The position numbers and the translations under genes were made by a program. Below are positions 1-52,301 of a DNA stretch of 52,301 bases, one piece after another. How positions within the stretch are numbered: the first letter of the stretch is position 1; each line of letters begins with the position of its first letter. The stretch lies in NCBI GenBank assembly GCA_023954815.1, contig JAGSHB010000020.1, positions 1 to 52,301 on the forward strand, written 5' to 3'. The notes below the pieces were generated by a model. It was given only the letters and a program-made list of their open reading frames with translations, did no database searches and was not told the origin of the DNA. The DNA is from Myxococcales bacterium. GTDB lineage: Bacteria; Myxococcota_A; UBA9042.

Positions 1-29
1 CGGCCGCTGCGCCGGCTGCCGCGAAGTAA
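1..29 (+). CDS. 3' end of an upstream gene (partial)
   Basis: The first bases read in one frame as an Ala/Pro-rich tail, AAAPAAAK, and end at TAA (27-29). A strong terminator hairpin starts 17 bases later, which fits a real gene end. Too little remains to identify the product. Subunit B of the CoA transferase encoded next would be one neighbour to expect, but such an Ala-rich tail is not diagnostic of it. Confidence 0.5.
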
Positions 30-45
30 TTCGTAGCGCTTCATG

Positions 46-90
46 CAAACGGCGCGTCCGGTCTTTTCCGGGCGCGCCGTTTGCCTTTTT
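46..90 (+). terminator. Rho-independent terminator
   Basis: A perfect 11-bp stem (46-56 with 73-83) continues after a small asymmetric loop as CCGG/CCGG (58-61 with 68-71), with a TCTTTT apical loop. Five T residues follow at 86-90. It closes the gene ending at 29. Confidence 0.85.
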
Positions 91-106
91 GCGCTCTCAC
101 TGACGA

Positions 107-136
107 TTGACAGAACCCCGCCCTCGGGGCTATCGC
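107..136 (+). promoter_or_regulatory. Candidate sigma70 promoter for the CoA-transferase gene
   Basis: A perfect TTGACA (107-112) is followed after 18 bases by TATCGC (131-136), a weak -10. The spacer contains a small CCCCG/CGGGG inverted repeat. It lies between the terminator and the ribosome binding site (CAGGAG near 147). The -35 is strong and the -10 is poor. Confidence 0.4.
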
Positions 137-158
137 ATTGGCAGCCCAGGAGTGATGG

Positions 159-857
159 ATGAACAAGGTCTACGACACCGCCACCGACGCCATTTTCGAT
201 CTGGAGGAGGGCGCCACCGTGCTCAGCTCGGGGTTTGGTTTGTGCGGCAACCCGGAAAACCTCATCACCGCCCTCAATGACAAGGGCACGGGCGGGTTGA
301 CGATCATCTCCAACAACGCCGGTGTGACCAACGACGGCCTCGGCGTCCTCTTGCAGAGCCGGCAGGTCAAGAAGATGGTGTCGAGTTACGTCGGTGAAAA
401 CAAAGAGTTTGAGCGTCAGTTCTTGGGCGGCGAGCTCGAGGTGGAGCTCAATCCCCAGGGCACGCTCGCCGAGCGGATCCGCGCCGGTGGCGCTGGAATC
501 CCGGCCTTTTATACGCCAACCGGCTACGGAACCCTGGTCAGCGAAGGCAAAGAAACCCGCGATTTTGAAGGTCGGCCGTGCGTCCTGGAGACTGCCTTGA
601 CCGGCGACTTCGCGTTCGTCAAAGCCTGGAAGGGCGACACGTGGGGCAACCTCGTTTTTCGTAAGACCGCGCGGAATTTCGGACCCATCATGGCCGCCGC
701 TGGCAAGATCACCATCGCCGAGGTCGAAGAGCTGGTGCAGCCCGGCGAGCTCGACCCCGACGAGATTCACACCCCGGGTATCTACGTTCAGCGGATCTTC
801 CAGGGACAGGGCCACCGTAAGCCCATCGAGCAGCGGACGACGCGTCCTCGGCCGTAG
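159..857 (+). CDS. scoA: CoA transferase subunit A (3-oxoacid type)
   Basis: This is a 232-residue alpha subunit of a two-subunit family I CoA transferase (ScoA/AtoD/PcaI group). Such enzymes move CoA from succinyl-CoA or another acyl-CoA to a 3-oxoacid. The N-terminal glycine-rich segment [13 protein letters not shown] is the family's CoA-binding signature, and the length is normal. The ATG at 159 follows CAGGAG; an overlapping out-of-frame ATG at 155 is ignored. The catalytic glutamate of this family sits in subunit B, which normally lies directly downstream. Here the next gene is an unrelated lipoprotein, so subunit B must be upstream of the window or elsewhere. A PcaF-like thiolase at 11911 could belong to the same ketoacid or aromatic catabolism, but it is 11 kb away. 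Substrate (acetoacetate or 3-oxoadipate) is not resolved. Confidence 0.85.
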
Positions 858-929
858 CCTCCGCTCCGTCGCTACAGCGGATCGCGGGACGCTCTGGTTA
901 TTCTGACGGCATGCGGACTGAGGAGTGCA

Positions 930-2174
930 ATGCAAGAGCTCATCCAGCCTCCGCGAGCCCATCTTGCGCGTCACGCCGCCCTGCCGCTGCTATGGGTCAC
1001 CGTGGCGCTGACTGCGCTGCTGGGCTGTCAGAAGGTCACGCCTGCTGAGTCACCCACCGCATCGCCTGCCCTTGCCGCGGCCTCTTCGGCGTCCGCGCCC
1101 GCCGCTCCGCCTCCGCCGTGGAGTCGTCCAGGCTACAAACGCCCGGGAATCATCGATTTTCACGGGCATTTGAACATCTACGGCACCGATCGTCTGGCAG
1201 CCATCCTCAAGGGCAACGGCATCGATCGCATCGTCAATCTAAGCGGCGGCAGTGGGCGCGGCGGTGGCCGACAGTGGACCGTCAATCGGGTCTTCAGCCG
1301 CTATTTCGGCGATCGAATCCTCAACGCCATGAACATCGACTGGCGCGGCTTCGGCAAACCCGGTTGGGGTGAGCGCGAGGCTGGGCGATTGCGTACCGCG
1401 GTCACCGAGCACGGCTACGTCGCTCTGAAGGTGAGCAAGGCCCTCGGTTTGGGCGCCCAAGATCAGAGCGGTAAGCTCGTGCTGCCAGATGATGACCGCA
1501 TGGCGCCGCTGTTCTCGGAAGCGGGACGGCTCGGGATTCCGGTGTGCATCCACGTGGCCGATCCCAAGGCGTTCTGGCAGCGGCCCGACACCACCAACGA
1601 GCGCTACGCTGAGCTCGGCGCGCACCCAGGCTGGTCGTATTTCAACAAGGCCGGTGTGCCCAGTTGGTCAGCGCTCCTCGACGCGAGCGAACGTCTGTTC
1701 AAGGCGCATCCAAAGACCATCTTCGTCGCGGTGCATTTTGGCAACGCAGCCGAAGAGCTCGATCGCGTCGACCGGATGATGACGGCGCTGCCGAATATGT
1801 GGATCGACATCTCAGCGCGGGTCGGTGAGTTCGGGCGTCACCCACCGGCGAAGGTCAAAGCGTTCTTCCTGCGGCACCAAGATCGCGTGCTCTTCGGAAC
1901 CGACATCGGCATCAGCGACAGCTACCTGATGCTCGGCTCCAATGGCGAGGTACAGCCGACTATGGCCGATGTCCGGCCATTTTATGAGGCGCATTTTCGC
2001 TACCTTGAGGGCTCGGGCAAGCAGATCGCACACCCCAGCCCCATCCAGGGCGATTGGAAGGTCGACGCCATCGCGCTGCCCGACGCTGTGCTCAACAAGC
2101 TCTACAGGGACAACGCCTTGCGGCTTTTGGCCATGCGGTCGAAAGCGAAGAATAAGAAGCCGGTTTCGCCCTAA
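930..2174 (+). CDS. Amidohydrolase-family lipoprotein
   Basis: This 414-residue protein begins with a lipoprotein signal ending LTALLGC (acylated Cys33). A Pro/Ala/Ser linker follows to about residue 70. The rest looks like a TIM-barrel metal hydrolase of the Amidohydro_2 type. It has DFHGHLN (the HxH metal motif of strand 1), CIHVADP and VAVHFGN with metal-ligand histidines in the middle, and LFGTDIG with the final Asp. It is probably anchored in the cell envelope facing the periplasm or surface. Most relatives are cytoplasmic, so the lipidated form is unusual. Substrate unknown. It starts 72 bases after the CoA-transferase gene with GAGGAG upstream of the ATG, so co-transcription is possible. 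It ends 12 bases from the convergent gene's stop. Confidence 0.8.
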   Translation: MQELIQPPRAHLARHAALPLLWVTVALTALLGCQKVTPAESPTASPALAAASSASAPAAPPPPWSRPGYKRPGIIDFHGHLNIYGTDRLAAILKGNGIDRIVNLSGGSGRGGGRQWTVNRVFSRYFGDRILNAMNIDWRGFGKPGWGEREAGRLRTAVTEHGYVALKVSKALGLGAQDQSGKLVLPDDDRMAPLFSEAGRLGIPVCIHVADPKAFWQRPDTTNERYAELGAHPGWSYFNKAGVPSWSALLDASERLFKAHPKTIFVAVHFGNAAEELDRVDRMMTALPNMWIDISARVGEFGRHPPAKVKAFFLRHQDRVLFGTDIGISDSYLMLGSNGEVQPTMADVRPFYEAHFRYLEGSGKQIAHPSPIQGDWKVDAIALPDAVLNKLYRDNALRLLAMRSKAKNKKPVSP

Positions 2175-2186
2175 AACATTGTAAGC

Positions 2187-3191
2187 TCAGGCGTTTTTTG
2201 CATCTTGAGCTGATGGAGGCGCGCTGCTCTCGTCAGCCGAGGCCACGGGTAGCAAGCGCAGCAATCCCCAGCAAATTCCCCCGAAAATGACCGCCCACCA
2301 CAGGGTCGCAAAGCGGATCAGCAGGGTGACCCACGTGGCCCCAGCGCGATCGATTCCGAAGGCAAAGATGGGTTGTAGGCTCAAGGCGATGAACACCGCT
2401 TCTGTGCCGCCGACGCCGCCTGGCAACATCGATGCGGCACCGAAGAGCGTGGCCATGGCGTAGATGACCGTCGCTCCGCCCAGACTGCCGCCAGCGGAGA
2501 TGCCGTCGAGCAGGATGCGAAACGCGACCGCTTCGAGCATCCATCCCACCGTCGCGAGGATGACCGCTTGGGCCAACAGTCGGGGGGCGCACAGGGTCCG
2601 CAGGACGCCATGCATTTCCGCCGCGGTATCGCAGAGCGCACGGAGCTTCGGGCGCCGGGTACCGACTGTGGTCCCCAGCCAATCGAGGGTCTTGGGCAGC
2701 GCGCTCGGATGGCCCACGACGATGATGCCAGCGGTGGTGAGCACACTGATGGCGACAAATAGCGACAGGTGCGCGCCGTAGTGCACCACACCAAAGGACG
2801 CGATGATCAGCAGGCCGATCACATCGGTCACACGCTCGGCGACGACAGCCGTCGCCGTTTGAGTGACGGGCACGCCCCGACGTTTGTTGAGCAGCCACGC
2901 CTTGAGGACTTCGCCCATCTTCCCTGGGGTCACCGTCAGCACAAAACCTGCGACAAAGACCAGAAAGCTCTCTGTGAGCCCCAATCGTGTGCCCAGCGCG
3001 GCCATGTAGCTGCGAAATCGAAGCGCGCGCAGACCGTAGTTGGCCGTGGACAGACCGATGGCGGCGGCCATGGTCCACCAGGGAAAGTCCTGCGCTACAT
3101 CCATCAGACGTCGGGCGTCCGCAAAGAGCGTCGCGCCGATGATCACGGCCAACAGCAGCAGGCCCCCCAACCAGAGGCCGCGCAGTTTCAC
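2187..3191 (-). CDS. UPF0104 / lysylphosphatidylglycerol synthase TM-region family membrane protein
   Basis: This 334-residue integral membrane protein has about eight hydrophobic segments. Its family signature is TPGKMGEVLKAWLL followed by RGVPVTQTATAVVAERVTDVIG, typical of the flippase-like domain of MprF and of the AglD/UPF0104 group. There is no C-terminal catalytic synthase domain, so it is not a full MprF. Members are thought to flip lipid-linked or aminoacyl lipids; the substrate here is unknown. The start codon overlaps the stop of the upstream lipoprotein gene by four bases, so translation is probably coupled in an operon headed by folK. Confidence 0.8.
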   Translation of the reverse strand: MKLRGLWLGGLLLLAVIIGATLFADARRLMDVAQDFPWWTMAAAIGLSTANYGLRALRFRSYMAALGTRLGLTESFLVFVAGFVLTVTPGKMGEVLKAWLLNKRRGVPVTQTATAVVAERVTDVIGLLIIASFGVVHYGAHLSLFVAISVLTTAGIIVVGHPSALPKTLDWLGTTVGTRRPKLRALCDTAAEMHGVLRTLCAPRLLAQAVILATVGWMLEAVAFRILLDGISAGGSLGGATVIYAMATLFGAASMLPGGVGGTEAVFIALSLQPIFAFGIDRAGATWVTLLIRFATLWWAVIFGGICWGLLRLLPVASADESSAPPSAQDAKNA

Positions 3192-3817
3192 GGGTGTGTG
3201 GGAGTGACGGCGCCGGAGAGCATCAAAGCGACCTGATCGCGTTCGATGCGGATACGCTGCCGATCAAAGTCACCGGGGCCGTCAAAGGTTGGGTATTTCT
3301 TTACCAACGCATCGAGGTTGTTGTGCAGATCACGGATGACGTCGTCCGCGAGAGACGCGCGGGCGGATTTTTTCTTGCCGTCAGAGAGCAAGATCCAGCG
3401 TAGGTAGGCCAGCGCGAAGTGGGTCTCTGCCGCTGTCGGAGCGAGCTTGACCATGCGATCGACGAGATCGCGAATCTGTCGGAATTGCTCACCCAACACA
3501 CCCGCCTGGACGCTGTGGTAAATCGCGTCGATCGCGACCTTGCGCGCGCCCGGTGAGGCCTTCAGCGTGGCGTCGTCCCAGCTCACCGCGGCCCCTAAAA
3601 ACAGGCGTGCAGCGGACTTTCGGCCTTCGAGTGCGGCTAGGGCGCCGTGCAGATCACGCAGGACATTTGTGCCATCGGCAGGCGCCTGCATGAGCACAAG
3701 ACCTGGCGGCGGCGCGTCGATTGCGACGCTCTGCCACGGGGACGCGGGGGAGGCCGCGTGCCTGCAACCGGGAAGGAACAGTGCGGCAATCAGCAGCAGG
3801 ATGGATACGTTTTTCAT
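3188..3817 (-). CDS. Hypothetical helical lipoprotein
   Basis: This 209-residue protein has a signal peptide ending FLPGC (lipobox, Cys18). The remainder is predicted alpha-helical by composition, and residues about 120-165 resemble degenerate TPR-like helices. I do not recognise a family. It sits between folK and an UPF0104 membrane protein and overlaps each by 4 bases at its start and stop. That indicates translational coupling in a three-gene operon. A role as accessory factor for the membrane protein is only a guess. Confidence 0.7.
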   Translation of the reverse strand: MKNVSILLLIAALFLPGCRHAASPASPWQSVAIDAPPPGLVLMQAPADGTNVLRDLHGALAALEGRKSAARLFLGAAVSWDDATLKASPGARKVAIDAIYHSVQAGVLGEQFRQIRDLVDRMVKLAPTAAETHFALAYLRWILLSDGKKKSARASLADDVIRDLHNNLDALVKKYPTFDGPGDFDRQRIRIERDQVALMLSGAVTPTHP

Positions 3818-4299
3818 CGCTGCTCTCTCTGGGAAGCAAGAAGGTGAGCGAGCGCATCAGAGCCTGATTGACAGGTCTTGGGGTGGACCCAATCGGGCAC
3901 CAACTCCAGCAGGGGCTCGAGCACGAAGCTGCGTTGCAGGATGCGCGGGTGCGGCAGGGTCAACGTCTCATCCTCAATGATCAGCGGTCCCATGGCGAGC
4001 AGATCGAGATCCAGGGGGCGATTGCCGTGGTGGCCCTCGTTCGTCCGATTTCGACCAAAGGCCGCTTCGATCCGATGCAGCGTCGCCAGCACAACCGGCG
4101 GCGCCGCCGTCGTATAGCCGACCCCCACAGCGTTGGCAAAACGGGGGCCTCGGGCCATTTCCGCTGGCGCCGTCTCGATGACAGCGCTGAGTCTGGCATC
4201 GGATAGCCCCAACTCACTCACCACGACGGACCAGCCCAGCCGCACGCCACCGTTTGGATCAGCGACGTTGGCTCCGAGGGCGATCAGGGTCCGATTCAT
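3814..4299 (-). CDS. folK: 2-amino-4-hydroxy-6-hydroxymethyldihydropteridine pyrophosphokinase
   Basis: FolK transfers pyrophosphate from ATP to 6-hydroxymethyl-dihydropterin in folate synthesis. The N terminus MNRTLIALGANVADPNG is the usual first strand. NRPLDLDLLAMG carries the paired aspartates that bind magnesium, and TLPHPRILQRSFVLEPLLELVPDW is the conserved substrate-side block. The 161 residues match the family. I start at MNRT (4299); a longer reading to 4335 adds a non-homologous leader. The stop overlaps the start of the next gene (ATGA). The start is 85 bases from the divergently transcribed DsbA-like gene, so both promoters should lie in that short gap. Confidence 0.93.
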   Translation of the reverse strand: MNRTLIALGANVADPNGGVRLGWSVVVSELGLSDARLSAVIETAPAEMARGPRFANAVGVGYTTAAPPVVLATLHRIEAAFGRNRTNEGHHGNRPLDLDLLAMGPLIIEDETLTLPHPRILQRSFVLEPLLELVPDWVHPKTCQSGSDALAHLLASQREQR

Positions 4300-4383
4300 G
4301 GGTCGCAGCATGCACGAGGGTTGCCGCCTTGGCACGCGCGCCGCATCATCGGGCCCCGAACCGCTGTCCGTGGAGGACGACCC

Positions 4384-5409
4384 GTGAGCCCAATCATCGC
4401 ACCCCGCACTTTCCTGACCTTGGCCCTGACCGCGAGCTTATTCTCATTGGGCTTGTCGGGCTGCAAGCACGCCGATTCTTCGAAGTCGGCGGCGGTGGAG
4501 ACCGTCATCGCCAAACCTGCGCCGCTGCCCAAACAAGCGACGCCACCCACAGCCGCTGTGCCCAAGGGGCCGGTCCTGCCGAAAAGTGTGGACACCAAGG
4601 GCCTCGATCCGGCCGAAGTGAAGATCTTGGCCCAGATTTTGGAAGATCAATTCGATCCCTGCGGCAAGCCTCGCTCGTTTAAGGCATCGGTGGCAGCGGG
4701 CGATTGCGCTATGGCGACGCGTTTGGTCCGATTTGTGAGCTACAAACTGCAGCAGGGCTACGGCAAGCGGAAGATCCTGGCGTTGCTGCTTCGTGAGATC
4801 GAACGGCTCAACACAGTGGTGGAGCTCGATCTTGATGGCGCCCCGCGCGTGGGACCGGAGAAGAGTAAGGTCAAGGTTGTGATTTTCTCCGATTTCCAGT
4901 GCCCCTTCTGCAGCAAGGCCTACAAACCGCTGAAGAAACTCCAGCAGCACTATGGCGTCGCCGTCTACTACAAGCACTTCCCGCTGCGGCAAGCCCACGA
5001 GTACGCCGAGGGCGCCGCGCGTGCAGCCTGGGCCGCCCAGCAACAGGGCAAGTTCTGGGAGATGCACGACACCCTCTTTGCCAACAACCACGCCCTCAAA
5101 TGGGAAGACGTGAAGGGGTACGCCAAGAAGCTGGGCCTCAATGGCAAGAAGTTTCAGGCGGCCGTGAAGAGCGAAGAGTCGAAGAAGGCTGTCGAGCGCG
5201 ATTACCAGCAAGGGCGTGAGGCGCAGGTTGATGGGACGCCGACGTTTTTCATCAACGGGCGTCGCGCCGAGACCCTGCGGCAACTGCAGGACGCTATCCG
5301 CGAGCACCTCGGCCTCGCCGGGGTGAAGAAGCTGCCGGAACCGCTTGAAATTTCCGAGGCGGCTCCAGCAGGGGATGCACCCAAACAGCCTGCAGCTCCC
5401 GCTCACTAG
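4384..5409 (+). CDS. DsbA-like thioredoxin-fold lipoprotein with CcmH-like N-terminal segment
   Basis: I start at GTG 4384 because GGAGGA lies 6 bases upstream and the reading then opens with a clean lipoprotein signal ending GLSGC (Cys27). Residues 28-70 are a Pro/Ala linker. Residues about 75-145 contain two cysteines (near 93 and 108) in a helical block that resembles CcmH-type domains (inference). Residues 160-325 are a DsbA/Thioredoxin_4 fold: FSDFQCPFC with the CPFC active site at 173-176, and VDGTPTFFING with the cis-proline loop. It likely acts as a periplasmic thiol oxidoreductase tethered to a membrane. The tail is rich in Pro and Ala. It is divergent from folK and followed by yicC after 75 bases. 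Confidence 0.85.
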   Translation: MSPIIAPRTFLTLALTASLFSLGLSGCKHADSSKSAAVETVIAKPAPLPKQATPPTAAVPKGPVLPKSVDTKGLDPAEVKILAQILEDQFDPCGKPRSFKASVAAGDCAMATRLVRFVSYKLQQGYGKRKILALLLREIERLNTVVELDLDGAPRVGPEKSKVKVVIFSDFQCPFCSKAYKPLKKLQQHYGVAVYYKHFPLRQAHEYAEGAARAAWAAQQQGKFWEMHDTLFANNHALKWEDVKGYAKKLGLNGKKFQAAVKSEESKKAVERDYQQGREAQVDGTPTFFINGRRAETLRQLQDAIREHLGLAGVKKLPEPLEISEAAPAGDAPKQPAAPAH

Positions 5410-5484
5410 GCACGCTCGCTAGCGCGGTCAGTTTTCAGCTTTCGGCCTGATTTTTCGGGCAATTTCCATCATGAGGAGCGTCTC

Positions 5485-6366
5485 GTGCCCGAGTCCATGA
5501 CCGGTTTCGGCCAGGCCCAGGCGACTGCCGACGGCATCGATGTGGTCGTCGAACTGCGCAGCGTCAATCACCGTCATCTCGATCTGCGTTTCAAGATGCC
5601 GTCTGACCTGCAGCCGCTGCAGCGTGACTTGACGCGCACGCTCAAGACGACGATCGAGCGCGGACACGTCGAGGTGCGCGTCCACGTGGGCCGCGATCAG
5701 CAGACTGCCCCCCAGGTGGGCGTGGATCTGTCCTTGGCAAAGGCGTGGTATGCGGCGCTCAGTCAAGTCTCAGAGGCGCTTGATCTGGCTCATGGTCCCG
5801 ATCTGCGAACCATCGCCATGCAACCCGGTATCATGACTGTGCAGCGTCCTGAGGAGGATGCGGACAAGGTCAAACCGTTGGTTCTCGCGGCCCTTTCGCA
5901 AGCCGCCACCGAGCTGCAGCGCAGTCGCCAGACCGAGGGGGCGGCGCTCGCGGCCGACCTGACCGGCCGCGTGGCCACGTTGCGTGCGCTCCAGGCGGAG
6001 CTCGATGACTTGAGCGCAGACGTCGTGGTTCAGCAACGCGCACGTCTCCATGAGCGGGTCGCCAAGGCGCTGAAGGCTGTCGGTCAGGAGCTCGATCCGG
6101 CCCGGGTCGCCCAAGAAGTGGTCTTGCTGAGCGACAAAAGTGACATCACCGAGGAGCTGGTTCGGGTGCGCGGGCATCTGGATGCAGTGCAAGCAGCGCT
6201 GAGCGAGGAGCGGCCAGGCAAGCGTCTTGGGTTCTTGGCCCAAGAACTCCTCCGCGAGTTCAATACGGTCGGCTCGAAAAGTGGTGCCCTGGCGATCACC
6301 GAGCGCGTCGTCGCTGCCAAGGTGGAGCTGGAAAAGGTCCGCGAGCAAGTTCTCAATCTCGCCTAA
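5485..6366 (+). CDS. yicC: YicC family endoribonuclease
   Basis: YicC proteins are endoribonucleases acting on small RNAs and mRNAs. The N terminus SMTGFGQAQ and following VELRSVNHRHLDLRFKMP are the family hallmark. The C-terminal part carries KRLGFLAQELLREFNTVGSKS, the DUF1732 signature. At 293 residues it has the normal length. The start is GTG at 5485 with GAGGAG 6 bases upstream; the Met at residue 5 lacks such a site. The gene stands 42 bases before gmk, the common yicC-gmk pairing. Confidence 0.93.
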   Translation: MPESMTGFGQAQATADGIDVVVELRSVNHRHLDLRFKMPSDLQPLQRDLTRTLKTTIERGHVEVRVHVGRDQQTAPQVGVDLSLAKAWYAALSQVSEALDLAHGPDLRTIAMQPGIMTVQRPEEDADKVKPLVLAALSQAATELQRSRQTEGAALAADLTGRVATLRALQAELDDLSADVVVQQRARLHERVAKALKAVGQELDPARVAQEVVLLSDKSDITEELVRVRGHLDAVQAALSEERPGKRLGFLAQELLREFNTVGSKSGALAITERVVAAKVELEKVREQVLNLA

Positions 6367-6408
6367 CCCCGTGCTCTACGCGCCTGATTTCCGTACGAAG
6401 GAGACCTC

Positions 6409-7086
6409 ATGCAGTCCGCCAACCAGGGGCGCCTAATCGTTTTTGTGGGTCCAGCCGGTGCTGGCAAGACGACGCTAGCTCATCGACTGATCGCTGCGAG
6501 CCCGAATTTACGGGCTTTTAGCGTCAGTCACACCACCAGGCCCATGCGGGCAACCGAGACGGACGGTCAGGACTATCACTTCATCGGCAGGTCTCAATTC
6601 GAGCAGATGGCAGCCGATGGTCAGTTCGTCGAGTCGGCCCTGGTGCATGACAACTACTACGGCACCTCGCGCGCCGAAGTCGTGCGTCATATCGACGCTG
6701 GACGAGACCTCTTTTTCGACATCGACATCCAGGGCGCGATCAACCTACATCGCCAGTTCGCCGATCAGACACTGCTGGTTTTCATCGTGCCGCCGAGCTG
6801 GGCTGTGCTTGTCAGTCGCTTGGAGGGCCGTGGATCGGAGACAGACCAGACCCTGCGCCGCCGATTGCGGACTGCCCGTGCCGAGTTACAGCAGGTCAGG
6901 GACAGCTCGCTCCCCTGGCAATTGGTGATCAACGACAGGATCGACGTGGCCGAAGCAGATCTCGCTGCGCTATTGGCAGGACAGCGATCGGTCGCGGCCA
7001 CCGACAGCGACGTGCTACTGCAGATGGGGCAGGACGCAAATTCCGACCCACGCGCGGCGGACACGGTGGTGATCGCGCCGTCTTGA
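6409..7086 (+). CDS. gmk: Guanylate kinase
   Basis: It phosphorylates GMP to GDP with ATP. The P-loop is GPAGAGKTT (residues 14-22). SHTTRPMRATETDGQDYHF is the GMP-binding region, and FDIDIQGA and LVFIVPPS follow as expected. The core ends near residue 190. About 35 further residues form a tail without recognisable motif, slightly longer than usual for the family. The ATG has AAGGAG upstream. It lies between yicC and gltX on the same strand; no rpoZ follows, although that gene often does. Confidence 0.93.
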   Translation: MQSANQGRLIVFVGPAGAGKTTLAHRLIAASPNLRAFSVSHTTRPMRATETDGQDYHFIGRSQFEQMAADGQFVESALVHDNYYGTSRAEVVRHIDAGRDLFFDIDIQGAINLHRQFADQTLLVFIVPPSWAVLVSRLEGRGSETDQTLRRRLRTARAELQQVRDSSLPWQLVINDRIDVAEADLAALLAGQRSVAATDSDVLLQMGQDANSDPRAADTVVIAPS

Positions 7087-7146
7087 CCGCGTCCCTCGCC
7101 CCCAGCCAGGATGCGCGTCCGACGCCTGCGTCCACCCAGGAGATTC

Positions 7147-8763
7147 ATGTCTGCCTCCCCCTCTTCCATCCCCGTCCCCAAGACGCCAGTCCGCGTACGC
7201 ATCGCGCCCAGCCCGACTGGTGATCCCCACGTCGGCACCGCGTATATCGCGTTGTTTAACCTGGCATTTGCGCGCAGCCACGGCGGTCAGTTTGTGCTGC
7301 GAATCGAGGATACCGATCAGAAGCGTTCGAGCTCCGAGAGTGAGGCGGCGATCCTCAAGAGTTTGTCGTGGTGTGGCCTGCAGTGGGACGAAGGTCCCGA
7401 CGTCGGCGGCCCATACGGCCCCTATCGGCAAAGTGAGCGCAGCGACTTGTACATCGCTCACTGCGAGCAGCTCATCGCTAGCGCGCGCGCCTACCGTTGT
7501 TTTTGTTCGGCCGAGCGTCTGACCGAGGTTCGGGCTGCCCAACGCGCCGCCGGGGTGGATTGGCGCTACGACGGTCATTGTCGGAACCACGATCCGGCTG
7601 CGTCGAAAGCCCGTGCCGATACAGGTGAAACCCATGTCATCCGCTTGGCGATGCCGACGGAGGGCACAACTGCGGTGCCGGACGCGCTGCGTGGTGCGGT
7701 CATCTATGACAACCATCGGGTCGACGATCAGATCTTGCTGAAAAGTGACGGCTTGCCCACCTACCACCTCGCCAACGTGGTCGACGATCATCTCATGGAG
7801 ATCACCCACGTCATTCGCGCCGAGGAGTGGATCAACTCCACACCCAAGCACATGGAGTTGTACGATGCTTTTGGCTGGGAGCCGCCGGTCTTCATCCACA
7901 TGCCACTGCTCAGAAACGCCGACAAAAGCAAGATCAGCAAGCGAAAAAACCCCGTAAGTCTCGACTATTATCAGCGATCTGGCATTTTGCCTGAGGCGTT
8001 TGTCAACTTCCTGTCGCTGCTGGGCTACTCCATGCCCGACGAGCGGGAGGTGTTCACCTTTGCCGAGTTTGTAGCGGACTTAGACCTCAGCCGAATCTCA
8101 CTCGGAGGTCCGGTTTTTGATCGGGTCAAGCTCGAGCACATCAACGGTCTGTACCTGCGTGCCATGACTCCAGCTCAGCTCGCCAACCGGGCGGCTGCGT
8201 GGCTTGAGGAAGACGGTCGCCAGGAGGCGATCGCTGAGTTGGTGCAGGAGCGCGTGCCCACGTTGGCCAGTTGGAATCAGCAGATCGACATGTTCCACCG
8301 CGGCACGGTCAGTTGGGGCGAGGATGCCCGCCATCTGTTGGTCGGTTGTGGCAGCCGCAAGAAAAAGAGCGTGCGCCTCGATGCGAAGCGGTCGCGGCTG
8401 ATGTTCGAAGATTTGATCGCCCAGCTCGAGGCCTTGAAGCCTTGGCAGCGCGACGGTATCGAGGCGGCGCTGCGGGCGTCGGTCACCAAGGCTGGCGCGT
8501 TGATCGGCGATGGCTTCATGGCCGTCCGAGTGGCGATCAGCGGTAGCACCGCCTCACCAGGCCTTTTTGAAAGCATTGAAACCCTTGGGCGCGCGGTCAC
8601 GCTGGTGCGTCTGCGCGCTGCAGTCGACTGGCTGCGCGGAAAAGGGCATCTAGAAACAGAAATCGCGGGACTCGAAAAGCGGCTAGCCGCGCTCCGGACC
8701 AGCCAGGAGCGTCTTATAGAGGCGCAATCCGCCGGCGGCCGATTCGACCCAAGGGAGAATTGA
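7147..8763 (+). CDS. gltX: Glutamyl-tRNA synthetase
   Basis: This class I synthetase charges tRNA with glutamate. I start at ATG 7147 (CCAGGAG just upstream), giving 538 residues. The HIGH-type motif reads PSPTGDPHVGTAY (HVGT at 28-31) and the KMSKS-type loop reads KISKR (262-266). The zinc-region cysteines are incomplete compared with E. coli. The C-terminal half is the helical anticodon-binding domain, ending near AVRVAISGSTASPGLFESIETLGR. Whether it also makes Glu-tRNAGln depends on whether the genome encodes GlnRS or GatCAB, which is not visible here. It is followed 3 bases later by an unknown gene that is probably co-translated. Confidence 0.95.
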   Translation: MSASPSSIPVPKTPVRVRIAPSPTGDPHVGTAYIALFNLAFARSHGGQFVLRIEDTDQKRSSSESEAAILKSLSWCGLQWDEGPDVGGPYGPYRQSERSDLYIAHCEQLIASARAYRCFCSAERLTEVRAAQRAAGVDWRYDGHCRNHDPAASKARADTGETHVIRLAMPTEGTTAVPDALRGAVIYDNHRVDDQILLKSDGLPTYHLANVVDDHLMEITHVIRAEEWINSTPKHMELYDAFGWEPPVFIHMPLLRNADKSKISKRKNPVSLDYYQRSGILPEAFVNFLSLLGYSMPDEREVFTFAEFVADLDLSRISLGGPVFDRVKLEHINGLYLRAMTPAQLANRAAAWLEEDGRQEAIAELVQERVPTLASWNQQIDMFHRGTVSWGEDARHLLVGCGSRKKKSVRLDAKRSRLMFEDLIAQLEALKPWQRDGIEAALRASVTKAGALIGDGFMAVRVAISGSTASPGLFESIETLGRAVTLVRLRAAVDWLRGKGHLETEIAGLEKRLAALRTSQERLIEAQSAGGRFDPREN

Positions 8764-8766
8764 TCC

Positions 8767-9897
8767 ATGCCCAAAAGTCGCAAGACAACCATCGCGCTCG
8801 ACTGGCTCACCACCGGTCAATCTCCCACTGAGCGGGGCACCGAAGTGGTGACCTGCTTGGTGCTCTTAGCCCACGACTTGCCCCTGAGCGATCGCCTGCC
8901 TGCGCTCGCGGGCGTGCAGCTAGGCGCGGACATCGAGATGGCGATGTTGGTGCTGGCTGAACGCGCGAATGCGCTAGAGTTGCTCGTTCATCTCCGGGAC
9001 AACGCCGCCCACAAATCGACTGCGAAACAGGCCAAGAAGTTCCTCTTTCGGGCCAAGCAGCGAGGGGCCGACATTCCACTTGATGCGACGCCTGCAAAGG
9101 CCGTCCGCCTGGCGCGTAAGCCCGATCCGCTGCCCAGCTACTGCTCTACTTTTGATCGTGAGGGCGGCCAAGTTGTCGTGCTCGGCGGTTGGGCTGAAGA
9201 ACACGGCGCCTGGGCGTTGGTCGGGATCGTGCAAGCCGAACAGGGGCTCAACACTGTCGCGTGGCTTCCGAAGATGTCTCGCAGCCGCCTCAAGACTGTG
9301 CTCGATGGTTTGGCAGGACAACGCAGCGAGCAGCTCGTCGAGGTCGCCGCAGACTTTGCCGCGGGTCGGCTCAAATGGGCGTTGTGCGAAGCGGAGTCCA
9401 TGTCTCGGCGCGTCGAGGGCGATCGGTCCAAGATGCGCCGCTTGCTCGCTGACATCGAGCCACTGCACCGATTTGTCGCCGGTGAGGCACGTCCGGAGGC
9501 TTTGTCTGCCAGCGAGCAACTGCTCTCCGATCCGTGTTTTGAAGGCTGGCTATCCGGGGTCTCTCCCGCGCTGGAGGACGGTCTCCTCAAGCTGGAGATG
9601 GCAGGCGAAACCGAAGCTCAGTCGGCTGAATCTCAAGCCGTCGCACTGTCCGTGCACCTAGATGATTGGTTTGGTGCCGCACGGCGAAACGACCTGGCTC
9701 ATCGCTTGCAGATCGTGGCCATGCTGCTCGGTCGTCTGGGGCGCAACGGGGCAAGTCAGCAAGCGTGCGCTGTTGCCCATGCGCTCGCCGACGAAGGCGT
9801 GCAGGTCTCAACCATTCCCGTCATGCGCGCGCTCGTGGCCCGTCATCTCGTGGCGAAGTCGCACGCGGTTCAGCCTGAAGCCATCGCCTCGCCGTGA
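8767..9897 (+). CDS. Hypothetical protein downstream of gltX
   Basis: This 376-residue protein has no signal peptide and no membrane segment, so it is probably cytoplasmic. It opens with a basic stretch (MPKSRKTTIALDWL) and is rich in Leu, Ala and charged residues, suggesting helical repeats. A central segment around residues 120-180 (VVVLGGWAEEHGAWALVGIV) looks like beta strands. I do not recognise a family. Its ATG lies 3 bases after the gltX stop, and the Shine-Dalgarno GGGAG is inside gltX. Expression is therefore tied to gltX, but that does not establish function. Confidence 0.75.
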   Translation: MPKSRKTTIALDWLTTGQSPTERGTEVVTCLVLLAHDLPLSDRLPALAGVQLGADIEMAMLVLAERANALELLVHLRDNAAHKSTAKQAKKFLFRAKQRGADIPLDATPAKAVRLARKPDPLPSYCSTFDREGGQVVVLGGWAEEHGAWALVGIVQAEQGLNTVAWLPKMSRSRLKTVLDGLAGQRSEQLVEVAADFAAGRLKWALCEAESMSRRVEGDRSKMRRLLADIEPLHRFVAGEARPEALSASEQLLSDPCFEGWLSGVSPALEDGLLKLEMAGETEAQSAESQAVALSVHLDDWFGAARRNDLAHRLQIVAMLLGRLGRNGASQQACAVAHALADEGVQVSTIPVMRALVARHLVAKSHAVQPEAIASP

Positions 9898-9920
9898 CCT
9901 CTGAGCCGTCCGTGCTCGGG

Positions 9921-11786
9921 CTATCGCTTTTTCTTCCGTTTTTTCTTTCGTTTCTTCTTGCTGCGCGACTTCGATCTGCGGCCAGGTCTCGATTTTGAGC
10001 CTTGAATCCGGGCTTTTCGCGCCGCGGCCGCGCTGCGTTGCTTCGCTGCGATCAGCGCACGATCGCGCGCCGACAGGCTTGATTTGGCTGCGTCAGCTTG
10101 GGCCACAGGCTTGGCTCTGACCTGCCGTTTCTTTTTGCCCTGGGCTTCATCGAGCAGACCCTCCAGCCAGTGCGCCCACGTCTGCACACCGACGCCTGTT
10201 CCGGTGTGCACCGCGCGAACAAACCCTTGATCGTCGATGGCGACCACGGTCGGAATGCCTCGAATGGGGAGCTTCGCTAAGGGTTCGGGCCCAATCCAAG
10301 CAACCGGCGCGGCCCCCGCCAACTCGTTGCTGACGTAGTCGATCAAAGCCAAGCGGTCCCGGTCGACCGACGCCGGAATGACGAGCAACCCACGATCGCC
10401 GAGGCGTGCATGCAGCTCGGCCACCATGGGTGACACGCGCTTACACGGCCCACACCAAGTCGCCCAGAGATAGAGCAGCAAGACCTTACCCTTGAGTGTC
10501 TTGGGCAGCGGGTTTGGTCCGCCCATCCACGCGCGCACAGCGACTTTGGGTAACTGCGCTCCCACGAGCGGATGATTGAACGCGGTGGCTGGCAGCGGTG
10601 TCCCCTGGGCTGCCGCCGCTGGACTCATGATCTCGAGTTGGCGCTCCTCTGGCGCCTTATTCGCGCAAGCGATCGTCGCGCCCGGCTTGAGTGTGCCAGC
10701 GAAGTAAATGTCCCGGCCGGCACCCGGCAAACTCGGCACCAATCCAACGATCGTCCACCGCCCCTTTGGCAGGTTCAGCGTCGCCCTGCCATCGCTGTCG
10801 GTGACCACTGTTGCGCTTGGTAAGACGGCCCCCGCCGCATTGCTCAATCGCAGCGTTAGGCGCTGAGCGATCAGGGGTTGGCCGGCATTTTGCGCTTGGA
10901 CTTTCACCACACACGGACCCACGGGCCACGTGGTTCGATAGGCCTTTGGGGCGCCGCGCGGGCGGACATAGGTGGCCGTCGCTGGATCGGTCTCGACCCA
11001 CTGCGCTGCGCTCACCTTTGCCACAGGAAGGTTGGACGCAGCGACAACCAACTTGCCGCGAGCCGGCCACCGTTTGAGCACCAGACGCCAGTCCGCGACT
11101 TGAATCGTCGCCCCGCCGCGCCCCCAAGCGACCGCACCGAGGCCCCGCTGCGCGTTCGCTGTCGACAGGCGCTTACCCGCAGGGACCAGCGCCCATTGGT
11201 ACTGGAGTAGATCGCCCTCCCCACCGCCTCGAGGAAAAGTGACGCCAAGACTCCAACGACCGCTGGTCGCGATCAAAGACAAACCTGACTCAACGACCAA
11301 CACGCTGTCCGCACGCTTGGGAAAAAGCAGGCTCAGATCGGCGCGCACTACCGTGAGGCGAACAGGCGCCTTGTGGCCGACACGCGCAACACTCAGCACG
11401 GCCTCTCGGCCTACCGGCCCGCGAACCTTCGCCGCCACTTGGGAGACCGAAGCTCCGGGAACAATAGCCGCTCCGTCGACGGTCAAGATTGTGTCGCCGC
11501 CCCGCACTCCTGCGATCGCGGCTGGGCCGCCCGGCACGACGCGCGCCACCACGATGCGGCCACCGCGCCCGTCGAGCACCATGCCAACACCGCCGCTTCG
11601 CTTCGTCGTCTTCGTCGCGGCATTGTTCGCCTGGACCAAAGGCGGCACGCCAGCCGGCACCGCCTGTGCGCTGGCCGAAGCCAGCAGCAGCCAAAGTCCC
11701 ATGACGGCGCTCGGAACAAGACATGGGTGTCTCGCCTGGCGTCTGGCATGCGCGTGTTGAGGGCCGATACCCCGCATCTCTTGCAT
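9921..11786 (-). CDS. PDZ domain - TlpA-like thioredoxin fusion, exported
   Basis: I start at Met 11786 because GAGGAG lies 7 bases upstream; an in-frame extension to 11837 lacks a site. The 621-residue product has a signal peptide ending near ASASAQA. A PDZ domain follows at about 60-135 (VVPGGPAAIAGVRGGDTIL). The middle region of about 300 residues includes a carboxypeptidase-regulatory-like beta segment (DSDGRATLNLPKGRWTIVG). A TlpA/AhpC-type thioredoxin domain then carries WATWCGPCKRVSP with the WCGPC active site and GIPTVVAIDD with the cis-proline. The last 50 residues are an Ala/Lys/Arg tail ending in KKKRKKKR. It is likely a periplasmic thiol reductant or oxidant with a peptide-binding module. 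It is divergent from the thiolase gene (124-base gap). Confidence 0.82.
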   Translation of the reverse strand: MQEMRGIGPQHAHARRQARHPCLVPSAVMGLWLLLASASAQAVPAGVPPLVQANNAATKTTKRSGGVGMVLDGRGGRIVVARVVPGGPAAIAGVRGGDTILTVDGAAIVPGASVSQVAAKVRGPVGREAVLSVARVGHKAPVRLTVVRADLSLLFPKRADSVLVVESGLSLIATSGRWSLGVTFPRGGGEGDLLQYQWALVPAGKRLSTANAQRGLGAVAWGRGGATIQVADWRLVLKRWPARGKLVVAASNLPVAKVSAAQWVETDPATATYVRPRGAPKAYRTTWPVGPCVVKVQAQNAGQPLIAQRLTLRLSNAAGAVLPSATVVTDSDGRATLNLPKGRWTIVGLVPSLPGAGRDIYFAGTLKPGATIACANKAPEERQLEIMSPAAAAQGTPLPATAFNHPLVGAQLPKVAVRAWMGGPNPLPKTLKGKVLLLYLWATWCGPCKRVSPMVAELHARLGDRGLLVIPASVDRDRLALIDYVSNELAGAAPVAWIGPEPLAKLPIRGIPTVVAIDDQGFVRAVHTGTGVGVQTWAHWLEGLLDEAQGKKKRQVRAKPVAQADAAKSSLSARDRALIAAKQRSAAAARKARIQGSKSRPGRRSKSRSKKKRKKKRKKKR

Positions 11787-11910
11787 CTGTCGCTCCTCGC
11801 CATGATTCTGCGGGTCCGTGCCCATCGTGCCGCCCACGATCCGGTAGCGTCAACGCTGGTCGACGCACGCGACCGTGATGCGCCCGGCACTATGCCCCAA
11901 AGGAGCCCCG

Positions 11911-13107
11911 ATGCAGCCAGTTTACGTGGTCGACGCCGTTCGCACTCCCATCGGCCGCTATGGTGGTGGCCTCTCTCGCGTTAGGCCAGATGACCTCGCA
12001 GCCCACTGTATCGCTGGGCTGCTCCAGCGTACGCCGCTTGGTGACACGCCCGTCGACGAAGTGATCTTTGGCTGCGCAAACCAAGCTGGTGAAGACAACC
12101 GCAACGTCGCTCGCATGGCTACCTTGCTAGCCGGCCTTCCCTTTGACGTGCCTGCCATCACCCTCAATCGCCTTTGTGCCTCGGGCCTTGACGCGGTCAA
12201 CGCCGGCTTTCGGCGTATCGCGATCGGGGAAGCCGACCTCCTCGTCGTAGGTGGCGTAGAGAGTATGTCCCGGGCGCCGTGGTCTGTTCCCAAGCCCTTC
12301 ACCGACCCGCCTCGTGGCAACAACACCATGTGGGACACAGCGCTTGGCTGGCGCTACCCAAACCCCAAACTCGCGGAGCGCTTTCCCTTGGAAGCGATGG
12401 GCTGTACGGCCGAGAATCTGGTCGATCAGCACCAAATTTCGCGTGAGGCGCAGGATGCGTTCGCGCTGAAGAGCCATCAAAAAGCCATCGCAGCAGCTGA
12501 AGCGGGCCATTTTGATCGCGAGTTGATCGCCGTCACCGTTCCAGCACGTAAGGGTGACGTAACTATTACCGCTGACGAGGGGCCTAGGCCCGGGAGTACG
12601 GCCGAAAAGCTGGCTAAGTTGCGGCCGATCTTTCGCACAGATGGCAGCGTGACCGCCGGAAATTCCTCGAGTCTTAACGATGGCGCTGCGGCGCTCCTGC
12701 TCGCTAGTGAAGCGACCGTAGCGCGATTGGGACTACAGCCCCTCGCTCGCATCGTCGGTGTCGCTCAAGCCGGCGTGGACCCCACCATCATGGGCATCGG
12801 TCCCGTTCCAGCGACGGCAAAACTCATGGAGCGCGTCGGCTGGGCGTGGTCTGACGTCGACGTCGTCGAGTTGAACGAAGCGTTTGCGGCACAGTCGTTG
12901 GCCGTGCTGAAGCACTGGCCGATCGATCCATCGCGGGTCAATCCAAATGGCGGCGCGATCGCGCTTGGTCATCCCCTGGGGTGCAGCGGGGCGCGCATCA
13001 GCGCCACCCTCGTTCACGAGCTGCAGCGTACCGGCGCCAACAGAGGGATCGCGACCCTTTGCGTGGGGGTCGGCCAAGGTGTCGCCACCGCCTTCGAACG
13101 GGTGTAG
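11911..13107 (+). CDS. Thiolase, PcaF/acetyl-CoA acetyltransferase type
   Basis: This 398-residue type II thiolase condenses or cleaves 3-oxoacyl-CoA. The nucleophile is Cys89 in NRLCASGLDAV. The C-terminal GGAIALGHPLGCSGARI holds the active-site His, and TLCVGVGQG holds the second Cys. The block GCANQAGEDNRNVARMA is characteristic of 3-oxoadipyl-CoA thiolases (PcaF), so that substrate is likely but not proven. I start at ATG 11911 behind AGGAG (11901-11905); the frame is open to 11875 without a better site. No other beta-ketoadipate genes lie nearby except the distant CoA-transferase subunit at 159. Confidence 0.9.
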   Translation: MQPVYVVDAVRTPIGRYGGGLSRVRPDDLAAHCIAGLLQRTPLGDTPVDEVIFGCANQAGEDNRNVARMATLLAGLPFDVPAITLNRLCASGLDAVNAGFRRIAIGEADLLVVGGVESMSRAPWSVPKPFTDPPRGNNTMWDTALGWRYPNPKLAERFPLEAMGCTAENLVDQHQISREAQDAFALKSHQKAIAAAEAGHFDRELIAVTVPARKGDVTITADEGPRPGSTAEKLAKLRPIFRTDGSVTAGNSSSLNDGAAALLLASEATVARLGLQPLARIVGVAQAGVDPTIMGIGPVPATAKLMERVGWAWSDVDVVELNEAFAAQSLAVLKHWPIDPSRVNPNGGAIALGHPLGCSGARISATLVHELQRTGANRGIATLCVGVGQGVATAFERV

Positions 13108-13201
13108 CTCAACAATCGCGCCGCACAACTCTTCTTCTGTCTCTGGCCGCTGCGACGGCCCCCGGCCGCGTGCGAAGCGCAATGACGGCGGTTCTGGGAG
13201 T

Positions 13202-13864
13202 CTAGTTGGCCTGCAGGGTATCGAGGGCTTCGAGGGCTGCGTCATGCAGATCTTCGAGTTGGGAGTCCCCGTCCAGATCACGCTCGAGGTTGCGCAAGTA
13301 CAAGATCAGCGCTCCCGTGGCTGAAAACTCCGCGCGTCTGAGAAATCCACCAGGCTCAGCGCTAGTTGGCATCTCCTCCGTCTGCACATTGGGGTGCTCA
13401 AGCTCCCGCTGAAGGAAGCGAAGCGCCTTGTTGCGCCGGTACCGGATCGGTGCTGGCCACAGTGGATCGGCCTCCTCACCCTTGGCGTACAGCACGTCTG
13501 CACCGTTGAGATCGCCCGTCAATTCGGACAGGAGGGCTTCCGTCCGCAGCACGCGCGGGTCATCCGCGGCCAGTTCAGTCGCGAGTCCCAGCTCTGCTCG
13601 TGCCGCTCTCAGATCGCCCGAATCAGCGAAGATCTCGGCCCGTGCCGTATAGGCCTCCGGCCAGTGCGGATCTAATGTTAGATAGTGCGCCCACGCCGAA
13701 AGCGCCGCCTGGCGATCGCCCAACTCGGTCTGACAATCTGCGAGATAACCCCACACATCCGCATCAGCGTCGTCGGCAGAGAGCAACTCACGCACCATAG
13801 CCAGCGCTTCCAACGGCGCGTCTTCCAACGCTTCCTCAATGGCTTCGCTATCACTCCTACGCAT
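13202..13864 (-). CDS. Tetratricopeptide-like repeat protein
   Basis: This 220-residue acidic protein has no signal peptide. Residues about 15-140 contain three to four degenerate TPR units, for example DADVWGYLADCQTELGDRQ then AYTARAEIFADSGDLRAARA. TPRs mediate protein binding; the partner is unknown. The C-terminal part is unassigned. I chose the ATG at 13864 because GGAGG sits 6 bases upstream; a GTG one codon earlier is too close. It converges on the thiolase gene and shares its upstream region with the divergent TolQ-like gene, separated by 555 bases. Confidence 0.75.
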   Translation of the reverse strand: MRRSDSEAIEEALEDAPLEALAMVRELLSADDADADVWGYLADCQTELGDRQAALSAWAHYLTLDPHWPEAYTARAEIFADSGDLRAARAELGLATELAADDPRVLRTEALLSELTGDLNGADVLYAKGEEADPLWPAPIRYRRNKALRFLQRELEHPNVQTEEMPTSAEPGGFLRRAEFSATGALILYLRNLERDLDGDSQLEDLHDAALEALDTLQAN

Positions 13865-14168
13865 CACTCACCTCCGCGCACAGTCGGTGCGACCTGCCGA
13901 TTGCGCCACGCCTCGGAGCACCGCGCAACCCGTCGGGGCGACAATGGCATGGGTTCACAAAATCTCACTAAGGGCACGACGATCTGTTCTCGCTCGGCAG
14001 GCGACGCGCTTCCACAACCTGCAAGATGGACCGATGAGTGCAGTGAACCCTATGCATTCAACGCGTTGAGGCGCCGTGGTCGGCGCCGCATGGACGCCAA
14101 ATGCGGAATCTTGTTGCCGCCGATCTAGGTATTGGGTAGGGGACCGGTCGACATAGCCACACACGTAC

Positions 14169-14198
14169 TTGACCGTCCCGCGAACGCGGTGCTAAATA
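14169..14198 (+). promoter_or_regulatory. Weak candidate promoter for the TolQ-ExbD genes
   Basis: TTGACC (14169-14174) and TAAATA (14193-14198) are 18 bases apart, with a TG just upstream of the -10. The spacer contains a CCGCG-AA-CGCGG palindrome. A second possible -35, TTGACA at 14237, abuts another palindrome but has no good -10. Confidence 0.3.
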
Positions 14199-14219
14199 CC
14201 GTCCACTCGACTGCGGATG

Positions 14220-14236
14220 CCGGTCGGCGCGACCGG
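14220..14236. repeat. Perfect 7-bp inverted repeat abutting TTGACA
   Basis: CCGGTCG and CGACCGG flank a GCG centre, and the hexamer TTGACA begins at the very next base (14237). The placement is typical of an operator overlapping a -35 region, though no regulator gene is adjacent. Confidence 0.45.
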
Positions 14237-14419
14237 TTGACAGAATTGATGTCTACTGGCCGAATCGTCGGGCTTCACAGGCGAAGGCAGAGGGTGCGCA
14301 GGGTCGGTCGCGAACGCGACAAACCCGATGGACAATGCGCTCCCAGATACGGTCCAACATGTCCTTCCAGCGCCGCGGCACGAATCGCCGCAAGTAAGCT
14401 GACCCAGGGAGTTACCAGG

Positions 14420-15082
14420 ATGTTCCACACGATTGCTGAGTTCTTCGAAGAGGGCGGATGGGGTATGTGGCCCATCCTCGGGCACCTCATCTTCATTCTG
14501 GCGATCATGTTCGAGCGGATCTTCGTGCTGTACATCCGCTCCAGCGTGAAAAAAGAGGAGTTCATCAAACTCCTGCAGGTGCCGATCCTCAAAGGCGATC
14601 TCAATCGCGTCTTAAAGGTGTGCTCCACGTACCAGTACCCGCTCGCTCGCATCGTCCACTCGGGCGTGCTCAAGGTGAAGCGCTCGGACGAGGAAGTGCA
14701 GGCCGCAATGGACGAGGCTTACCTCCGCGAGATGCCGCACATCAAAAAGCGCATCGACTACCTCAACCTTCTCGGTAATACCGCGACCCTCGCTGGTCTC
14801 CTCGGTACCATTACCGGTCTGATCGCTACGTTCGGCGCCATCGGTCGCCCGGACGTTGACCCATCGCAGCGCTCCACGCTTCTCGCCCAGGGTATTTCCG
14901 AGGCGATGAACTGCACCGCGTTTGGTCTTGCCACAGGCATCATCGGCGTTCTCTCGTTCGCTGTCCTGTCTTCGAAGGCCACCGCCATCGAAGCTGACAT
15001 CAACGAGGGCACCGTGCGCGTGCTGAATCTGATCGTCGCCAATCGCAACAAGATGGGCGACATCAAAGAAGACGCTGCTTAA
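14420..15082 (+). CDS. MotA/TolQ/ExbB proton-channel family protein
   Basis: This 220-residue inner-membrane protein has three transmembrane segments (about 18-40, 128-155 and 170-197). The long cytoplasmic loop between the first two is typical of TolQ/ExbB. The second segment includes LLGNTATLAGLLGTITGLIATF, the family's best conserved block. Such proteins form the stator ring that carries protons around an ExbD/TolR dimer and energises envelope processes. The start at 14420 follows GGGAG; the frame upstream is open but not homologous. Two ExbD genes follow, an arrangement seen in Tol, Exb and the AglR-AglQ-AglS gliding motor. The gap to the first ExbD gene is unusually long and structured. 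Confidence 0.92.
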   Translation: MFHTIAEFFEEGGWGMWPILGHLIFILAIMFERIFVLYIRSSVKKEEFIKLLQVPILKGDLNRVLKVCSTYQYPLARIVHSGVLKVKRSDEEVQAAMDEAYLREMPHIKKRIDYLNLLGNTATLAGLLGTITGLIATFGAIGRPDVDPSQRSTLLAQGISEAMNCTAFGLATGIIGVLSFAVLSSKATAIEADINEGTVRVLNLIVANRNKMGDIKEDAA

Positions 15083-15094
15083 GTAGCCCCACGA

Positions 15095-15160
15095 CTCCCG
15101 ACCTCGGTTGGGAGTGCTCCCGACGTCAGTTGGGAGGCCTCCCTGCGTGAGCTGGGAGCG
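15095..15160 (+). repeat. Three tandem 22-nt hairpin units between tolQ-like and exbD-like genes
   Basis: CTCCC occurs at 15095, 15117 and 15139, and GGGAG at 15110, 15132 and 15154. That makes three contiguous 22-base units, each a 5-bp stem with a 10-base loop; unit 1 extends to 6 bp with A94-T115. Loops are GACCTCGGTT, GACGTCAGTT and TGCGTGAGCT. Arms are invariant while loops differ, which suggests selection on structure. No T tract follows, so these are not ordinary terminators. Confidence 0.85.
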
Positions 15161-15170
15161 TAATGGACCA

Positions 15171-15190
15171 GGTGACTGATCACAGTCACC
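15171..15190 (+). repeat. Perfect 8-bp hairpin with ATCA loop
   Basis: GGTGACTG (15171-15178) pairs with CAGTCACC (15183-15190) around a four-base loop. It is the fourth hairpin in the tolQ-exbD spacer, 11 bases after the tandem units. Confidence 0.85.
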
Positions 15191-15213
15191 ACACCTGCCG
15201 GTACGATTGCGGG

Positions 15214-15246
15214 CGGGGGCTGAGTAGCAGCCCTACTCAGCCCCCG
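15214..15246 (+). repeat. Perfect 14-bp hairpin upstream of the first ExbD gene
   Basis: Bases 15214-15227 pair perfectly with 15233-15246 around the loop CAGCC. The stem begins with CGGGGG and ends with CCCCCG, so it is very stable. It ends 33 bases before the ExbD ATG and lacks a T run. Likely roles are blocking exonuclease decay or lowering read-through into the ExbD genes. Confidence 0.9.
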
Positions 15247-15278
15247 ATTCGCAACGACACGGCACGCAGGAGAGCGCC

Positions 15279-15884
15279 ATGGGTGGTGCAGCCAGTGGTA
15301 AGGGCGGCGTAGCCGACGCAAGTCTCAACGTCGTCCCCTTTATCGACCTCCTTATTTGCCTCATCTGCTTCCTCGTCATTTCGGCGGCGTGGACCAGCTT
15401 GTCGCGAATCGACGTCGACCAGGCGCTCCCGAAAGCGAGCAAGACGCCGCCGAAGGACAAGCCAGAGAAGAAGGCGGAGATCAACGTCGCCATCACGCCC
15501 ACGGGCTACCTGGTGAATCTGTTCAACGCGGAAAATGCGGAGCTGGGTCAGCCCAAGCGCATCCCGACGACAGGCGACATGAAGATTTGCCAGGGTAAAA
15601 CCGGCAAAGACGGTGCCTGCCCCGGCGGTTACCAGACCTTCAAAAAGTACGACAAAGACAAGCTCAAAGAGACGCTCGCGGGCTTCATGAAAGAAGGCAA
15701 GCTCGCGGACAAGATCAAGGTCATGGTCGCCGCGCACGACAAGGTGCAGTACTTGCACCTGATCGGCACGTTGGACTCCGTGTTGCACTCCTGCGAGGAC
15801 GAGGCGGGTAAGTCCTGCCTGAAGAATCCGAGTGTGGGTGACATCAACCTGCTGCGCGCCAAAGGCTTCACTGCCTTCGACTAG
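15279..15884 (+). CDS. ExbD/TolR-type biopolymer transport protein (first copy)
   Basis: This 201-residue protein has one N-terminal transmembrane helix and a periplasmic domain. The helix starts LNVVPFIDLLICLICFLV, with Asp23 as the proton-carrying residue of ExbD/TolR. The periplasmic part is longer than usual for the family. It contains two cysteine pairs (KICQGKTGKDGAC and HSCEDEAGKSC) that could form disulfides. AGGAG precedes the ATG. It follows the TolQ-like gene after a 196-base hairpin-rich spacer and precedes a second ExbD by 55 bases. Confidence 0.9.
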   Translation: MGGAASGKGGVADASLNVVPFIDLLICLICFLVISAAWTSLSRIDVDQALPKASKTPPKDKPEKKAEINVAITPTGYLVNLFNAENAELGQPKRIPTTGDMKICQGKTGKDGACPGGYQTFKKYDKDKLKETLAGFMKEGKLADKIKVMVAAHDKVQYLHLIGTLDSVLHSCEDEAGKSCLKNPSVGDINLLRAKGFTAFD

Positions 15885-15910
15885 CCGACCGAACCTCGAC
15901 CGATCCCCTC

Positions 15911-15924
15911 CGCTCACGTGAGCG
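15911..15924. repeat. 14-nt perfect palindrome before the second ExbD gene
   Basis: CGCTCACGTGAGCG is self-complementary, centred on CACGTG, and lies 15 bases upstream of the ATG at 15940. It may be a protein-binding site or a hairpin near the ribosome binding site; the loop would be too tight for a full RNA stem. Confidence 0.5.
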
Positions 15925-15939
15925 ACACAGGACGTACGA

Positions 15940-16503
15940 ATGGCCATTCATAATCCCGGACCCCGCGCAGGCCATGGCATCGCTCTCAAGAGCGTCGCCA
16001 AGCATGTCACCGAGGGTGGCGCCAGCGGAATCTTCGCCACGCTCAACGTGGTCCCCATGATCGACATGTTCATCATCTTGGTGGTGTTCCTGGTCATGCA
16101 GTTCAGCTCCTCCGGTGAGCTGCTGCTGATGAACCCCAACATCTCGATGCCCAAGGCTTCCGCCTCGAAAGAGCTTGAGCGTGCACCGATGATCGCGCTG
16201 ACCCGCGCCGAGGGTAATAAACCCGGCTCCCTGCTCTTCGAGGGCAACATGGTGCTGAGCCTGTCGGACGTGAACGAGGTCAAGTACCCCTCGTGGGACA
16301 TCAAGCCGCTCGCCGAGACGCTGAAGAAGGCGTGGAAGCTCCAGCAGCGCAATCCCGACGTCAAGATTCGCAAGAATCGCAAGATCATCATCCAGGCTGA
16401 CCGTTCGGTGCCGTTTGGTGTCATCAAAATGGTGATGGCGACCTGCGGTCGTAACGAGTACCGCGAGCCCAACTTTGCGATTATGGTCGGCTCTGACGAC
16501 TAG
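15940..16503 (+). CDS. ExbD/TolR-type biopolymer transport protein (second copy)
   Basis: This 187-residue ExbD family member has a cytoplasmic N-terminal extension of about 33 residues before the transmembrane helix. LNVVPMIDMFIILVVFLVM follows with the key Asp at residue 42. The periplasmic domain ends near NRKIIIQADRSVPFGVIKMV, the typical TolR/ExbD fold signature. It differs enough from the first copy to suggest a heteromeric plug, as with AglQ/AglS. A strong terminator follows, so the three channel genes form one unit. Confidence 0.9.
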   Translation: MAIHNPGPRAGHGIALKSVAKHVTEGGASGIFATLNVVPMIDMFIILVVFLVMQFSSSGELLLMNPNISMPKASASKELERAPMIALTRAEGNKPGSLLFEGNMVLSLSDVNEVKYPSWDIKPLAETLKKAWKLQQRNPDVKIRKNRKIIIQADRSVPFGVIKMVMATCGRNEYREPNFAIMVGSDD

Positions 16504-16526
16504 ACCATCGTAGCTACAACGCATGG

Positions 16527-16564
16527 CGGCGTGTGACCCCAAGGTTACGCGCCGTTGTGTTTTT
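16527..16564 (+). terminator. Rho-independent terminator after the ExbD genes
   Basis: An 11-bp stem with two G-U pairs (16528-16538 with 16543-16553) has a four-base loop CCAA. C16527-G16554 extends it. A T-rich tail TTGTGTTTTT follows. Confidence 0.85.
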
Positions 16565-16636
16565 GAGGCCGTGCACAGCTGCAATTCGGTGCGCTGTGCG
16601 GGTCGGTCGCGGCCGGCAAATCCAGTGCCGATTCGG

Positions 16637-16665
16637 TTGACAAGCCAACGACCGTCCGATGGGAT
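16637..16665 (+). promoter_or_regulatory. Candidate promoter for the nuclease gene
   Basis: Perfect TTGACA (16637-16642), 17-base spacer, then TGGGAT (16660-16665), a 3/6 match to the -10. It lies between the ExbD terminator and the ATG at 16690. The 12-mer GGGTCGGTCGCG at 16600 also occurs upstream of the TolQ gene (14301). Confidence 0.4.
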
Positions 16666-16689
16666 GCTGACCTTAGGCACGGAGGCGCC

Positions 16690-17694
16690 ATGAGCCAGTT
16701 GCTCTCTCTACGCATGACGACGCTAATGACACTGACGACCTTCGTGGTGGTTTCGCAGTCATTTTCAGCATCTGCAGCGCTCCCGAGCACGAAGGTGTAC
16801 CTCAATGGGGTGCCGGCGCCGGTCTATTTCAACGATGGTGACAGCTTTCGCGTGCTCGGCGGGGCGCTCAAGGGCACCAAGGCGCGGCTCGCGGGATTCA
16901 ATACGCTGGAAAGCTACGGAAACACGCATTCTTGGGGTGGATGGCACGCGAAAGAGCTCTATCACAACGCCAAGCAGGGAACCCTGAACGGTCGCAATGG
17001 TGTCTGGCATTGCACCTCGGACATGAAGCGCGACGGCTACGGCCGAATCTTGTGGTGGTGTCCTGATCTGGCGCTGAGTCAGGTGAGTAAGGGCCTGGCC
17101 CATGTGATGAGCGTGAAGGGCCCGGGAATTCCGATGCTGGTCAAGGCGCAGACGGAGGCCATCAAGAAGCGCGTCGGAATGTGGTCGCATGGTGTACCGA
17201 AGTACGTGGTGACGTCGCTGCACTCCGCTGACGAGCCTTGGTTCAAAGGGCTGCCGTACAATCGCATGGTCTCGACGGCGACGGGTGCGTCACGCAAGTG
17301 GCGCCATCGGACGCACTATCAGGAGTGCGACAAGGTTTGCTGGCATGACGTGACGTTGACGCCTGCGGCCCTGGCGGCGGCGATCGTCTCATTGAAGACT
17401 GAGGCGAAGTTGAAGTTGTACGTGGGGCGCTACACGGACAAGCAGCTGGGGGAGATTGCTACGGCCTACCGGCTCAACGCTGATCTCGGTCTGTTGCAGT
17501 CCAACCGCGAGATCAAAGAGCGCGATGCACGCTACACATGGCTGCGTGCCCAAGCGGAAGCATTTGATGAGGTGCTCAGTCGCATGGAAAAGGCCGGCAA
17601 GCTGGTTATCGCCACGAAAGTACGCGGCGCGTGCATGGTTCATGCTGGGTTCAAACGCCGCTACGGCGCAGGGTCGGCATCGTGTCTGCACTAG
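16690..17694 (+). CDS. Exported staphylococcal-nuclease-like (SNase/TNase) protein
   Basis: A signal peptide of about 30 residues ends near SFSASA. The next 150 residues match the SNase OB-fold. FNDGDSFRVLGG is the calcium-site strand, KARLAGFNTLESYG supplies the equivalents of Arg35 and Glu43, and KRDGYGRILWWC the equivalent of Arg87. KKRVGMW closes the fold. All catalytic residues I can place are present, so an active secreted or periplasmic nuclease is likely. The C-terminal 140 residues are extra, helical and unassigned, with a few cysteines (ECDKVCWHD). The ATG follows GGAGG. It is 35 bases upstream of the DND-repeat lipoprotein and likely co-transcribed with it. Confidence 0.8.
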   Translation: MSQLLSLRMTTLMTLTTFVVVSQSFSASAALPSTKVYLNGVPAPVYFNDGDSFRVLGGALKGTKARLAGFNTLESYGNTHSWGGWHAKELYHNAKQGTLNGRNGVWHCTSDMKRDGYGRILWWCPDLALSQVSKGLAHVMSVKGPGIPMLVKAQTEAIKKRVGMWSHGVPKYVVTSLHSADEPWFKGLPYNRMVSTATGASRKWRHRTHYQECDKVCWHDVTLTPAALAAAIVSLKTEAKLKLYVGRYTDKQLGEIATAYRLNADLGLLQSNREIKERDARYTWLRAQAEAFDEVLSRMEKAGKLVIATKVRGACMVHAGFKRRYGAGSASCLH

Positions 17695-17729
17695 ATCCAC
17701 AGCAAAACACCGATCACGAGGGAACAACG

Positions 17730-19166
17730 ATGCAGCATCAGGTGGGTCGCTTTCCGATGCGCATGCTCTTTGCAGCCACATGGGTTCTGCTCGTGGCATT
17801 GTGGGGCTGCAATATCGGACCGCTGAAGTTTACCAAGCCCGATCGTCCGGTGATGGGATATGAGGTCGGTGATCAGAACTGTGAAGACGGAATCGACAAC
17901 GACCAGGATGGGATGATCGACTGTGAAGATCCCGACTGCCTATACGAGTCGGGCCACTGTGGCGAAGTCGTCTCCCAGATTCCCACGTGGCAGCCTGAGA
18001 ACTCCTACGCCCTGTGTTCCGATCAGATGGACAACGACGACGACGGGCAATTCGACTGCGGCGATCGCAAATGCCAGACCATCGCCGAGCTTTGCTGCAG
18101 CCGCGAGTTCACCAATGACACCTGCGAACACGGCCTCGACAACGACGCCAACGGCTATACAGACTGCGAAGATTTCGGCTGTCGGAACGGCATCTTTGTG
18201 ACCGTCTGCGTCGAAAATACGGCCGCGTTGTGTGCCAATGGCAAGGACGACGACGGCGACGGATTCACGGACTGCAAGGACTCCAACTGCGCCAAAGCGA
18301 GCAACTGCACAGGCGGCGGCGCGCCGCCCACTGGCGAGTCTGGGCCTGAAAATACACTGAAAAACTGCACAGACGGCTTTGACAATGACGACAACGGTTA
18401 CACCGACTGCGGAGATTTCTCCTGCAGCAAGTCGAGTGACCCGGCGATTTTGAAGGCCTGCGAAAATGCAAAGGAAGGATCGCTGGAAAGCTGCAAGGAC
18501 GGAAAGGACAACGACAGCAACGGCTACACCGATTGCAACGACAACGCGTGCAGCCTGTCTGAAGATGTCGCTGTCTTTGATTACTGTGTATCCATTGGAG
18601 AAAACACGGTCAAAAAGTGCGGCGATGGCATAGACAACGACGGAAACGGCTACACCGACTGCGATGACAACAACTGCAGTAAGTCGAGCGATCTAGATAT
18701 CTACGAGTATTGTCAGTCGATCGCCGAGGCGTCGGAGGAGCAGTGCACCAACGGCTCCGACGACGACAATGACGGCTACAGCGATTGCAATGACAACTCC
18801 TGTCGGAACTCGCTCCTGAAGTACACCAAGGACGGACCCAACGGGAAGATCGCCACGGTGAAGGACTACTGCGCCTCCCTCGCTGAGAATACGTGGGACA
18901 AGTGCAAAGACGGTATCGACAACGATGACAACGGGTACGCGGACTGCAACGACCGTTCTTGCCGGGGGGCAGATGCCTGGGATGGCAAGAGACATCCGTG
19001 CCAAGAGAGTTTTTCGCCCACAGACAGTCCGGCCGAGGTGGATGCCGCCTGCAGCGACAAGATCGACAATGACGGTGATGGTTTTACCGATTGCGACGAC
19101 TGGGACTGCGCTTGGAATCCGAAGGGCACGGTCTGCAACACAGGCAAACCGAAAGTTTGCCAGTAG
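17730..19166 (+). CDS. Lipoprotein with ten acidic DND-Cys repeats
   Basis: I start at ATG 17730 (GAGGGA upstream), giving 478 residues. The signal peptide ends VALWGC, so Cys27 is the likely lipidation site. From residue 51 to about 466 there are ten copies of CxDGxDNDxxGxxDCxDxxC, spaced irregularly at 30-60 residues. Each has three cysteines and an Asp-rich loop like a thrombospondin type 3 or EF-hand-like calcium loop. Disulfide and calcium binding are inferred. The spacers between repeats 5 and 9 carry related sequences (ENTLKNC, ENTVKKC, ENTWDKC), showing internal duplication. No enzymatic domain is seen. The next gene encodes an outer-membrane barrel with three copies of the same repeat. 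Confidence 0.85.
   Translation: MQHQVGRFPMRMLFAATWVLLVALWGCNIGPLKFTKPDRPVMGYEVGDQNCEDGIDNDQDGMIDCEDPDCLYESGHCGEVVSQIPTWQPENSYALCSDQMDNDDDGQFDCGDRKCQTIAELCCSREFTNDTCEHGLDNDANGYTDCEDFGCRNGIFVTVCVENTAALCANGKDDDGDGFTDCKDSNCAKASNCTGGGAPPTGESGPENTLKNCTDGFDNDDNGYTDCGDFSCSKSSDPAILKACENAKEGSLESCKDGKDNDSNGYTDCNDNACSLSEDVAVFDYCVSIGENTVKKCGDGIDNDGNGYTDCDDNNCSKSSDLDIYEYCQSIAEASEEQCTNGSDDDNDGYSDCNDNSCRNSLLKYTKDGPNGKIATVKDYCASLAENTWDKCKDGIDNDDNGYADCNDRSCRGADAWDGKRHPCQESFSPTDSPAEVDAACSDKIDNDGDGFTDCDDWDCAWNPKGTVCNTGKPKVCQ
17880..19109 (+). repeat. Ten protein-coding DND-Cys repeats
   Basis: Each unit is about 60 bases coding CxDGxDNDxxGxxDCxDxxC, separated by variable spacers. Units 3 and 5-9 are closest, sharing NGYTDC or variants. 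The DNA copies have diverged at third positions, so the array is old rather than a recent slippage product. Confidence 0.85.
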
Positions 19167-19218
19167 GCGGCGAGACGAACGCGACGTGTTGGCTCAGTGC
19201 CAATCAAGGGGAGGGAAG

Positions 19219-21147
19219 ATGAACCGCACGATGGCCGTATTGGCTCTGGTTCTGATGGTGCCAAGCGTGACGCTAGCGGCACCGCCGCGGCCTGAAAGTT
19301 CTGCTGCGAAGGCAGACCAGGCGAAGACACCTGTGGTCGGGAAGGCTGAGGCCAAGAAGGCGCCAGCAGCCGAAAAGACAGCTGACAAAGCGAAAGAGGC
19401 GGCCGCGGCAGCAGCGAAGGCCGCGGCAGCAGCGAAGGCCCCGGCAGCACAGTCCCCCGGCGCTTCCAAGGCTGGGGAGTCTGTGAAGGCCGCGGCGAAG
19501 CCAGCAGCTACGGCTCCCGCCGCAAAAGCTCCCGCCGCAACGGCACCCGCGGCTACCGCTCCGCCCACAGCCCCTGCAGCGAAACCGGCAGCAGCTGGCG
19601 CCCCTGAGACAGCAGCACCAGCGGCCAAGGCGGGCAACCCCAAGCCGGCGCCGGCCGTTGGCGCTCAGGGAAAGGAAACCCGTTGCACCGACGGCAAAGA
19701 CGACGACAACGACTCCATGACCGACTGCGCGGACGCCGACTGTTTCAAGTCGCATCCGGCTTGCAAGACCGGCGGCGGTTTGGAGAACTCCAACGCGCGC
19801 TGCAGTGATTGGGTCGACAATGATGGCAACGGCGCGGTGGATTGCGATGACCGTGGCTGCGAGGGGCCTGGCATCACCGTGTGCAAGGGCTCCTGGAAAG
19901 GCTCGCTCGATAGCGGCGGCGGCGCAGGAAGTCGCGGCGCGCCCGAAGAGGACGTGCCGGAGCTCGGCAAAGGCATGGCCGTCGAAGATTTGCTCGGCAA
20001 GGGCAGTGACAAGGACGGCGAGCGTAACGACCAGCTCTGTTCCGACGGCGTCGACAACGACAAGGACGGCCGTACGGACTGCGCTGACTTCGGTTGTCGC
20101 TTTGACCCCAGTGTGACGGTCTGTCGCGGCAACGCTGGTATGCGGTTTTCGGTCGTGGCCGGTATCCGGCACAGCTACAACATCAAGAACTACCGTGATG
20201 GCGACGAGACCATGGACACGCGCTTTTCGCGCATTCAGCTGCGCTCGTTCGGTCCGATGCCGCTCATCCAAAACAGCTTCTACCTGCTCAGTATGCGGGC
20301 CGAGAAGACCCCGCGGCTGACGTTTGCCATGTTCCAGATGCCCATCAGCAACCACGGTCACTACGTCAACATCAACAGCGGCGGCGGCGGTCTATCCCCA
20401 TCTCTGATTCTGTCCGCTGCCAAACAGCTGCTGCTTGAGCCGGCCTACTACGTGTACAACGCGTTTGAACAGGGCAATGGCGCGTCCGCTGAGGTCGGCG
20501 GTCCCATCGGCGACAGCGGCAAATTGAGCTTCCGCATCTTCGCCGCCGGCGGGTCGGGTCGCTTCACGGGTAACGTCGGTGGCCGCTACTTCACCTACGG
20601 TAATACCAACTACACATACGCCGTCGGTGGCCAGCTCGGCGTCAACGCCATCGGTCACTACAGCCGGTTTGACAGCCCCTTCCTCTACACGCCGGTGCCG
20701 ACGACCTTGGCCTTCCGCGTGGGTGTGAAATACGACCAACGCGCCCAGGAGAAGTACCCCGCGCTGAACGTCTACTCGGTCTTTCGGCACAATCGTCTCG
20801 TGATCCTGGCTGAGAGCTACACAAAGAAAGAGCTCGCCTTCGATTCGATCCAGACGGCCTACGTCGCGCAGATTGGTTTCTTGGCCATCCCGAAGCGCTT
20901 GCTGCTCGCAGCTGACTATGGTGCCTATGTCGCTGGCGAGATGAAGAACGCGCCGGACAAACTGGAGACCGATCTGAAGAAGCAGCTGGACGAAGTGCAG
21001 TGGCGCGCGGCGGCTCACTTCTTCTTCTACAGAAATATCGGCATCTTGTCGGTTCTGTACAAGGACAGGAAGATCCAGAACGCCAAGGCGGGGCTTGAGG
21101 CCAATCGCGAGCAACGTTTCAGCCTTGAGGCCCAGTACCGTTTCTAG
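19219..21147 (+). CDS. Outer-membrane beta-barrel protein with Ala/Pro/Lys linker and three DND-Cys repeats
   Basis: The start is ATG 19219 behind GAGGG, giving 642 residues. Residues 1-20 are a signal peptide (cleavage after TLA). Residues 23-150 are a low-complexity Ala/Lys/Pro linker. Residues 156-293 hold three repeats of CxDGxDNDxxGxxDCxDxxC type, with a Gly/Ser-rich insert before the third. Residues 300-642 have alternating hydrophobic and aromatic strands and end LEAQYRF, the C-terminal Phe of outer-membrane barrels. The barrel is probably embedded in the outer membrane, with the linker and repeats periplasmic; the linker could cross or bind peptidoglycan (inference). It is 52 bases after the repeat lipoprotein and probably in one operon with it. 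Confidence 0.82.
   Translation: MNRTMAVLALVLMVPSVTLAAPPRPESSAAKADQAKTPVVGKAEAKKAPAAEKTADKAKEAAAAAAKAAAAAKAPAAQSPGASKAGESVKAAAKPAATAPAAKAPAATAPAATAPPTAPAAKPAAAGAPETAAPAAKAGNPKPAPAVGAQGKETRCTDGKDDDNDSMTDCADADCFKSHPACKTGGGLENSNARCSDWVDNDGNGAVDCDDRGCEGPGITVCKGSWKGSLDSGGGAGSRGAPEEDVPELGKGMAVEDLLGKGSDKDGERNDQLCSDGVDNDKDGRTDCADFGCRFDPSVTVCRGNAGMRFSVVAGIRHSYNIKNYRDGDETMDTRFSRIQLRSFGPMPLIQNSFYLLSMRAEKTPRLTFAMFQMPISNHGHYVNINSGGGGLSPSLILSAAKQLLLEPAYYVYNAFEQGNGASAEVGGPIGDSGKLSFRIFAAGGSGRFTGNVGGRYFTYGNTNYTYAVGGQLGVNAIGHYSRFDSPFLYTPVPTTLAFRVGVKYDQRAQEKYPALNVYSVFRHNRLVILAESYTKKELAFDSIQTAYVAQIGFLAIPKRLLLAADYGAYVAGEMKNAPDKLETDLKKQLDEVQWRAAAHFFFYRNIGILSVLYKDRKIQNAKAGLEANREQRFSLEAQYRF
19684..20097 (+). repeat. 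Three further DND-Cys repeats
   Basis: The units begin at the Cys codons near 19684 and 19801 and end at 20097; the third follows a Gly-rich insert. They match the ten units in the preceding lipoprotein, linking the two gene products. Confidence 0.8.
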
Positions 21148-21530
21148 CAGCGAGCATCGATTCGCCAAGTTGGCAGGGGCCCGGGTCCGGCCGCCGCTCC
21201 GTCGCAGGAGCGATCATTTCCCCCGCTCCCCGCTCAGATAGCTCGGTATCGCGATCACGCACGCCACGATGCTTTCGCAAGCACGACGCGCCCTTGCATC
21301 GCACGAAAACCTCTGACAACTGGTCGGTTGGTTCTTCGAAAAACACCCGAATAATAGGCGTGTTAGCGCTGGAGCGCCTACGATTTCTGCGCCGCTCATC
21401 TGAGATGGGCTCGCCTGCGCTGGGGTTCGTGGGTCACGGCTAACCAACAAAAATCAGCCATCAACCGACGATTTTTGCGCGCTGCAGCGACGTAGATACC
21501 AGGGGTCTGTCTCCCGACTGAGGGGGAGCC
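21148..21530. other. Non-coding spacer before comEC with an inverted repeat
   Basis: About 380 bases without a credible gene. An AT-rich inverted repeat, CAAAAATC (21448-21455) and GATTTTTG (21470-21477), has a 14-base loop. A possible -10 (AATAAT near 21350) has only a poor -35. No terminator with a GC stem is evident after the barrel gene. Confidence 0.45.
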
Positions 21531-24011
21531 GTGAATTATCGTGGGCGCTGGTGGGGATGGGCCGCGCTCGTGGCTTGGTCGGTGAGCGTGGTGTGGTCAT
21601 CGACAGAGCGGAACACGCCTTGGGTTTTTGCCGTTGGGATGGCGATGTTGGCGGCTTGGCGTCTCGCTCGATTGGGTGCCACAGTCATGGGACCGGTGCT
21701 GGCGGCCTCGGCGCTTTGTCTCGTGGCCAGTGCTGCCGTACCCGGTACTTCGTCATTTTTCGATCCCGTGCGTAGCGAAGCGGCTGGCGCGAGCGTTGCT
21801 CCCATTGGGATTCCAATCGCAGATCTGCCGCTGCCACGCACCCAGAGGCCGATCCAGCGTATTGGGCTGACCGGTGAAGTGACGACACGGCGGTATGGCT
21901 GTCAGATCAAGGGTCGATGGCTGAGTTCTTGCGTGGTCAATGGTCGTTGCCGGCCCAGGTCGGGATGGTTGCGTCTGACCCTGCCGCCGGGCGCCTGTCA
22001 CCTCGGCAGTGGCACCGTCATCCGCGCCGCGGCATTCGTTCATCCGCCGCCTGGTTATCTCAACCCCGGTGCTGACGGCGCTCGGCATCGTTGGCGCCGC
22101 CTGGGGCTACGCGGTCGGGTTCGGGTCACCACGATGGCTGATATGGCGGTCGAAGGGCGGAGGCCTTCACATTCGACCCACGCCGCGCTGCGGGAGCGGC
22201 TGCGGCGCGGCATGGCGCACTTGGTACCCGGTCGTGCCGGTGGATTGCTGCGAGCCCTCGCCCTGGGTGACCGCTCAGGGGTCGATGCCGGCCATCGCAA
22301 GGCGTTGCGCCAAACGGGGACAGCCCATGTGCTAGCGGTATCGGGCACCCATGTCGGGTTTGTGCTGGCCTTGGTGCTAGCGGTATTGCGCATCCTGTTA
22401 CGGCTCGGAGCGCTGGACGCGGTCATTCGGCGCTTTCCACTGCCGATGTGCGACCTCTGGTTCGGTGGCGGCGTCATCATTGCCTACGCTGCACTCACTG
22501 GCGCGGCACCGAGCACGCTACGGGCTGTCTGCGTCACGCTGGTGGCCTTGGCGGTCCGCGCCTCGGGCACCCGGCCTGCGCCTTTGGAGTTGCTGGGGCT
22601 CGTGGCGCTCGCTGCCCTCGTTGTCTCACCCACGGCGAGCTTCGATGCTGGCCTCACGTTGTCGCTGCTCGGCGCGTTGGGGGCGATTTTGGGCGCGCGC
22701 ATGCCGATTGCCGGCGGGCCTGTGCAACGGGCCTTCGTGGTGAGTTGTGCCGCAACGGCGTCGACATCTTTGGTATCCGTGCCGCTCTTTGGGCAGGTCC
22801 CCCTACTCGCCCCGCTGGCGAATCTCCTAGTCGTCCCCTATGTCGGACTGGTCGTCTTGCCCCTAGCGTTGCTCACTCTTGTCGCTGCGGCCCTTTCCCT
22901 TGGCGCGGCTGGGCCTGTTCTGCGCATCTCCGCCGAGCTTGCAGTGACGCCGCTGGACGCGATGACGTCCTTCGGCCATTGGCCGTGCGTGCAGGTGGGT
23001 GGCCTGGATGGGTGGATCGTGGGTATTGGCCTCGCAGTCTCCTTGGCCGTGGCGGTCTTATCGGATCGCCATCGTGCCGTTCGTATCACTGCCATCCTGA
23101 GCATCATTGTGACGGCCGTGACGCTGCGGCCGGTCATCGGTCGACCGTCTCACGGTGAAGTACGCGTCGATTTTCTCGATGTTGGCCACGGTGACGCGAC
23201 CGTTTTGCGCTTTGGAGATGGCACCGTGATGCTCGTCGATGGCGGCGGAGAGGTCGGAGACGACGGGCGCGTTGGCCGGCGTGCGGTGCTGCCAGCGCTG
23301 CGGGCCATGGGCGTTCGCAAGATCCACATCATGGTGCTGTCACATGCCCATCCAGACCATGAAAACGGGCTTTTAGCTGTGGCGCGCGCCTTGCCGGTGC
23401 AGGAGTTTTGGTTCAATGGCCAAGGAAATCGGTCGCGCGAACACGCGGCTCTGATTCGGGCGCTGACGAGCCAGGCGACCCAATGGGTGGCGAGACCAGC
23501 GCGCGACATTGCCGGCGTTCATGTTCGCACGCTCTGGCCGCCGCCCCACGGTCCGATCCCTCACCTGGGCCTAAACGACAACTCGCTGGTCTTGGAGGTC
23601 AGCACCCGAGGCGGGCGTTTGCTGCTCGCCGGTGATGTGGAACACGCCGCAGAACACCTGCTGGTGCAGCGTGGTCTGGTGGCCCCGGTTGATTTGCTGA
23701 AGGTCCCGCATCACGGCAGTCGCACCTCCAGCACAGCGCCATTTTTGGACCGCACTCGTCCGAGGCTCGCCATCGCAGGGGCTCGCAGTTGGGGCCAGTT
23801 GCCGTTTCCCGATGTGGAGGTCGCCGAGCGCTATGCAAGACGGCACATCGGGCTGTGGACAACCGACAAGGGCCACGTCTCGGCGCTGATGGGGCGACAG
23901 CACATCGAAGCGTGGCAAGGGGCTGCAAAGCTCACCCTACGGCCGCGACCTGTCGCTGCTAATCTGCCAGTTGGTGGGTCAGAATCTGAGCCAACGCGGC
24001 GAGTTCGCTGA
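21531..24011 (+). CDS. comEC: ComEC/Rec2 family DNA-uptake channel protein
   Basis: ComEC carries one DNA strand across the inner membrane during natural transformation. The 826-residue protein starts at GTG 21531 behind GGGGGAG. It has N-terminal membrane helices with the soluble DUF4131 region (about 100-200). The competence domain includes ALALGDRSGVDAGHRKAL and VLAVSGTHVGFVLAL. Residues about 545-800 are a metallo-beta-lactamase domain with VDFLDVGHGDATVL, VDGGGE and the metal motif SHAHPDHENG. Length and order are typical. No other competence genes are nearby. The last 53 bases overlap the convergent ArsA gene. Confidence 0.93.
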   Translation: MNYRGRWWGWAALVAWSVSVVWSSTERNTPWVFAVGMAMLAAWRLARLGATVMGPVLAASALCLVASAAVPGTSSFFDPVRSEAAGASVAPIGIPIADLPLPRTQRPIQRIGLTGEVTTRRYGCQIKGRWLSSCVVNGRCRPRSGWLRLTLPPGACHLGSGTVIRAAAFVHPPPGYLNPGADGARHRWRRLGLRGRVRVTTMADMAVEGRRPSHSTHAALRERLRRGMAHLVPGRAGGLLRALALGDRSGVDAGHRKALRQTGTAHVLAVSGTHVGFVLALVLAVLRILLRLGALDAVIRRFPLPMCDLWFGGGVIIAYAALTGAAPSTLRAVCVTLVALAVRASGTRPAPLELLGLVALAALVVSPTASFDAGLTLSLLGALGAILGARMPIAGGPVQRAFVVSCAATASTSLVSVPLFGQVPLLAPLANLLVVPYVGLVVLPLALLTLVAAALSLGAAGPVLRISAELAVTPLDAMTSFGHWPCVQVGGLDGWIVGIGLAVSLAVAVLSDRHRAVRITAILSIIVTAVTLRPVIGRPSHGEVRVDFLDVGHGDATVLRFGDGTVMLVDGGGEVGDDGRVGRRAVLPALRAMGVRKIHIMVLSHAHPDHENGLLAVARALPVQEFWFNGQGNRSREHAALIRALTSQATQWVARPARDIAGVHVRTLWPPPHGPIPHLGLNDNSLVLEVSTRGGRLLLAGDVEHAAEHLLVQRGLVAPVDLLKVPHHGSRTSSTAPFLDRTRPRLAIAGARSWGQLPFPDVEVAERYARRHIGLWTTDKGHVSALMGRQHIEAWQGAAKLTLRPRPVAANLPVGGSESEPTRRVR

Positions 24012-25110
24012 GGCGGGTCGGCTCTTGACGAGAACGCGGCACCGGTACGACCGTTTGGCTATCCCCCAGCCTGTCGCGCAAATTGGCCAAATGCACGTGA
24101 TCACCCTCGGCGATACCTGCCAACGCCGCTGCCACCTGAACCATGGCGCTTGTCGTCTCTGGCACAGCGATATCGAGGTTCTCACGCCTCACAATCGCGC
24201 TGATTTCATCGGCTAGCGCTGCTTCATCGTCCACTGCGGCGAAGCTCTGCACGCGGTTGAGCACCCATGCGCCGACCTCCATCTGTTCGTCGACGAGCCG
24301 AGCGTTGAGGTACTGGCCCTCCTGTGTGCTCGCTTCGTCACAGGCAGAAACCAACAAGAACGCGGTTCGCGGGCTCCTGAGCAGACTCATCACGTCTTCC
24401 GCTGTTCGGATGAACCCATCGAAGGTCGCGCTCAGCAGGCCAAAGAACTCCAACAAGCCCGTAAAGCTCTCGGTGCTCGTAAACCGCCCCAGACCGCGCA
24501 TCACCAGCGAGCTCTTGTTGAACATGCCGGCGCCTTCTTTGCGCTTTTTCATGGTGCCGAGCAGCAGGCGGAACGCTGGCGAACCGAAGAGATCGATCAT
24601 CCGCTGCGGCGCATCGAGAAAATCGAGCGCGTGCGCTGAGGGCGGTGTATCGAGCACGATAAGGTCGTAGGAGGTCTCCGTCACCACCTCGTAGAGCCGC
24701 GCCATCGCCATATACTCTTGCGAGCCGGTCAGAACGCTAGAGCCCTGCTGGTAAAATCGGTTGTTCAAGATCGCATCAGCCGCCGCCTCATTGGGCGCCA
24801 GACGAACCACAGTCCGGTCGAAGGTCGATTTGACGTCGAGCATGGCGACGGACAAAGGCGCTCTGACCGAGACCCCTTGCGCGGCAAAAGTCTCGGCGGT
24901 CAGCGTCTGTGCGTGTGATTCGAAACCTGCGAGGCCCAACGCATTGGCAAGTCGCCGCGCGGGATCGACCGTCAAGACCAGCGCCTTGCGCCCTTGCTGC
25001 GCGGCTGCAACGCCGATGGCCGCCGAGATGGTGGTCTTGCCCACCCCGCCGGCTCCAACACAGACGATGACGCGCTTGTTTTCGATCAGGTCATGCAGCA
25101 CTCGGGACAC
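23959..25110 (-). CDS. ArsA/GET3-family ATPase
   Basis: The best start is GTG 25110, with AGGAGG 6 bases upstream; it yields 383 residues beginning MSRVLHDLIENKRV. The deviant P-loop GAGGVGKT (19-26) sits at the N terminus. TVDPARRLANAL is switch I-like, and LIVLDTPPSAHALDFLDAP is the signature of this family. Bacterial members of this class often occur in deltaproteobacteria and actinobacteria, with unknown cargo. No arsenical genes are near, so a role in arsenite export is not supported. Its 3' end overlaps comEC tail to tail by 53 bases. Confidence 0.88.
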   Translation of the reverse strand: MSRVLHDLIENKRVIVCVGAGGVGKTTISAAIGVAAAQQGRKALVLTVDPARRLANALGLAGFESHAQTLTAETFAAQGVSVRAPLSVAMLDVKSTFDRTVVRLAPNEAAADAILNNRFYQQGSSVLTGSQEYMAMARLYEVVTETSYDLIVLDTPPSAHALDFLDAPQRMIDLFGSPAFRLLLGTMKKRKEGAGMFNKSSLVMRGLGRFTSTESFTGLLEFFGLLSATFDGFIRTAEDVMSLLRSPRTAFLLVSACDEASTQEGQYLNARLVDEQMEVGAWVLNRVQSFAAVDDEAALADEISAIVRRENLDIAVPETTSAMVQVAAALAGIAEGDHVHLANLRDRLGDSQTVVPVPRSRQEPTRLSELAALAQILTHQLAD

Positions 25111-25433
25111 GGAACGCCTCCTGCGGCTCGAATGGGAGCATGGCCCCGGCGCTGCGTCAATTGAGGAGGGGGTTGGTTCGGTCTCAGGAGCGGGAAGCGC
25201 CTGACCCATCCTGCACGTCGAAAAGAGGAGGGAGGGAGCCGTCGTGCAAGACAGGCCAGACGCATCTTCGCTGTGCCCGGGCGGGGAGGGAGAGATGACC
25301 CGGGCTTCCCCATCACAACGTGACAGCCAGCGAAACAATTCCACCAAGACATCATCTTTTTTTTGTTCGCTGGCACGGAGCCGACTACGCCTCCATACTG
25401 CCGGTGTTCGGGACGTGCCCGATGGAGGGTTCG
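25111..25433. other. Divergent spacer between ArsA ATPase and metzincin genes
   Basis: About 320 bases. Open frames run through it on both strands but lack ribosome sites or homology. It must contain promoters for both genes; I see no convincing hexamers. A prominent hairpin lies at 25327-25373. Confidence 0.5.
25327..25373. repeat. Long-loop inverted repeat with T8 tract
   Basis: CCAGCGAAACAA (25327-25338) pairs with TTGTTCGCTGG (25363-25373), 11 bp with a single bulged A. The 24-base loop ends in a run of T. It lies 60 bases upstream of the metzincin start, so an operator or leader structure is possible. Confidence 0.55.
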
Positions 25434-26669
25434 ATGCCTCTTCGTGACTCGCAACTTCGGACGATCCACATGCATCTGTGTGTGCCGGTTGTCATGGCCA
25501 TGCTGCTCGCCGCATGCGGCCCTGCCGAAGAACGCCCGGGCCCAGCAGGGGATGTCATCAGCGAAGACGCGACCGGCGACAGCGCATCGGATGGCGCACC
25601 CCAAGACTCGGAACGCAGCACTGCGCGGTTGCAGCACGTCGAATTGGGGACGTTCGATTCATCGGCTGCCGGTCTAACGGACCCCATCGCCTTCGATCTT
25701 CCAGTGGGGGTGACCGCGATGGTCATCCGCGTCGAGGGGGACCCTGCCGGCCATTACATCATTGCCGCGCTTGAGCGGGATGCGGGCTTTTCCCTGATTC
25801 CCAAGGCGTGGTTGGCCCAAACTCCGCTTCCCGATGCCTGCGTCGGACCCTGCGCAAATCGCATCGCCGCGCAGCCGGGCGCCGCCGCGTTTCTCTTTCC
25901 GAACACGCCCCTCGTCGACCTCCGACCGGGCAAACACAGCTTGAAGATTTTTGCTTTTGACGCTGCCCGCAAGCCGATGAAGACCAGCGTCTCCGTGTCT
26001 CTGGACTGGGTGCGCCCTAAAGATCCGCCCAATGGTTGGCGGCTGCCCATCAACATTTGTTTCACGAGCGCTATGGGATGGACCAAAGCCACAGGACCTC
26101 AGCAACCGCGTCTGACCGCCGCCCTGGCCACCGCGAAGAAGTTGTTCGGGCAAGCCGGTATCACCCTGGCTCCGATTCGCTGGTTCGATGTCTCCAAGAG
26201 TGGGCAGTACATCGCTACGCGCACGGGTCCCACCAGCGACTTGATGAAGCTCTTCAAGTCGGGAGCGGGCTTGCCCATCGGCGTAAACGTCTTTCTGACC
26301 GAGCGCATCATCAAGAAGGGCGCTTTGCCTGGCGCCAATGTCGCCCTGGGTCTCGCAGGGGGCGTTCCAGGTGTTCCCAATAGCGTCGGCCATGCGCGAG
26401 ACGGCGTCGTCCTGTCGCTGCACATTCCTACAGGTCAGGAGGACGTACTTGGCTACACCCTGGCGCATGAGCTCGGGCACTACCTCGGACTATTTCACTC
26501 GTCTGAGGCCAAGGGAGCCAGCGGCGGCGGCGCGCACGATACGTTGCCGGATACCGCAGAGCACGATCAGCACAACCTGATGTATTGGTCTGTCACCAGC
26601 TCCGCGACGCAACTCAGTCACGAGCAGCGGCAAGTCTTGAGGCGGAGCCCCTGGCTGATTGCGAACTAG
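25434..26669 (+). CDS. Metzincin-type zinc metalloprotease lipoprotein
   Basis: I start at ATG 25434 (GGAGG just upstream), giving 411 residues with a lipobox AMLLAAC. An acidic linker follows. A beta-rich region (about 60-200) precedes the catalytic domain. The zinc motif HELGHYLGLFH occupies 345-355 and matches HExxHxxGxxH. NLMYW about 40 residues later provides the Met-turn. These are the marks of the metzincin clan, closest in look to pappalysin (M43)-type enzymes. It probably cleaves proteins at the cell surface or in the periplasm. It converges on the PEGA gene. Confidence 0.82.
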   Translation: MPLRDSQLRTIHMHLCVPVVMAMLLAACGPAEERPGPAGDVISEDATGDSASDGAPQDSERSTARLQHVELGTFDSSAAGLTDPIAFDLPVGVTAMVIRVEGDPAGHYIIAALERDAGFSLIPKAWLAQTPLPDACVGPCANRIAAQPGAAAFLFPNTPLVDLRPGKHSLKIFAFDAARKPMKTSVSVSLDWVRPKDPPNGWRLPINICFTSAMGWTKATGPQQPRLTAALATAKKLFGQAGITLAPIRWFDVSKSGQYIATRTGPTSDLMKLFKSGAGLPIGVNVFLTERIIKKGALPGANVALGLAGGVPGVPNSVGHARDGVVLSLHIPTGQEDVLGYTLAHELGHYLGLFHSSEAKGASGGGAHDTLPDTAEHDQHNLMYWSVTSSATQLSHEQRQVLRRSPWLIAN

Positions 26670-26712
26670 TGGCTAGGACTCAAAACCGCGACATCGGAGA
26701 ACGCTTTGGGGC

Positions 26713-27726
26713 TCAGAATCGCAACGATAGGGCGACGCCTGGACGTCTACCATCCCATGTCGGCGTTACGCGTAGGGCTTGACTCGATGCGGCCCTGGGT
26801 TTGATGGGGGCCGCAACAAACGCGACGATGGTTGCGATGCTCGCAGCGCCAGCCGTAATGGCCGTCGCGTAGACGAGCATGTCGTTGTCGCCGATCGCAG
26901 CCTTCAGCTTCTTTCCTTCGGCTAGCAGCTCAGGGCAGTCGCTATCTTTGTTCGTCTTGCAACCGTACTGCTGCCGGGCCGCCGCAGTGGCTGCGCCCGT
27001 CTCAAGGTCGAACAACTCCCCGTACTCGTTACGCAGCGACACACCGCGGATGGCGATCACGCCCACGGCGAGCGCAGCGACGGCAGCCGTACCACCGGCG
27101 ACCCATGTCCACGTGTGATCTCTCGGCAGCCGCGACTGATCGACCGGCTGCATCAAGATAACGTCGATCTGTAAGCGCTGTCCGGCTGCCACGGAGACGA
27201 AGCGACGCGAAAATGGAACCCGGTTGCCCATCGTAATGTGGATCGAGTGCACGCCCGCCGCCACTCGGACCGCGTTGCGTGGATCCACCTGAGCCAACTT
27301 CCCGTCGATTTTCAGGGTGGCGCCAGTCGGCATGCCTTTAAGTACGATCGTCGCCGGTCGGGCAGCCAATTGCTTCTTGATGACCGCGATCCGTGCCAGC
27401 GTTGGTTTGCGGTCTCGATCGGTCGCCTCGGCTTCACGGATGAACAGCTGATAGTAGCGCAGCGCCTTCGTCACCTCGCCCGCGCCGTCCAGCGTCTTGG
27501 CCAGCGCCAAAATGATCAACGGCTCGTGCTCGTAGGTCGCCTGCGCCTTGCGGAAGAGCTTGAGCGCCGCGTCAAAGTCCTTCGCTTTGAACGCCGTGCT
27601 GCCTTGCTTGAACAGCGTCAGCGCCGCTCTCAGCGCCTTATGATCGCCTTTTTGCGCCGCACTAGCCACAACGGGGGCGGTCATCATCAGTACAGTAAGG
27701 GAAAGGGCGAGCAGCCTGCGGGCCAT
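26713..27726 (-). CDS. Exported TPR and PEGA-domain membrane protein
   Basis: I start at ATG 27726 with GGAGG upstream; the longer frame to 27759 is unlikely. A signal peptide ends VVASAAQ. TPR-like helices occupy about 35-105 (AALTLFKQGSTAFKAKDFDAALKLFRKA). A PEGA-type beta domain covers about 120-195 (GMPTGATLKIDGKLAQVD). Two hydrophobic helices follow at about 210-230 and 280-300, with two cysteines between them. The end LSLRF is barrel-like but too short to judge. In myxobacterial-type genomes such proteins often accompany Ser/Thr kinases, as here. A perfect 11-bp hairpin separates it from the kinase gene upstream. Confidence 0.75.
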   Translation of the reverse strand: MARRLLALSLTVLMMTAPVVASAAQKGDHKALRAALTLFKQGSTAFKAKDFDAALKLFRKAQATYEHEPLIILALAKTLDGAGEVTKALRYYQLFIREAEATDRDRKPTLARIAVIKKQLAARPATIVLKGMPTGATLKIDGKLAQVDPRNAVRVAAGVHSIHITMGNRVPFSRRFVSVAAGQRLQIDVILMQPVDQSRLPRDHTWTWVAGGTAAVAALAVGVIAIRGVSLRNEYGELFDLETGAATAAARQQYGCKTNKDSDCPELLAEGKKLKAAIGDNDMLVYATAITAGAASIATIVAFVAAPIKPRAASSQALRVTPTWDGRRPGVALSLRF

Positions 27727-27779
27727 GCGGAGCCTCCGCCAGGGTGGTCCCTGGAGCAACCGGTTGTCTCGTGATCACC

Positions 27780-27817
27780 CGATTGCGGCGCCGCGTCAAC
27801 TTTCGACGCCGCAATCG
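27780..27817 (-). repeat. Perfect 11-bp hairpin between kinase and PEGA genes
   Basis: CGATTGCGGCG (27780-27790) is complementary to CGCCGCAATCG (27807-27817), with a 16-base loop that can itself form a GCGTC/GACGC stem. There is no T tract on either strand, so it is not a standard terminator. It could separate expression of the two leftward genes. Confidence 0.75.
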
Positions 27818-27917
27818 TTCAACCTGCATCCATCTGCTCTTGTCCGCGGAGGATGCAAGCCAGACGTGTCTGCCGAGATATGTGCCGCGGGTGGCGTGTG
27901 GACACGACCGCAGGTTG

Positions 27918-29540
27918 CTAGGGCAACAAACGAAAGTCTTCCTTTGTCGGCGCTTTCGGCTTGCGAATCGGCTTGGCGATGGGCTTTGGCGTGACCTTCA
28001 CCGCAGGCTTCACTTCTGGCTTGGTTGCTGGCTTTGGCGTGGGCTTGGTGTGCTTTCGAGCGGTTGGTTTCACCGCCCCCGCCTTCGTGTCCGGGGTGGG
28101 CTTCTTTGCCGCCGCGTCCGCGCGTTTCTTTTCGGCTTCTCTACGCTTCTTGTCGGCCGCCTCAACCCGAGCAGCCGCCTCCGCAGCTGCCTTCGCGGCT
28201 GCGAGTCGGACGGCCTTGGCCGTTTGCTCAGCGACCAACTTTGCCGTTTCGGCGGCCCGTTTCGGATCATCAACTTGAATCACGGTCCGTGCTGGTGCTG
28301 GTGCTGGTTTTTCGGCGGGCATGTCGGTGCCACTTGGAACCAGCAGCGCCAATGCCACGGCAGCCGATCCCACCACCGCCAATGCACCTAGACCCAGCCA
28401 CAGTGGCGTTCGTGAGGGGTTTCCAGCCTCGTACGCGGTCGAAGGACGCTGAGAAGGAGCGACAGCCTGGGTCACAAATGGATCGCTCGTACTTGTGGCA
28501 ATCTCGGCCTGAGGCTCCGTCATTGCGACGTCTTGATCGATGCCCGAATCAGCGGCCTCAGGCCGGCCCTTCAGCAACCCACCATCCGGCCGTTCGAGCG
28601 CCTTCTTCAGCATATTGGCCAGCTCTGCGCAGCTCTGCGGCCGAAGAACCGGCTCTTTTTCCAGGCAGCGCAAGACGACCTTTTCTAGCGCGCGCGTGAT
28701 GTCGGCGTCGGGTGCCAGCTCCCGCGGCGGCACGGCCGGATCGTTGATGTGCTTGACCAGCACGGTCATCGGCTTGTCCCCCTCAAAGGGAACCTTACCG
28801 GTCAGGGCCTCGTACATCAGGACGCCGAGCGCATAGATATCGCAGCGGGCGTCGAGCGGCTTGCCGTGCGCCTGCTCTGGCGACATATACGTCGGCGTAC
28901 CCATGATCATGCCCATCTCGGTGAGCTTTTCTTCCGTGCTGTCGGCGTCCGCCAGCTTTGCTGCGATGCCAAAATCCAGCACTTTCACAAAGCTAGAGTC
29001 ACCCGCCACGTTGAGCAGCATGATGTTTTCGGGCTTGAGATCGCGGTGAATGATGCCGTTGATATGAGCTTCGGTCAGCGAGTGGCAAATCTGGGTCAGG
29101 ATGTGGACAACCTGCTCGGACCCAAGGCGATGCTCCCGGTCGAGTCGTTGCGCGAGGGTTTCGCCTTCGAGGTACTCCATCGCCAGAAAGAGCGCGTCGT
29201 CTGTGTGGCTACCGAAGTCGAAAATGCGGATTGTATTGGGATGGCTGAGCTTTGATGCTGCTTGGGCTTCTCGGGCGAATCGTTTGACGTGCTCTTCGCT
29301 CTTGATGTGCTCGTTCTTGAGGATCTTGACCGCGACGACCTGATCCATCTTCAGTTGCATGCACTTGTAGACGGCGCCAAAGCCACCAATTCCGAGCACC
29401 TCTTCAATTCGGTAGCGGCCGTCCACAACCGTGCCATTGGCGTAGGTGGCGACCGCCGTCGATACCGTCACCGTGGTCGCGCCGTCGTGGGGGCAGACGG
29501 CAGCGCTAGTCTCGAATCCGCATCGGGGACACACACGCAT
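27918..29540 (-). CDS. Membrane-anchored Ser/Thr protein kinase with N-terminal zinc ribbon
   Basis: The 540-residue protein opens with CPRCGFETSAAVCPHDG (4-20), a four-ligand zinc-ribbon-like knuckle. The Hanks-type kinase domain spans about 43-310: glycine loop GIGGFGAVYK, Lys72, HRDLKPEN (165-172), DFG (189-191) and activation segment TPTYMSPE. All catalytic residues are intact. Residues 380-401 form one transmembrane helix. The remaining 140 residues are an Ala/Lys/Pro-rich, presumably periplasmic tail without a sensor fold. It probably transmits an envelope signal. The downstream PEGA protein is a candidate partner (inference from position). Confidence 0.92.
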   Translation of the reverse strand: MRVCPRCGFETSAAVCPHDGATTVTVSTAVATYANGTVVDGRYRIEEVLGIGGFGAVYKCMQLKMDQVVAVKILKNEHIKSEEHVKRFAREAQAASKLSHPNTIRIFDFGSHTDDALFLAMEYLEGETLAQRLDREHRLGSEQVVHILTQICHSLTEAHINGIIHRDLKPENIMLLNVAGDSSFVKVLDFGIAAKLADADSTEEKLTEMGMIMGTPTYMSPEQAHGKPLDARCDIYALGVLMYEALTGKVPFEGDKPMTVLVKHINDPAVPPRELAPDADITRALEKVVLRCLEKEPVLRPQSCAELANMLKKALERPDGGLLKGRPEAADSGIDQDVAMTEPQAEIATSTSDPFVTQAVAPSQRPSTAYEAGNPSRTPLWLGLGALAVVGSAAVALALLVPSGTDMPAEKPAPAPARTVIQVDDPKRAAETAKLVAEQTAKAVRLAAAKAAAEAAARVEAADKKRREAEKKRADAAAKKPTPDTKAGAVKPTARKHTKPTPKPATKPEVKPAVKVTPKPIAKPIRKPKAPTKEDFRLLP

Positions 29541-29653
29541 CGGATCATCGCCTCAGCCCGAAATGCTCGGGAGGTCAGGGAACGTAGCACGGGGTTCGAG
29601 GCCTCTCAAACAACCTTCCCCCCAACCCCCGACGCAAGGGATAAATTGCCTCA

Positions 29654-29681
29654 TTGACAGCGCTGCGGTTGCGTCTACTGT
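29654..29681 (+). promoter_or_regulatory. Candidate promoter for the FmdB gene
   Basis: TTGACA (29654-29659), 16-base spacer, TACTGT (29676-29681). It lies 25 bases upstream of the ATG at 29706 and overlaps no gene. Confidence 0.5.
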
Positions 29682-29705
29682 TTGGCCCGACGAGGAGGAG
29701 CGCCG

Positions 29706-29972
29706 ATGCCCACGTACGACTACCGCTGCGCCAATTGTAACGATGTTTTCGAGGAGTTTCAGCGGATTACAGCTGATCCCAGAGCGACGTGCCCGAGCTG
29801 CGGTTCGGAGGACTGCACCCGCCAAATCTCCGGTGGCACCTTTCATCTCAAAGGTGGCGGCTGGTACGCATCTGACTATGGTGGGTCCGGTCGAAGCGGC
29901 ACGGCATCCACGCAGCAAGGTGACTGTGATGGCGCCGGTGGCTGCGGCGCGCCGGCTTGCGCTGAATCTTAG
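29706..29972 (+). CDS. FmdB-family zinc ribbon protein
   Basis: This 88-residue protein starts MPTYDYRCANCNDVFEEFQ and has CxxC pairs at 8/11 and 29/32, the standard FmdB/putative regulatory zinc ribbon. The Gly/Ser-rich C-terminal tail (GGSGRSGTAS) includes two further cysteines. The family is widespread and its role is unclear; transcription or translation regulation has been suggested. GAGGAG precedes the ATG at 29706. It is divergent from the kinase gene. Confidence 0.9.
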   Translation: MPTYDYRCANCNDVFEEFQRITADPRATCPSCGSEDCTRQISGGTFHLKGGGWYASDYGGSGRSGTASTQQGDCDGAGGCGAPACAES

Positions 29973-29986
29973 TTTGTTGTTGGCGT

Positions 29987-30012
29987 CTCGCTTCCCGCAG
30001 GAAGGGGGCGAG
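29987..30012. terminator. Terminator-like hairpin between FmdB and Dus genes
   Basis: CTCGCTTCC (29987-29995) pairs with GGGGGCGAG (30004-30012), including two G-U pairs. It sits in the convergent gap. No T tract follows on either strand, so intrinsic termination is doubtful. Confidence 0.3.
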
Positions 30013-30027
30013 CTCAGGCGTCTCGGC

Positions 30028-31149
30028 TCACCGTGGGCGCTTCGCTGCCGAGAGCTGTTGCCGCGCCTGCACCGCCCAGCGCTCCGCTTCCCCTGCTTCC
30101 GCCGCTTCGAAGAACGTACGCACATGCCCCAAGAGCGCTTCATGGGTCACAGCTCTCAGCGCGATGGTGCGAAATAGGCCCCCACCGGGAACGCCTTTCG
30201 ACAAACGCGCAAGCAGCTGTTTGAGACGGCCTGCCACAGCCCGTTCTGGCAAGCGTTCCGAGAGTCGAATCGCGAACGCTTCGACCAGCGCGATTCGGGC
30301 CTGACTACCCGGAATTCTGGGCGCATTTCCCGCGATGAGATCGTCGAGTTGCCCGAAAATCCACGGGTTCATGATCGCGGCACGGCCGATCATCACCCCG
30401 GCGGCATGGGTCCGCTTGAGACGCTCCAGCGTCTGTTCCGCTGTGACCAAATCCCCCGATCCAATCACCGGTACCGACACGGTTTGGGCTACGGCGTCGA
30501 CCACGTCCCAGTCGGGAGCCCCGCTATAGAGCTGGGCTCGCGTCCGGCCATGGACCGAGATCATCTGCGCGCCAGCCTGCTCTGCCAGCCGTGCGACCTC
30601 CAACACGTTTTTTTGAGAGTCGTTCCAGCCGCTCCGCATCTTGACGGTCACCGGAATCGGCACCGCTTTGACCGTCGCTTCGATGATCTTGGCGAAGCGA
30701 ACCGGATCGCGCATCAGCTCCGCGCCGCCCCCGCGCTTGACTACTTTGGGGGCCGGGCAGCCGCCATTGATGTCGACCATCTGCGCCCCGGCTGCCGCGA
30801 CGATGCGTGCTGCCTCTGCCATGGTCTGAGGGCAGTCGCCGAAGAGCTGCACGGAAAGGGGGCGCTCGATGCTGGCGTCGAAATCCATCCGACTGCGCGT
30901 CCGCGGATGACCAGCCGTTAGCAGTTCCACGGACAAGAACTCGGTCGTCAACAGGCCGATGGATCCAGTGCCCGACGCTTCCAAGACCGTTCGGCGAAAG
31001 GCCAGATCGGTGACGCCGCTCATAGGAGCCAGCAGCGCAGGGCGGGCGATGTGAACGTCTCCTACGTCAAAACCGCCTACCCAATCAGCGGGCAGCGCCG
31101 GCGCGGTTCGTCGCGCCGGAATCCATGGGAGGTCCGGTGTATTGGCCAT
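30028..31149 (-). CDS. dusB: tRNA-dihydrouridine synthase (DusB type)
   Basis: This FMN enzyme reduces specific uridines in tRNA. The 373-residue protein shows LLAPMSGVTDLAFRR near the N terminus. DINGGCPAPKVVKRGGGAELMRDP contains the catalytic Cys, followed by VKMRSGW, SVHGRTRAQLYSGAPDW and VIGSGDLVTAEQ (FMN phosphate site). The C-terminal helical domain binds tRNA. It is the last gene of a leftward unit with two cyclic-nucleotide-binding genes, 15 bases after the second. The N-terminal 25 residues exceed the core fold. Confidence 0.92.
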   Translation of the reverse strand: MANTPDLPWIPARRTAPALPADWVGGFDVGDVHIARPALLAPMSGVTDLAFRRTVLEASGTGSIGLLTTEFLSVELLTAGHPRTRSRMDFDASIERPLSVQLFGDCPQTMAEAARIVAAAGAQMVDINGGCPAPKVVKRGGGAELMRDPVRFAKIIEATVKAVPIPVTVKMRSGWNDSQKNVLEVARLAEQAGAQMISVHGRTRAQLYSGAPDWDVVDAVAQTVSVPVIGSGDLVTAEQTLERLKRTHAAGVMIGRAAIMNPWIFGQLDDLIAGNAPRIPGSQARIALVEAFAIRLSERLPERAVAGRLKQLLARLSKGVPGGGLFRTIALRAVTHEALLGHVRTFFEAAEAGEAERWAVQARQQLSAAKRPR

Positions 31150-31164
31150 AGTTGAAGCGGAGAC

Positions 31165-31791
31165 CTAGCTCCGGGCCTGCTCTTCGCCTGCGGTCATCTG
31201 ACCGACGGGTACACTCACCTTGACCTGATCGAGCTCGTCCAACGACATATCCCACTCGCTGAGAGCGGCCTGCATGGTCAGCAGTTGACTGCGCTTTCTC
31301 GCCTGCGCATCGAAGGGATCATCGGCTGTCTCCGCAGCGCGCTGGGCGTCTGCGAGAACCGTCGCGAGCTTGCTCGTCGCCATCCGTAACTGTCGAATGC
31401 CGGCGACGGCGATCTGCTGCTGAAACCGCAAGGCTAGGGGGCTATGGGCCGCCAACAGGCGCTCAAAAACTTCGCGCGTCAGCTCCAGCGCGATGGTGTA
31501 GCCGCTCGCGGTGAGCGTCGCCGATCGCGGAGAACGATCCACCAACGCCATCTGTCCGACAATCGAGCCTGCGCGCAGGGTTGCAAGGACCTGCTCGGCG
31601 TTGTCGATTTCGCGGACCACATCGATCTGACCGGCAGCGACGAGGAAACAGGAATGGCCCTGATCTCCCTCTCGGCACAAGCGATCGCCAGCTTCGTACT
31701 CACGGGCCGGAGCCACCGCACCGAGCAGCTTCAGTTCTGCATTGGAGTAGTCATCCAGCGCGCGGAGGGAGCGGAGGTTGATCTGGGCCAT
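31165..31791 (-). CDS. Cyclic-nucleotide-binding-domain protein (second of pair)
   Basis: This 208-residue protein has a CNB/CAP-like beta roll (about 20-135) without a DNA-binding HTH. The phosphate-binding cassette reads IVGQMALVDRSPRSATL. The conserved Glu that contacts the ribose hydroxyl is Gln here, while the phosphate-binding Arg is kept. Ligand binding may therefore differ or be lost. The rest is a helical tail. It lies 9 bases after the first CNB gene and 15 before the Dus gene, so the three are an operon. Confidence 0.85.
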   Translation of the reverse strand: MAQINLRSLRALDDYSNAELKLLGAVAPAREYEAGDRLCREGDQGHSCFLVAAGQIDVVREIDNAEQVLATLRAGSIVGQMALVDRSPRSATLTASGYTIALELTREVFERLLAAHSPLALRFQQQIAVAGIRQLRMATSKLATVLADAQRAAETADDPFDAQARKRSQLLTMQAALSEWDMSLDELDQVKVSVPVGQMTAGEEQARS

Positions 31792-31800
31792 AGTCGTCTC

Positions 31801-32361
31801 TCAGCCTGCGATTTTTTGCCAAAGGCGCCTGAGCACACCCGGTTCGTCGGAGGGCGCGCTCCGATCGCCGAGACCGGTTTTTCGAAGGGATCCGTGCACT
31901 CCGGCTTTATCTGGATCGAGCTCGGTGTCGATTCGATTGGTCACCGTCCGGAGTCTCCGCGTGACGTCGCCGATGATACCACCCACGATCCCCGCCGTCG
32001 CACTGGGCGAGCTCTTCCGCAGTCGATCCAGACCAGAACGACTGAGCTCCAGCAGGATAACGTCGGTCGCGGCGATCACAGTTGCCGATCGAGGCGCTGG
32101 ATCGATCACCGCCATCTCGCCGACCACTTCACCGGTTTGAATCGTGCCCACTGTCGCCGTGACGCCGTCGTGATCGGTGACTTCGACGCGTAAAATACCA
32201 TCCATGACGACGACCAGCGTGTCTCCATTGGCGCCCTGATGAAACACCACCGCCCCGGTCTCGTACCGCTGCTCGCGCATAACCTCGAGCGCCGCGCGAA
32301 CATCGGGCTCACCCAGTCGATGGAACATTTTGATACGGCGCAGAGAATTGGCGTGACTCAT
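31801..32361 (-). CDS. Cyclic-nucleotide-binding-domain protein (first of pair)
   Basis: I start at ATG 32361 because TTGGAG lies 5 bases upstream; the open frame to 32484 is not homologous. The 186-residue product has one CNB domain (about 10-130) with the cassette VVGEMAVIDPAPRSATV, keeping both Glu and Arg of the canonical site. A helical C terminus follows, with no HTH. It could sense cAMP, cGMP or a related ligand and act through protein contacts. It heads the CNB-CNB-Dus unit and is divergent from a lipoprotein gene. Confidence 0.85.
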   Translation of the reverse strand: MSHANSLRRIKMFHRLGEPDVRAALEVMREQRYETGAVVFHQGANGDTLVVVMDGILRVEVTDHDGVTATVGTIQTGEVVGEMAVIDPAPRSATVIAATDVILLELSRSGLDRLRKSSPSATAGIVGGIIGDVTRRLRTVTNRIDTELDPDKAGVHGSLRKTGLGDRSAPSDEPGVLRRLWQKIAG

Positions 32362-32493
32362 CCGAGCTCCAACAGCAAGTTTCGCGAGAGCGCTGCGATG
32401 GCGCACCATAACACCGGTCGACACGTGACGACCAGAAGGGCTGACACCGCCTGTGAGCTTGCGACGGCGTGGGGGCTCACGCATGATCGTCTG

Positions 32494-33744
32494 GTGACAG
32501 ACCGGCGACCGAGCTTTGCATTCCTTTTGAGCCTCGGCTGGGTTTTGAGCCTCGCGTGCAGCGAGCCGCCGCGATGTGAGGAGGGGCTCTGTCCCGCTGG
32601 GATGAGTTGCGTTGCCGCCACTGGGTTGTGTGAGGAAGATCAGACCTTGGCCGGGGCTGCCTTGCCGCTCCTTCGAGGCGACTATTCAGTCGTGTCTCTG
32701 TCGGGGCTTCGGTACGCGACGGTGGGATACGCTCCCGCGCAAAAGAGCCTAGTTTGGACCGAGCACGGGCCTGACCACATCACGACATCGTATTTGGCTG
32801 GACCTGCAGCAGGCGGCGATCAGGGCGCTGTCGGCGTGCTCTCTGCTGCCCTGTCCTCTCCCACAGGAGTGCCTCACGTTGTTTGGATGCGCAGCTCAGA
32901 TCGTACCCTCTGGTACAGCTTCCGCGACAAGGACAAATGGGTCACAGAGGCCATCGATAAGGTGCCTCCTCATCGTGTTGGCATGCATCTGGCGCTGGGG
33001 TTGCAGTCAGGGCAGCCCGTTGTGGCATTCGCCGATGCAATCGACGGCGGGATCTCGATCGCTCGCCGCTCGCAGGGGTGGAGCCTGTCGAGTTTGCCCG
33101 CGCCACCGACACAGCCCGACACCGGCGTGTCCATGGGACGGGGGCTGGCCATGTCCGGTAGGGGCGGCGCGCTTGCATTGGCGACGTACGATGCTGTCGG
33201 CGGCGACTTGATCTTGGCCTCTCACGCCGCTTCTGGCTGGCAATCAGCCCGATTTGCCGGGGTAGATAGCACCACAGGGGCTGATCTCGGCGACGTCGGC
33301 ACACCCTGCAGTTTGGCCCGCGACGTCGGCGGTGAGCTCATCGTCGCTTGGCGCCATCGCTCGGCCAATGAAGTGTGGGTTGCGCGCAGCTCCGGTGGGG
33401 AGATCGTCCGCCGCCGCGTCTCTGCTGGCAACTACCAACTCCCTGGCCGCAACGTGACCCGGCGCAGGGTCGTCGGCACAGCGCTCGACGTGGTGGTTCG
33501 CTCCGATGGGCGCATCGCTGTCGCCCTTCAAGACGCCAGCCGCGCGCGGATCGTCGTCGCCGTCGAGACGGTCTCCGGCGACTTCAAGCGATATGAAGTG
33601 CCGGCAACCGGGAGTCCGCAAATTCGTCCTAAGCTGTTGGCGCGCGTCGATGGATCGGTCGTGGTGTCCTGGCTCGATCTGCGCTCGGACGGCGCCGGGC
33701 GCTTGGCGACATGGATTCTCAATATCACGGGGGAAACGCCGTGA
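32494..33744 (+). CDS. Lipoprotein with Cys-rich knot and propeller-like repeats
   Basis: The most plausible start is GTG 32494, which places a compact signal peptide (FAFLLSLGWVLSLAC) at the N terminus; the frame is open to 32239 and the exact start is uncertain. After the lipidated Cys comes a small disulfide module, CEEGLCPAGMSCVAATGLC. The rest (about 60-410) shows six or seven similar beta units of the form V-V-A-[WF]-x-D followed by a G-W turn, for example VVWMRSSDRTLWYSFRDKDKW and VVAFADAIDGGISIARRSQGW. That suggests a beta-propeller. Its TGA overlaps the GTG of the next gene (GTGA), so they are translationally coupled. Confidence 0.72.
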   Translation: MTDRRPSFAFLLSLGWVLSLACSEPPRCEEGLCPAGMSCVAATGLCEEDQTLAGAALPLLRGDYSVVSLSGLRYATVGYAPAQKSLVWTEHGPDHITTSYLAGPAAGGDQGAVGVLSAALSSPTGVPHVVWMRSSDRTLWYSFRDKDKWVTEAIDKVPPHRVGMHLALGLQSGQPVVAFADAIDGGISIARRSQGWSLSSLPAPPTQPDTGVSMGRGLAMSGRGGALALATYDAVGGDLILASHAASGWQSARFAGVDSTTGADLGDVGTPCSLARDVGGELIVAWRHRSANEVWVARSSGGEIVRRRVSAGNYQLPGRNVTRRRVVGTALDVVVRSDGRIAVALQDASRARIVVAVETVSGDFKRYEVPATGSPQIRPKLLARVDGSVVVSWLDLRSDGAGRLATWILNITGETP

Positions 33745-35258
33745 GTGTTCGTGCCCGATGGCGCCTTATTTCTCCACTCCTCCTCGCGATGTGTGCTCTT
33801 GGATGTGGGGCGGAAGTGAGCCCATTGACGACACCGATACCCGCTGACCGCGTGGTAGCGCCGGGGCTCTGGTTTGTGCTGACCAATATCGATCTTCAAC
33901 ACCTGCCTGCTGCTGTCCGACTTGCCGCAGGTAAGAAGTTGGAAGCCAGCCTAGCGCCCATCGACTTGGGTGGTCTCAAGATATCAGCAACCACGCTGCC
34001 GCTCACTGTCGGCGAGGGCGCAGCGACAATCACGAAGAGCCAAGATGTCGCGTTGGTTTTTCCTGTGTCGACGTCGCCGGTCCCGCTGGCTGCGGTGGCA
34101 CCTGGTCAGGCAGCTTGCGCCCTCAGCTGGCAAGCCAAGTCCGCCTCGCTCGTGCTGACCCTGCGCTTCGGTCGCTTGTCGTCGGGTGGTGTCGATATCG
34201 TGCTCACCGAGAGTCCGAAGTTCACGGTGGAGTCGGGCGCGCTGACCGACAGCAATCAGTGTCTGGCCAAATCGGGCTCAGCAACCACTGTAACTGCGCA
34301 CCTAGCGAACGCGGCAAAGAGCGCACTGAGCGCCAGTTACGTAAAGGCTGCGCGCACCGCCCTGAAGACGGTCATTCCACCAGCACTGGAGACATCGGTC
34401 GCCGTTTCGCTTGACGTGGAGGGTCAACCCATCACGGCGGAAATCCAGACAAAGTACCGAAAACTCGGGCCGATCAGTACAAAATCCGCCGATTCTCTCC
34501 TCGTACACAATGGCAGTTTCGCCGCCATCGGAATGGACCTGGGCGTTGACGTATCGCGGCACTCCTGCGCGCTGGACACCCCGCCGCCACAGCTTGTGGC
34601 CCAGCCGCTGCCCGTCAAGGCGCCGCAGCCCGTCGCAGCCGGCAAGGTGTTGCGCCGTGCCCTCGTGCTCGACCGCGCCGCGCTGAGTCACTTGGCGTGG
34701 AGCGCGGCCAGGGGCGGCGTGCTCTGCCGGGGAGTTGCCAGTGGCGTGGAGAAGCGACTGCCCGCGAATTGGGCCGCCAATGCAGTGCCAGCGTTGAGTC
34801 ATCTCGTCGATGCTGGGGATGTCGGCGCGCGATTTTGGCCTGGCAAACCTCCGACTGTTCGGGTGATCTCCATTGGTTCTCAAGCCGGCGTCGAGTGGCA
34901 CCTACCTGAGGCGGTCTTAGAAATGACGGCCCCAGTCGCGGGTGTAGAGATGGTCGTTTTGCGCGTGGAGGGTAATTTCCGCCTCGTGATCAGGCCAGAG
35001 ACGGCTTTGGGGGTTGCCTTCAAGATCGTCTCCGCGACGGTGGACTCCGCCGTGCTCTCGAGTCCAGTGCTGCCCAGCGCTGCCGTCGGCGATGGGCCTG
35101 CGCTACAAAAAGCGGTGGAAGGCGCGTTGCAGGGAATCTTCTCGGGCGCCCTGACATTGCCTGGGGGAGCCCTCGCCGGTAGCGCGGTCATTGTGGGTAG
35201 CTCTCGCGTCGCAGACCAGCTCTGGCTGTGGCTCGAAGGTGGCGCAACTACGCGCTAG
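33741..35258 (+). CDS. Hypothetical lipoprotein coupled to the propeller lipoprotein
   Basis: The GTG at 33741 overlaps the previous stop and gives 505 residues with a lipobox MCALGC. The mature part is beta-rich with long alternating segments and a few cysteines (Cys pairs near 110-190 and 285-350). I recognise no domain; a lipid-binding TULIP-like fold crossed my mind but has no motif support. A longer frame to 33711 is unlikely. Coupling with the upstream propeller lipoprotein implies equimolar synthesis and perhaps a complex on the outer membrane. Confidence 0.7.
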   Translation: MSVRARWRLISPLLLAMCALGCGAEVSPLTTPIPADRVVAPGLWFVLTNIDLQHLPAAVRLAAGKKLEASLAPIDLGGLKISATTLPLTVGEGAATITKSQDVALVFPVSTSPVPLAAVAPGQAACALSWQAKSASLVLTLRFGRLSSGGVDIVLTESPKFTVESGALTDSNQCLAKSGSATTVTAHLANAAKSALSASYVKAARTALKTVIPPALETSVAVSLDVEGQPITAEIQTKYRKLGPISTKSADSLLVHNGSFAAIGMDLGVDVSRHSCALDTPPPQLVAQPLPVKAPQPVAAGKVLRRALVLDRAALSHLAWSAARGGVLCRGVASGVEKRLPANWAANAVPALSHLVDAGDVGARFWPGKPPTVRVISIGSQAGVEWHLPEAVLEMTAPVAGVEMVVLRVEGNFRLVIRPETALGVAFKIVSATVDSAVLSSPVLPSAAVGDGPALQKAVEGALQGIFSGALTLPGGALAGSAVIVGSSRVADQLWLWLEGGATTR

Positions 35259-35339
35259 CCATCCACGGTGTCATGGTCGCGACGATCGCAGCATACTGCG
35301 TCACCCATCGTCGGTCTGCACGTTGAGGCCTTGAAATAA

Positions 35340-35366
35340 GGACGGCCACTGACAACAATGCCGTCC
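35340..35366. repeat. 7-bp inverted repeat in a spacer
   Basis: GGACGGC (35340-35346) and GCCGTCC (35360-35366) with a 13-base loop, in the 172-base gap after the lipoprotein pair. No T tract follows. Confidence 0.4.
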
Positions 35367-35430
35367 GCTGTGGCCATGCTGCAGAGACAACGATGCGGCC
35401 GAACGCCGGTTCACCGCCGCCCTAGGAGAG

Positions 35431-36168
35431 ATGATGACGACCCGACTAGCTGCCCTACGCCTCCGCTCGGTGTTCCTTTCCGCGGTCGCCCTATCCCTCG
35501 CGATGACGTTTGCCTGGGCCCCCGCGCCCGCTGCGGCGAAGGGCAAGCGCAAACGCAAGTTCAAAACGGTGCTCGACTTTGAGAGTCGCCTCAAAGATGA
35601 AAACAACAAGCCGGTCTCGGGGATCTTTCCGATGACATTCACGTTGCGCAGGCGGAAAGGTCGCAAGCGCATTTGGAAAGAGCGCCATTGGGTCGCCGTC
35701 AACAACGGCCGCTACCAGCTGCAGCTCGGGCGTCGCAAGAATCTGCCCAGGAAATTCGATCCCGACAAAACGCTGATCGAAGTTGCAATCGATGGCGCAG
35801 GCACCGTCCTGACGCAGGTCGTTTCGGGTGAGGTCAGCCAGGTAGTCGCGCGGCCAGCGGGCGCTGGTCGCCGCATGGTGAAATATGCCGAGAAGGCTGG
35901 TTTTGCGTATGATTCGGAACACTCGACTGTCTCGGATCGCGTCGGACCTTACACCGGCAAACTGCTGAAAGAGACGATCAACAAGCTCAAGAAACGCAAG
36001 GCGCGCATCAAACTCAGCCGCAATCGCATCAACCTGACGTCTGCTGGCGGCGTCGGTGGGACTCCTTTTGAGCAGATCTGCCCCCCCGGAACGATCATGG
36101 TGGGGCTCCGCGGCGGTTGCGGTATCTACATCGACAATGTGCAGGTGGTGTGCGCGCCTTTAGAGTAA
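35431..36168 (+). CDS. Hypothetical exported basic protein
   Basis: This 245-residue protein has a signal peptide ending near PAPAAA. A strongly basic segment follows (KGKRKRKFK). Residues 45-130 resemble a beta-sandwich: FESRLKDENNKPVSGIFPMTFTLRR then GRYQLQLG, similar in style to domains in other myxobacterial exported proteins. The C terminus has three cysteines (EQICPPGTIM, GGCGIYIDNVQVVC) that may form disulfides. The function is unknown. AGGAGAG precedes an ATGATG. The next lipoprotein gene starts 47 bases later. Confidence 0.7.
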   Translation: MMTTRLAALRLRSVFLSAVALSLAMTFAWAPAPAAAKGKRKRKFKTVLDFESRLKDENNKPVSGIFPMTFTLRRRKGRKRIWKERHWVAVNNGRYQLQLGRRKNLPRKFDPDKTLIEVAIDGAGTVLTQVVSGEVSQVVARPAGAGRRMVKYAEKAGFAYDSEHSTVSDRVGPYTGKLLKETINKLKKRKARIKLSRNRINLTSAGGVGGTPFEQICPPGTIMVGLRGGCGIYIDNVQVVCAPLE

Positions 36169-36215
36169 AATGGCCAGCGAGCCCTTCACATTCTCGTTCC
36201 TTAGGAGATGCGCCC

Positions 36216-36812
36216 ATGGTGCCCAGGACTCGACGCCGAATCGTGCGAGCCGGGCTGACAGTCATGGTGACGTTCGTCGCGCTATGCAGTGGCGGGTGCG
36301 ATAGCAGCAACGTCTTGGGCGGCGTCTGGCGCGCTGTCGGACCGCCGACCGGAGATGTGCTGATCGGTCGCGGATTGGGCGGAAAGTCTCGTCCAGGCGT
36401 TGAGTTGGTGTTGGGGCAATATGGCAGCAGTGTTTCGGGGTTGCTACGGTTTTACCGGTCACCGGACTACGACGTACCCAGACAGGCCGCGGCGCCATCT
36501 TTTGAGTGTGCATGTGCCTTCGTTCACAACGGCACCTGGAACGCCGACTCCGACCGACTGAGCTTCACGCTCAACGGGTGTCTCCCTGGTGCGGCAACAA
36601 AGGAGCAGCTCTTTGTTCGTGGCAATTTCGTGCTCGATCCCGGCAATTCGTCTGTAATGACGGGCACGATCGCTGTCGAACAGCTGCCGTCAAGACTGTA
36701 TCAACGCGAACAGGAATGGACCTTTGAGCGCGTGGAGGGGGTCTCTCAAAGTGATCTAGCCTGCGAGCGGCCCGTCCATGCCGACGATGGAAACGTGGCC
36801 AATGGGCAGTAG
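36216..36812 (+). CDS. Hypothetical small lipoprotein
   Basis: I start at ATG 36216 with AGGAG 8 bases upstream; 198 residues. The basic n-region MVPRTRRRIVRAG leads to a lipobox CSGGC (Cys at about 29). The mature protein is beta-rich, with one internal pair of cysteines (FECACAF) and another near SLSFTLNGC. It looks like a lipocalin- or META-sized beta barrel (VLGGVWRAVG then strands), but I cannot assign a family. The following gene starts about 46 bases later. Confidence 0.68.
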   Translation: MVPRTRRRIVRAGLTVMVTFVALCSGGCDSSNVLGGVWRAVGPPTGDVLIGRGLGGKSRPGVELVLGQYGSSVSGLLRFYRSPDYDVPRQAAAPSFECACAFVHNGTWNADSDRLSFTLNGCLPGAATKEQLFVRGNFVLDPGNSSVMTGTIAVEQLPSRLYQREQEWTFERVEGVSQSDLACERPVHADDGNVANGQ

Positions 36813-36858
36813 CCCTCCTGTGTCGTGCGTGGCCTTTCCGCGCGCGCGAGCACCAGCG

Positions 36859-38385
36859 ATGGCGGCCTGCATCGTGCGTTGCGTCACCGTCGCGCTGTGC
36901 GCCTCTGGGCTGTTGAATACGCGTCCTGCCCGTGCTCAGCCACGCGTTCCGCCCCGAGCCCAACCCACCACCCAACGCATCGCCCTTCCGCCGTCTGTGG
37001 AGTTGTTGCGCACGGACTTGACCGATGCGCAAAAAAGGGTGCGTCGCGTCGCGATCTTACCCTTGAGAAATGCAGTCGCTCGCGCCTCCGAGATGCTGGC
37101 GCCGACCGCTCCCCGCGACGCAGCAGTCGACCTGGTTCGGCTCGAACAACGCGTCATCGATGTTCTTCGCAGCCGGGATTTTGTCACCGTGATGACCCCG
37201 AGTGCTGTGCAGAGAAGATTGGCTTCCGATGCAGGGATGGCTGCCACAGCGCGTGCCGCTCAGGCCCGCTATCGATTGGGGCTGGAGTACTACCTCGGAC
37301 TGTCCAGTGCCCAAGCGATCCGCAGTTTGGAGGAGTCGGTCCGCCTGTACCGCGAGGTGTATCGGGACGTATCGTCGCCTAAAGCGTACGCCGACGCACA
37401 ATTCATGCTCGGCGTCAGCCTCGTCGACGCCGGCAACGCTCCTCAGGGTCATGTAGCGCTGAAGGCGGCTTTCGCTATCTCTCCGCAACGTCGTTTTCGT
37501 CAGGGTTTTTTTCCGCCTCGTGTCGAGCGTGCGCTGCATGCCGCGATGACTGACTACTTGAGCACAGGTCGTCACAGTCGTCCCTATGGCAGTGCTGCAC
37601 GACTCGGAAACATCGCCAAAAAGCTCTCAGTGGACGCAGTGATTACCGTCGCTGTGCGAAACGACAAGCAGGGCAACGCGGAAGTCCTACTCTCTGCGTA
37701 TCACGCCCGTCGCAATCGCTTCGAGGCCGACGTTGCGCTGCCAATCTCAGCGACCATGAGTCAACTCGAGGGGACGCTGACCCGTTGGCTCGATTGTGTG
37801 CCGATTCAATCTCGCGTCGGTGCGAAGTCAAAGAGTCGCTCAAAGCCTGTGTTTATGGATACATCGGCCGCATATGCGCAATTTCTTGTGCAGCCCACGC
37901 GTAAGGTTTTCCACAGTGTTGGCTTTGCCGCCGGTGTGTCCCAGCTGGTTCGGCCCGGGCTGGAATGGTTCGCTCGGGTCAACATGTTCACCAGTCTATC
38001 GGATCCCAACCGCGACCTCTTGCACGCCTTCAACTCGGTGCGTCTGCTGGCCGGGGTGAGCTTTGTGCTCAAACGCGGCGCCTTCAGATTTTGGCTGCGT
38101 CCTGGCTTCGATCTCCACGCATTTGGTAAGTTTTTCGCCAGCATTGACCCCGACTGTAAGCTCTTCGGCGAGTCACACCATCTCTGCGACGCCGGGACCG
38201 TCCGCACATTGCAGCAAGATCTACTGATGGGCTTTCACCTCGCCGCGGGTACCCACGTTGCCCTGGGTCGCAGGTTCTTTGTCTCCACCCACGTCTCAGG
38301 CAGCGCCTATATCTTTCCGCTGAGCAACACCGACGACCTTAACTTCCCTATCGGGGTTCAAGCCGGCCTCGGTTACCGGTTCTAG
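36859..38385 (+). CDS. Exported protein with helical N-domain and C-terminal outer-membrane barrel
   Basis: The frame is open from 36778; I prefer ATG 36859 because it gives a standard signal peptide (CVTVALCASGLL, cleavage near ARA). No start has a clear ribosome site, so this is uncertain. Residues about 60-200 contain a TPR-like helical region (AYADAQFMLGVSLVDAGNAPQG) with a motif VRRVAILPLRN typical of envelope proteins that begin with a strand. The last 150 residues alternate strands and end GLGYRF, the outer-membrane assembly signature. Function unknown; a receptor or pore scaffold is possible. Confidence 0.7.
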   Translation: MAACIVRCVTVALCASGLLNTRPARAQPRVPPRAQPTTQRIALPPSVELLRTDLTDAQKRVRRVAILPLRNAVARASEMLAPTAPRDAAVDLVRLEQRVIDVLRSRDFVTVMTPSAVQRRLASDAGMAATARAAQARYRLGLEYYLGLSSAQAIRSLEESVRLYREVYRDVSSPKAYADAQFMLGVSLVDAGNAPQGHVALKAAFAISPQRRFRQGFFPPRVERALHAAMTDYLSTGRHSRPYGSAARLGNIAKKLSVDAVITVAVRNDKQGNAEVLLSAYHARRNRFEADVALPISATMSQLEGTLTRWLDCVPIQSRVGAKSKSRSKPVFMDTSAAYAQFLVQPTRKVFHSVGFAAGVSQLVRPGLEWFARVNMFTSLSDPNRDLLHAFNSVRLLAGVSFVLKRGAFRFWLRPGFDLHAFGKFFASIDPDCKLFGESHHLCDAGTVRTLQQDLLMGFHLAAGTHVALGRRFFVSTHVSGSAYIFPLSNTDDLNFPIGVQAGLGYRF

Positions 38386-38415
38386 TTGTTGCGCTCGCCT
38401 CTCCGGAGTACTCGC

Positions 38416-40083
38416 ATGACCGACCCATCGTCCAGCACCCCAGTGACCACCGCTCGCGGTCCGCTCGTGATCGCCATTATGGATGGGGTGGGCATCGGCC
38501 GAAAAGATGAGGGCGACGCCGTTTTTCAAGCCGATACGCCGCATTTGGATGCCCTCTGGCAGCAGCCCGGTACCCGTCATTTGCGCGCCCATGGCCAGGC
38601 GGTTGGGCTGCCCAGTGACGGCGACATGGGCAACTCGGAGGTGGGGCACAACGCGCTGGGTGCCGGTCGCGTGGTGCGCCAGGGTGCTGCGCTGGTCAAT
38701 GATGCCTTTGCCTCCGGGGCCCTCTTTTCGGGGGATTGTTGGCAGTGGCTGACCGCTGATCTCGCTCAAAGTGGGGCGACCTTGCACCTCTGTGGCCTGC
38801 TCTCAGACGGCAATGTGCACGCCCATATCGACCATGTGTTTGCCCTCATTGATGGCGCGGCCGCTGCGGGTGTGCATCGGGTGAGGATTCATGCCTTAGC
38901 TGACGGTCGCGACGTCGCCGACCCCTCCTACGAGCGCTACCTCACAGCATTGGACGCACACCTAGCTCCACATGTGGCTGCCGGGCTCGACTATCGCTTG
39001 GCTTCGGGGGGCGGGCGCATGGTGGTCACCATGGATCGCTACGAAGCCGACTGGTCCATCGTCGAGCGTGGTTGGCGCGCTCACGTTCGAGGGTTGGCAC
39101 CGCGATATCCCTCATGGCAGGCCGCGCTGACCGCGTTGCGGAAACAATCCGGTGGGCAGAGCGATCAGACGGTGGGGCCATTTTGCATCGGCGACGAATT
39201 TGGCCTGGCCAACGGATCGGTGCGCGATGGCGACAGCTTCATCCTGTGGAACTTCCGCGGAGACAGGGCCATTGAGTTGTCACGCGCATTTGAAGAAAAG
39301 TCCGAATTTTCAGGGTTTGAGCGCGGTCCGCTGGCCAAGGTCAGATTCGCAGGGATGATGCAGTACGACGGCGACCTGCATCTGCCTCGGCGCTTTCTGG
39401 TGGCGCCGCCGACCATCGACAAGACGCTCAGTGAGTACGTATTAGCCGCCGGGCTCCATTCGCTCGCCGTTAGCGAGACACAGAAATTCGGTCACGTGAC
39501 CTACTTCTGGAATGGCAATCGCTCCGAACCCCTCCACCCGACGCTTGACGAGTGGATTGAGATTCCGTCCGACCGTGTCTCCTTTGACCAAGCTCCCGCC
39601 ATGAAAGCTGCCGAGATCACGGATGTCGTACTGGCTGCGCTGTCACGTGACACGCCGCCAGACATCATCCGCTTGAACTGGGCCAATGGCGACATGGTCG
39701 GTCACACCGGCGACTTTGCTGCTACGCGCGTGGCCATGGAGACGGTCGATCGGGAGGTCGGCCGCTTGGTCGCCGCCGTCCAGGCTGCGGGAGGGGTGCT
39801 GCTGCTTACCGCAGATCACGGCAATGCCGATGGAATGTGGATGCGGGCCAAGGATGGTACTCCGACCATCGGACCGGATGGTGTGCCCCAGGCCAAAACC
39901 AGTCACACGCTCGCGCCAGTGCCTTTTTCACTTGTCGATGGGCGGGCCGCACAGCGATGGCAGCTGCGGCAGGACCAACCTGAAGCCGGTCTGTCGAATG
40001 TCGCTGCTACTGCATTGGCCGTGCTCGGGTTGCCCGTGCCGCCGCACATGGATGCGCCGCTTGTCGAGCCCAGCGAGGGGTAG
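38416..40083 (+). CDS. gpmI: 2,3-bisphosphoglycerate-independent phosphoglycerate mutase
   Basis: GpmI interconverts 3- and 2-phosphoglycerate in glycolysis using two manganese ions. The 555-residue protein starts at ATG 38416 (GGAG upstream). IMDGVGIG carries the first metal Asp (23), and GDMGNSEVGHNALGAGR the phosphorylated Ser (74). ADGRDVAD follows, and TADHGNADGM provides C-terminal metal ligands. It is about 40 residues longer than typical, partly at the N terminus and partly in the acidic end. It converges on the nrdJ gene. Confidence 0.95.
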   Translation: MTDPSSSTPVTTARGPLVIAIMDGVGIGRKDEGDAVFQADTPHLDALWQQPGTRHLRAHGQAVGLPSDGDMGNSEVGHNALGAGRVVRQGAALVNDAFASGALFSGDCWQWLTADLAQSGATLHLCGLLSDGNVHAHIDHVFALIDGAAAAGVHRVRIHALADGRDVADPSYERYLTALDAHLAPHVAAGLDYRLASGGGRMVVTMDRYEADWSIVERGWRAHVRGLAPRYPSWQAALTALRKQSGGQSDQTVGPFCIGDEFGLANGSVRDGDSFILWNFRGDRAIELSRAFEEKSEFSGFERGPLAKVRFAGMMQYDGDLHLPRRFLVAPPTIDKTLSEYVLAAGLHSLAVSETQKFGHVTYFWNGNRSEPLHPTLDEWIEIPSDRVSFDQAPAMKAAEITDVVLAALSRDTPPDIIRLNWANGDMVGHTGDFAATRVAMETVDREVGRLVAAVQAAGGVLLLTADHGNADGMWMRAKDGTPTIGPDGVPQAKTSHTLAPVPFSLVDGRAAQRWQLRQDQPEAGLSNVAATALAVLGLPVPPHMDAPLVEPSEG

Positions 40084-40113
40084 TCGCCGCACCGGACTCG
40101 ACGTGGGTATCTG

Positions 40114-42978
40114 CTAGCTGCAGCCGCTGGTCTCGCCGCAATTCGGGCACTTGTGACAGGCGCCATTGCGCACCATCAGCGAGCCGCACGTGTGACAAGG
40201 CGGCGTATCCAGATCGGCCTTGTAGGTCACCTGGGTGGGCACAAATGTCTTCGCGCTCGGGGTTGGTGCAGCGGGCGCGGGCTTCGGCGTCGCCAAGACC
40301 GGGCTCACGGCACCTTCCGCTAGAAAACGCAGCGACAGCCAGCGGAAGATGTAGTCGGTGATCGACTTGGCGAACCGAATGTCCGCGTTGGATGTGAACC
40401 CGCTCGGCTCGTAGCGTGTATGGCTGAGCTTGTCGCACATCACCGCCAACGGGACGCCATGTTGCAAGGCGAGGGAGGCTGTCGTCGCCAAACTATCGAG
40501 CAGACCGGCGATGGTCGAACCCTCCTTGGCCATGGTGATAAAGAGCTCTCCTGGCGTGCCGTCGTCGAACATGCCCACCGTCACAAACCCTTCGTGCCCT
40601 GCGATAGAGAACTTGTGGGTCAACGCTTGGCGCTCATCAGGCAAGTGGCGCCGTTGAACCATGCTGTAATCCGTCACCGTTGTGGCAGGTGTGTCCGCCA
40701 CCTCTTCTGCCGGAGTGTCCTCTTCCGCCTCGAGTTTGGTGTTCAGCGGTTGGATGCGCTTGCAGCCATCGCGGTACACCGCCACCGCCTTCACACCGAG
40801 TTTCCAGGCGGTCATGTACGTGGTCGCGATGTCCTCGCGGGTGGCGTCGTGGGGCAGGTTGACGGTCTTGGAGATCGCGCCCGATAGAAAGGGCTGCACT
40901 GCCGCCATCATCCGAAGGTGTCCCAGATAGTGGATGGAGCGGCTGCCGTTGGCCGGCGCAAATGCACAGTCGAACACCGACAGGTCGCCTTTTCGCAAGC
41001 CAGGAGCGCCCTCGATGGTGTCGTGCTCGTCGATGAATGCCTCGATGCGAGCCAGCGCGTTTTCGTCGTAACCCAAGCGACGCAGGGCCGCGGGCACCTG
41101 CCGATTGACGATCTTCAGCATGCCGCCGCCGACTAGCTTCTTGTATTTCACCAGCGCGATGTCGGGCTCCACCCCGGTAGTGTCACAGTCCATCATGAAC
41201 GCGATGGTTCCGGTCGGAGCGAGCACGGTCAGCTGCGCGTTGCGAAAGCCGTTGGTCTCACCGACGGCCATGCATTCGTCCCAGGTCTTGCGCACCTGTC
41301 CCAGCAGCTCCAGTGGCACGAGGCTGCTGTCGATGCGACCGACTGCCTCCCTGTGTTGCTCCATGACGCCCAACATCGCCGAGCGGTTGGGTTTATACCC
41401 CGGGAATGTGCCGATCTGCCCAGCAATCCGGGCAGATTGCAGCGCCGCCTGTCCGTGCATCAGCGCGGTGATGGCGCCAGCGTAGGCCCGTCCATTTTCC
41501 GAATCGTAGGCCAGCCCGCGGGTCATCAAGAGGGCCCCAAGGTTGGCAAACCCGAGCCCCAATGGGCGAAAGTCATGGCTCTTCTTCTCGATCTTCTGCG
41601 TCGGGTAGCTCGCGAAGTCGACCAAGATCTCCTGCGCCGTGATCGTCAGATCCACCGCATGGGTGAATGCCTCGGTATCGAACTCGCCATCTTCGCGCAC
41701 GAATTTCATCAGGTTTAGACTGGCGAGATTGCAGGCAGAATCGTTGAGGAACATGTACTCGGAGCACGGGTTCGACGCCTCGATGTCGCCATCTTCCGGA
41801 CAGGTGTGCCAGCGATTGATGGTGGTGTCGAACTGCATCCCGGGGTCGCCACAGAGCCAAGCGGCGTCACTGATACCGTCCATGACCTCGCGTGCTCGGA
41901 GGGTTTCAACCGACGCGCCATCGCGCACAGCCTTGGTCACCCACGGTTTGTCATCGACCACCGCCTGCATGAACGCATCGGTCACGCGGACGGAGTGGTT
42001 GGCGTTTTGGAAGAACACCGAGTTGTACGCCTCGCCGTTGAAAGAGCCGTCATATCCGGCGTCGATCAGCGCCCAGGCCTTTTGCTCCTCGTGGGACTTG
42101 CTGCCGATGAACTCCATAATATCAGGGTGGTCTGCGTTGAGGATGACCATCTTCGCGGCGCGGCGGGTCTTGCCTCCGCTCTTGATGACGCCAGCGAACG
42201 CATCAAAGCCGCGCATGAAGCTCACGGGGCCGCTCGCCTCACCGCCGCCTGTGAGTCCTTCTTTCGACGAACGAATACTAGAGAGGTTGCTGCCAGCGCC
42301 CGAGCCGCCCTTAAAAAGCATGGCCTCGGTGTGAGCCAGCTTGAGGATGCTGTCCATGGAGTCTTGCACGCCATTGATGAAGCACGCCGAGCACTGCGGC
42401 TTTTCATCCACACCCACGTTGAACCAGACCGGTGAATTGAAGGCCATGTGCTGGTGCAAGGCCAACCAGGTGAGCTCTGATTCGAAGGTGTCCGCGTCGG
42501 CTGGGGTCGCGAAATAACCGGCCTCCCGGCCCCACTTTGCGATGGTTCCGGTCACGCGGCCGATCAACTGCCGAACGCTGTGTTCGCGCTGTACGCTGCC
42601 CAAGGCGCCCCGAAAGTATTTCGAAGAGACCACGGCGGTGGCCGTTTGCGACCAACCTTTGGGGAATTCTACGCCGCGCTGCTCGAACACCGTGGAGCCA
42701 TCGGCGGCGCTGATCAGCGAGTCACGTCGCTCCCAGACCACTTCGTCGAAGGGATGAACCCCTTGCCGGGTATTGCGTCGCTCAACGGTCAGTCCGTCAG
42801 CGTCCTTGGGCCGCCGCTGCGAACGCTCCCAAGGCGCCTTCTCGGGAGCGGTAGCGACGGGAGCAGTATCACCGAATCGCATTTGTCGTTGCATGGTGGG
42901 CTGCTCCGCTGCCGGGATCTCTGCCTCGCCAATCGTTGCATCCAAAACGTCTGTGTCTCTGACCGTGCTCTTACTCAC
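40114..42978 (-). CDS. nrdJ: Vitamin B12-dependent (class II) ribonucleotide reductase
   Basis: This 954-residue adenosylcobalamin-dependent enzyme makes deoxyribonucleotides with or without oxygen. Recognisable blocks in order are the N-terminal ATP-cone-less lead, FNSPVWFNVG, KGGSGAGSNLSSIRS, the substrate block NPCSEYMFLNDSACNLASLNL and LAPTGTIAFMMDCDTTGVEPD. A TSCPD domain follows at about 775-880, and the C-terminal zinc ribbon reads CHTCGSLMVRNGACHKCPNC. The start is GTG behind GAGGAGG. The mRNA leader lies in a 433-base spacer shared with obgE; I found no cobalamin riboswitch there, but an NrdR-like box is present. Confidence 0.95.
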   Translation of the reverse strand: MSKSTVRDTDVLDATIGEAEIPAAEQPTMQRQMRFGDTAPVATAPEKAPWERSQRRPKDADGLTVERRNTRQGVHPFDEVVWERRDSLISAADGSTVFEQRGVEFPKGWSQTATAVVSSKYFRGALGSVQREHSVRQLIGRVTGTIAKWGREAGYFATPADADTFESELTWLALHQHMAFNSPVWFNVGVDEKPQCSACFINGVQDSMDSILKLAHTEAMLFKGGSGAGSNLSSIRSSKEGLTGGGEASGPVSFMRGFDAFAGVIKSGGKTRRAAKMVILNADHPDIMEFIGSKSHEEQKAWALIDAGYDGSFNGEAYNSVFFQNANHSVRVTDAFMQAVVDDKPWVTKAVRDGASVETLRAREVMDGISDAAWLCGDPGMQFDTTINRWHTCPEDGDIEASNPCSEYMFLNDSACNLASLNLMKFVREDGEFDTEAFTHAVDLTITAQEILVDFASYPTQKIEKKSHDFRPLGLGFANLGALLMTRGLAYDSENGRAYAGAITALMHGQAALQSARIAGQIGTFPGYKPNRSAMLGVMEQHREAVGRIDSSLVPLELLGQVRKTWDECMAVGETNGFRNAQLTVLAPTGTIAFMMDCDTTGVEPDIALVKYKKLVGGGMLKIVNRQVPAALRRLGYDENALARIEAFIDEHDTIEGAPGLRKGDLSVFDCAFAPANGSRSIHYLGHLRMMAAVQPFLSGAISKTVNLPHDATREDIATTYMTAWKLGVKAVAVYRDGCKRIQPLNTKLEAEEDTPAEEVADTPATTVTDYSMVQRRHLPDERQALTHKFSIAGHEGFVTVGMFDDGTPGELFITMAKEGSTIAGLLDSLATTASLALQHGVPLAVMCDKLSHTRYEPSGFTSNADIRFAKSITDYIFRWLSLRFLAEGAVSPVLATPKPAPAAPTPSAKTFVPTQVTYKADLDTPPCHTCGSLMVRNGACHKCPNCGETSGCS

Positions 42979-43411
42979 CTTGTACCTCCTCAGATGCCGC
43001 AGTTCATCGCCCTGTTACAGGGTCAAGCACAAGCTGTTGCGGTCAAGAAAATCGCCGAATACCAGATATGGTGGTTTCACAGATTTTTCACCGGCAAAAA
43101 GAGCCCAACTCTCTACCCCTTGTGGCGCAAACGACATCTCGGACACATCTAGTGGTGGTGTAACACCCCGACTCTGCGATCGATCACGAAGTCAGCGCGG
43201 CCGCGCCTCAGCGAACGCTTGATCCGGGTCAAGGAACGGATGCTGTCGGTGCTGCAATTCGCAAGCGCGCAGATGATCAGCTCCCGGGCGTTTGGCCGTG
43301 CATCCATACAATTGCCGGATCTGAATCCATTTCGACGTTGCCAAGTGCCCTTCGCCCTTGCGCGGAACATCGCAGACGCGTATGTCGGCCGCTGTTAACC
43401 GGGGAAGCATC
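42979..43411. other. Divergent nrdJ-obgE regulatory spacer
   Basis: About 430 bases without a gene. It contains the palindrome CCCTGT-T-ACAGGG (43010-43022) in the nrdJ leader, an NrdR-like box at 43059-43074, and a weaker similar site at 43143-43158 overlapping a GGTGT-A-ACACC palindrome (43157-43167). I see no clean promoter hexamers for either gene. Confidence 0.5.
43059..43074. promoter_or_regulatory. NrdR-box-like site upstream of nrdJ
   Basis: ATACCAGATATGGTGG matches 11 of 16 positions of the NrdR consensus ACACWATATATWGTGT, including the ATAT centre and GTG end. A second candidate 84 bases away (43143) matches 9 of 16. Known sites usually come in pairs about 31 bases apart, so this is tentative. 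Confidence 0.35.
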
Positions 43412-44440
43412 ATGAAGTTCATCGACCAAGCCAACATCTCCATTCGCAGCGGCAAAGGCGGTCACGGCTCTGTCCACTTTCGGCGAGAGAAGAATGTGCC
43501 TCGCGGCGGACCTGACGGCGGAGATGGAGGCCGCGGTGGTGACGTTTGGATCGTGGCTACGGGCCGTTCGCGCTCGTTGATCGACTATCACCAGCGGAGG
43601 CTGTACGCGGCCGATGACGGCCAGCCCGGTGGTGAAAAGGGCAGCAGTGGCCGTTCGGGCGAGCCGCTTGAGCTGAAGGTGCCACTCGGCACTCAACTGT
43701 TCGACGCCGAAGACGGTCAACTCCTCGCTGATCTTTTGAAGGAGGGCGACCGCCATTGCGTGGCCAAGGGTGGTAACGGTGGCTGGGGCAACTTGCGCTT
43801 CAAGACCGCGACCCGGCAAGCACCTGACAGGGCCAACCCGGGGCAACCAGCTACCGTCCGTTCGCTTCGGATGGAGTTGAAGCTACTGGCAGATATTGCG
43901 CTGGTAGGGCTCCCAAATGCCGGAAAATCAACACTTATTCGACAGGTTAGCGCGTCGCGGGCGCGCGTCGCCGACTATCCGTTTACGACGTTGACCCCAA
44001 ACTTGGGAGTTGTACGTCACCGCGACGTCACCTTCACCATCGCCGACGTGCCAGGCCTCATCGCAGGTGCGGCGGACGGGGCGGGGCTCGGCCACCAGTT
44101 CCTGCGCCACATCGAGCGCTGTGAAGCGTTGGTCTTTGTCTTGAGTGCCACGGATGCTGAGCCGCCCGCGCAGGCCCTCGCCGTGCTGCGTCACGAGCTC
44201 GCGCAGTTCGATTCGAGCCTGGCGACTCGGCCGTCACGCGTGGTGATCAACAAGGCCGACGTTCTCGGACCGGATGCTGCGAAGGAAGCCCAAAAGCTGA
44301 GCCGTGCCCTGGGTGAGCCTGTACTCGCAATTTCGGCGGTAACAGGCGATGGGGTCACAAAGCTCCTGGACGGATTGCTGCCCTTCGTTTCAAAGGAAGC
44401 TGTCAAGGCGCCGACACCGACGTGGTCGCCCAACAGCTAA
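43412..44440 (+). CDS. obgE: Obg-family GTPase
   Basis: Obg is a ribosome-associated GTPase of late 50S assembly and stress control. The 342-residue protein starts at ATG 43412 behind GGGGAAG. It has the glycine-rich Obg fold (1-158; GGPDGGDGGRGG). The G domain has GLPNAGKST (166-174, G1), DYPFTTLTPNLGV (G2 region), DVPGLI (G3) and NKAD (G4). There is no long C-terminal OCT or TGS-like domain, so it is the short form. The rpmA-rplU genes often found beside it are absent. Confidence 0.95.
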   Translation: MKFIDQANISIRSGKGGHGSVHFRREKNVPRGGPDGGDGGRGGDVWIVATGRSRSLIDYHQRRLYAADDGQPGGEKGSSGRSGEPLELKVPLGTQLFDAEDGQLLADLLKEGDRHCVAKGGNGGWGNLRFKTATRQAPDRANPGQPATVRSLRMELKLLADIALVGLPNAGKSTLIRQVSASRARVADYPFTTLTPNLGVVRHRDVTFTIADVPGLIAGAADGAGLGHQFLRHIERCEALVFVLSATDAEPPAQALAVLRHELAQFDSSLATRPSRVVINKADVLGPDAAKEAQKLSRALGEPVLAISAVTGDGVTKLLDGLLPFVSKEAVKAPTPTWSPNS

Positions 44441-44463
44441 TCGCCAAAGACGCGCAGATCACG

Positions 44464-44525
44464 ATCCCATGCAGATCGCGCGCCCGTGCGTGACCGCACG
44501 AAGGGCTTTGCGAGATCGCTGGGAT
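44464..44525 (+). terminator. Structured region downstream of obgE (possible weak terminator)
   Basis: ATCCCA (44464-44469) can pair with TGGGAT (44520-44525). Inside lies CGTGCG-TGAC-CGCACG (44485-44500), with GCC/GGC added across a small bulge. Only TTT follows the inner hairpin, so termination would be weak. Confidence 0.35.
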
Positions 44526-44610
44526 GATGCAGATCAACCGCGGCGTCGAAAGACCTGATCGAATTAGTAAATAACCTATAAAACAAGGTGGTTGCGGGGC
44601 GTAAACTTGT

Positions 44611-44639
44611 TTGACGGGTATGCTAGGCACGCCTATACT
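44611..44639 (+). promoter_or_regulatory. Sigma70-type promoter of the TPR operon
   Basis: TTGACG (44611-44616), an exact 17-base spacer, and TATACT (44634-44639). This is the best promoter in the window. Transcription would begin near 44646 and leave a leader of about 200 bases before the ATG at 44848. Confidence 0.8.
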
Positions 44640-44703
44640 CTAAAGCGTGCGTGCGTGACACCTGGGCTGTCGTCATCCGACGGCGGCCCGTTTCGTGCGT
44701 GCG

Positions 44704-44758
44704 GGGTGGTATGCACCATCCCCATTTGTTAGAAGGGGCCAACGGGTGCATACATCCC
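44704..44758 (+). promoter_or_regulatory. Structured leader hairpin of the TPR operon
   Basis: GTATGCACC (44709-44717) pairs perfectly with GGTGCATAC (44745-44753). A GGG/CCC extension (44704-44706 with 44756-44758) lies outside a 2x2 loop, and CCCC/GGGG (44720-44723 with 44735-44738) lies inside. It sits wholly in the untranslated leader. It resembles no riboswitch class I know. Confidence 0.6.
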
Positions 44759-44847
44759 GGCCTGAATCTGTGGCCTTGCAAGGCGTTTTCGCGCCAGAAG
44801 AAGCCCAGACCAAGCTGGCTCCAAGCCGGCGGACGAGAGAGGAACTG

Positions 44848-45600
44848 ATGACCCACCAGCTGCGCCGAAACGCCGCTTATCTCGCTGCATTGGTAGCCTT
44901 TGTGAGTTCGCCGGCATTCGCCCAGAGCACTCCGCCTGCTCCGACGGCAAAACCTGTTGCCACGCCAGCGGCGACCCCGGCCGCCACCGCTCCAGCTGCG
45001 ACCGCTGCCAAGACGCCAGCTGCGAAGCCAACTGCTGTGCCACGCTCAGGTGATGCGCAGTACGAGGCTCGCCTTCGTCAAATCGAGGAGCGCGTCGTCG
45101 GCATCAAGGAGCGCATCTTCCAGACGAAAACCCGTCTCCTGCTGCTGAAAGAGCAGATCTTGGACGACGTCGTCGCCGAGTCGCGCGCGGTGTTGCTGCA
45201 TCAAAACCAGATGGGATCGTTCTTTGAGCTGCGTACGGTCCTCTACTACCTCGACGGCAAGAAGATCTATTACCAGGACAACTCCAACGGGCTCCTGCAA
45301 AAGCGCCGTGAGTTTGAGATCTACAACGGCTCAATCATTCCAGGAAACCACAGCCTGACGGTTGAGTTGGTCTACCGCGGTAGCTCCGACCTGTTTTCCT
45401 ACCTAAAGGGATACGTCTTCAAGCTGCGGTCCGCCTACACGTTCTACGCGGCCAAGGGTCGGATTACGCGCGTATCCGTCATCGGCTACGAGCGCGGTGG
45501 CATCGGCACAGATTTAGAGGATAAGCCCTACATCAAGTACGAAGTCCGACAGACCCAAAATCGCGCCAAGATCAAGACGGCGTCTAAGAAGACCAAATAA
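44848..45600 (+). CDS. Exported coiled-coil protein, first gene of the TPR operon
   Basis: The start is ATG 44848 behind GAGAGGA; 250 residues. Signal peptide 1-26 (cleavage after AFA-Q), then an Ala/Pro/Thr linker (27-67). A charged coiled coil follows at about 69-105 (LRQIEERVVGIKERIFQTKTRL), then a beta-rich domain (110-240) with many Tyr residues. Proteins of this layout in myxobacteria are often named dihydrolipoamide acetyltransferase from the Ala/Pro linker alone; there is no lipoyl or catalytic domain. Its TAA overlaps the next ATG by one base (TAATG). Confidence 0.78.
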   Translation: MTHQLRRNAAYLAALVAFVSSPAFAQSTPPAPTAKPVATPAATPAATAPAATAAKTPAAKPTAVPRSGDAQYEARLRQIEERVVGIKERIFQTKTRLLLLKEQILDDVVAESRAVLLHQNQMGSFFELRTVLYYLDGKKIYYQDNSNGLLQKRREFEIYNGSIIPGNHSLTVELVYRGSSDLFSYLKGYVFKLRSAYTFYAAKGRITRVSVIGYERGGIGTDLEDKPYIKYEVRQTQNRAKIKTASKKTK

Positions 45601-47957
45601 TGACGCGACTTACGCGAGCCACAGCAGCTGCGGTTGTCGTCACTTTGGTGGCGACGCTGGCGCCGAGCGTTGGATCGTCGGCCACCCGGAAGGACTCGCC
45701 CCGGGCAGTGGAGATCGATGCAGACAATGTCTTGTCTCGCGTCAACTTGGTGCGCTCGGACCTGCGAGCTGCCATCCTGCGAGAGCGGCGGTATCCGCTG
45801 GCGCGCCGTTACGTCGATGCCACGATCGCCTACCAACGAGGCAATCTGCCAGTCGCATCTGTGCTCTTGTACGACTTGGTGATGACCCGTGAGTTCCAAA
45901 AACGGCGGGACTACTACAACGCGTTGTACATGCTGGGCCACAGCCTCTATCGCATGCGCAACTACGTAGGAGCACAGCGTTATTTGACGTTGATCGTACG
46001 CTTCAGCAACCGCCGCTACTTTGTGCCCACGCTGACAGCTTTGGTCGATATTGCCATTCGCATGCGCAAGTTCGCCTTGGTATCGCAGTACGCTACTTAC
46101 CTCGGCTCCGTTCCCCCTGGTCCGCGCCGGTCGGACATGCTGTACCAGTTTGGTCGTTCGTTCTTTGTCGCCAAGAAGTTTGCAGAGGCGCGTAAGTACC
46201 TCGCCCAAGTCGGCGTAGGGGACAAACGCTACGCTGCGTCGCGATTTTACCTCGGTGTGCTCAGCGTGCAGGCCAAGCGTTTTGACGATGCCTTGCGCCA
46301 GTTCCGCGAGGTGCTCTCAGCGAGCAACGTGCGAAATGCGGCCCGTCGACCCAAGCGCATCGTCACAGACTACGCCAACCTGTCCCTCGGACGAATCTAC
46401 CTTGAGAAGAAGAAGTACAAACGCGCGATCGAGCACTACAGTGCCGTCGACCGCAACTCACCTGTCGCCGAAGAGGCGCTCTTCGAGTTGGCAGCGACAT
46501 TCCTCGCATCCAAGAAACCCGACCGCGCGCTCGACGCGCTCGATATGCTGTTGCTAACGGTGTCCGACGACAAGATCGCCGTTGAAGCCGCGGTGCTCCG
46601 GGGCCGTATCAACCTGCTCCGCAAGAAATACGCAGCGGCAGATGGCTCCTACAAAAATGTCGTCGATCGCTACAGCGCCATCAGCGGTGAGTTGACACGG
46701 TTTGTGGCCCGCCCAGAGCGACTCGAGCAGTTCTTCTCATGGCTCCTCAACCGCGGGTCTGACGACTACAGCGTCGTACGGCCTGTGTCTGCCCGCGTGG
46801 CCCGCTACATCGAGCGCGACCCGGATATGGGCCGTGTTGTTCAGCTGTTCGACGAAATGGGCGCAGAGCGCCGGGACGTTAAGCAGTCCGAAAAGCTGGC
46901 GCGCACCATCGAACAAGCGCTGCAGTCTACCGCCCGCATTGAGATGTTTCCCAAGCTCAAGGACAACTGGCTCAAGTTGGTCGAGCAGGAAAATCGGATT
47001 GTCGCGGTGGGTGACCGCGCGCTCGATATCCTTCGCCGCTATGCGTACCCCGTGATGAATGCGCGTCAGCGCTCCGAGGTCGACGCCATTCGTGCCAAGG
47101 CCAGAGAGCTGCGTATCGCCTTTTCGAAGATTCCGCGCACGGCCAAAGATTGGACCAAGCGTGAGACCCGAATCCAGAGTATCTGGGTCAATCTCGCCGC
47201 CGAAGTCAGCTTGCTCAAGGCCGCATTGGCAGGTCTCCGCGACCAGATCTTGGCGATTGAGAAGATGCTCAATGAGCGCGTGTTCGGTTCGGAAGGCGTG
47301 GTGCTGAGCAAGAAGCGTGAGCTCGCTGTTCGCAAGGGATTGGACGACGAAAAGGACAACCTCCGTCGTGCCTACCGCATGGTGGAGAGGCTGGCCCATG
47401 ACTTGGAGCTCGGCGCGACCGCTGTTGGCGCGGGCGACAAAGTCAGTGCGGATGAGAGCCGTGTTCGCGGTACGTTGCTGGCGCTGCAGCGGATGGAACA
47501 AGCGCTCTACGCGGGCGCGCTGATGGCTCAACACAAGCACACCGACATCGTGTCGCGCATGCGGACTGTTCGCAGCAAACTCGAAAGCGGTCTGCTAACC
47601 ATCAACCGGCTGTACGCTGGCTTGGGCAAACGCGTAGCGAAGCGCACCCAAAAGGTGCAGCGCGTCCTTCGCCGCGAGAAGTCCAATATCGCCAACTACA
47701 AAGTGCGCATGAATCAGTATGAGCATGCGTCGCGGCGTCTCGCTCGGACGGTTGGTTACACGCTGATTCGTCGCGCGCAGACGCGTCTCGCAGACGTCGT
47801 GCTCGAGGCTGACCTTGGCCTCGTGGACGTCGCATGGCAGCGCAAACAGGACAAAGCCAAACGGGTGCGTGACCTCCAGGGTGAGCGCAATCGTAAGGTG
47901 ATGAGCCTCCAGAAGACCCTCGAGTCACTCACTGACGACGAGGAGGACGAGCCATGA
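45600..47957 (+). CDS. Exported tetratricopeptide repeat protein (785 aa)
   Basis: It has an N-terminal signal peptide (about 28 residues, AAAVVVTLVATLAPSVGSSA). About ten TPR-like helix pairs cover residues 50-360, for example DYYNALYMLGHSLYRMRNYVGAQRYLTLIV and FYLGVLSVQAKRFDDALRQFREVL. The second half (400-785) is long helical and rich in Arg/Lys, likely coiled coil, with no enzymatic motif. It probably works as a periplasmic scaffold. The ATG overlaps the upstream stop, and the TGA overlaps the next start (ATGA). The three genes are therefore translated as one coupled set. Confidence 0.82.
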   Translation: MTRLTRATAAAVVVTLVATLAPSVGSSATRKDSPRAVEIDADNVLSRVNLVRSDLRAAILRERRYPLARRYVDATIAYQRGNLPVASVLLYDLVMTREFQKRRDYYNALYMLGHSLYRMRNYVGAQRYLTLIVRFSNRRYFVPTLTALVDIAIRMRKFALVSQYATYLGSVPPGPRRSDMLYQFGRSFFVAKKFAEARKYLAQVGVGDKRYAASRFYLGVLSVQAKRFDDALRQFREVLSASNVRNAARRPKRIVTDYANLSLGRIYLEKKKYKRAIEHYSAVDRNSPVAEEALFELAATFLASKKPDRALDALDMLLLTVSDDKIAVEAAVLRGRINLLRKKYAAADGSYKNVVDRYSAISGELTRFVARPERLEQFFSWLLNRGSDDYSVVRPVSARVARYIERDPDMGRVVQLFDEMGAERRDVKQSEKLARTIEQALQSTARIEMFPKLKDNWLKLVEQENRIVAVGDRALDILRRYAYPVMNARQRSEVDAIRAKARELRIAFSKIPRTAKDWTKRETRIQSIWVNLAAEVSLLKAALAGLRDQILAIEKMLNERVFGSEGVVLSKKRELAVRKGLDDEKDNLRRAYRMVERLAHDLELGATAVGAGDKVSADESRVRGTLLALQRMEQALYAGALMAQHKHTDIVSRMRTVRSKLESGLLTINRLYAGLGKRVAKRTQKVQRVLRREKSNIANYKVRMNQYEHASRRLARTVGYTLIRRAQTRLADVVLEADLGLVDVAWQRKQDKAKRVRDLQGERNRKVMSLQKTLESLTDDEEDEP

Positions 47958-50900
47958 GCGCGCTTCTCTTCCCACCTTCCACCGCCCGCCGCCACGGCCT
48001 CGCACTCGCGGCGTTGTTGCTGCTGTTGACCACCATCGCTACTGCAGCGCCGGTCAAGAGCATGCCGCCGTACCGAGGCACCAAAGGCGACGCCGTCGAC
48101 GATCCCGCTCGCATGAAGCAGGAAACCCGCGAGTTTGACGCAGCCTACAAGGCCTACCGGCAGGCTGCGCGCGAGTTTCGGAGTGAGGTCCGCGAGTTCA
48201 TCACGGATGAGATCCGCAAGCGTCAGCGCAAGATCAGCGGCAACTATCAGACCCAGATCGACAAGATCGACGCTGAACAGAGCAAGCTGCGTAAGGAAGC
48301 GATCGCTCGCCTGGAGAGCTTCATCTTCCGGCATCGTCGGCACGATCGCTACACGCCAGACGCCATGTTCCGGCTCGCGGAGCTGTACTACGAAGACAGC
48401 ATCGCGACGTACAACTACTCGCAGGATCACTTTGACGAGCAGCAGGATCTCTACAACCGCGGTAAATTGCTCGATCCGCCGGTCGAGAAAGACAAGGAGT
48501 TCTCCCGCTCCATCGCATTGTATAAGTACTTGCACTGGGTCCCCACCGGCACGCGGATGAAGCCGCTCAGCGGCAAGCTTGCTGGGGTCGTCATGCCCAA
48601 GCGCTGGCCGAACTACCGCCACGCTGACGCAGCGCTGTACCTCCAGGGCTACTGTGAAGCGGAGATGGGTGAGTACGACAAGGCCATCGCCACACTGAGT
48701 TCCCTGGAGCGTCACTACCCCAAGAGCAAGTACCGGGCCGAGGCTTGGTTGCGGGTTGGCGAGCTGTACTTCGACAACAATGAGTTTGAGCAAGCAGCTG
48801 ATGCCTATCGTCGTGCCGCTGCGACCAAGAACCCCAAAATGTACGGTCTAGCGCTCTACAAGTTGGGCTGGGCGCATTTTCAGATGTACCGCTACCCCGA
48901 GGCGGTGGCGTGGTTCCAGAAGCTCATCGAGTACTACGACGAGAACAAGGCCAAAGGCACCAAGCAGGGCGCTGACCTCCGCAAAGAGGCCATCGAATAC
49001 CTAGCTAAGTCCTTGGCTGAGCCGTCCTGGGACGATGATGGCTGTGAGGACTTCGGTGGTGCCGACGCCAAGGGTGACTGCATTCAGGTCGATCCGCGCT
49101 TGCGCATGCAGCTCTACGTTTCGGGCGTTCTCGAGCCTAAGACGGAAGGATTCCCTGACTGGATGGCTGCCTATGAGGGCCCAGTTCTCGATGGCCTTCA
49201 GCGCAACCTGAAAGCCCGTGCGCAGGTCCGCAAGGGACTGATGAACGGCAAACCGTACGTCCGCGAAGTCCTGATCACCTACGGCAACACCCTGCTCGAC
49301 CAGGCTGAGGATGATTACTACCGCCAGGGCGTTCTCGTTCTCGCGCACGTGGTCGATACGTGGCCGCTGTCGCGTGAAGCGCAGTTCCTGCAGAAGAAGA
49401 TCATCCGTGCGGTCGACCTACTCGCCGCTGCCGCGCCCAGCTTTGAGCTCGATGCGCGCAAAGATCCGACAAACATCGAAGCACGCCTCGGTCTGGAGTT
49501 GGCGCGGGCGGCACAGGAACGTCAGATCACCGAGCGCCGCAAGTACCTGCGGATGTTCTCGCCTGGATCGCCGTGGCACGAGCGCTGGGGCAAGGACAAA
49601 GACCTCGCTCGCCAGGTCGAAGAGATGATGAACCAGGTGCGCATGAACTTCGCCAAGCTGATTCACAGCCAAGCGCAGACCCTGCGTGCTGTCGGCAAGA
49701 CCAAAGAAGCCATGGCGAAGTACCTGGAGGCCGCCAAAGAGTACGAGAAACTGTTGCAGGATGACCCCAGCAGCAACAAGGCGTATGAGCTGACTTGGAC
49801 GTTGGCCGATGTCTACTTCTTCGCAGGCAAGCGCTGCGATGCGATGCGCGATAAAGCCGGGGAATTCCGCCGCTTTGATGCCGCGATGATCAAGAAGATC
49901 AAGGGCGCCAGCGCGGCCCAGAAAAAGCAGCTTCAGGGCCTCCTCATCCCGTGGCCAGCAGACAAGATTGAGCTGATCAAGACCGCCTGCGGGTCCATGC
50001 AGAAAGCGCTTCATTTCTACGACGCTGTGCGTGACTGGAAGGGCGCCAAGGGCAAGGACGATGAGGGCAAGATCATCGATCACACCGAAGAGGCTGCGTA
50101 CTCGAGCATTGATGTGACCGAGCGCATTATCAACGCCCGTGCAGCCTACGCATTTGATGACCCCGAGCGGCTGCCCACCCGTGCGCTGCCCGGCATCCGC
50201 CCCGACGCTGAGCGTGACCAGGCAACCATCGAGACCAACCGCAAGGCCATGGAAAAAAGCCAGGGTCAGCTGAAAGACTTCAAGCTTCCTCGGCAGGAAG
50301 TCCCGAAAGCCGTGGTGATGTGGATCAAGAGCGTCGACGACTACATCGCGGGCAAATACAAGAACAAGGATGAGCCGAATCGCGAGGAAAAACTCGCCTT
50401 GAGGGCCGCTGAATTGCTCTACAAGAACCGCAATTTTGATCCGTGGAAAGAGCAGCCCTACAAGAACCTGACGCCCGAGTTCTTCTCTTCGCGGATGCGT
50501 TTTCGGGACATGATCACCAAGTACCCAAAGACGAGAGCGTCCGTGGAGGCTGCCAAGGATCTCTTGACCAGCTACCGGATGGAAATCGACGTCGACAACA
50601 TGAAGGCTGTCGCGAAATGGCTGGCTGATAAGGGACTTGCCCCACCCGAGACCATCAAGAAGATCAACGCGACGCTCCGCACCATCTTCCTGGGTGACAT
50701 CGCGTTCAAGGCTGAGCAGGCCAATAAATCTGCCGACCTGATCGATGCGCAGGCCAAGGCGGCGACCGACCCCGACGAGGCGTTCAAGCTGCACAAGAAG
50801 GCTCGTGCTGCCTACAAAAATGCGGCCCAAGAATACCGTCGTCTGCAGCACGAAACCGACAAAACCAAGGTTAAGCTGCAGTCTCTGCTGAACGCTGTGG

Positions 50901-52123
50901 CGCTGTACTACAGCGCGCAAGAGTGGGACGAGCTCTTCGGTACGCTGAAGGAAGCCGAAGAGATGTTGCGCGGCATCAACGCCAAGGCGAGCACGTCGAG
51001 CAGTGAGCGCAAGAAGAACGTCGAGCGCTTGCTCGGTGTATTGAGCCGGCGGGCGCAGTTGCAGTTCCGCTTCTTCCGCATTCCCGAAGCGATCGCCAAC
51101 TACCGCGAGGTCTACAAGCTCAATCCGGACGGTCAAAAGGGTGGGGACGCCTTGGTCAATGCGTCATTGCTCGCCTTCCGTAACAGCAACTGGAACCTGG
51201 CCATCGAGTTGAACGAAGAGGTGGTCAGAAAGTTCAAGAACGTGTTTAAGCGTCAAGCCGCCAAAGATGCTGCCAACCAGCGAATCGTCGATGCCTACAA
51301 AGCCAAGGGCAATATCGAGGATTACATCCGCGCACTCTACACCTACATCGACCGGTACAAGAACGATCGCGTCGCCCAGGGCAATGTGTTCTCCGCCTAC
51401 GCCAAGATCGCCAACCTGTACCGCGGTCGTGGCAAGAAGACGAAAGAGTTCAAGGTTTGGATGCTGATTCTGAAAGAGTTTGACCGTCGTAAACTTGAGA
51501 AGAACGGCAGCAGCGAAGCGACGGCCGCTGCCGAGGCTCAGTTCCGTTTGATGGAGCCCGCGTACGACAAGTACATGGCGAAAAAGCTGAAGGTGAACAA
51601 GCGTCTCAAGCCGAGCAAACAGATGGCCGCTCTACAAAAAGAGGTCAAGCTGATGATGGACATCGCCCTCGGCGCGGCGGCGAAGAAGAAGAACGCCACA
51701 ACCGGCCAGATGGAGATGGTGCGCACCGGCGGCATGTACAAGGCCTACTTTGAAAAGGTCGCGACCTATGGTTCTCGCAATTGGTCCTACGCGGCGTTCC
51801 TGTACCGGGCGCAGATGCTGGTTCACCTCGCACGAACGATTTACGCGGCGCCCACGCCAGAAGATCTGAGCGAAGACGAGGAAGAGCAGCTCGCTGAGAT
51901 TTTGGAGACCTTTGGTGGTCAGATCGAGAACCGGGCGATGAAGTCGCTTGAGCTTGCGCTGAAAGATGCTGAGGCCAAAGGCGTCGTCAATGAGTGGGTG
52001 ACGAAGTTGCGTGTTGCCATCAACCGCTACAAACCGGCGGAGTATCCTCTGCTGAAAGAAGCAAAGCGCATGAGTAAGTTTCCCCTTGGCACGGCGCCTG
52101 GCGCTGAGAAGGAGCTGCGATGA
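47954..52123 (+). CDS. Very large exported tetratricopeptide repeat protein (1389 aa)
   Basis: A signal peptide (LALAALLLLLTTIATA) precedes an early coiled-coil stretch (50-110). TPR-type repeats are scattered through the whole length, for example DAALYLQGYCEAEMGEYDKAIATLSSLE, AEAWLRVGELYFDNNEFEQAADAYRRAA and KLGWAHFQMYRYPEAVAWFQKLIEYY. The mix of Tyr and Lys/Glu suggests a soluble scaffold with many partners. Large TPR proteins of this kind occur in deltaproteobacterial gliding and type IV pilus systems, but I cannot assign this one. Its ATGA overlap with both neighbours marks tight coupling. A 572-residue opposite-strand frame inside it (49418-51136) is a shadow. Confidence 0.85.
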   Translation: MSALLFPPSTARRHGLALAALLLLLTTIATAAPVKSMPPYRGTKGDAVDDPARMKQETREFDAAYKAYRQAAREFRSEVREFITDEIRKRQRKISGNYQTQIDKIDAEQSKLRKEAIARLESFIFRHRRHDRYTPDAMFRLAELYYEDSIATYNYSQDHFDEQQDLYNRGKLLDPPVEKDKEFSRSIALYKYLHWVPTGTRMKPLSGKLAGVVMPKRWPNYRHADAALYLQGYCEAEMGEYDKAIATLSSLERHYPKSKYRAEAWLRVGELYFDNNEFEQAADAYRRAAATKNPKMYGLALYKLGWAHFQMYRYPEAVAWFQKLIEYYDENKAKGTKQGADLRKEAIEYLAKSLAEPSWDDDGCEDFGGADAKGDCIQVDPRLRMQLYVSGVLEPKTEGFPDWMAAYEGPVLDGLQRNLKARAQVRKGLMNGKPYVREVLITYGNTLLDQAEDDYYRQGVLVLAHVVDTWPLSREAQFLQKKIIRAVDLLAAAAPSFELDARKDPTNIEARLGLELARAAQERQITERRKYLRMFSPGSPWHERWGKDKDLARQVEEMMNQVRMNFAKLIHSQAQTLRAVGKTKEAMAKYLEAAKEYEKLLQDDPSSNKAYELTWTLADVYFFAGKRCDAMRDKAGEFRRFDAAMIKKIKGASAAQKKQLQGLLIPWPADKIELIKTACGSMQKALHFYDAVRDWKGAKGKDDEGKIIDHTEEAAYSSIDVTERIINARAAYAFDDPERLPTRALPGIRPDAERDQATIETNRKAMEKSQGQLKDFKLPRQEVPKAVVMWIKSVDDYIAGKYKNKDEPNREEKLALRAAELLYKNRNFDPWKEQPYKNLTPEFFSSRMRFRDMITKYPKTRASVEAAKDLLTSYRMEIDVDNMKAVAKWLADKGLAPPETIKKINATLRTIFLGDIAFKAEQANKSADLIDAQAKAATDPDEAFKLHKKARAAYKNAAQEYRRLQHETDKTKVKLQSLLNAVALYYSAQEWDELFGTLKEAEEMLRGINAKASTSSSERKKNVERLLGVLSRRAQLQFRFFRIPEAIANYREVYKLNPDGQKGGDALVNASLLAFRNSNWNLAIELNEEVVRKFKNVFKRQAAKDAANQRIVDAYKAKGNIEDYIRALYTYIDRYKNDRVAQGNVFSAYAKIANLYRGRGKKTKEFKVWMLILKEFDRRKLEKNGSSEATAAAEAQFRLMEPAYDKYMAKKLKVNKRLKPSKQMAALQKEVKLMMDIALGAAAKKKNATTGQMEMVRTGGMYKAYFEKVATYGSRNWSYAAFLYRAQMLVHLARTIYAAPTPEDLSEDEEEQLAEILETFGGQIENRAMKSLELALKDAEAKGVVNEWVTKLRVAINRYKPAEYPLLKEAKRMSKFPLGTAPGAEKELR

Positions 52124-52301
52124 GCACCTCCATGACGCCGCGCGCGCTACCCAAGCTCTCCCTTTTGGTCCTGACCGTTGCAGCGCTGACCGTTGCTGGT
52201 TGCGGTGGTGCCGAAACGGAACAGACACCGATGACGTCCGCGGCGCCTACCGGCGAGGCAGCGCCTCCGCCCCCCGGGCCTGGTGGGGCGCCAGCACAGC
52301 C
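52120..52301 (+). CDS. Lipoprotein, partial (continues past the window)
   Basis: The ATG at 52120 overlaps the TGA of the preceding gene (ATGA). The 60 visible residues include a signal peptide with lipobox TVAGC and a Pro/Ala/Gly linker (APPPPGPGG). It is the fourth coupled gene of the TPR operon and suggests that the complex is anchored in the envelope. The function is not visible. Confidence 0.8.
   Translation, partial: MSTSMTPRALPKLSLLVLTVAALTVAGCGGAETEQTPMTSAAPTGEAAPPPPGPGGAPAQ

Follow-up and report, generated by a model that had tools for sequence, protein, structure and literature searches.

The window, a 52,301-nt stretch of DNA from an uncultured Myxococcales bacterium (Myxococcota; contig JAGSHB010000020.1), carries on its + strand a tolQ-type channel gene (14420–15082; 220 aa, MotA_ExbB family, Pfam PF01618, E = 8e-24) and two genes of the ExbD family, exbD1 (15279–15884; 201 aa, Pfam PF02472, E = 1e-12) and exbD2 (15940–16503; 187 aa, Pfam PF02472, E = 2e-14). 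Gene order, strand and conservation suggest that the three form a single operon, of which tolQ would be the first gene. A long hairpin followed by TTTTT (16521–16564, + strand; fold of −29.9 kcal/mol) is likely the intrinsic terminator of this operon. The 196-nt tolQ–exbD1 spacer (15083–15278) is strongly folded (z = −7.7), whereas the 55-nt exbD1–exbD2 spacer (15885–15939), which served as internal control, is unstructured (best stem p = 0.54, z = −0.9). MotA/ExbB/TolQ-type motors have a 5:2 stoichiometry (PMC9389320), and the tolQ–exbD1 boundary is the place where the channel subunit (five copies) meets the axle subunit (two copies); an earlier note on this DNA had likewise given a ratio of about 5:2.

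In the other ExbB/ExbD pairs of the source genome, the two genes overlap or lie just 11 or 31 nt apart, with no hairpin at the junction; the role of the spacer element would therefore be particular to the tolQ–exbD1–exbD2 operon. A second, orphan copy of exbD1, 51–60% identical to the operon copy and with neither tolQ nor exbD2 adjacent, occurs in six of the 22 family species, namely in the source genome (L135:918-1508, contig C259) and in five relatives (L141–L145). These paralogues were considered as a test of the spacer and dropped because they are orphans without tolQ. Downstream of exbD2, a gene with a nuclease-like stretch (16690–17694; VYFNDGDSFRVLGG...KARLAGFNTLESYG; no Pfam match), found 3′ of exbD2 in at least two relatives as well (L037, L054), is possibly linked functionally to the motor. 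Also adjoining the operon, positions 17631–19166 and 18925–21147 encode proteins with many DxDxDG-type calcium-binding-like repeats of the pattern CxDGxDNDxDGxxDCxDxxC.

Hairpins in the tolQ–exbD1 spacer

All five hairpins described in the earlier note are present on the + strand of the spacer, and none is followed by a T tract. Three contiguous 22-nt units (15095–15160; CTCCCGACCTCGGTTGGGAGTG, CTCCCGACGTCAGTTGGGAGGC, CTCCCTGCGTGAGCTGGGAGCG) precede an 8-bp perfect hairpin (15171–15190; loop ATCA, −11.9 kcal/mol) and a 14-bp perfect hairpin (15214–15246; loop CAGCC, −28.3 kcal/mol). In the fold of 15196–15268, the latter merges with an outer stem, TGCCG...CGGCA (15196–15264), to give a single long hairpin (−50.1 kcal/mol) whose foot lies 3 nt short of the exbD1 Shine-Dalgarno site (AGGAG, 15268–15272); congeners show similar outer pairing.

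Each 22-nt unit folds by itself into an eight-position stem with a 4-nt loop: unit 1 (15095–15116) with loop CTCG and −11.4 kcal/mol, unit 2 (15117–15138) with loop GTCA and −12.7 kcal/mol, and unit 3 (15139–15160) with loop GTGA, one U-U mismatch and −10.8 kcal/mol. The units had been called exact, which holds for their length and phase (spacing of 22 and 22) but not for their sequence: units 2 and 3 share 82% and 68% identity with unit 1, respectively. The CTCCC/GGGAG arms occur in all three, and the stem comprises eight positions rather than five: in units 1 and 2, the five arm pairs are extended by G-U, A-U and C-G; both partners of the A-U pair are changed in unit 3, to G-C, and the G-U pair gives way to the U-U mismatch. 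Conserved arms with variable loops had been read as a sign of selection for structure. The comparison of units 1 and 2 agrees, with all four differences in the loop or linker (hypergeometric p = 0.002), but that of units 2 and 3, with three of six differences located there, is not significant (p = 0.18), so that the pattern is weak evidence.

The array and the fold of the spacer exceed chance. CTCCC-N10-GGGAG is found three times in the window, always in the spacer, against 0.05 expected occurrences; none of 200 shuffles gave even two such tandem units, and no adjacent units of this kind were found elsewhere in the 6.4-Mb source genome. The spacer, whose fold z-score is −7.7 for the + strand and −6.3 for the − strand, has the lowest fold z among 94 intergenic gaps of the source genome, drawn from a sample of its contigs. 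An Rfam 15 search returned nothing at gathering score, with a lone sub-threshold chance match (E = 0.49).

The source genome contains at least 41 matches to a dispersed palindromic repeat that is about 110 nt long, holds several strong hairpins and sometimes occurs in tandem; L124:12084-12417 (contig C30, between sucB/odhB and lpdA) and L140:886-1108 are among its sites, and it is absent from the window. The tolQ–exbD1 spacers are single-copy, whereas REP/BIME elements are defined by many copies, and a dispersed repeat was rejected on this ground as the identity of the window's spacer. The sucB–lpdA spacer of the source genome (z = −7.8) had been a candidate for a second hairpin at a stoichiometry step, and was dropped because it corresponds to the 110-nt repeat.

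Conservation of structure at the channel–rod boundary

The family set comprises the window's species and 21 relatives. The order tolQ–exbD1–exbD2 is kept in all 22 species, and the TolQ orthologues of the relatives are 84–99% identical, yet the spacers align only within genera. All 21 relatives have orthologous structured spacers; spacer length is 134–598 nt across the 22 species (0–161 nt in eight species from other families of the class), and every family spacer tested has a z of about −1.8 or lower. One member, L049 (CAMDBH010000001.1), is titled Klebsiella pneumoniae although its contig carries the Myxococcota tolQ operon of the family (TolQ 87% identical), and is probably a mislabelled metagenome bin.

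Within the genus of the window, the 14-bp, terminal hairpin (GGGGCTGAG...CTCAGCCCC) is homologous and shows compensatory changes. Read by eye across four congeneric species, one of its pairs runs T-A, T-A, C-G and G-C, and another G-C, G-C, U-G and G-C. In a second genus, a 15-bp hairpin keeps an identical core, and one of its pairs runs C-G/U-G/U-A. These compensatory pairs were read from pair tables of four and five alignable sequences per genus, too few for formal covariation statistics; because the spacers cannot be aligned outside a genus, the covariation sought by the earlier note could be scored at only a few pairs. At the position of the 8-bp hairpin, three congeners carry hairpins of quite different sequence.

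The 22-nt array was found in the window's species only. Tandem arrays of unrelated units are present in eight of the 22 family spacers, at 1.1 per kb compared with 0.32 per kb in 159 control gaps. The spacers of L042, L050, L052, L054 and L056 contain independent arrays of 12- to 21-nt units in up to 6.8 copies, and some of these units hold inverted repeats. Among the sequences compared, the conserved trait is one or more strong hairpins at the tolQ/exbD1 boundary, not the 22-nt array.

To place these values in context, we compared the family spacers, with a median MFE z of −3.7, with 96 co-directional control gaps of 60–600 nt from the same genomes, which had a median of −0.12; some noise enters because simple scripts supplied the gene calls for the control gaps and chose the start codons. 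The strongest control comes from the exbD1–exbD2 gap of the same operon. A significant hairpin was found in the tolQ–exbD1 spacer of 14 of 21 family members and 15 of 26 other Myxococcota, but in the exbD1–exbD2 spacer of only one and two, respectively (3/47 in total). Across the phylum, 75 operons carrying exbD1 as well as exbD2 were sampled, some of them shared with the earlier set; a significant hairpin was present in 27 of their 45 tolQ–exbD1 spacers of at least 60 nt (median z = −2.7), and most exbD1–exbD2 spacers were shorter than 25 nt. The earlier note would have been contradicted by stems lacking conservation in relatives; instead, structure recurs across the family and widely in the phylum, kept at this exact boundary and absent at the next, although the array itself is species-specific. 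The structured spacer is widespread in the phylum, not universal: in one Myxococcota lineage the tolQ–exbD1 spacer measures 0–26 nt and has no hairpin. Together with the tight, hairpin-free ExbB/ExbD junctions, this lineage indicates that motors of this type can do without the element. The position of the hairpin varies from adjoining tolQ to adjoining exbD1, so protection of either side would be possible.

A transcript-level reading and its alternatives

We compared mismatch types in the stems, read on the mRNA strand. Across all family stems scoring 18 or more, G-U and A-C were balanced (25:25) and uninformative. When the comparison was restricted to the single best significant hairpin of each spacer, a choice made after seeing this result, the pooled counts were 34 G-U against 12 A-C (binomial p of about 0.0008, with no correction for relatedness or for the post-hoc choice). 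The new phylum hairpins pointed in the same direction (11:6). This tolerance of G-U over A-C makes RNA the likely selected molecule and suggests that selection acts on the transcript.

A T tract follows the hairpin in none of 21 family spacers, one of 19 spacers from other Myxococcota and none of 30 from the phylum sample. An intrinsic terminator consists of a hairpin directly followed by a T tract, as at the end of the operon (hairpin plus TTTTT); the spacer hairpins lack the tract and are therefore not standard terminators. Masking of the ribosome site as a means of lowering exbD1 translation is not supported. The minimum-energy fold pairs unit 3 with the Shine-Dalgarno site, but in the ensemble this site is about 67% open (accessibility of 0.67, compared with 0.53 with shuffled spacers). 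In most family members the native spacer leaves it at least as accessible as shuffled versions do, and masking shows no family trend, exceptions such as L049 aside.

We propose, with a probability of roughly one half, that the spacer is an intercistronic mRNA stem-loop element of the selective RNA processing and stabilisation (SRPS) type that favours the tolQ over the exbD message, in keeping with the 5:2 motor. Cleavage of the polycistronic message would fall in unpaired stretches of the spacer, or else a break within exbD would be followed by trimming towards the spacer, and the stem-loops would block 3′-to-5′ exonucleases, so that the tolQ part would outlive the exbD part. The longer-lived tolQ part would yield channel protein in excess over both rod proteins, which would themselves stay near 1:1 because the gap between exbD1 and exbD2 is short and unstructured. 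The sequences themselves show the hairpins, which hold their position while their sequence turns over, the missing T tracts and the bias towards the mRNA strand; co-transcription, cleavage, stabilisation and the resulting ratio are steps that the SRPS reading supposes.

A leaky internal terminator would have the same outcome through a different step: polymerase would partly stop at the hairpins, either with no U tract or through Rho acting in the spacer, leaving fewer exbD1 transcripts. In clostridia, ABC-transporter ratios are set by internal terminators that combine low U content with long GC-rich stems (PMC9045158), and spacers that grow to as much as 598 nt would leave room for Rho. However, T tracts are lacking, the stem-loop without a U-rich tail that was tested in the clostridial work failed to terminate, and the source genome does have hairpin-plus-T-tract terminators, for instance at the end of the tolQ operon; we regard partial termination as unlikely, though worth keeping in view. 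More doubtful is translational insulation, in which the hairpins would stop ribosomes that have completed tolQ from sliding to, or re-initiating at, exbD1, so that starts there would be independent and rarer at an unmasked site. The short exbD1–exbD2 spacers (often 6–24 nt in the phylum sample) permit coupling, the tolQ–exbD1 spacers are long and folded, and the exbD1 Shine-Dalgarno site is in most family members no less open than with shuffled spacers, all of which would fit; but a long unfolded spacer would uncouple the genes equally well, and the strong stems and the growth of hairpin arrays would be left unexplained.

The inverted repeats could also act in the DNA, as operators or as the promoter region of a separate exbD1–exbD2 transcript. 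Their constant phase of 22 nt, about two helical turns, resembles tandem operators, and the − strand folds well too (z = −6.3). Such a role is nevertheless very improbable in our estimation: no sigma-70-like promoter was found in the spacer (a weak test), the genera share no motif, stems of 14–17 bp that change in sequence and have tight loops suit RNA better than protein sites, and G-U exceeds A-C. We give least credence to an absence of function, with a spacer that merely tolerates palindromes and tandem duplications born of replication slippage. The frequency of arrays of unrelated units (8/22 spacers; 1.1 versus 0.32 per kb), the species-specific array of the window and the dispersed palindromic repeat of the source genome (at least 41 matches) would suit this explanation. 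Against it, the tolQ–exbD1 spacers are single-copy, their structure is enriched relative to other gaps of the same genomes and to the exbD1–exbD2 gap, and both the compensatory changes and the excess of G-U suggest that the structure is maintained.

Related systems and implications for the motor

Intercistronic hairpins that stabilise the upstream message of an excess product include the REP of the E. coli malE–malF spacer and the hairpin of the Rhodobacter puf operon. REP elements are dispersed repeats, whereas the tolQ–exbD1 spacer is single-copy; puf encodes a membrane complex of another phylum, for which processing was measured.

The SRPS reading draws most directly on Clostridium cellulolyticum, in which SRPS stem-loops, mostly free of U runs, follow the abundant cistron of protein-complex operons (PMC4423207). 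The tolQ–exbD1 spacer likewise has a stable stem-loop between the cistrons of one putative heteromultimer operon and no U run after it, and this match of a U-tract-free structure after the first gene of an excess-product operon favours the SRPS assignment. The cip-cel cellulosome operon has such stable stem-loops after its excess cistron; its processing sites and transcript ratios have been determined experimentally, whereas the tolQ spacer is known from sequence alone, belongs to another phylum and complex, and can bear tandem hairpin arrays (PMC4423207). The internal terminators of clostridial ABC importers also have long, GC-rich, low-U stems after a highly needed first gene, but required U-rich tails for activity, unlike the tolQ spacers, which have no T tracts (PMC9045158). 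In E. coli operons with differential decay, conserved RNA structures similarly shield one segment of a polycistronic message, although these lie mostly within coding regions and the tolQ hairpins lie between genes (PMC5927463).

The spacer is thus a real, well-conserved structural feature, most likely serving regulation of a known sort; new here are its position at this boundary and its conservation by structure instead of sequence. The species-specific 22-nt array is eye-catching, but it is the position-specific, sequence-independent conservation that matters. How 5:2 motors obtain their subunit ratios from one operon is little addressed in the literature searched, and the sequence described here suggests where and how this could occur. 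The operon provides a natural internal control, being structured at the channel/rod boundary but plain where the two rod genes meet. Cultured carriers suited to testing exist, such as Polyangium and Sorangium strains (loci L063, L067, L070, L077, L078 and L081).

More tentatively, and with rather low confidence, we consider that selection may keep any strong hairpin at the tolQ/exbD1 boundary across the phylum, by structure and not by sequence, with constant sequence turnover and repeated growth of hairpin arrays, so as to set a channel:rod1:rod2 ratio near 5:1:1; if true, such a ratio would fit a motor with an ExbD1–ExbD2 heterodimer axle. The tolQ operon bears on the question, raised in PMC9389320, of whether the two ExbD/TolR-type subunits of Myxococcus AglRQS motors, to which orthology is putative, form hetero- or homodimers.
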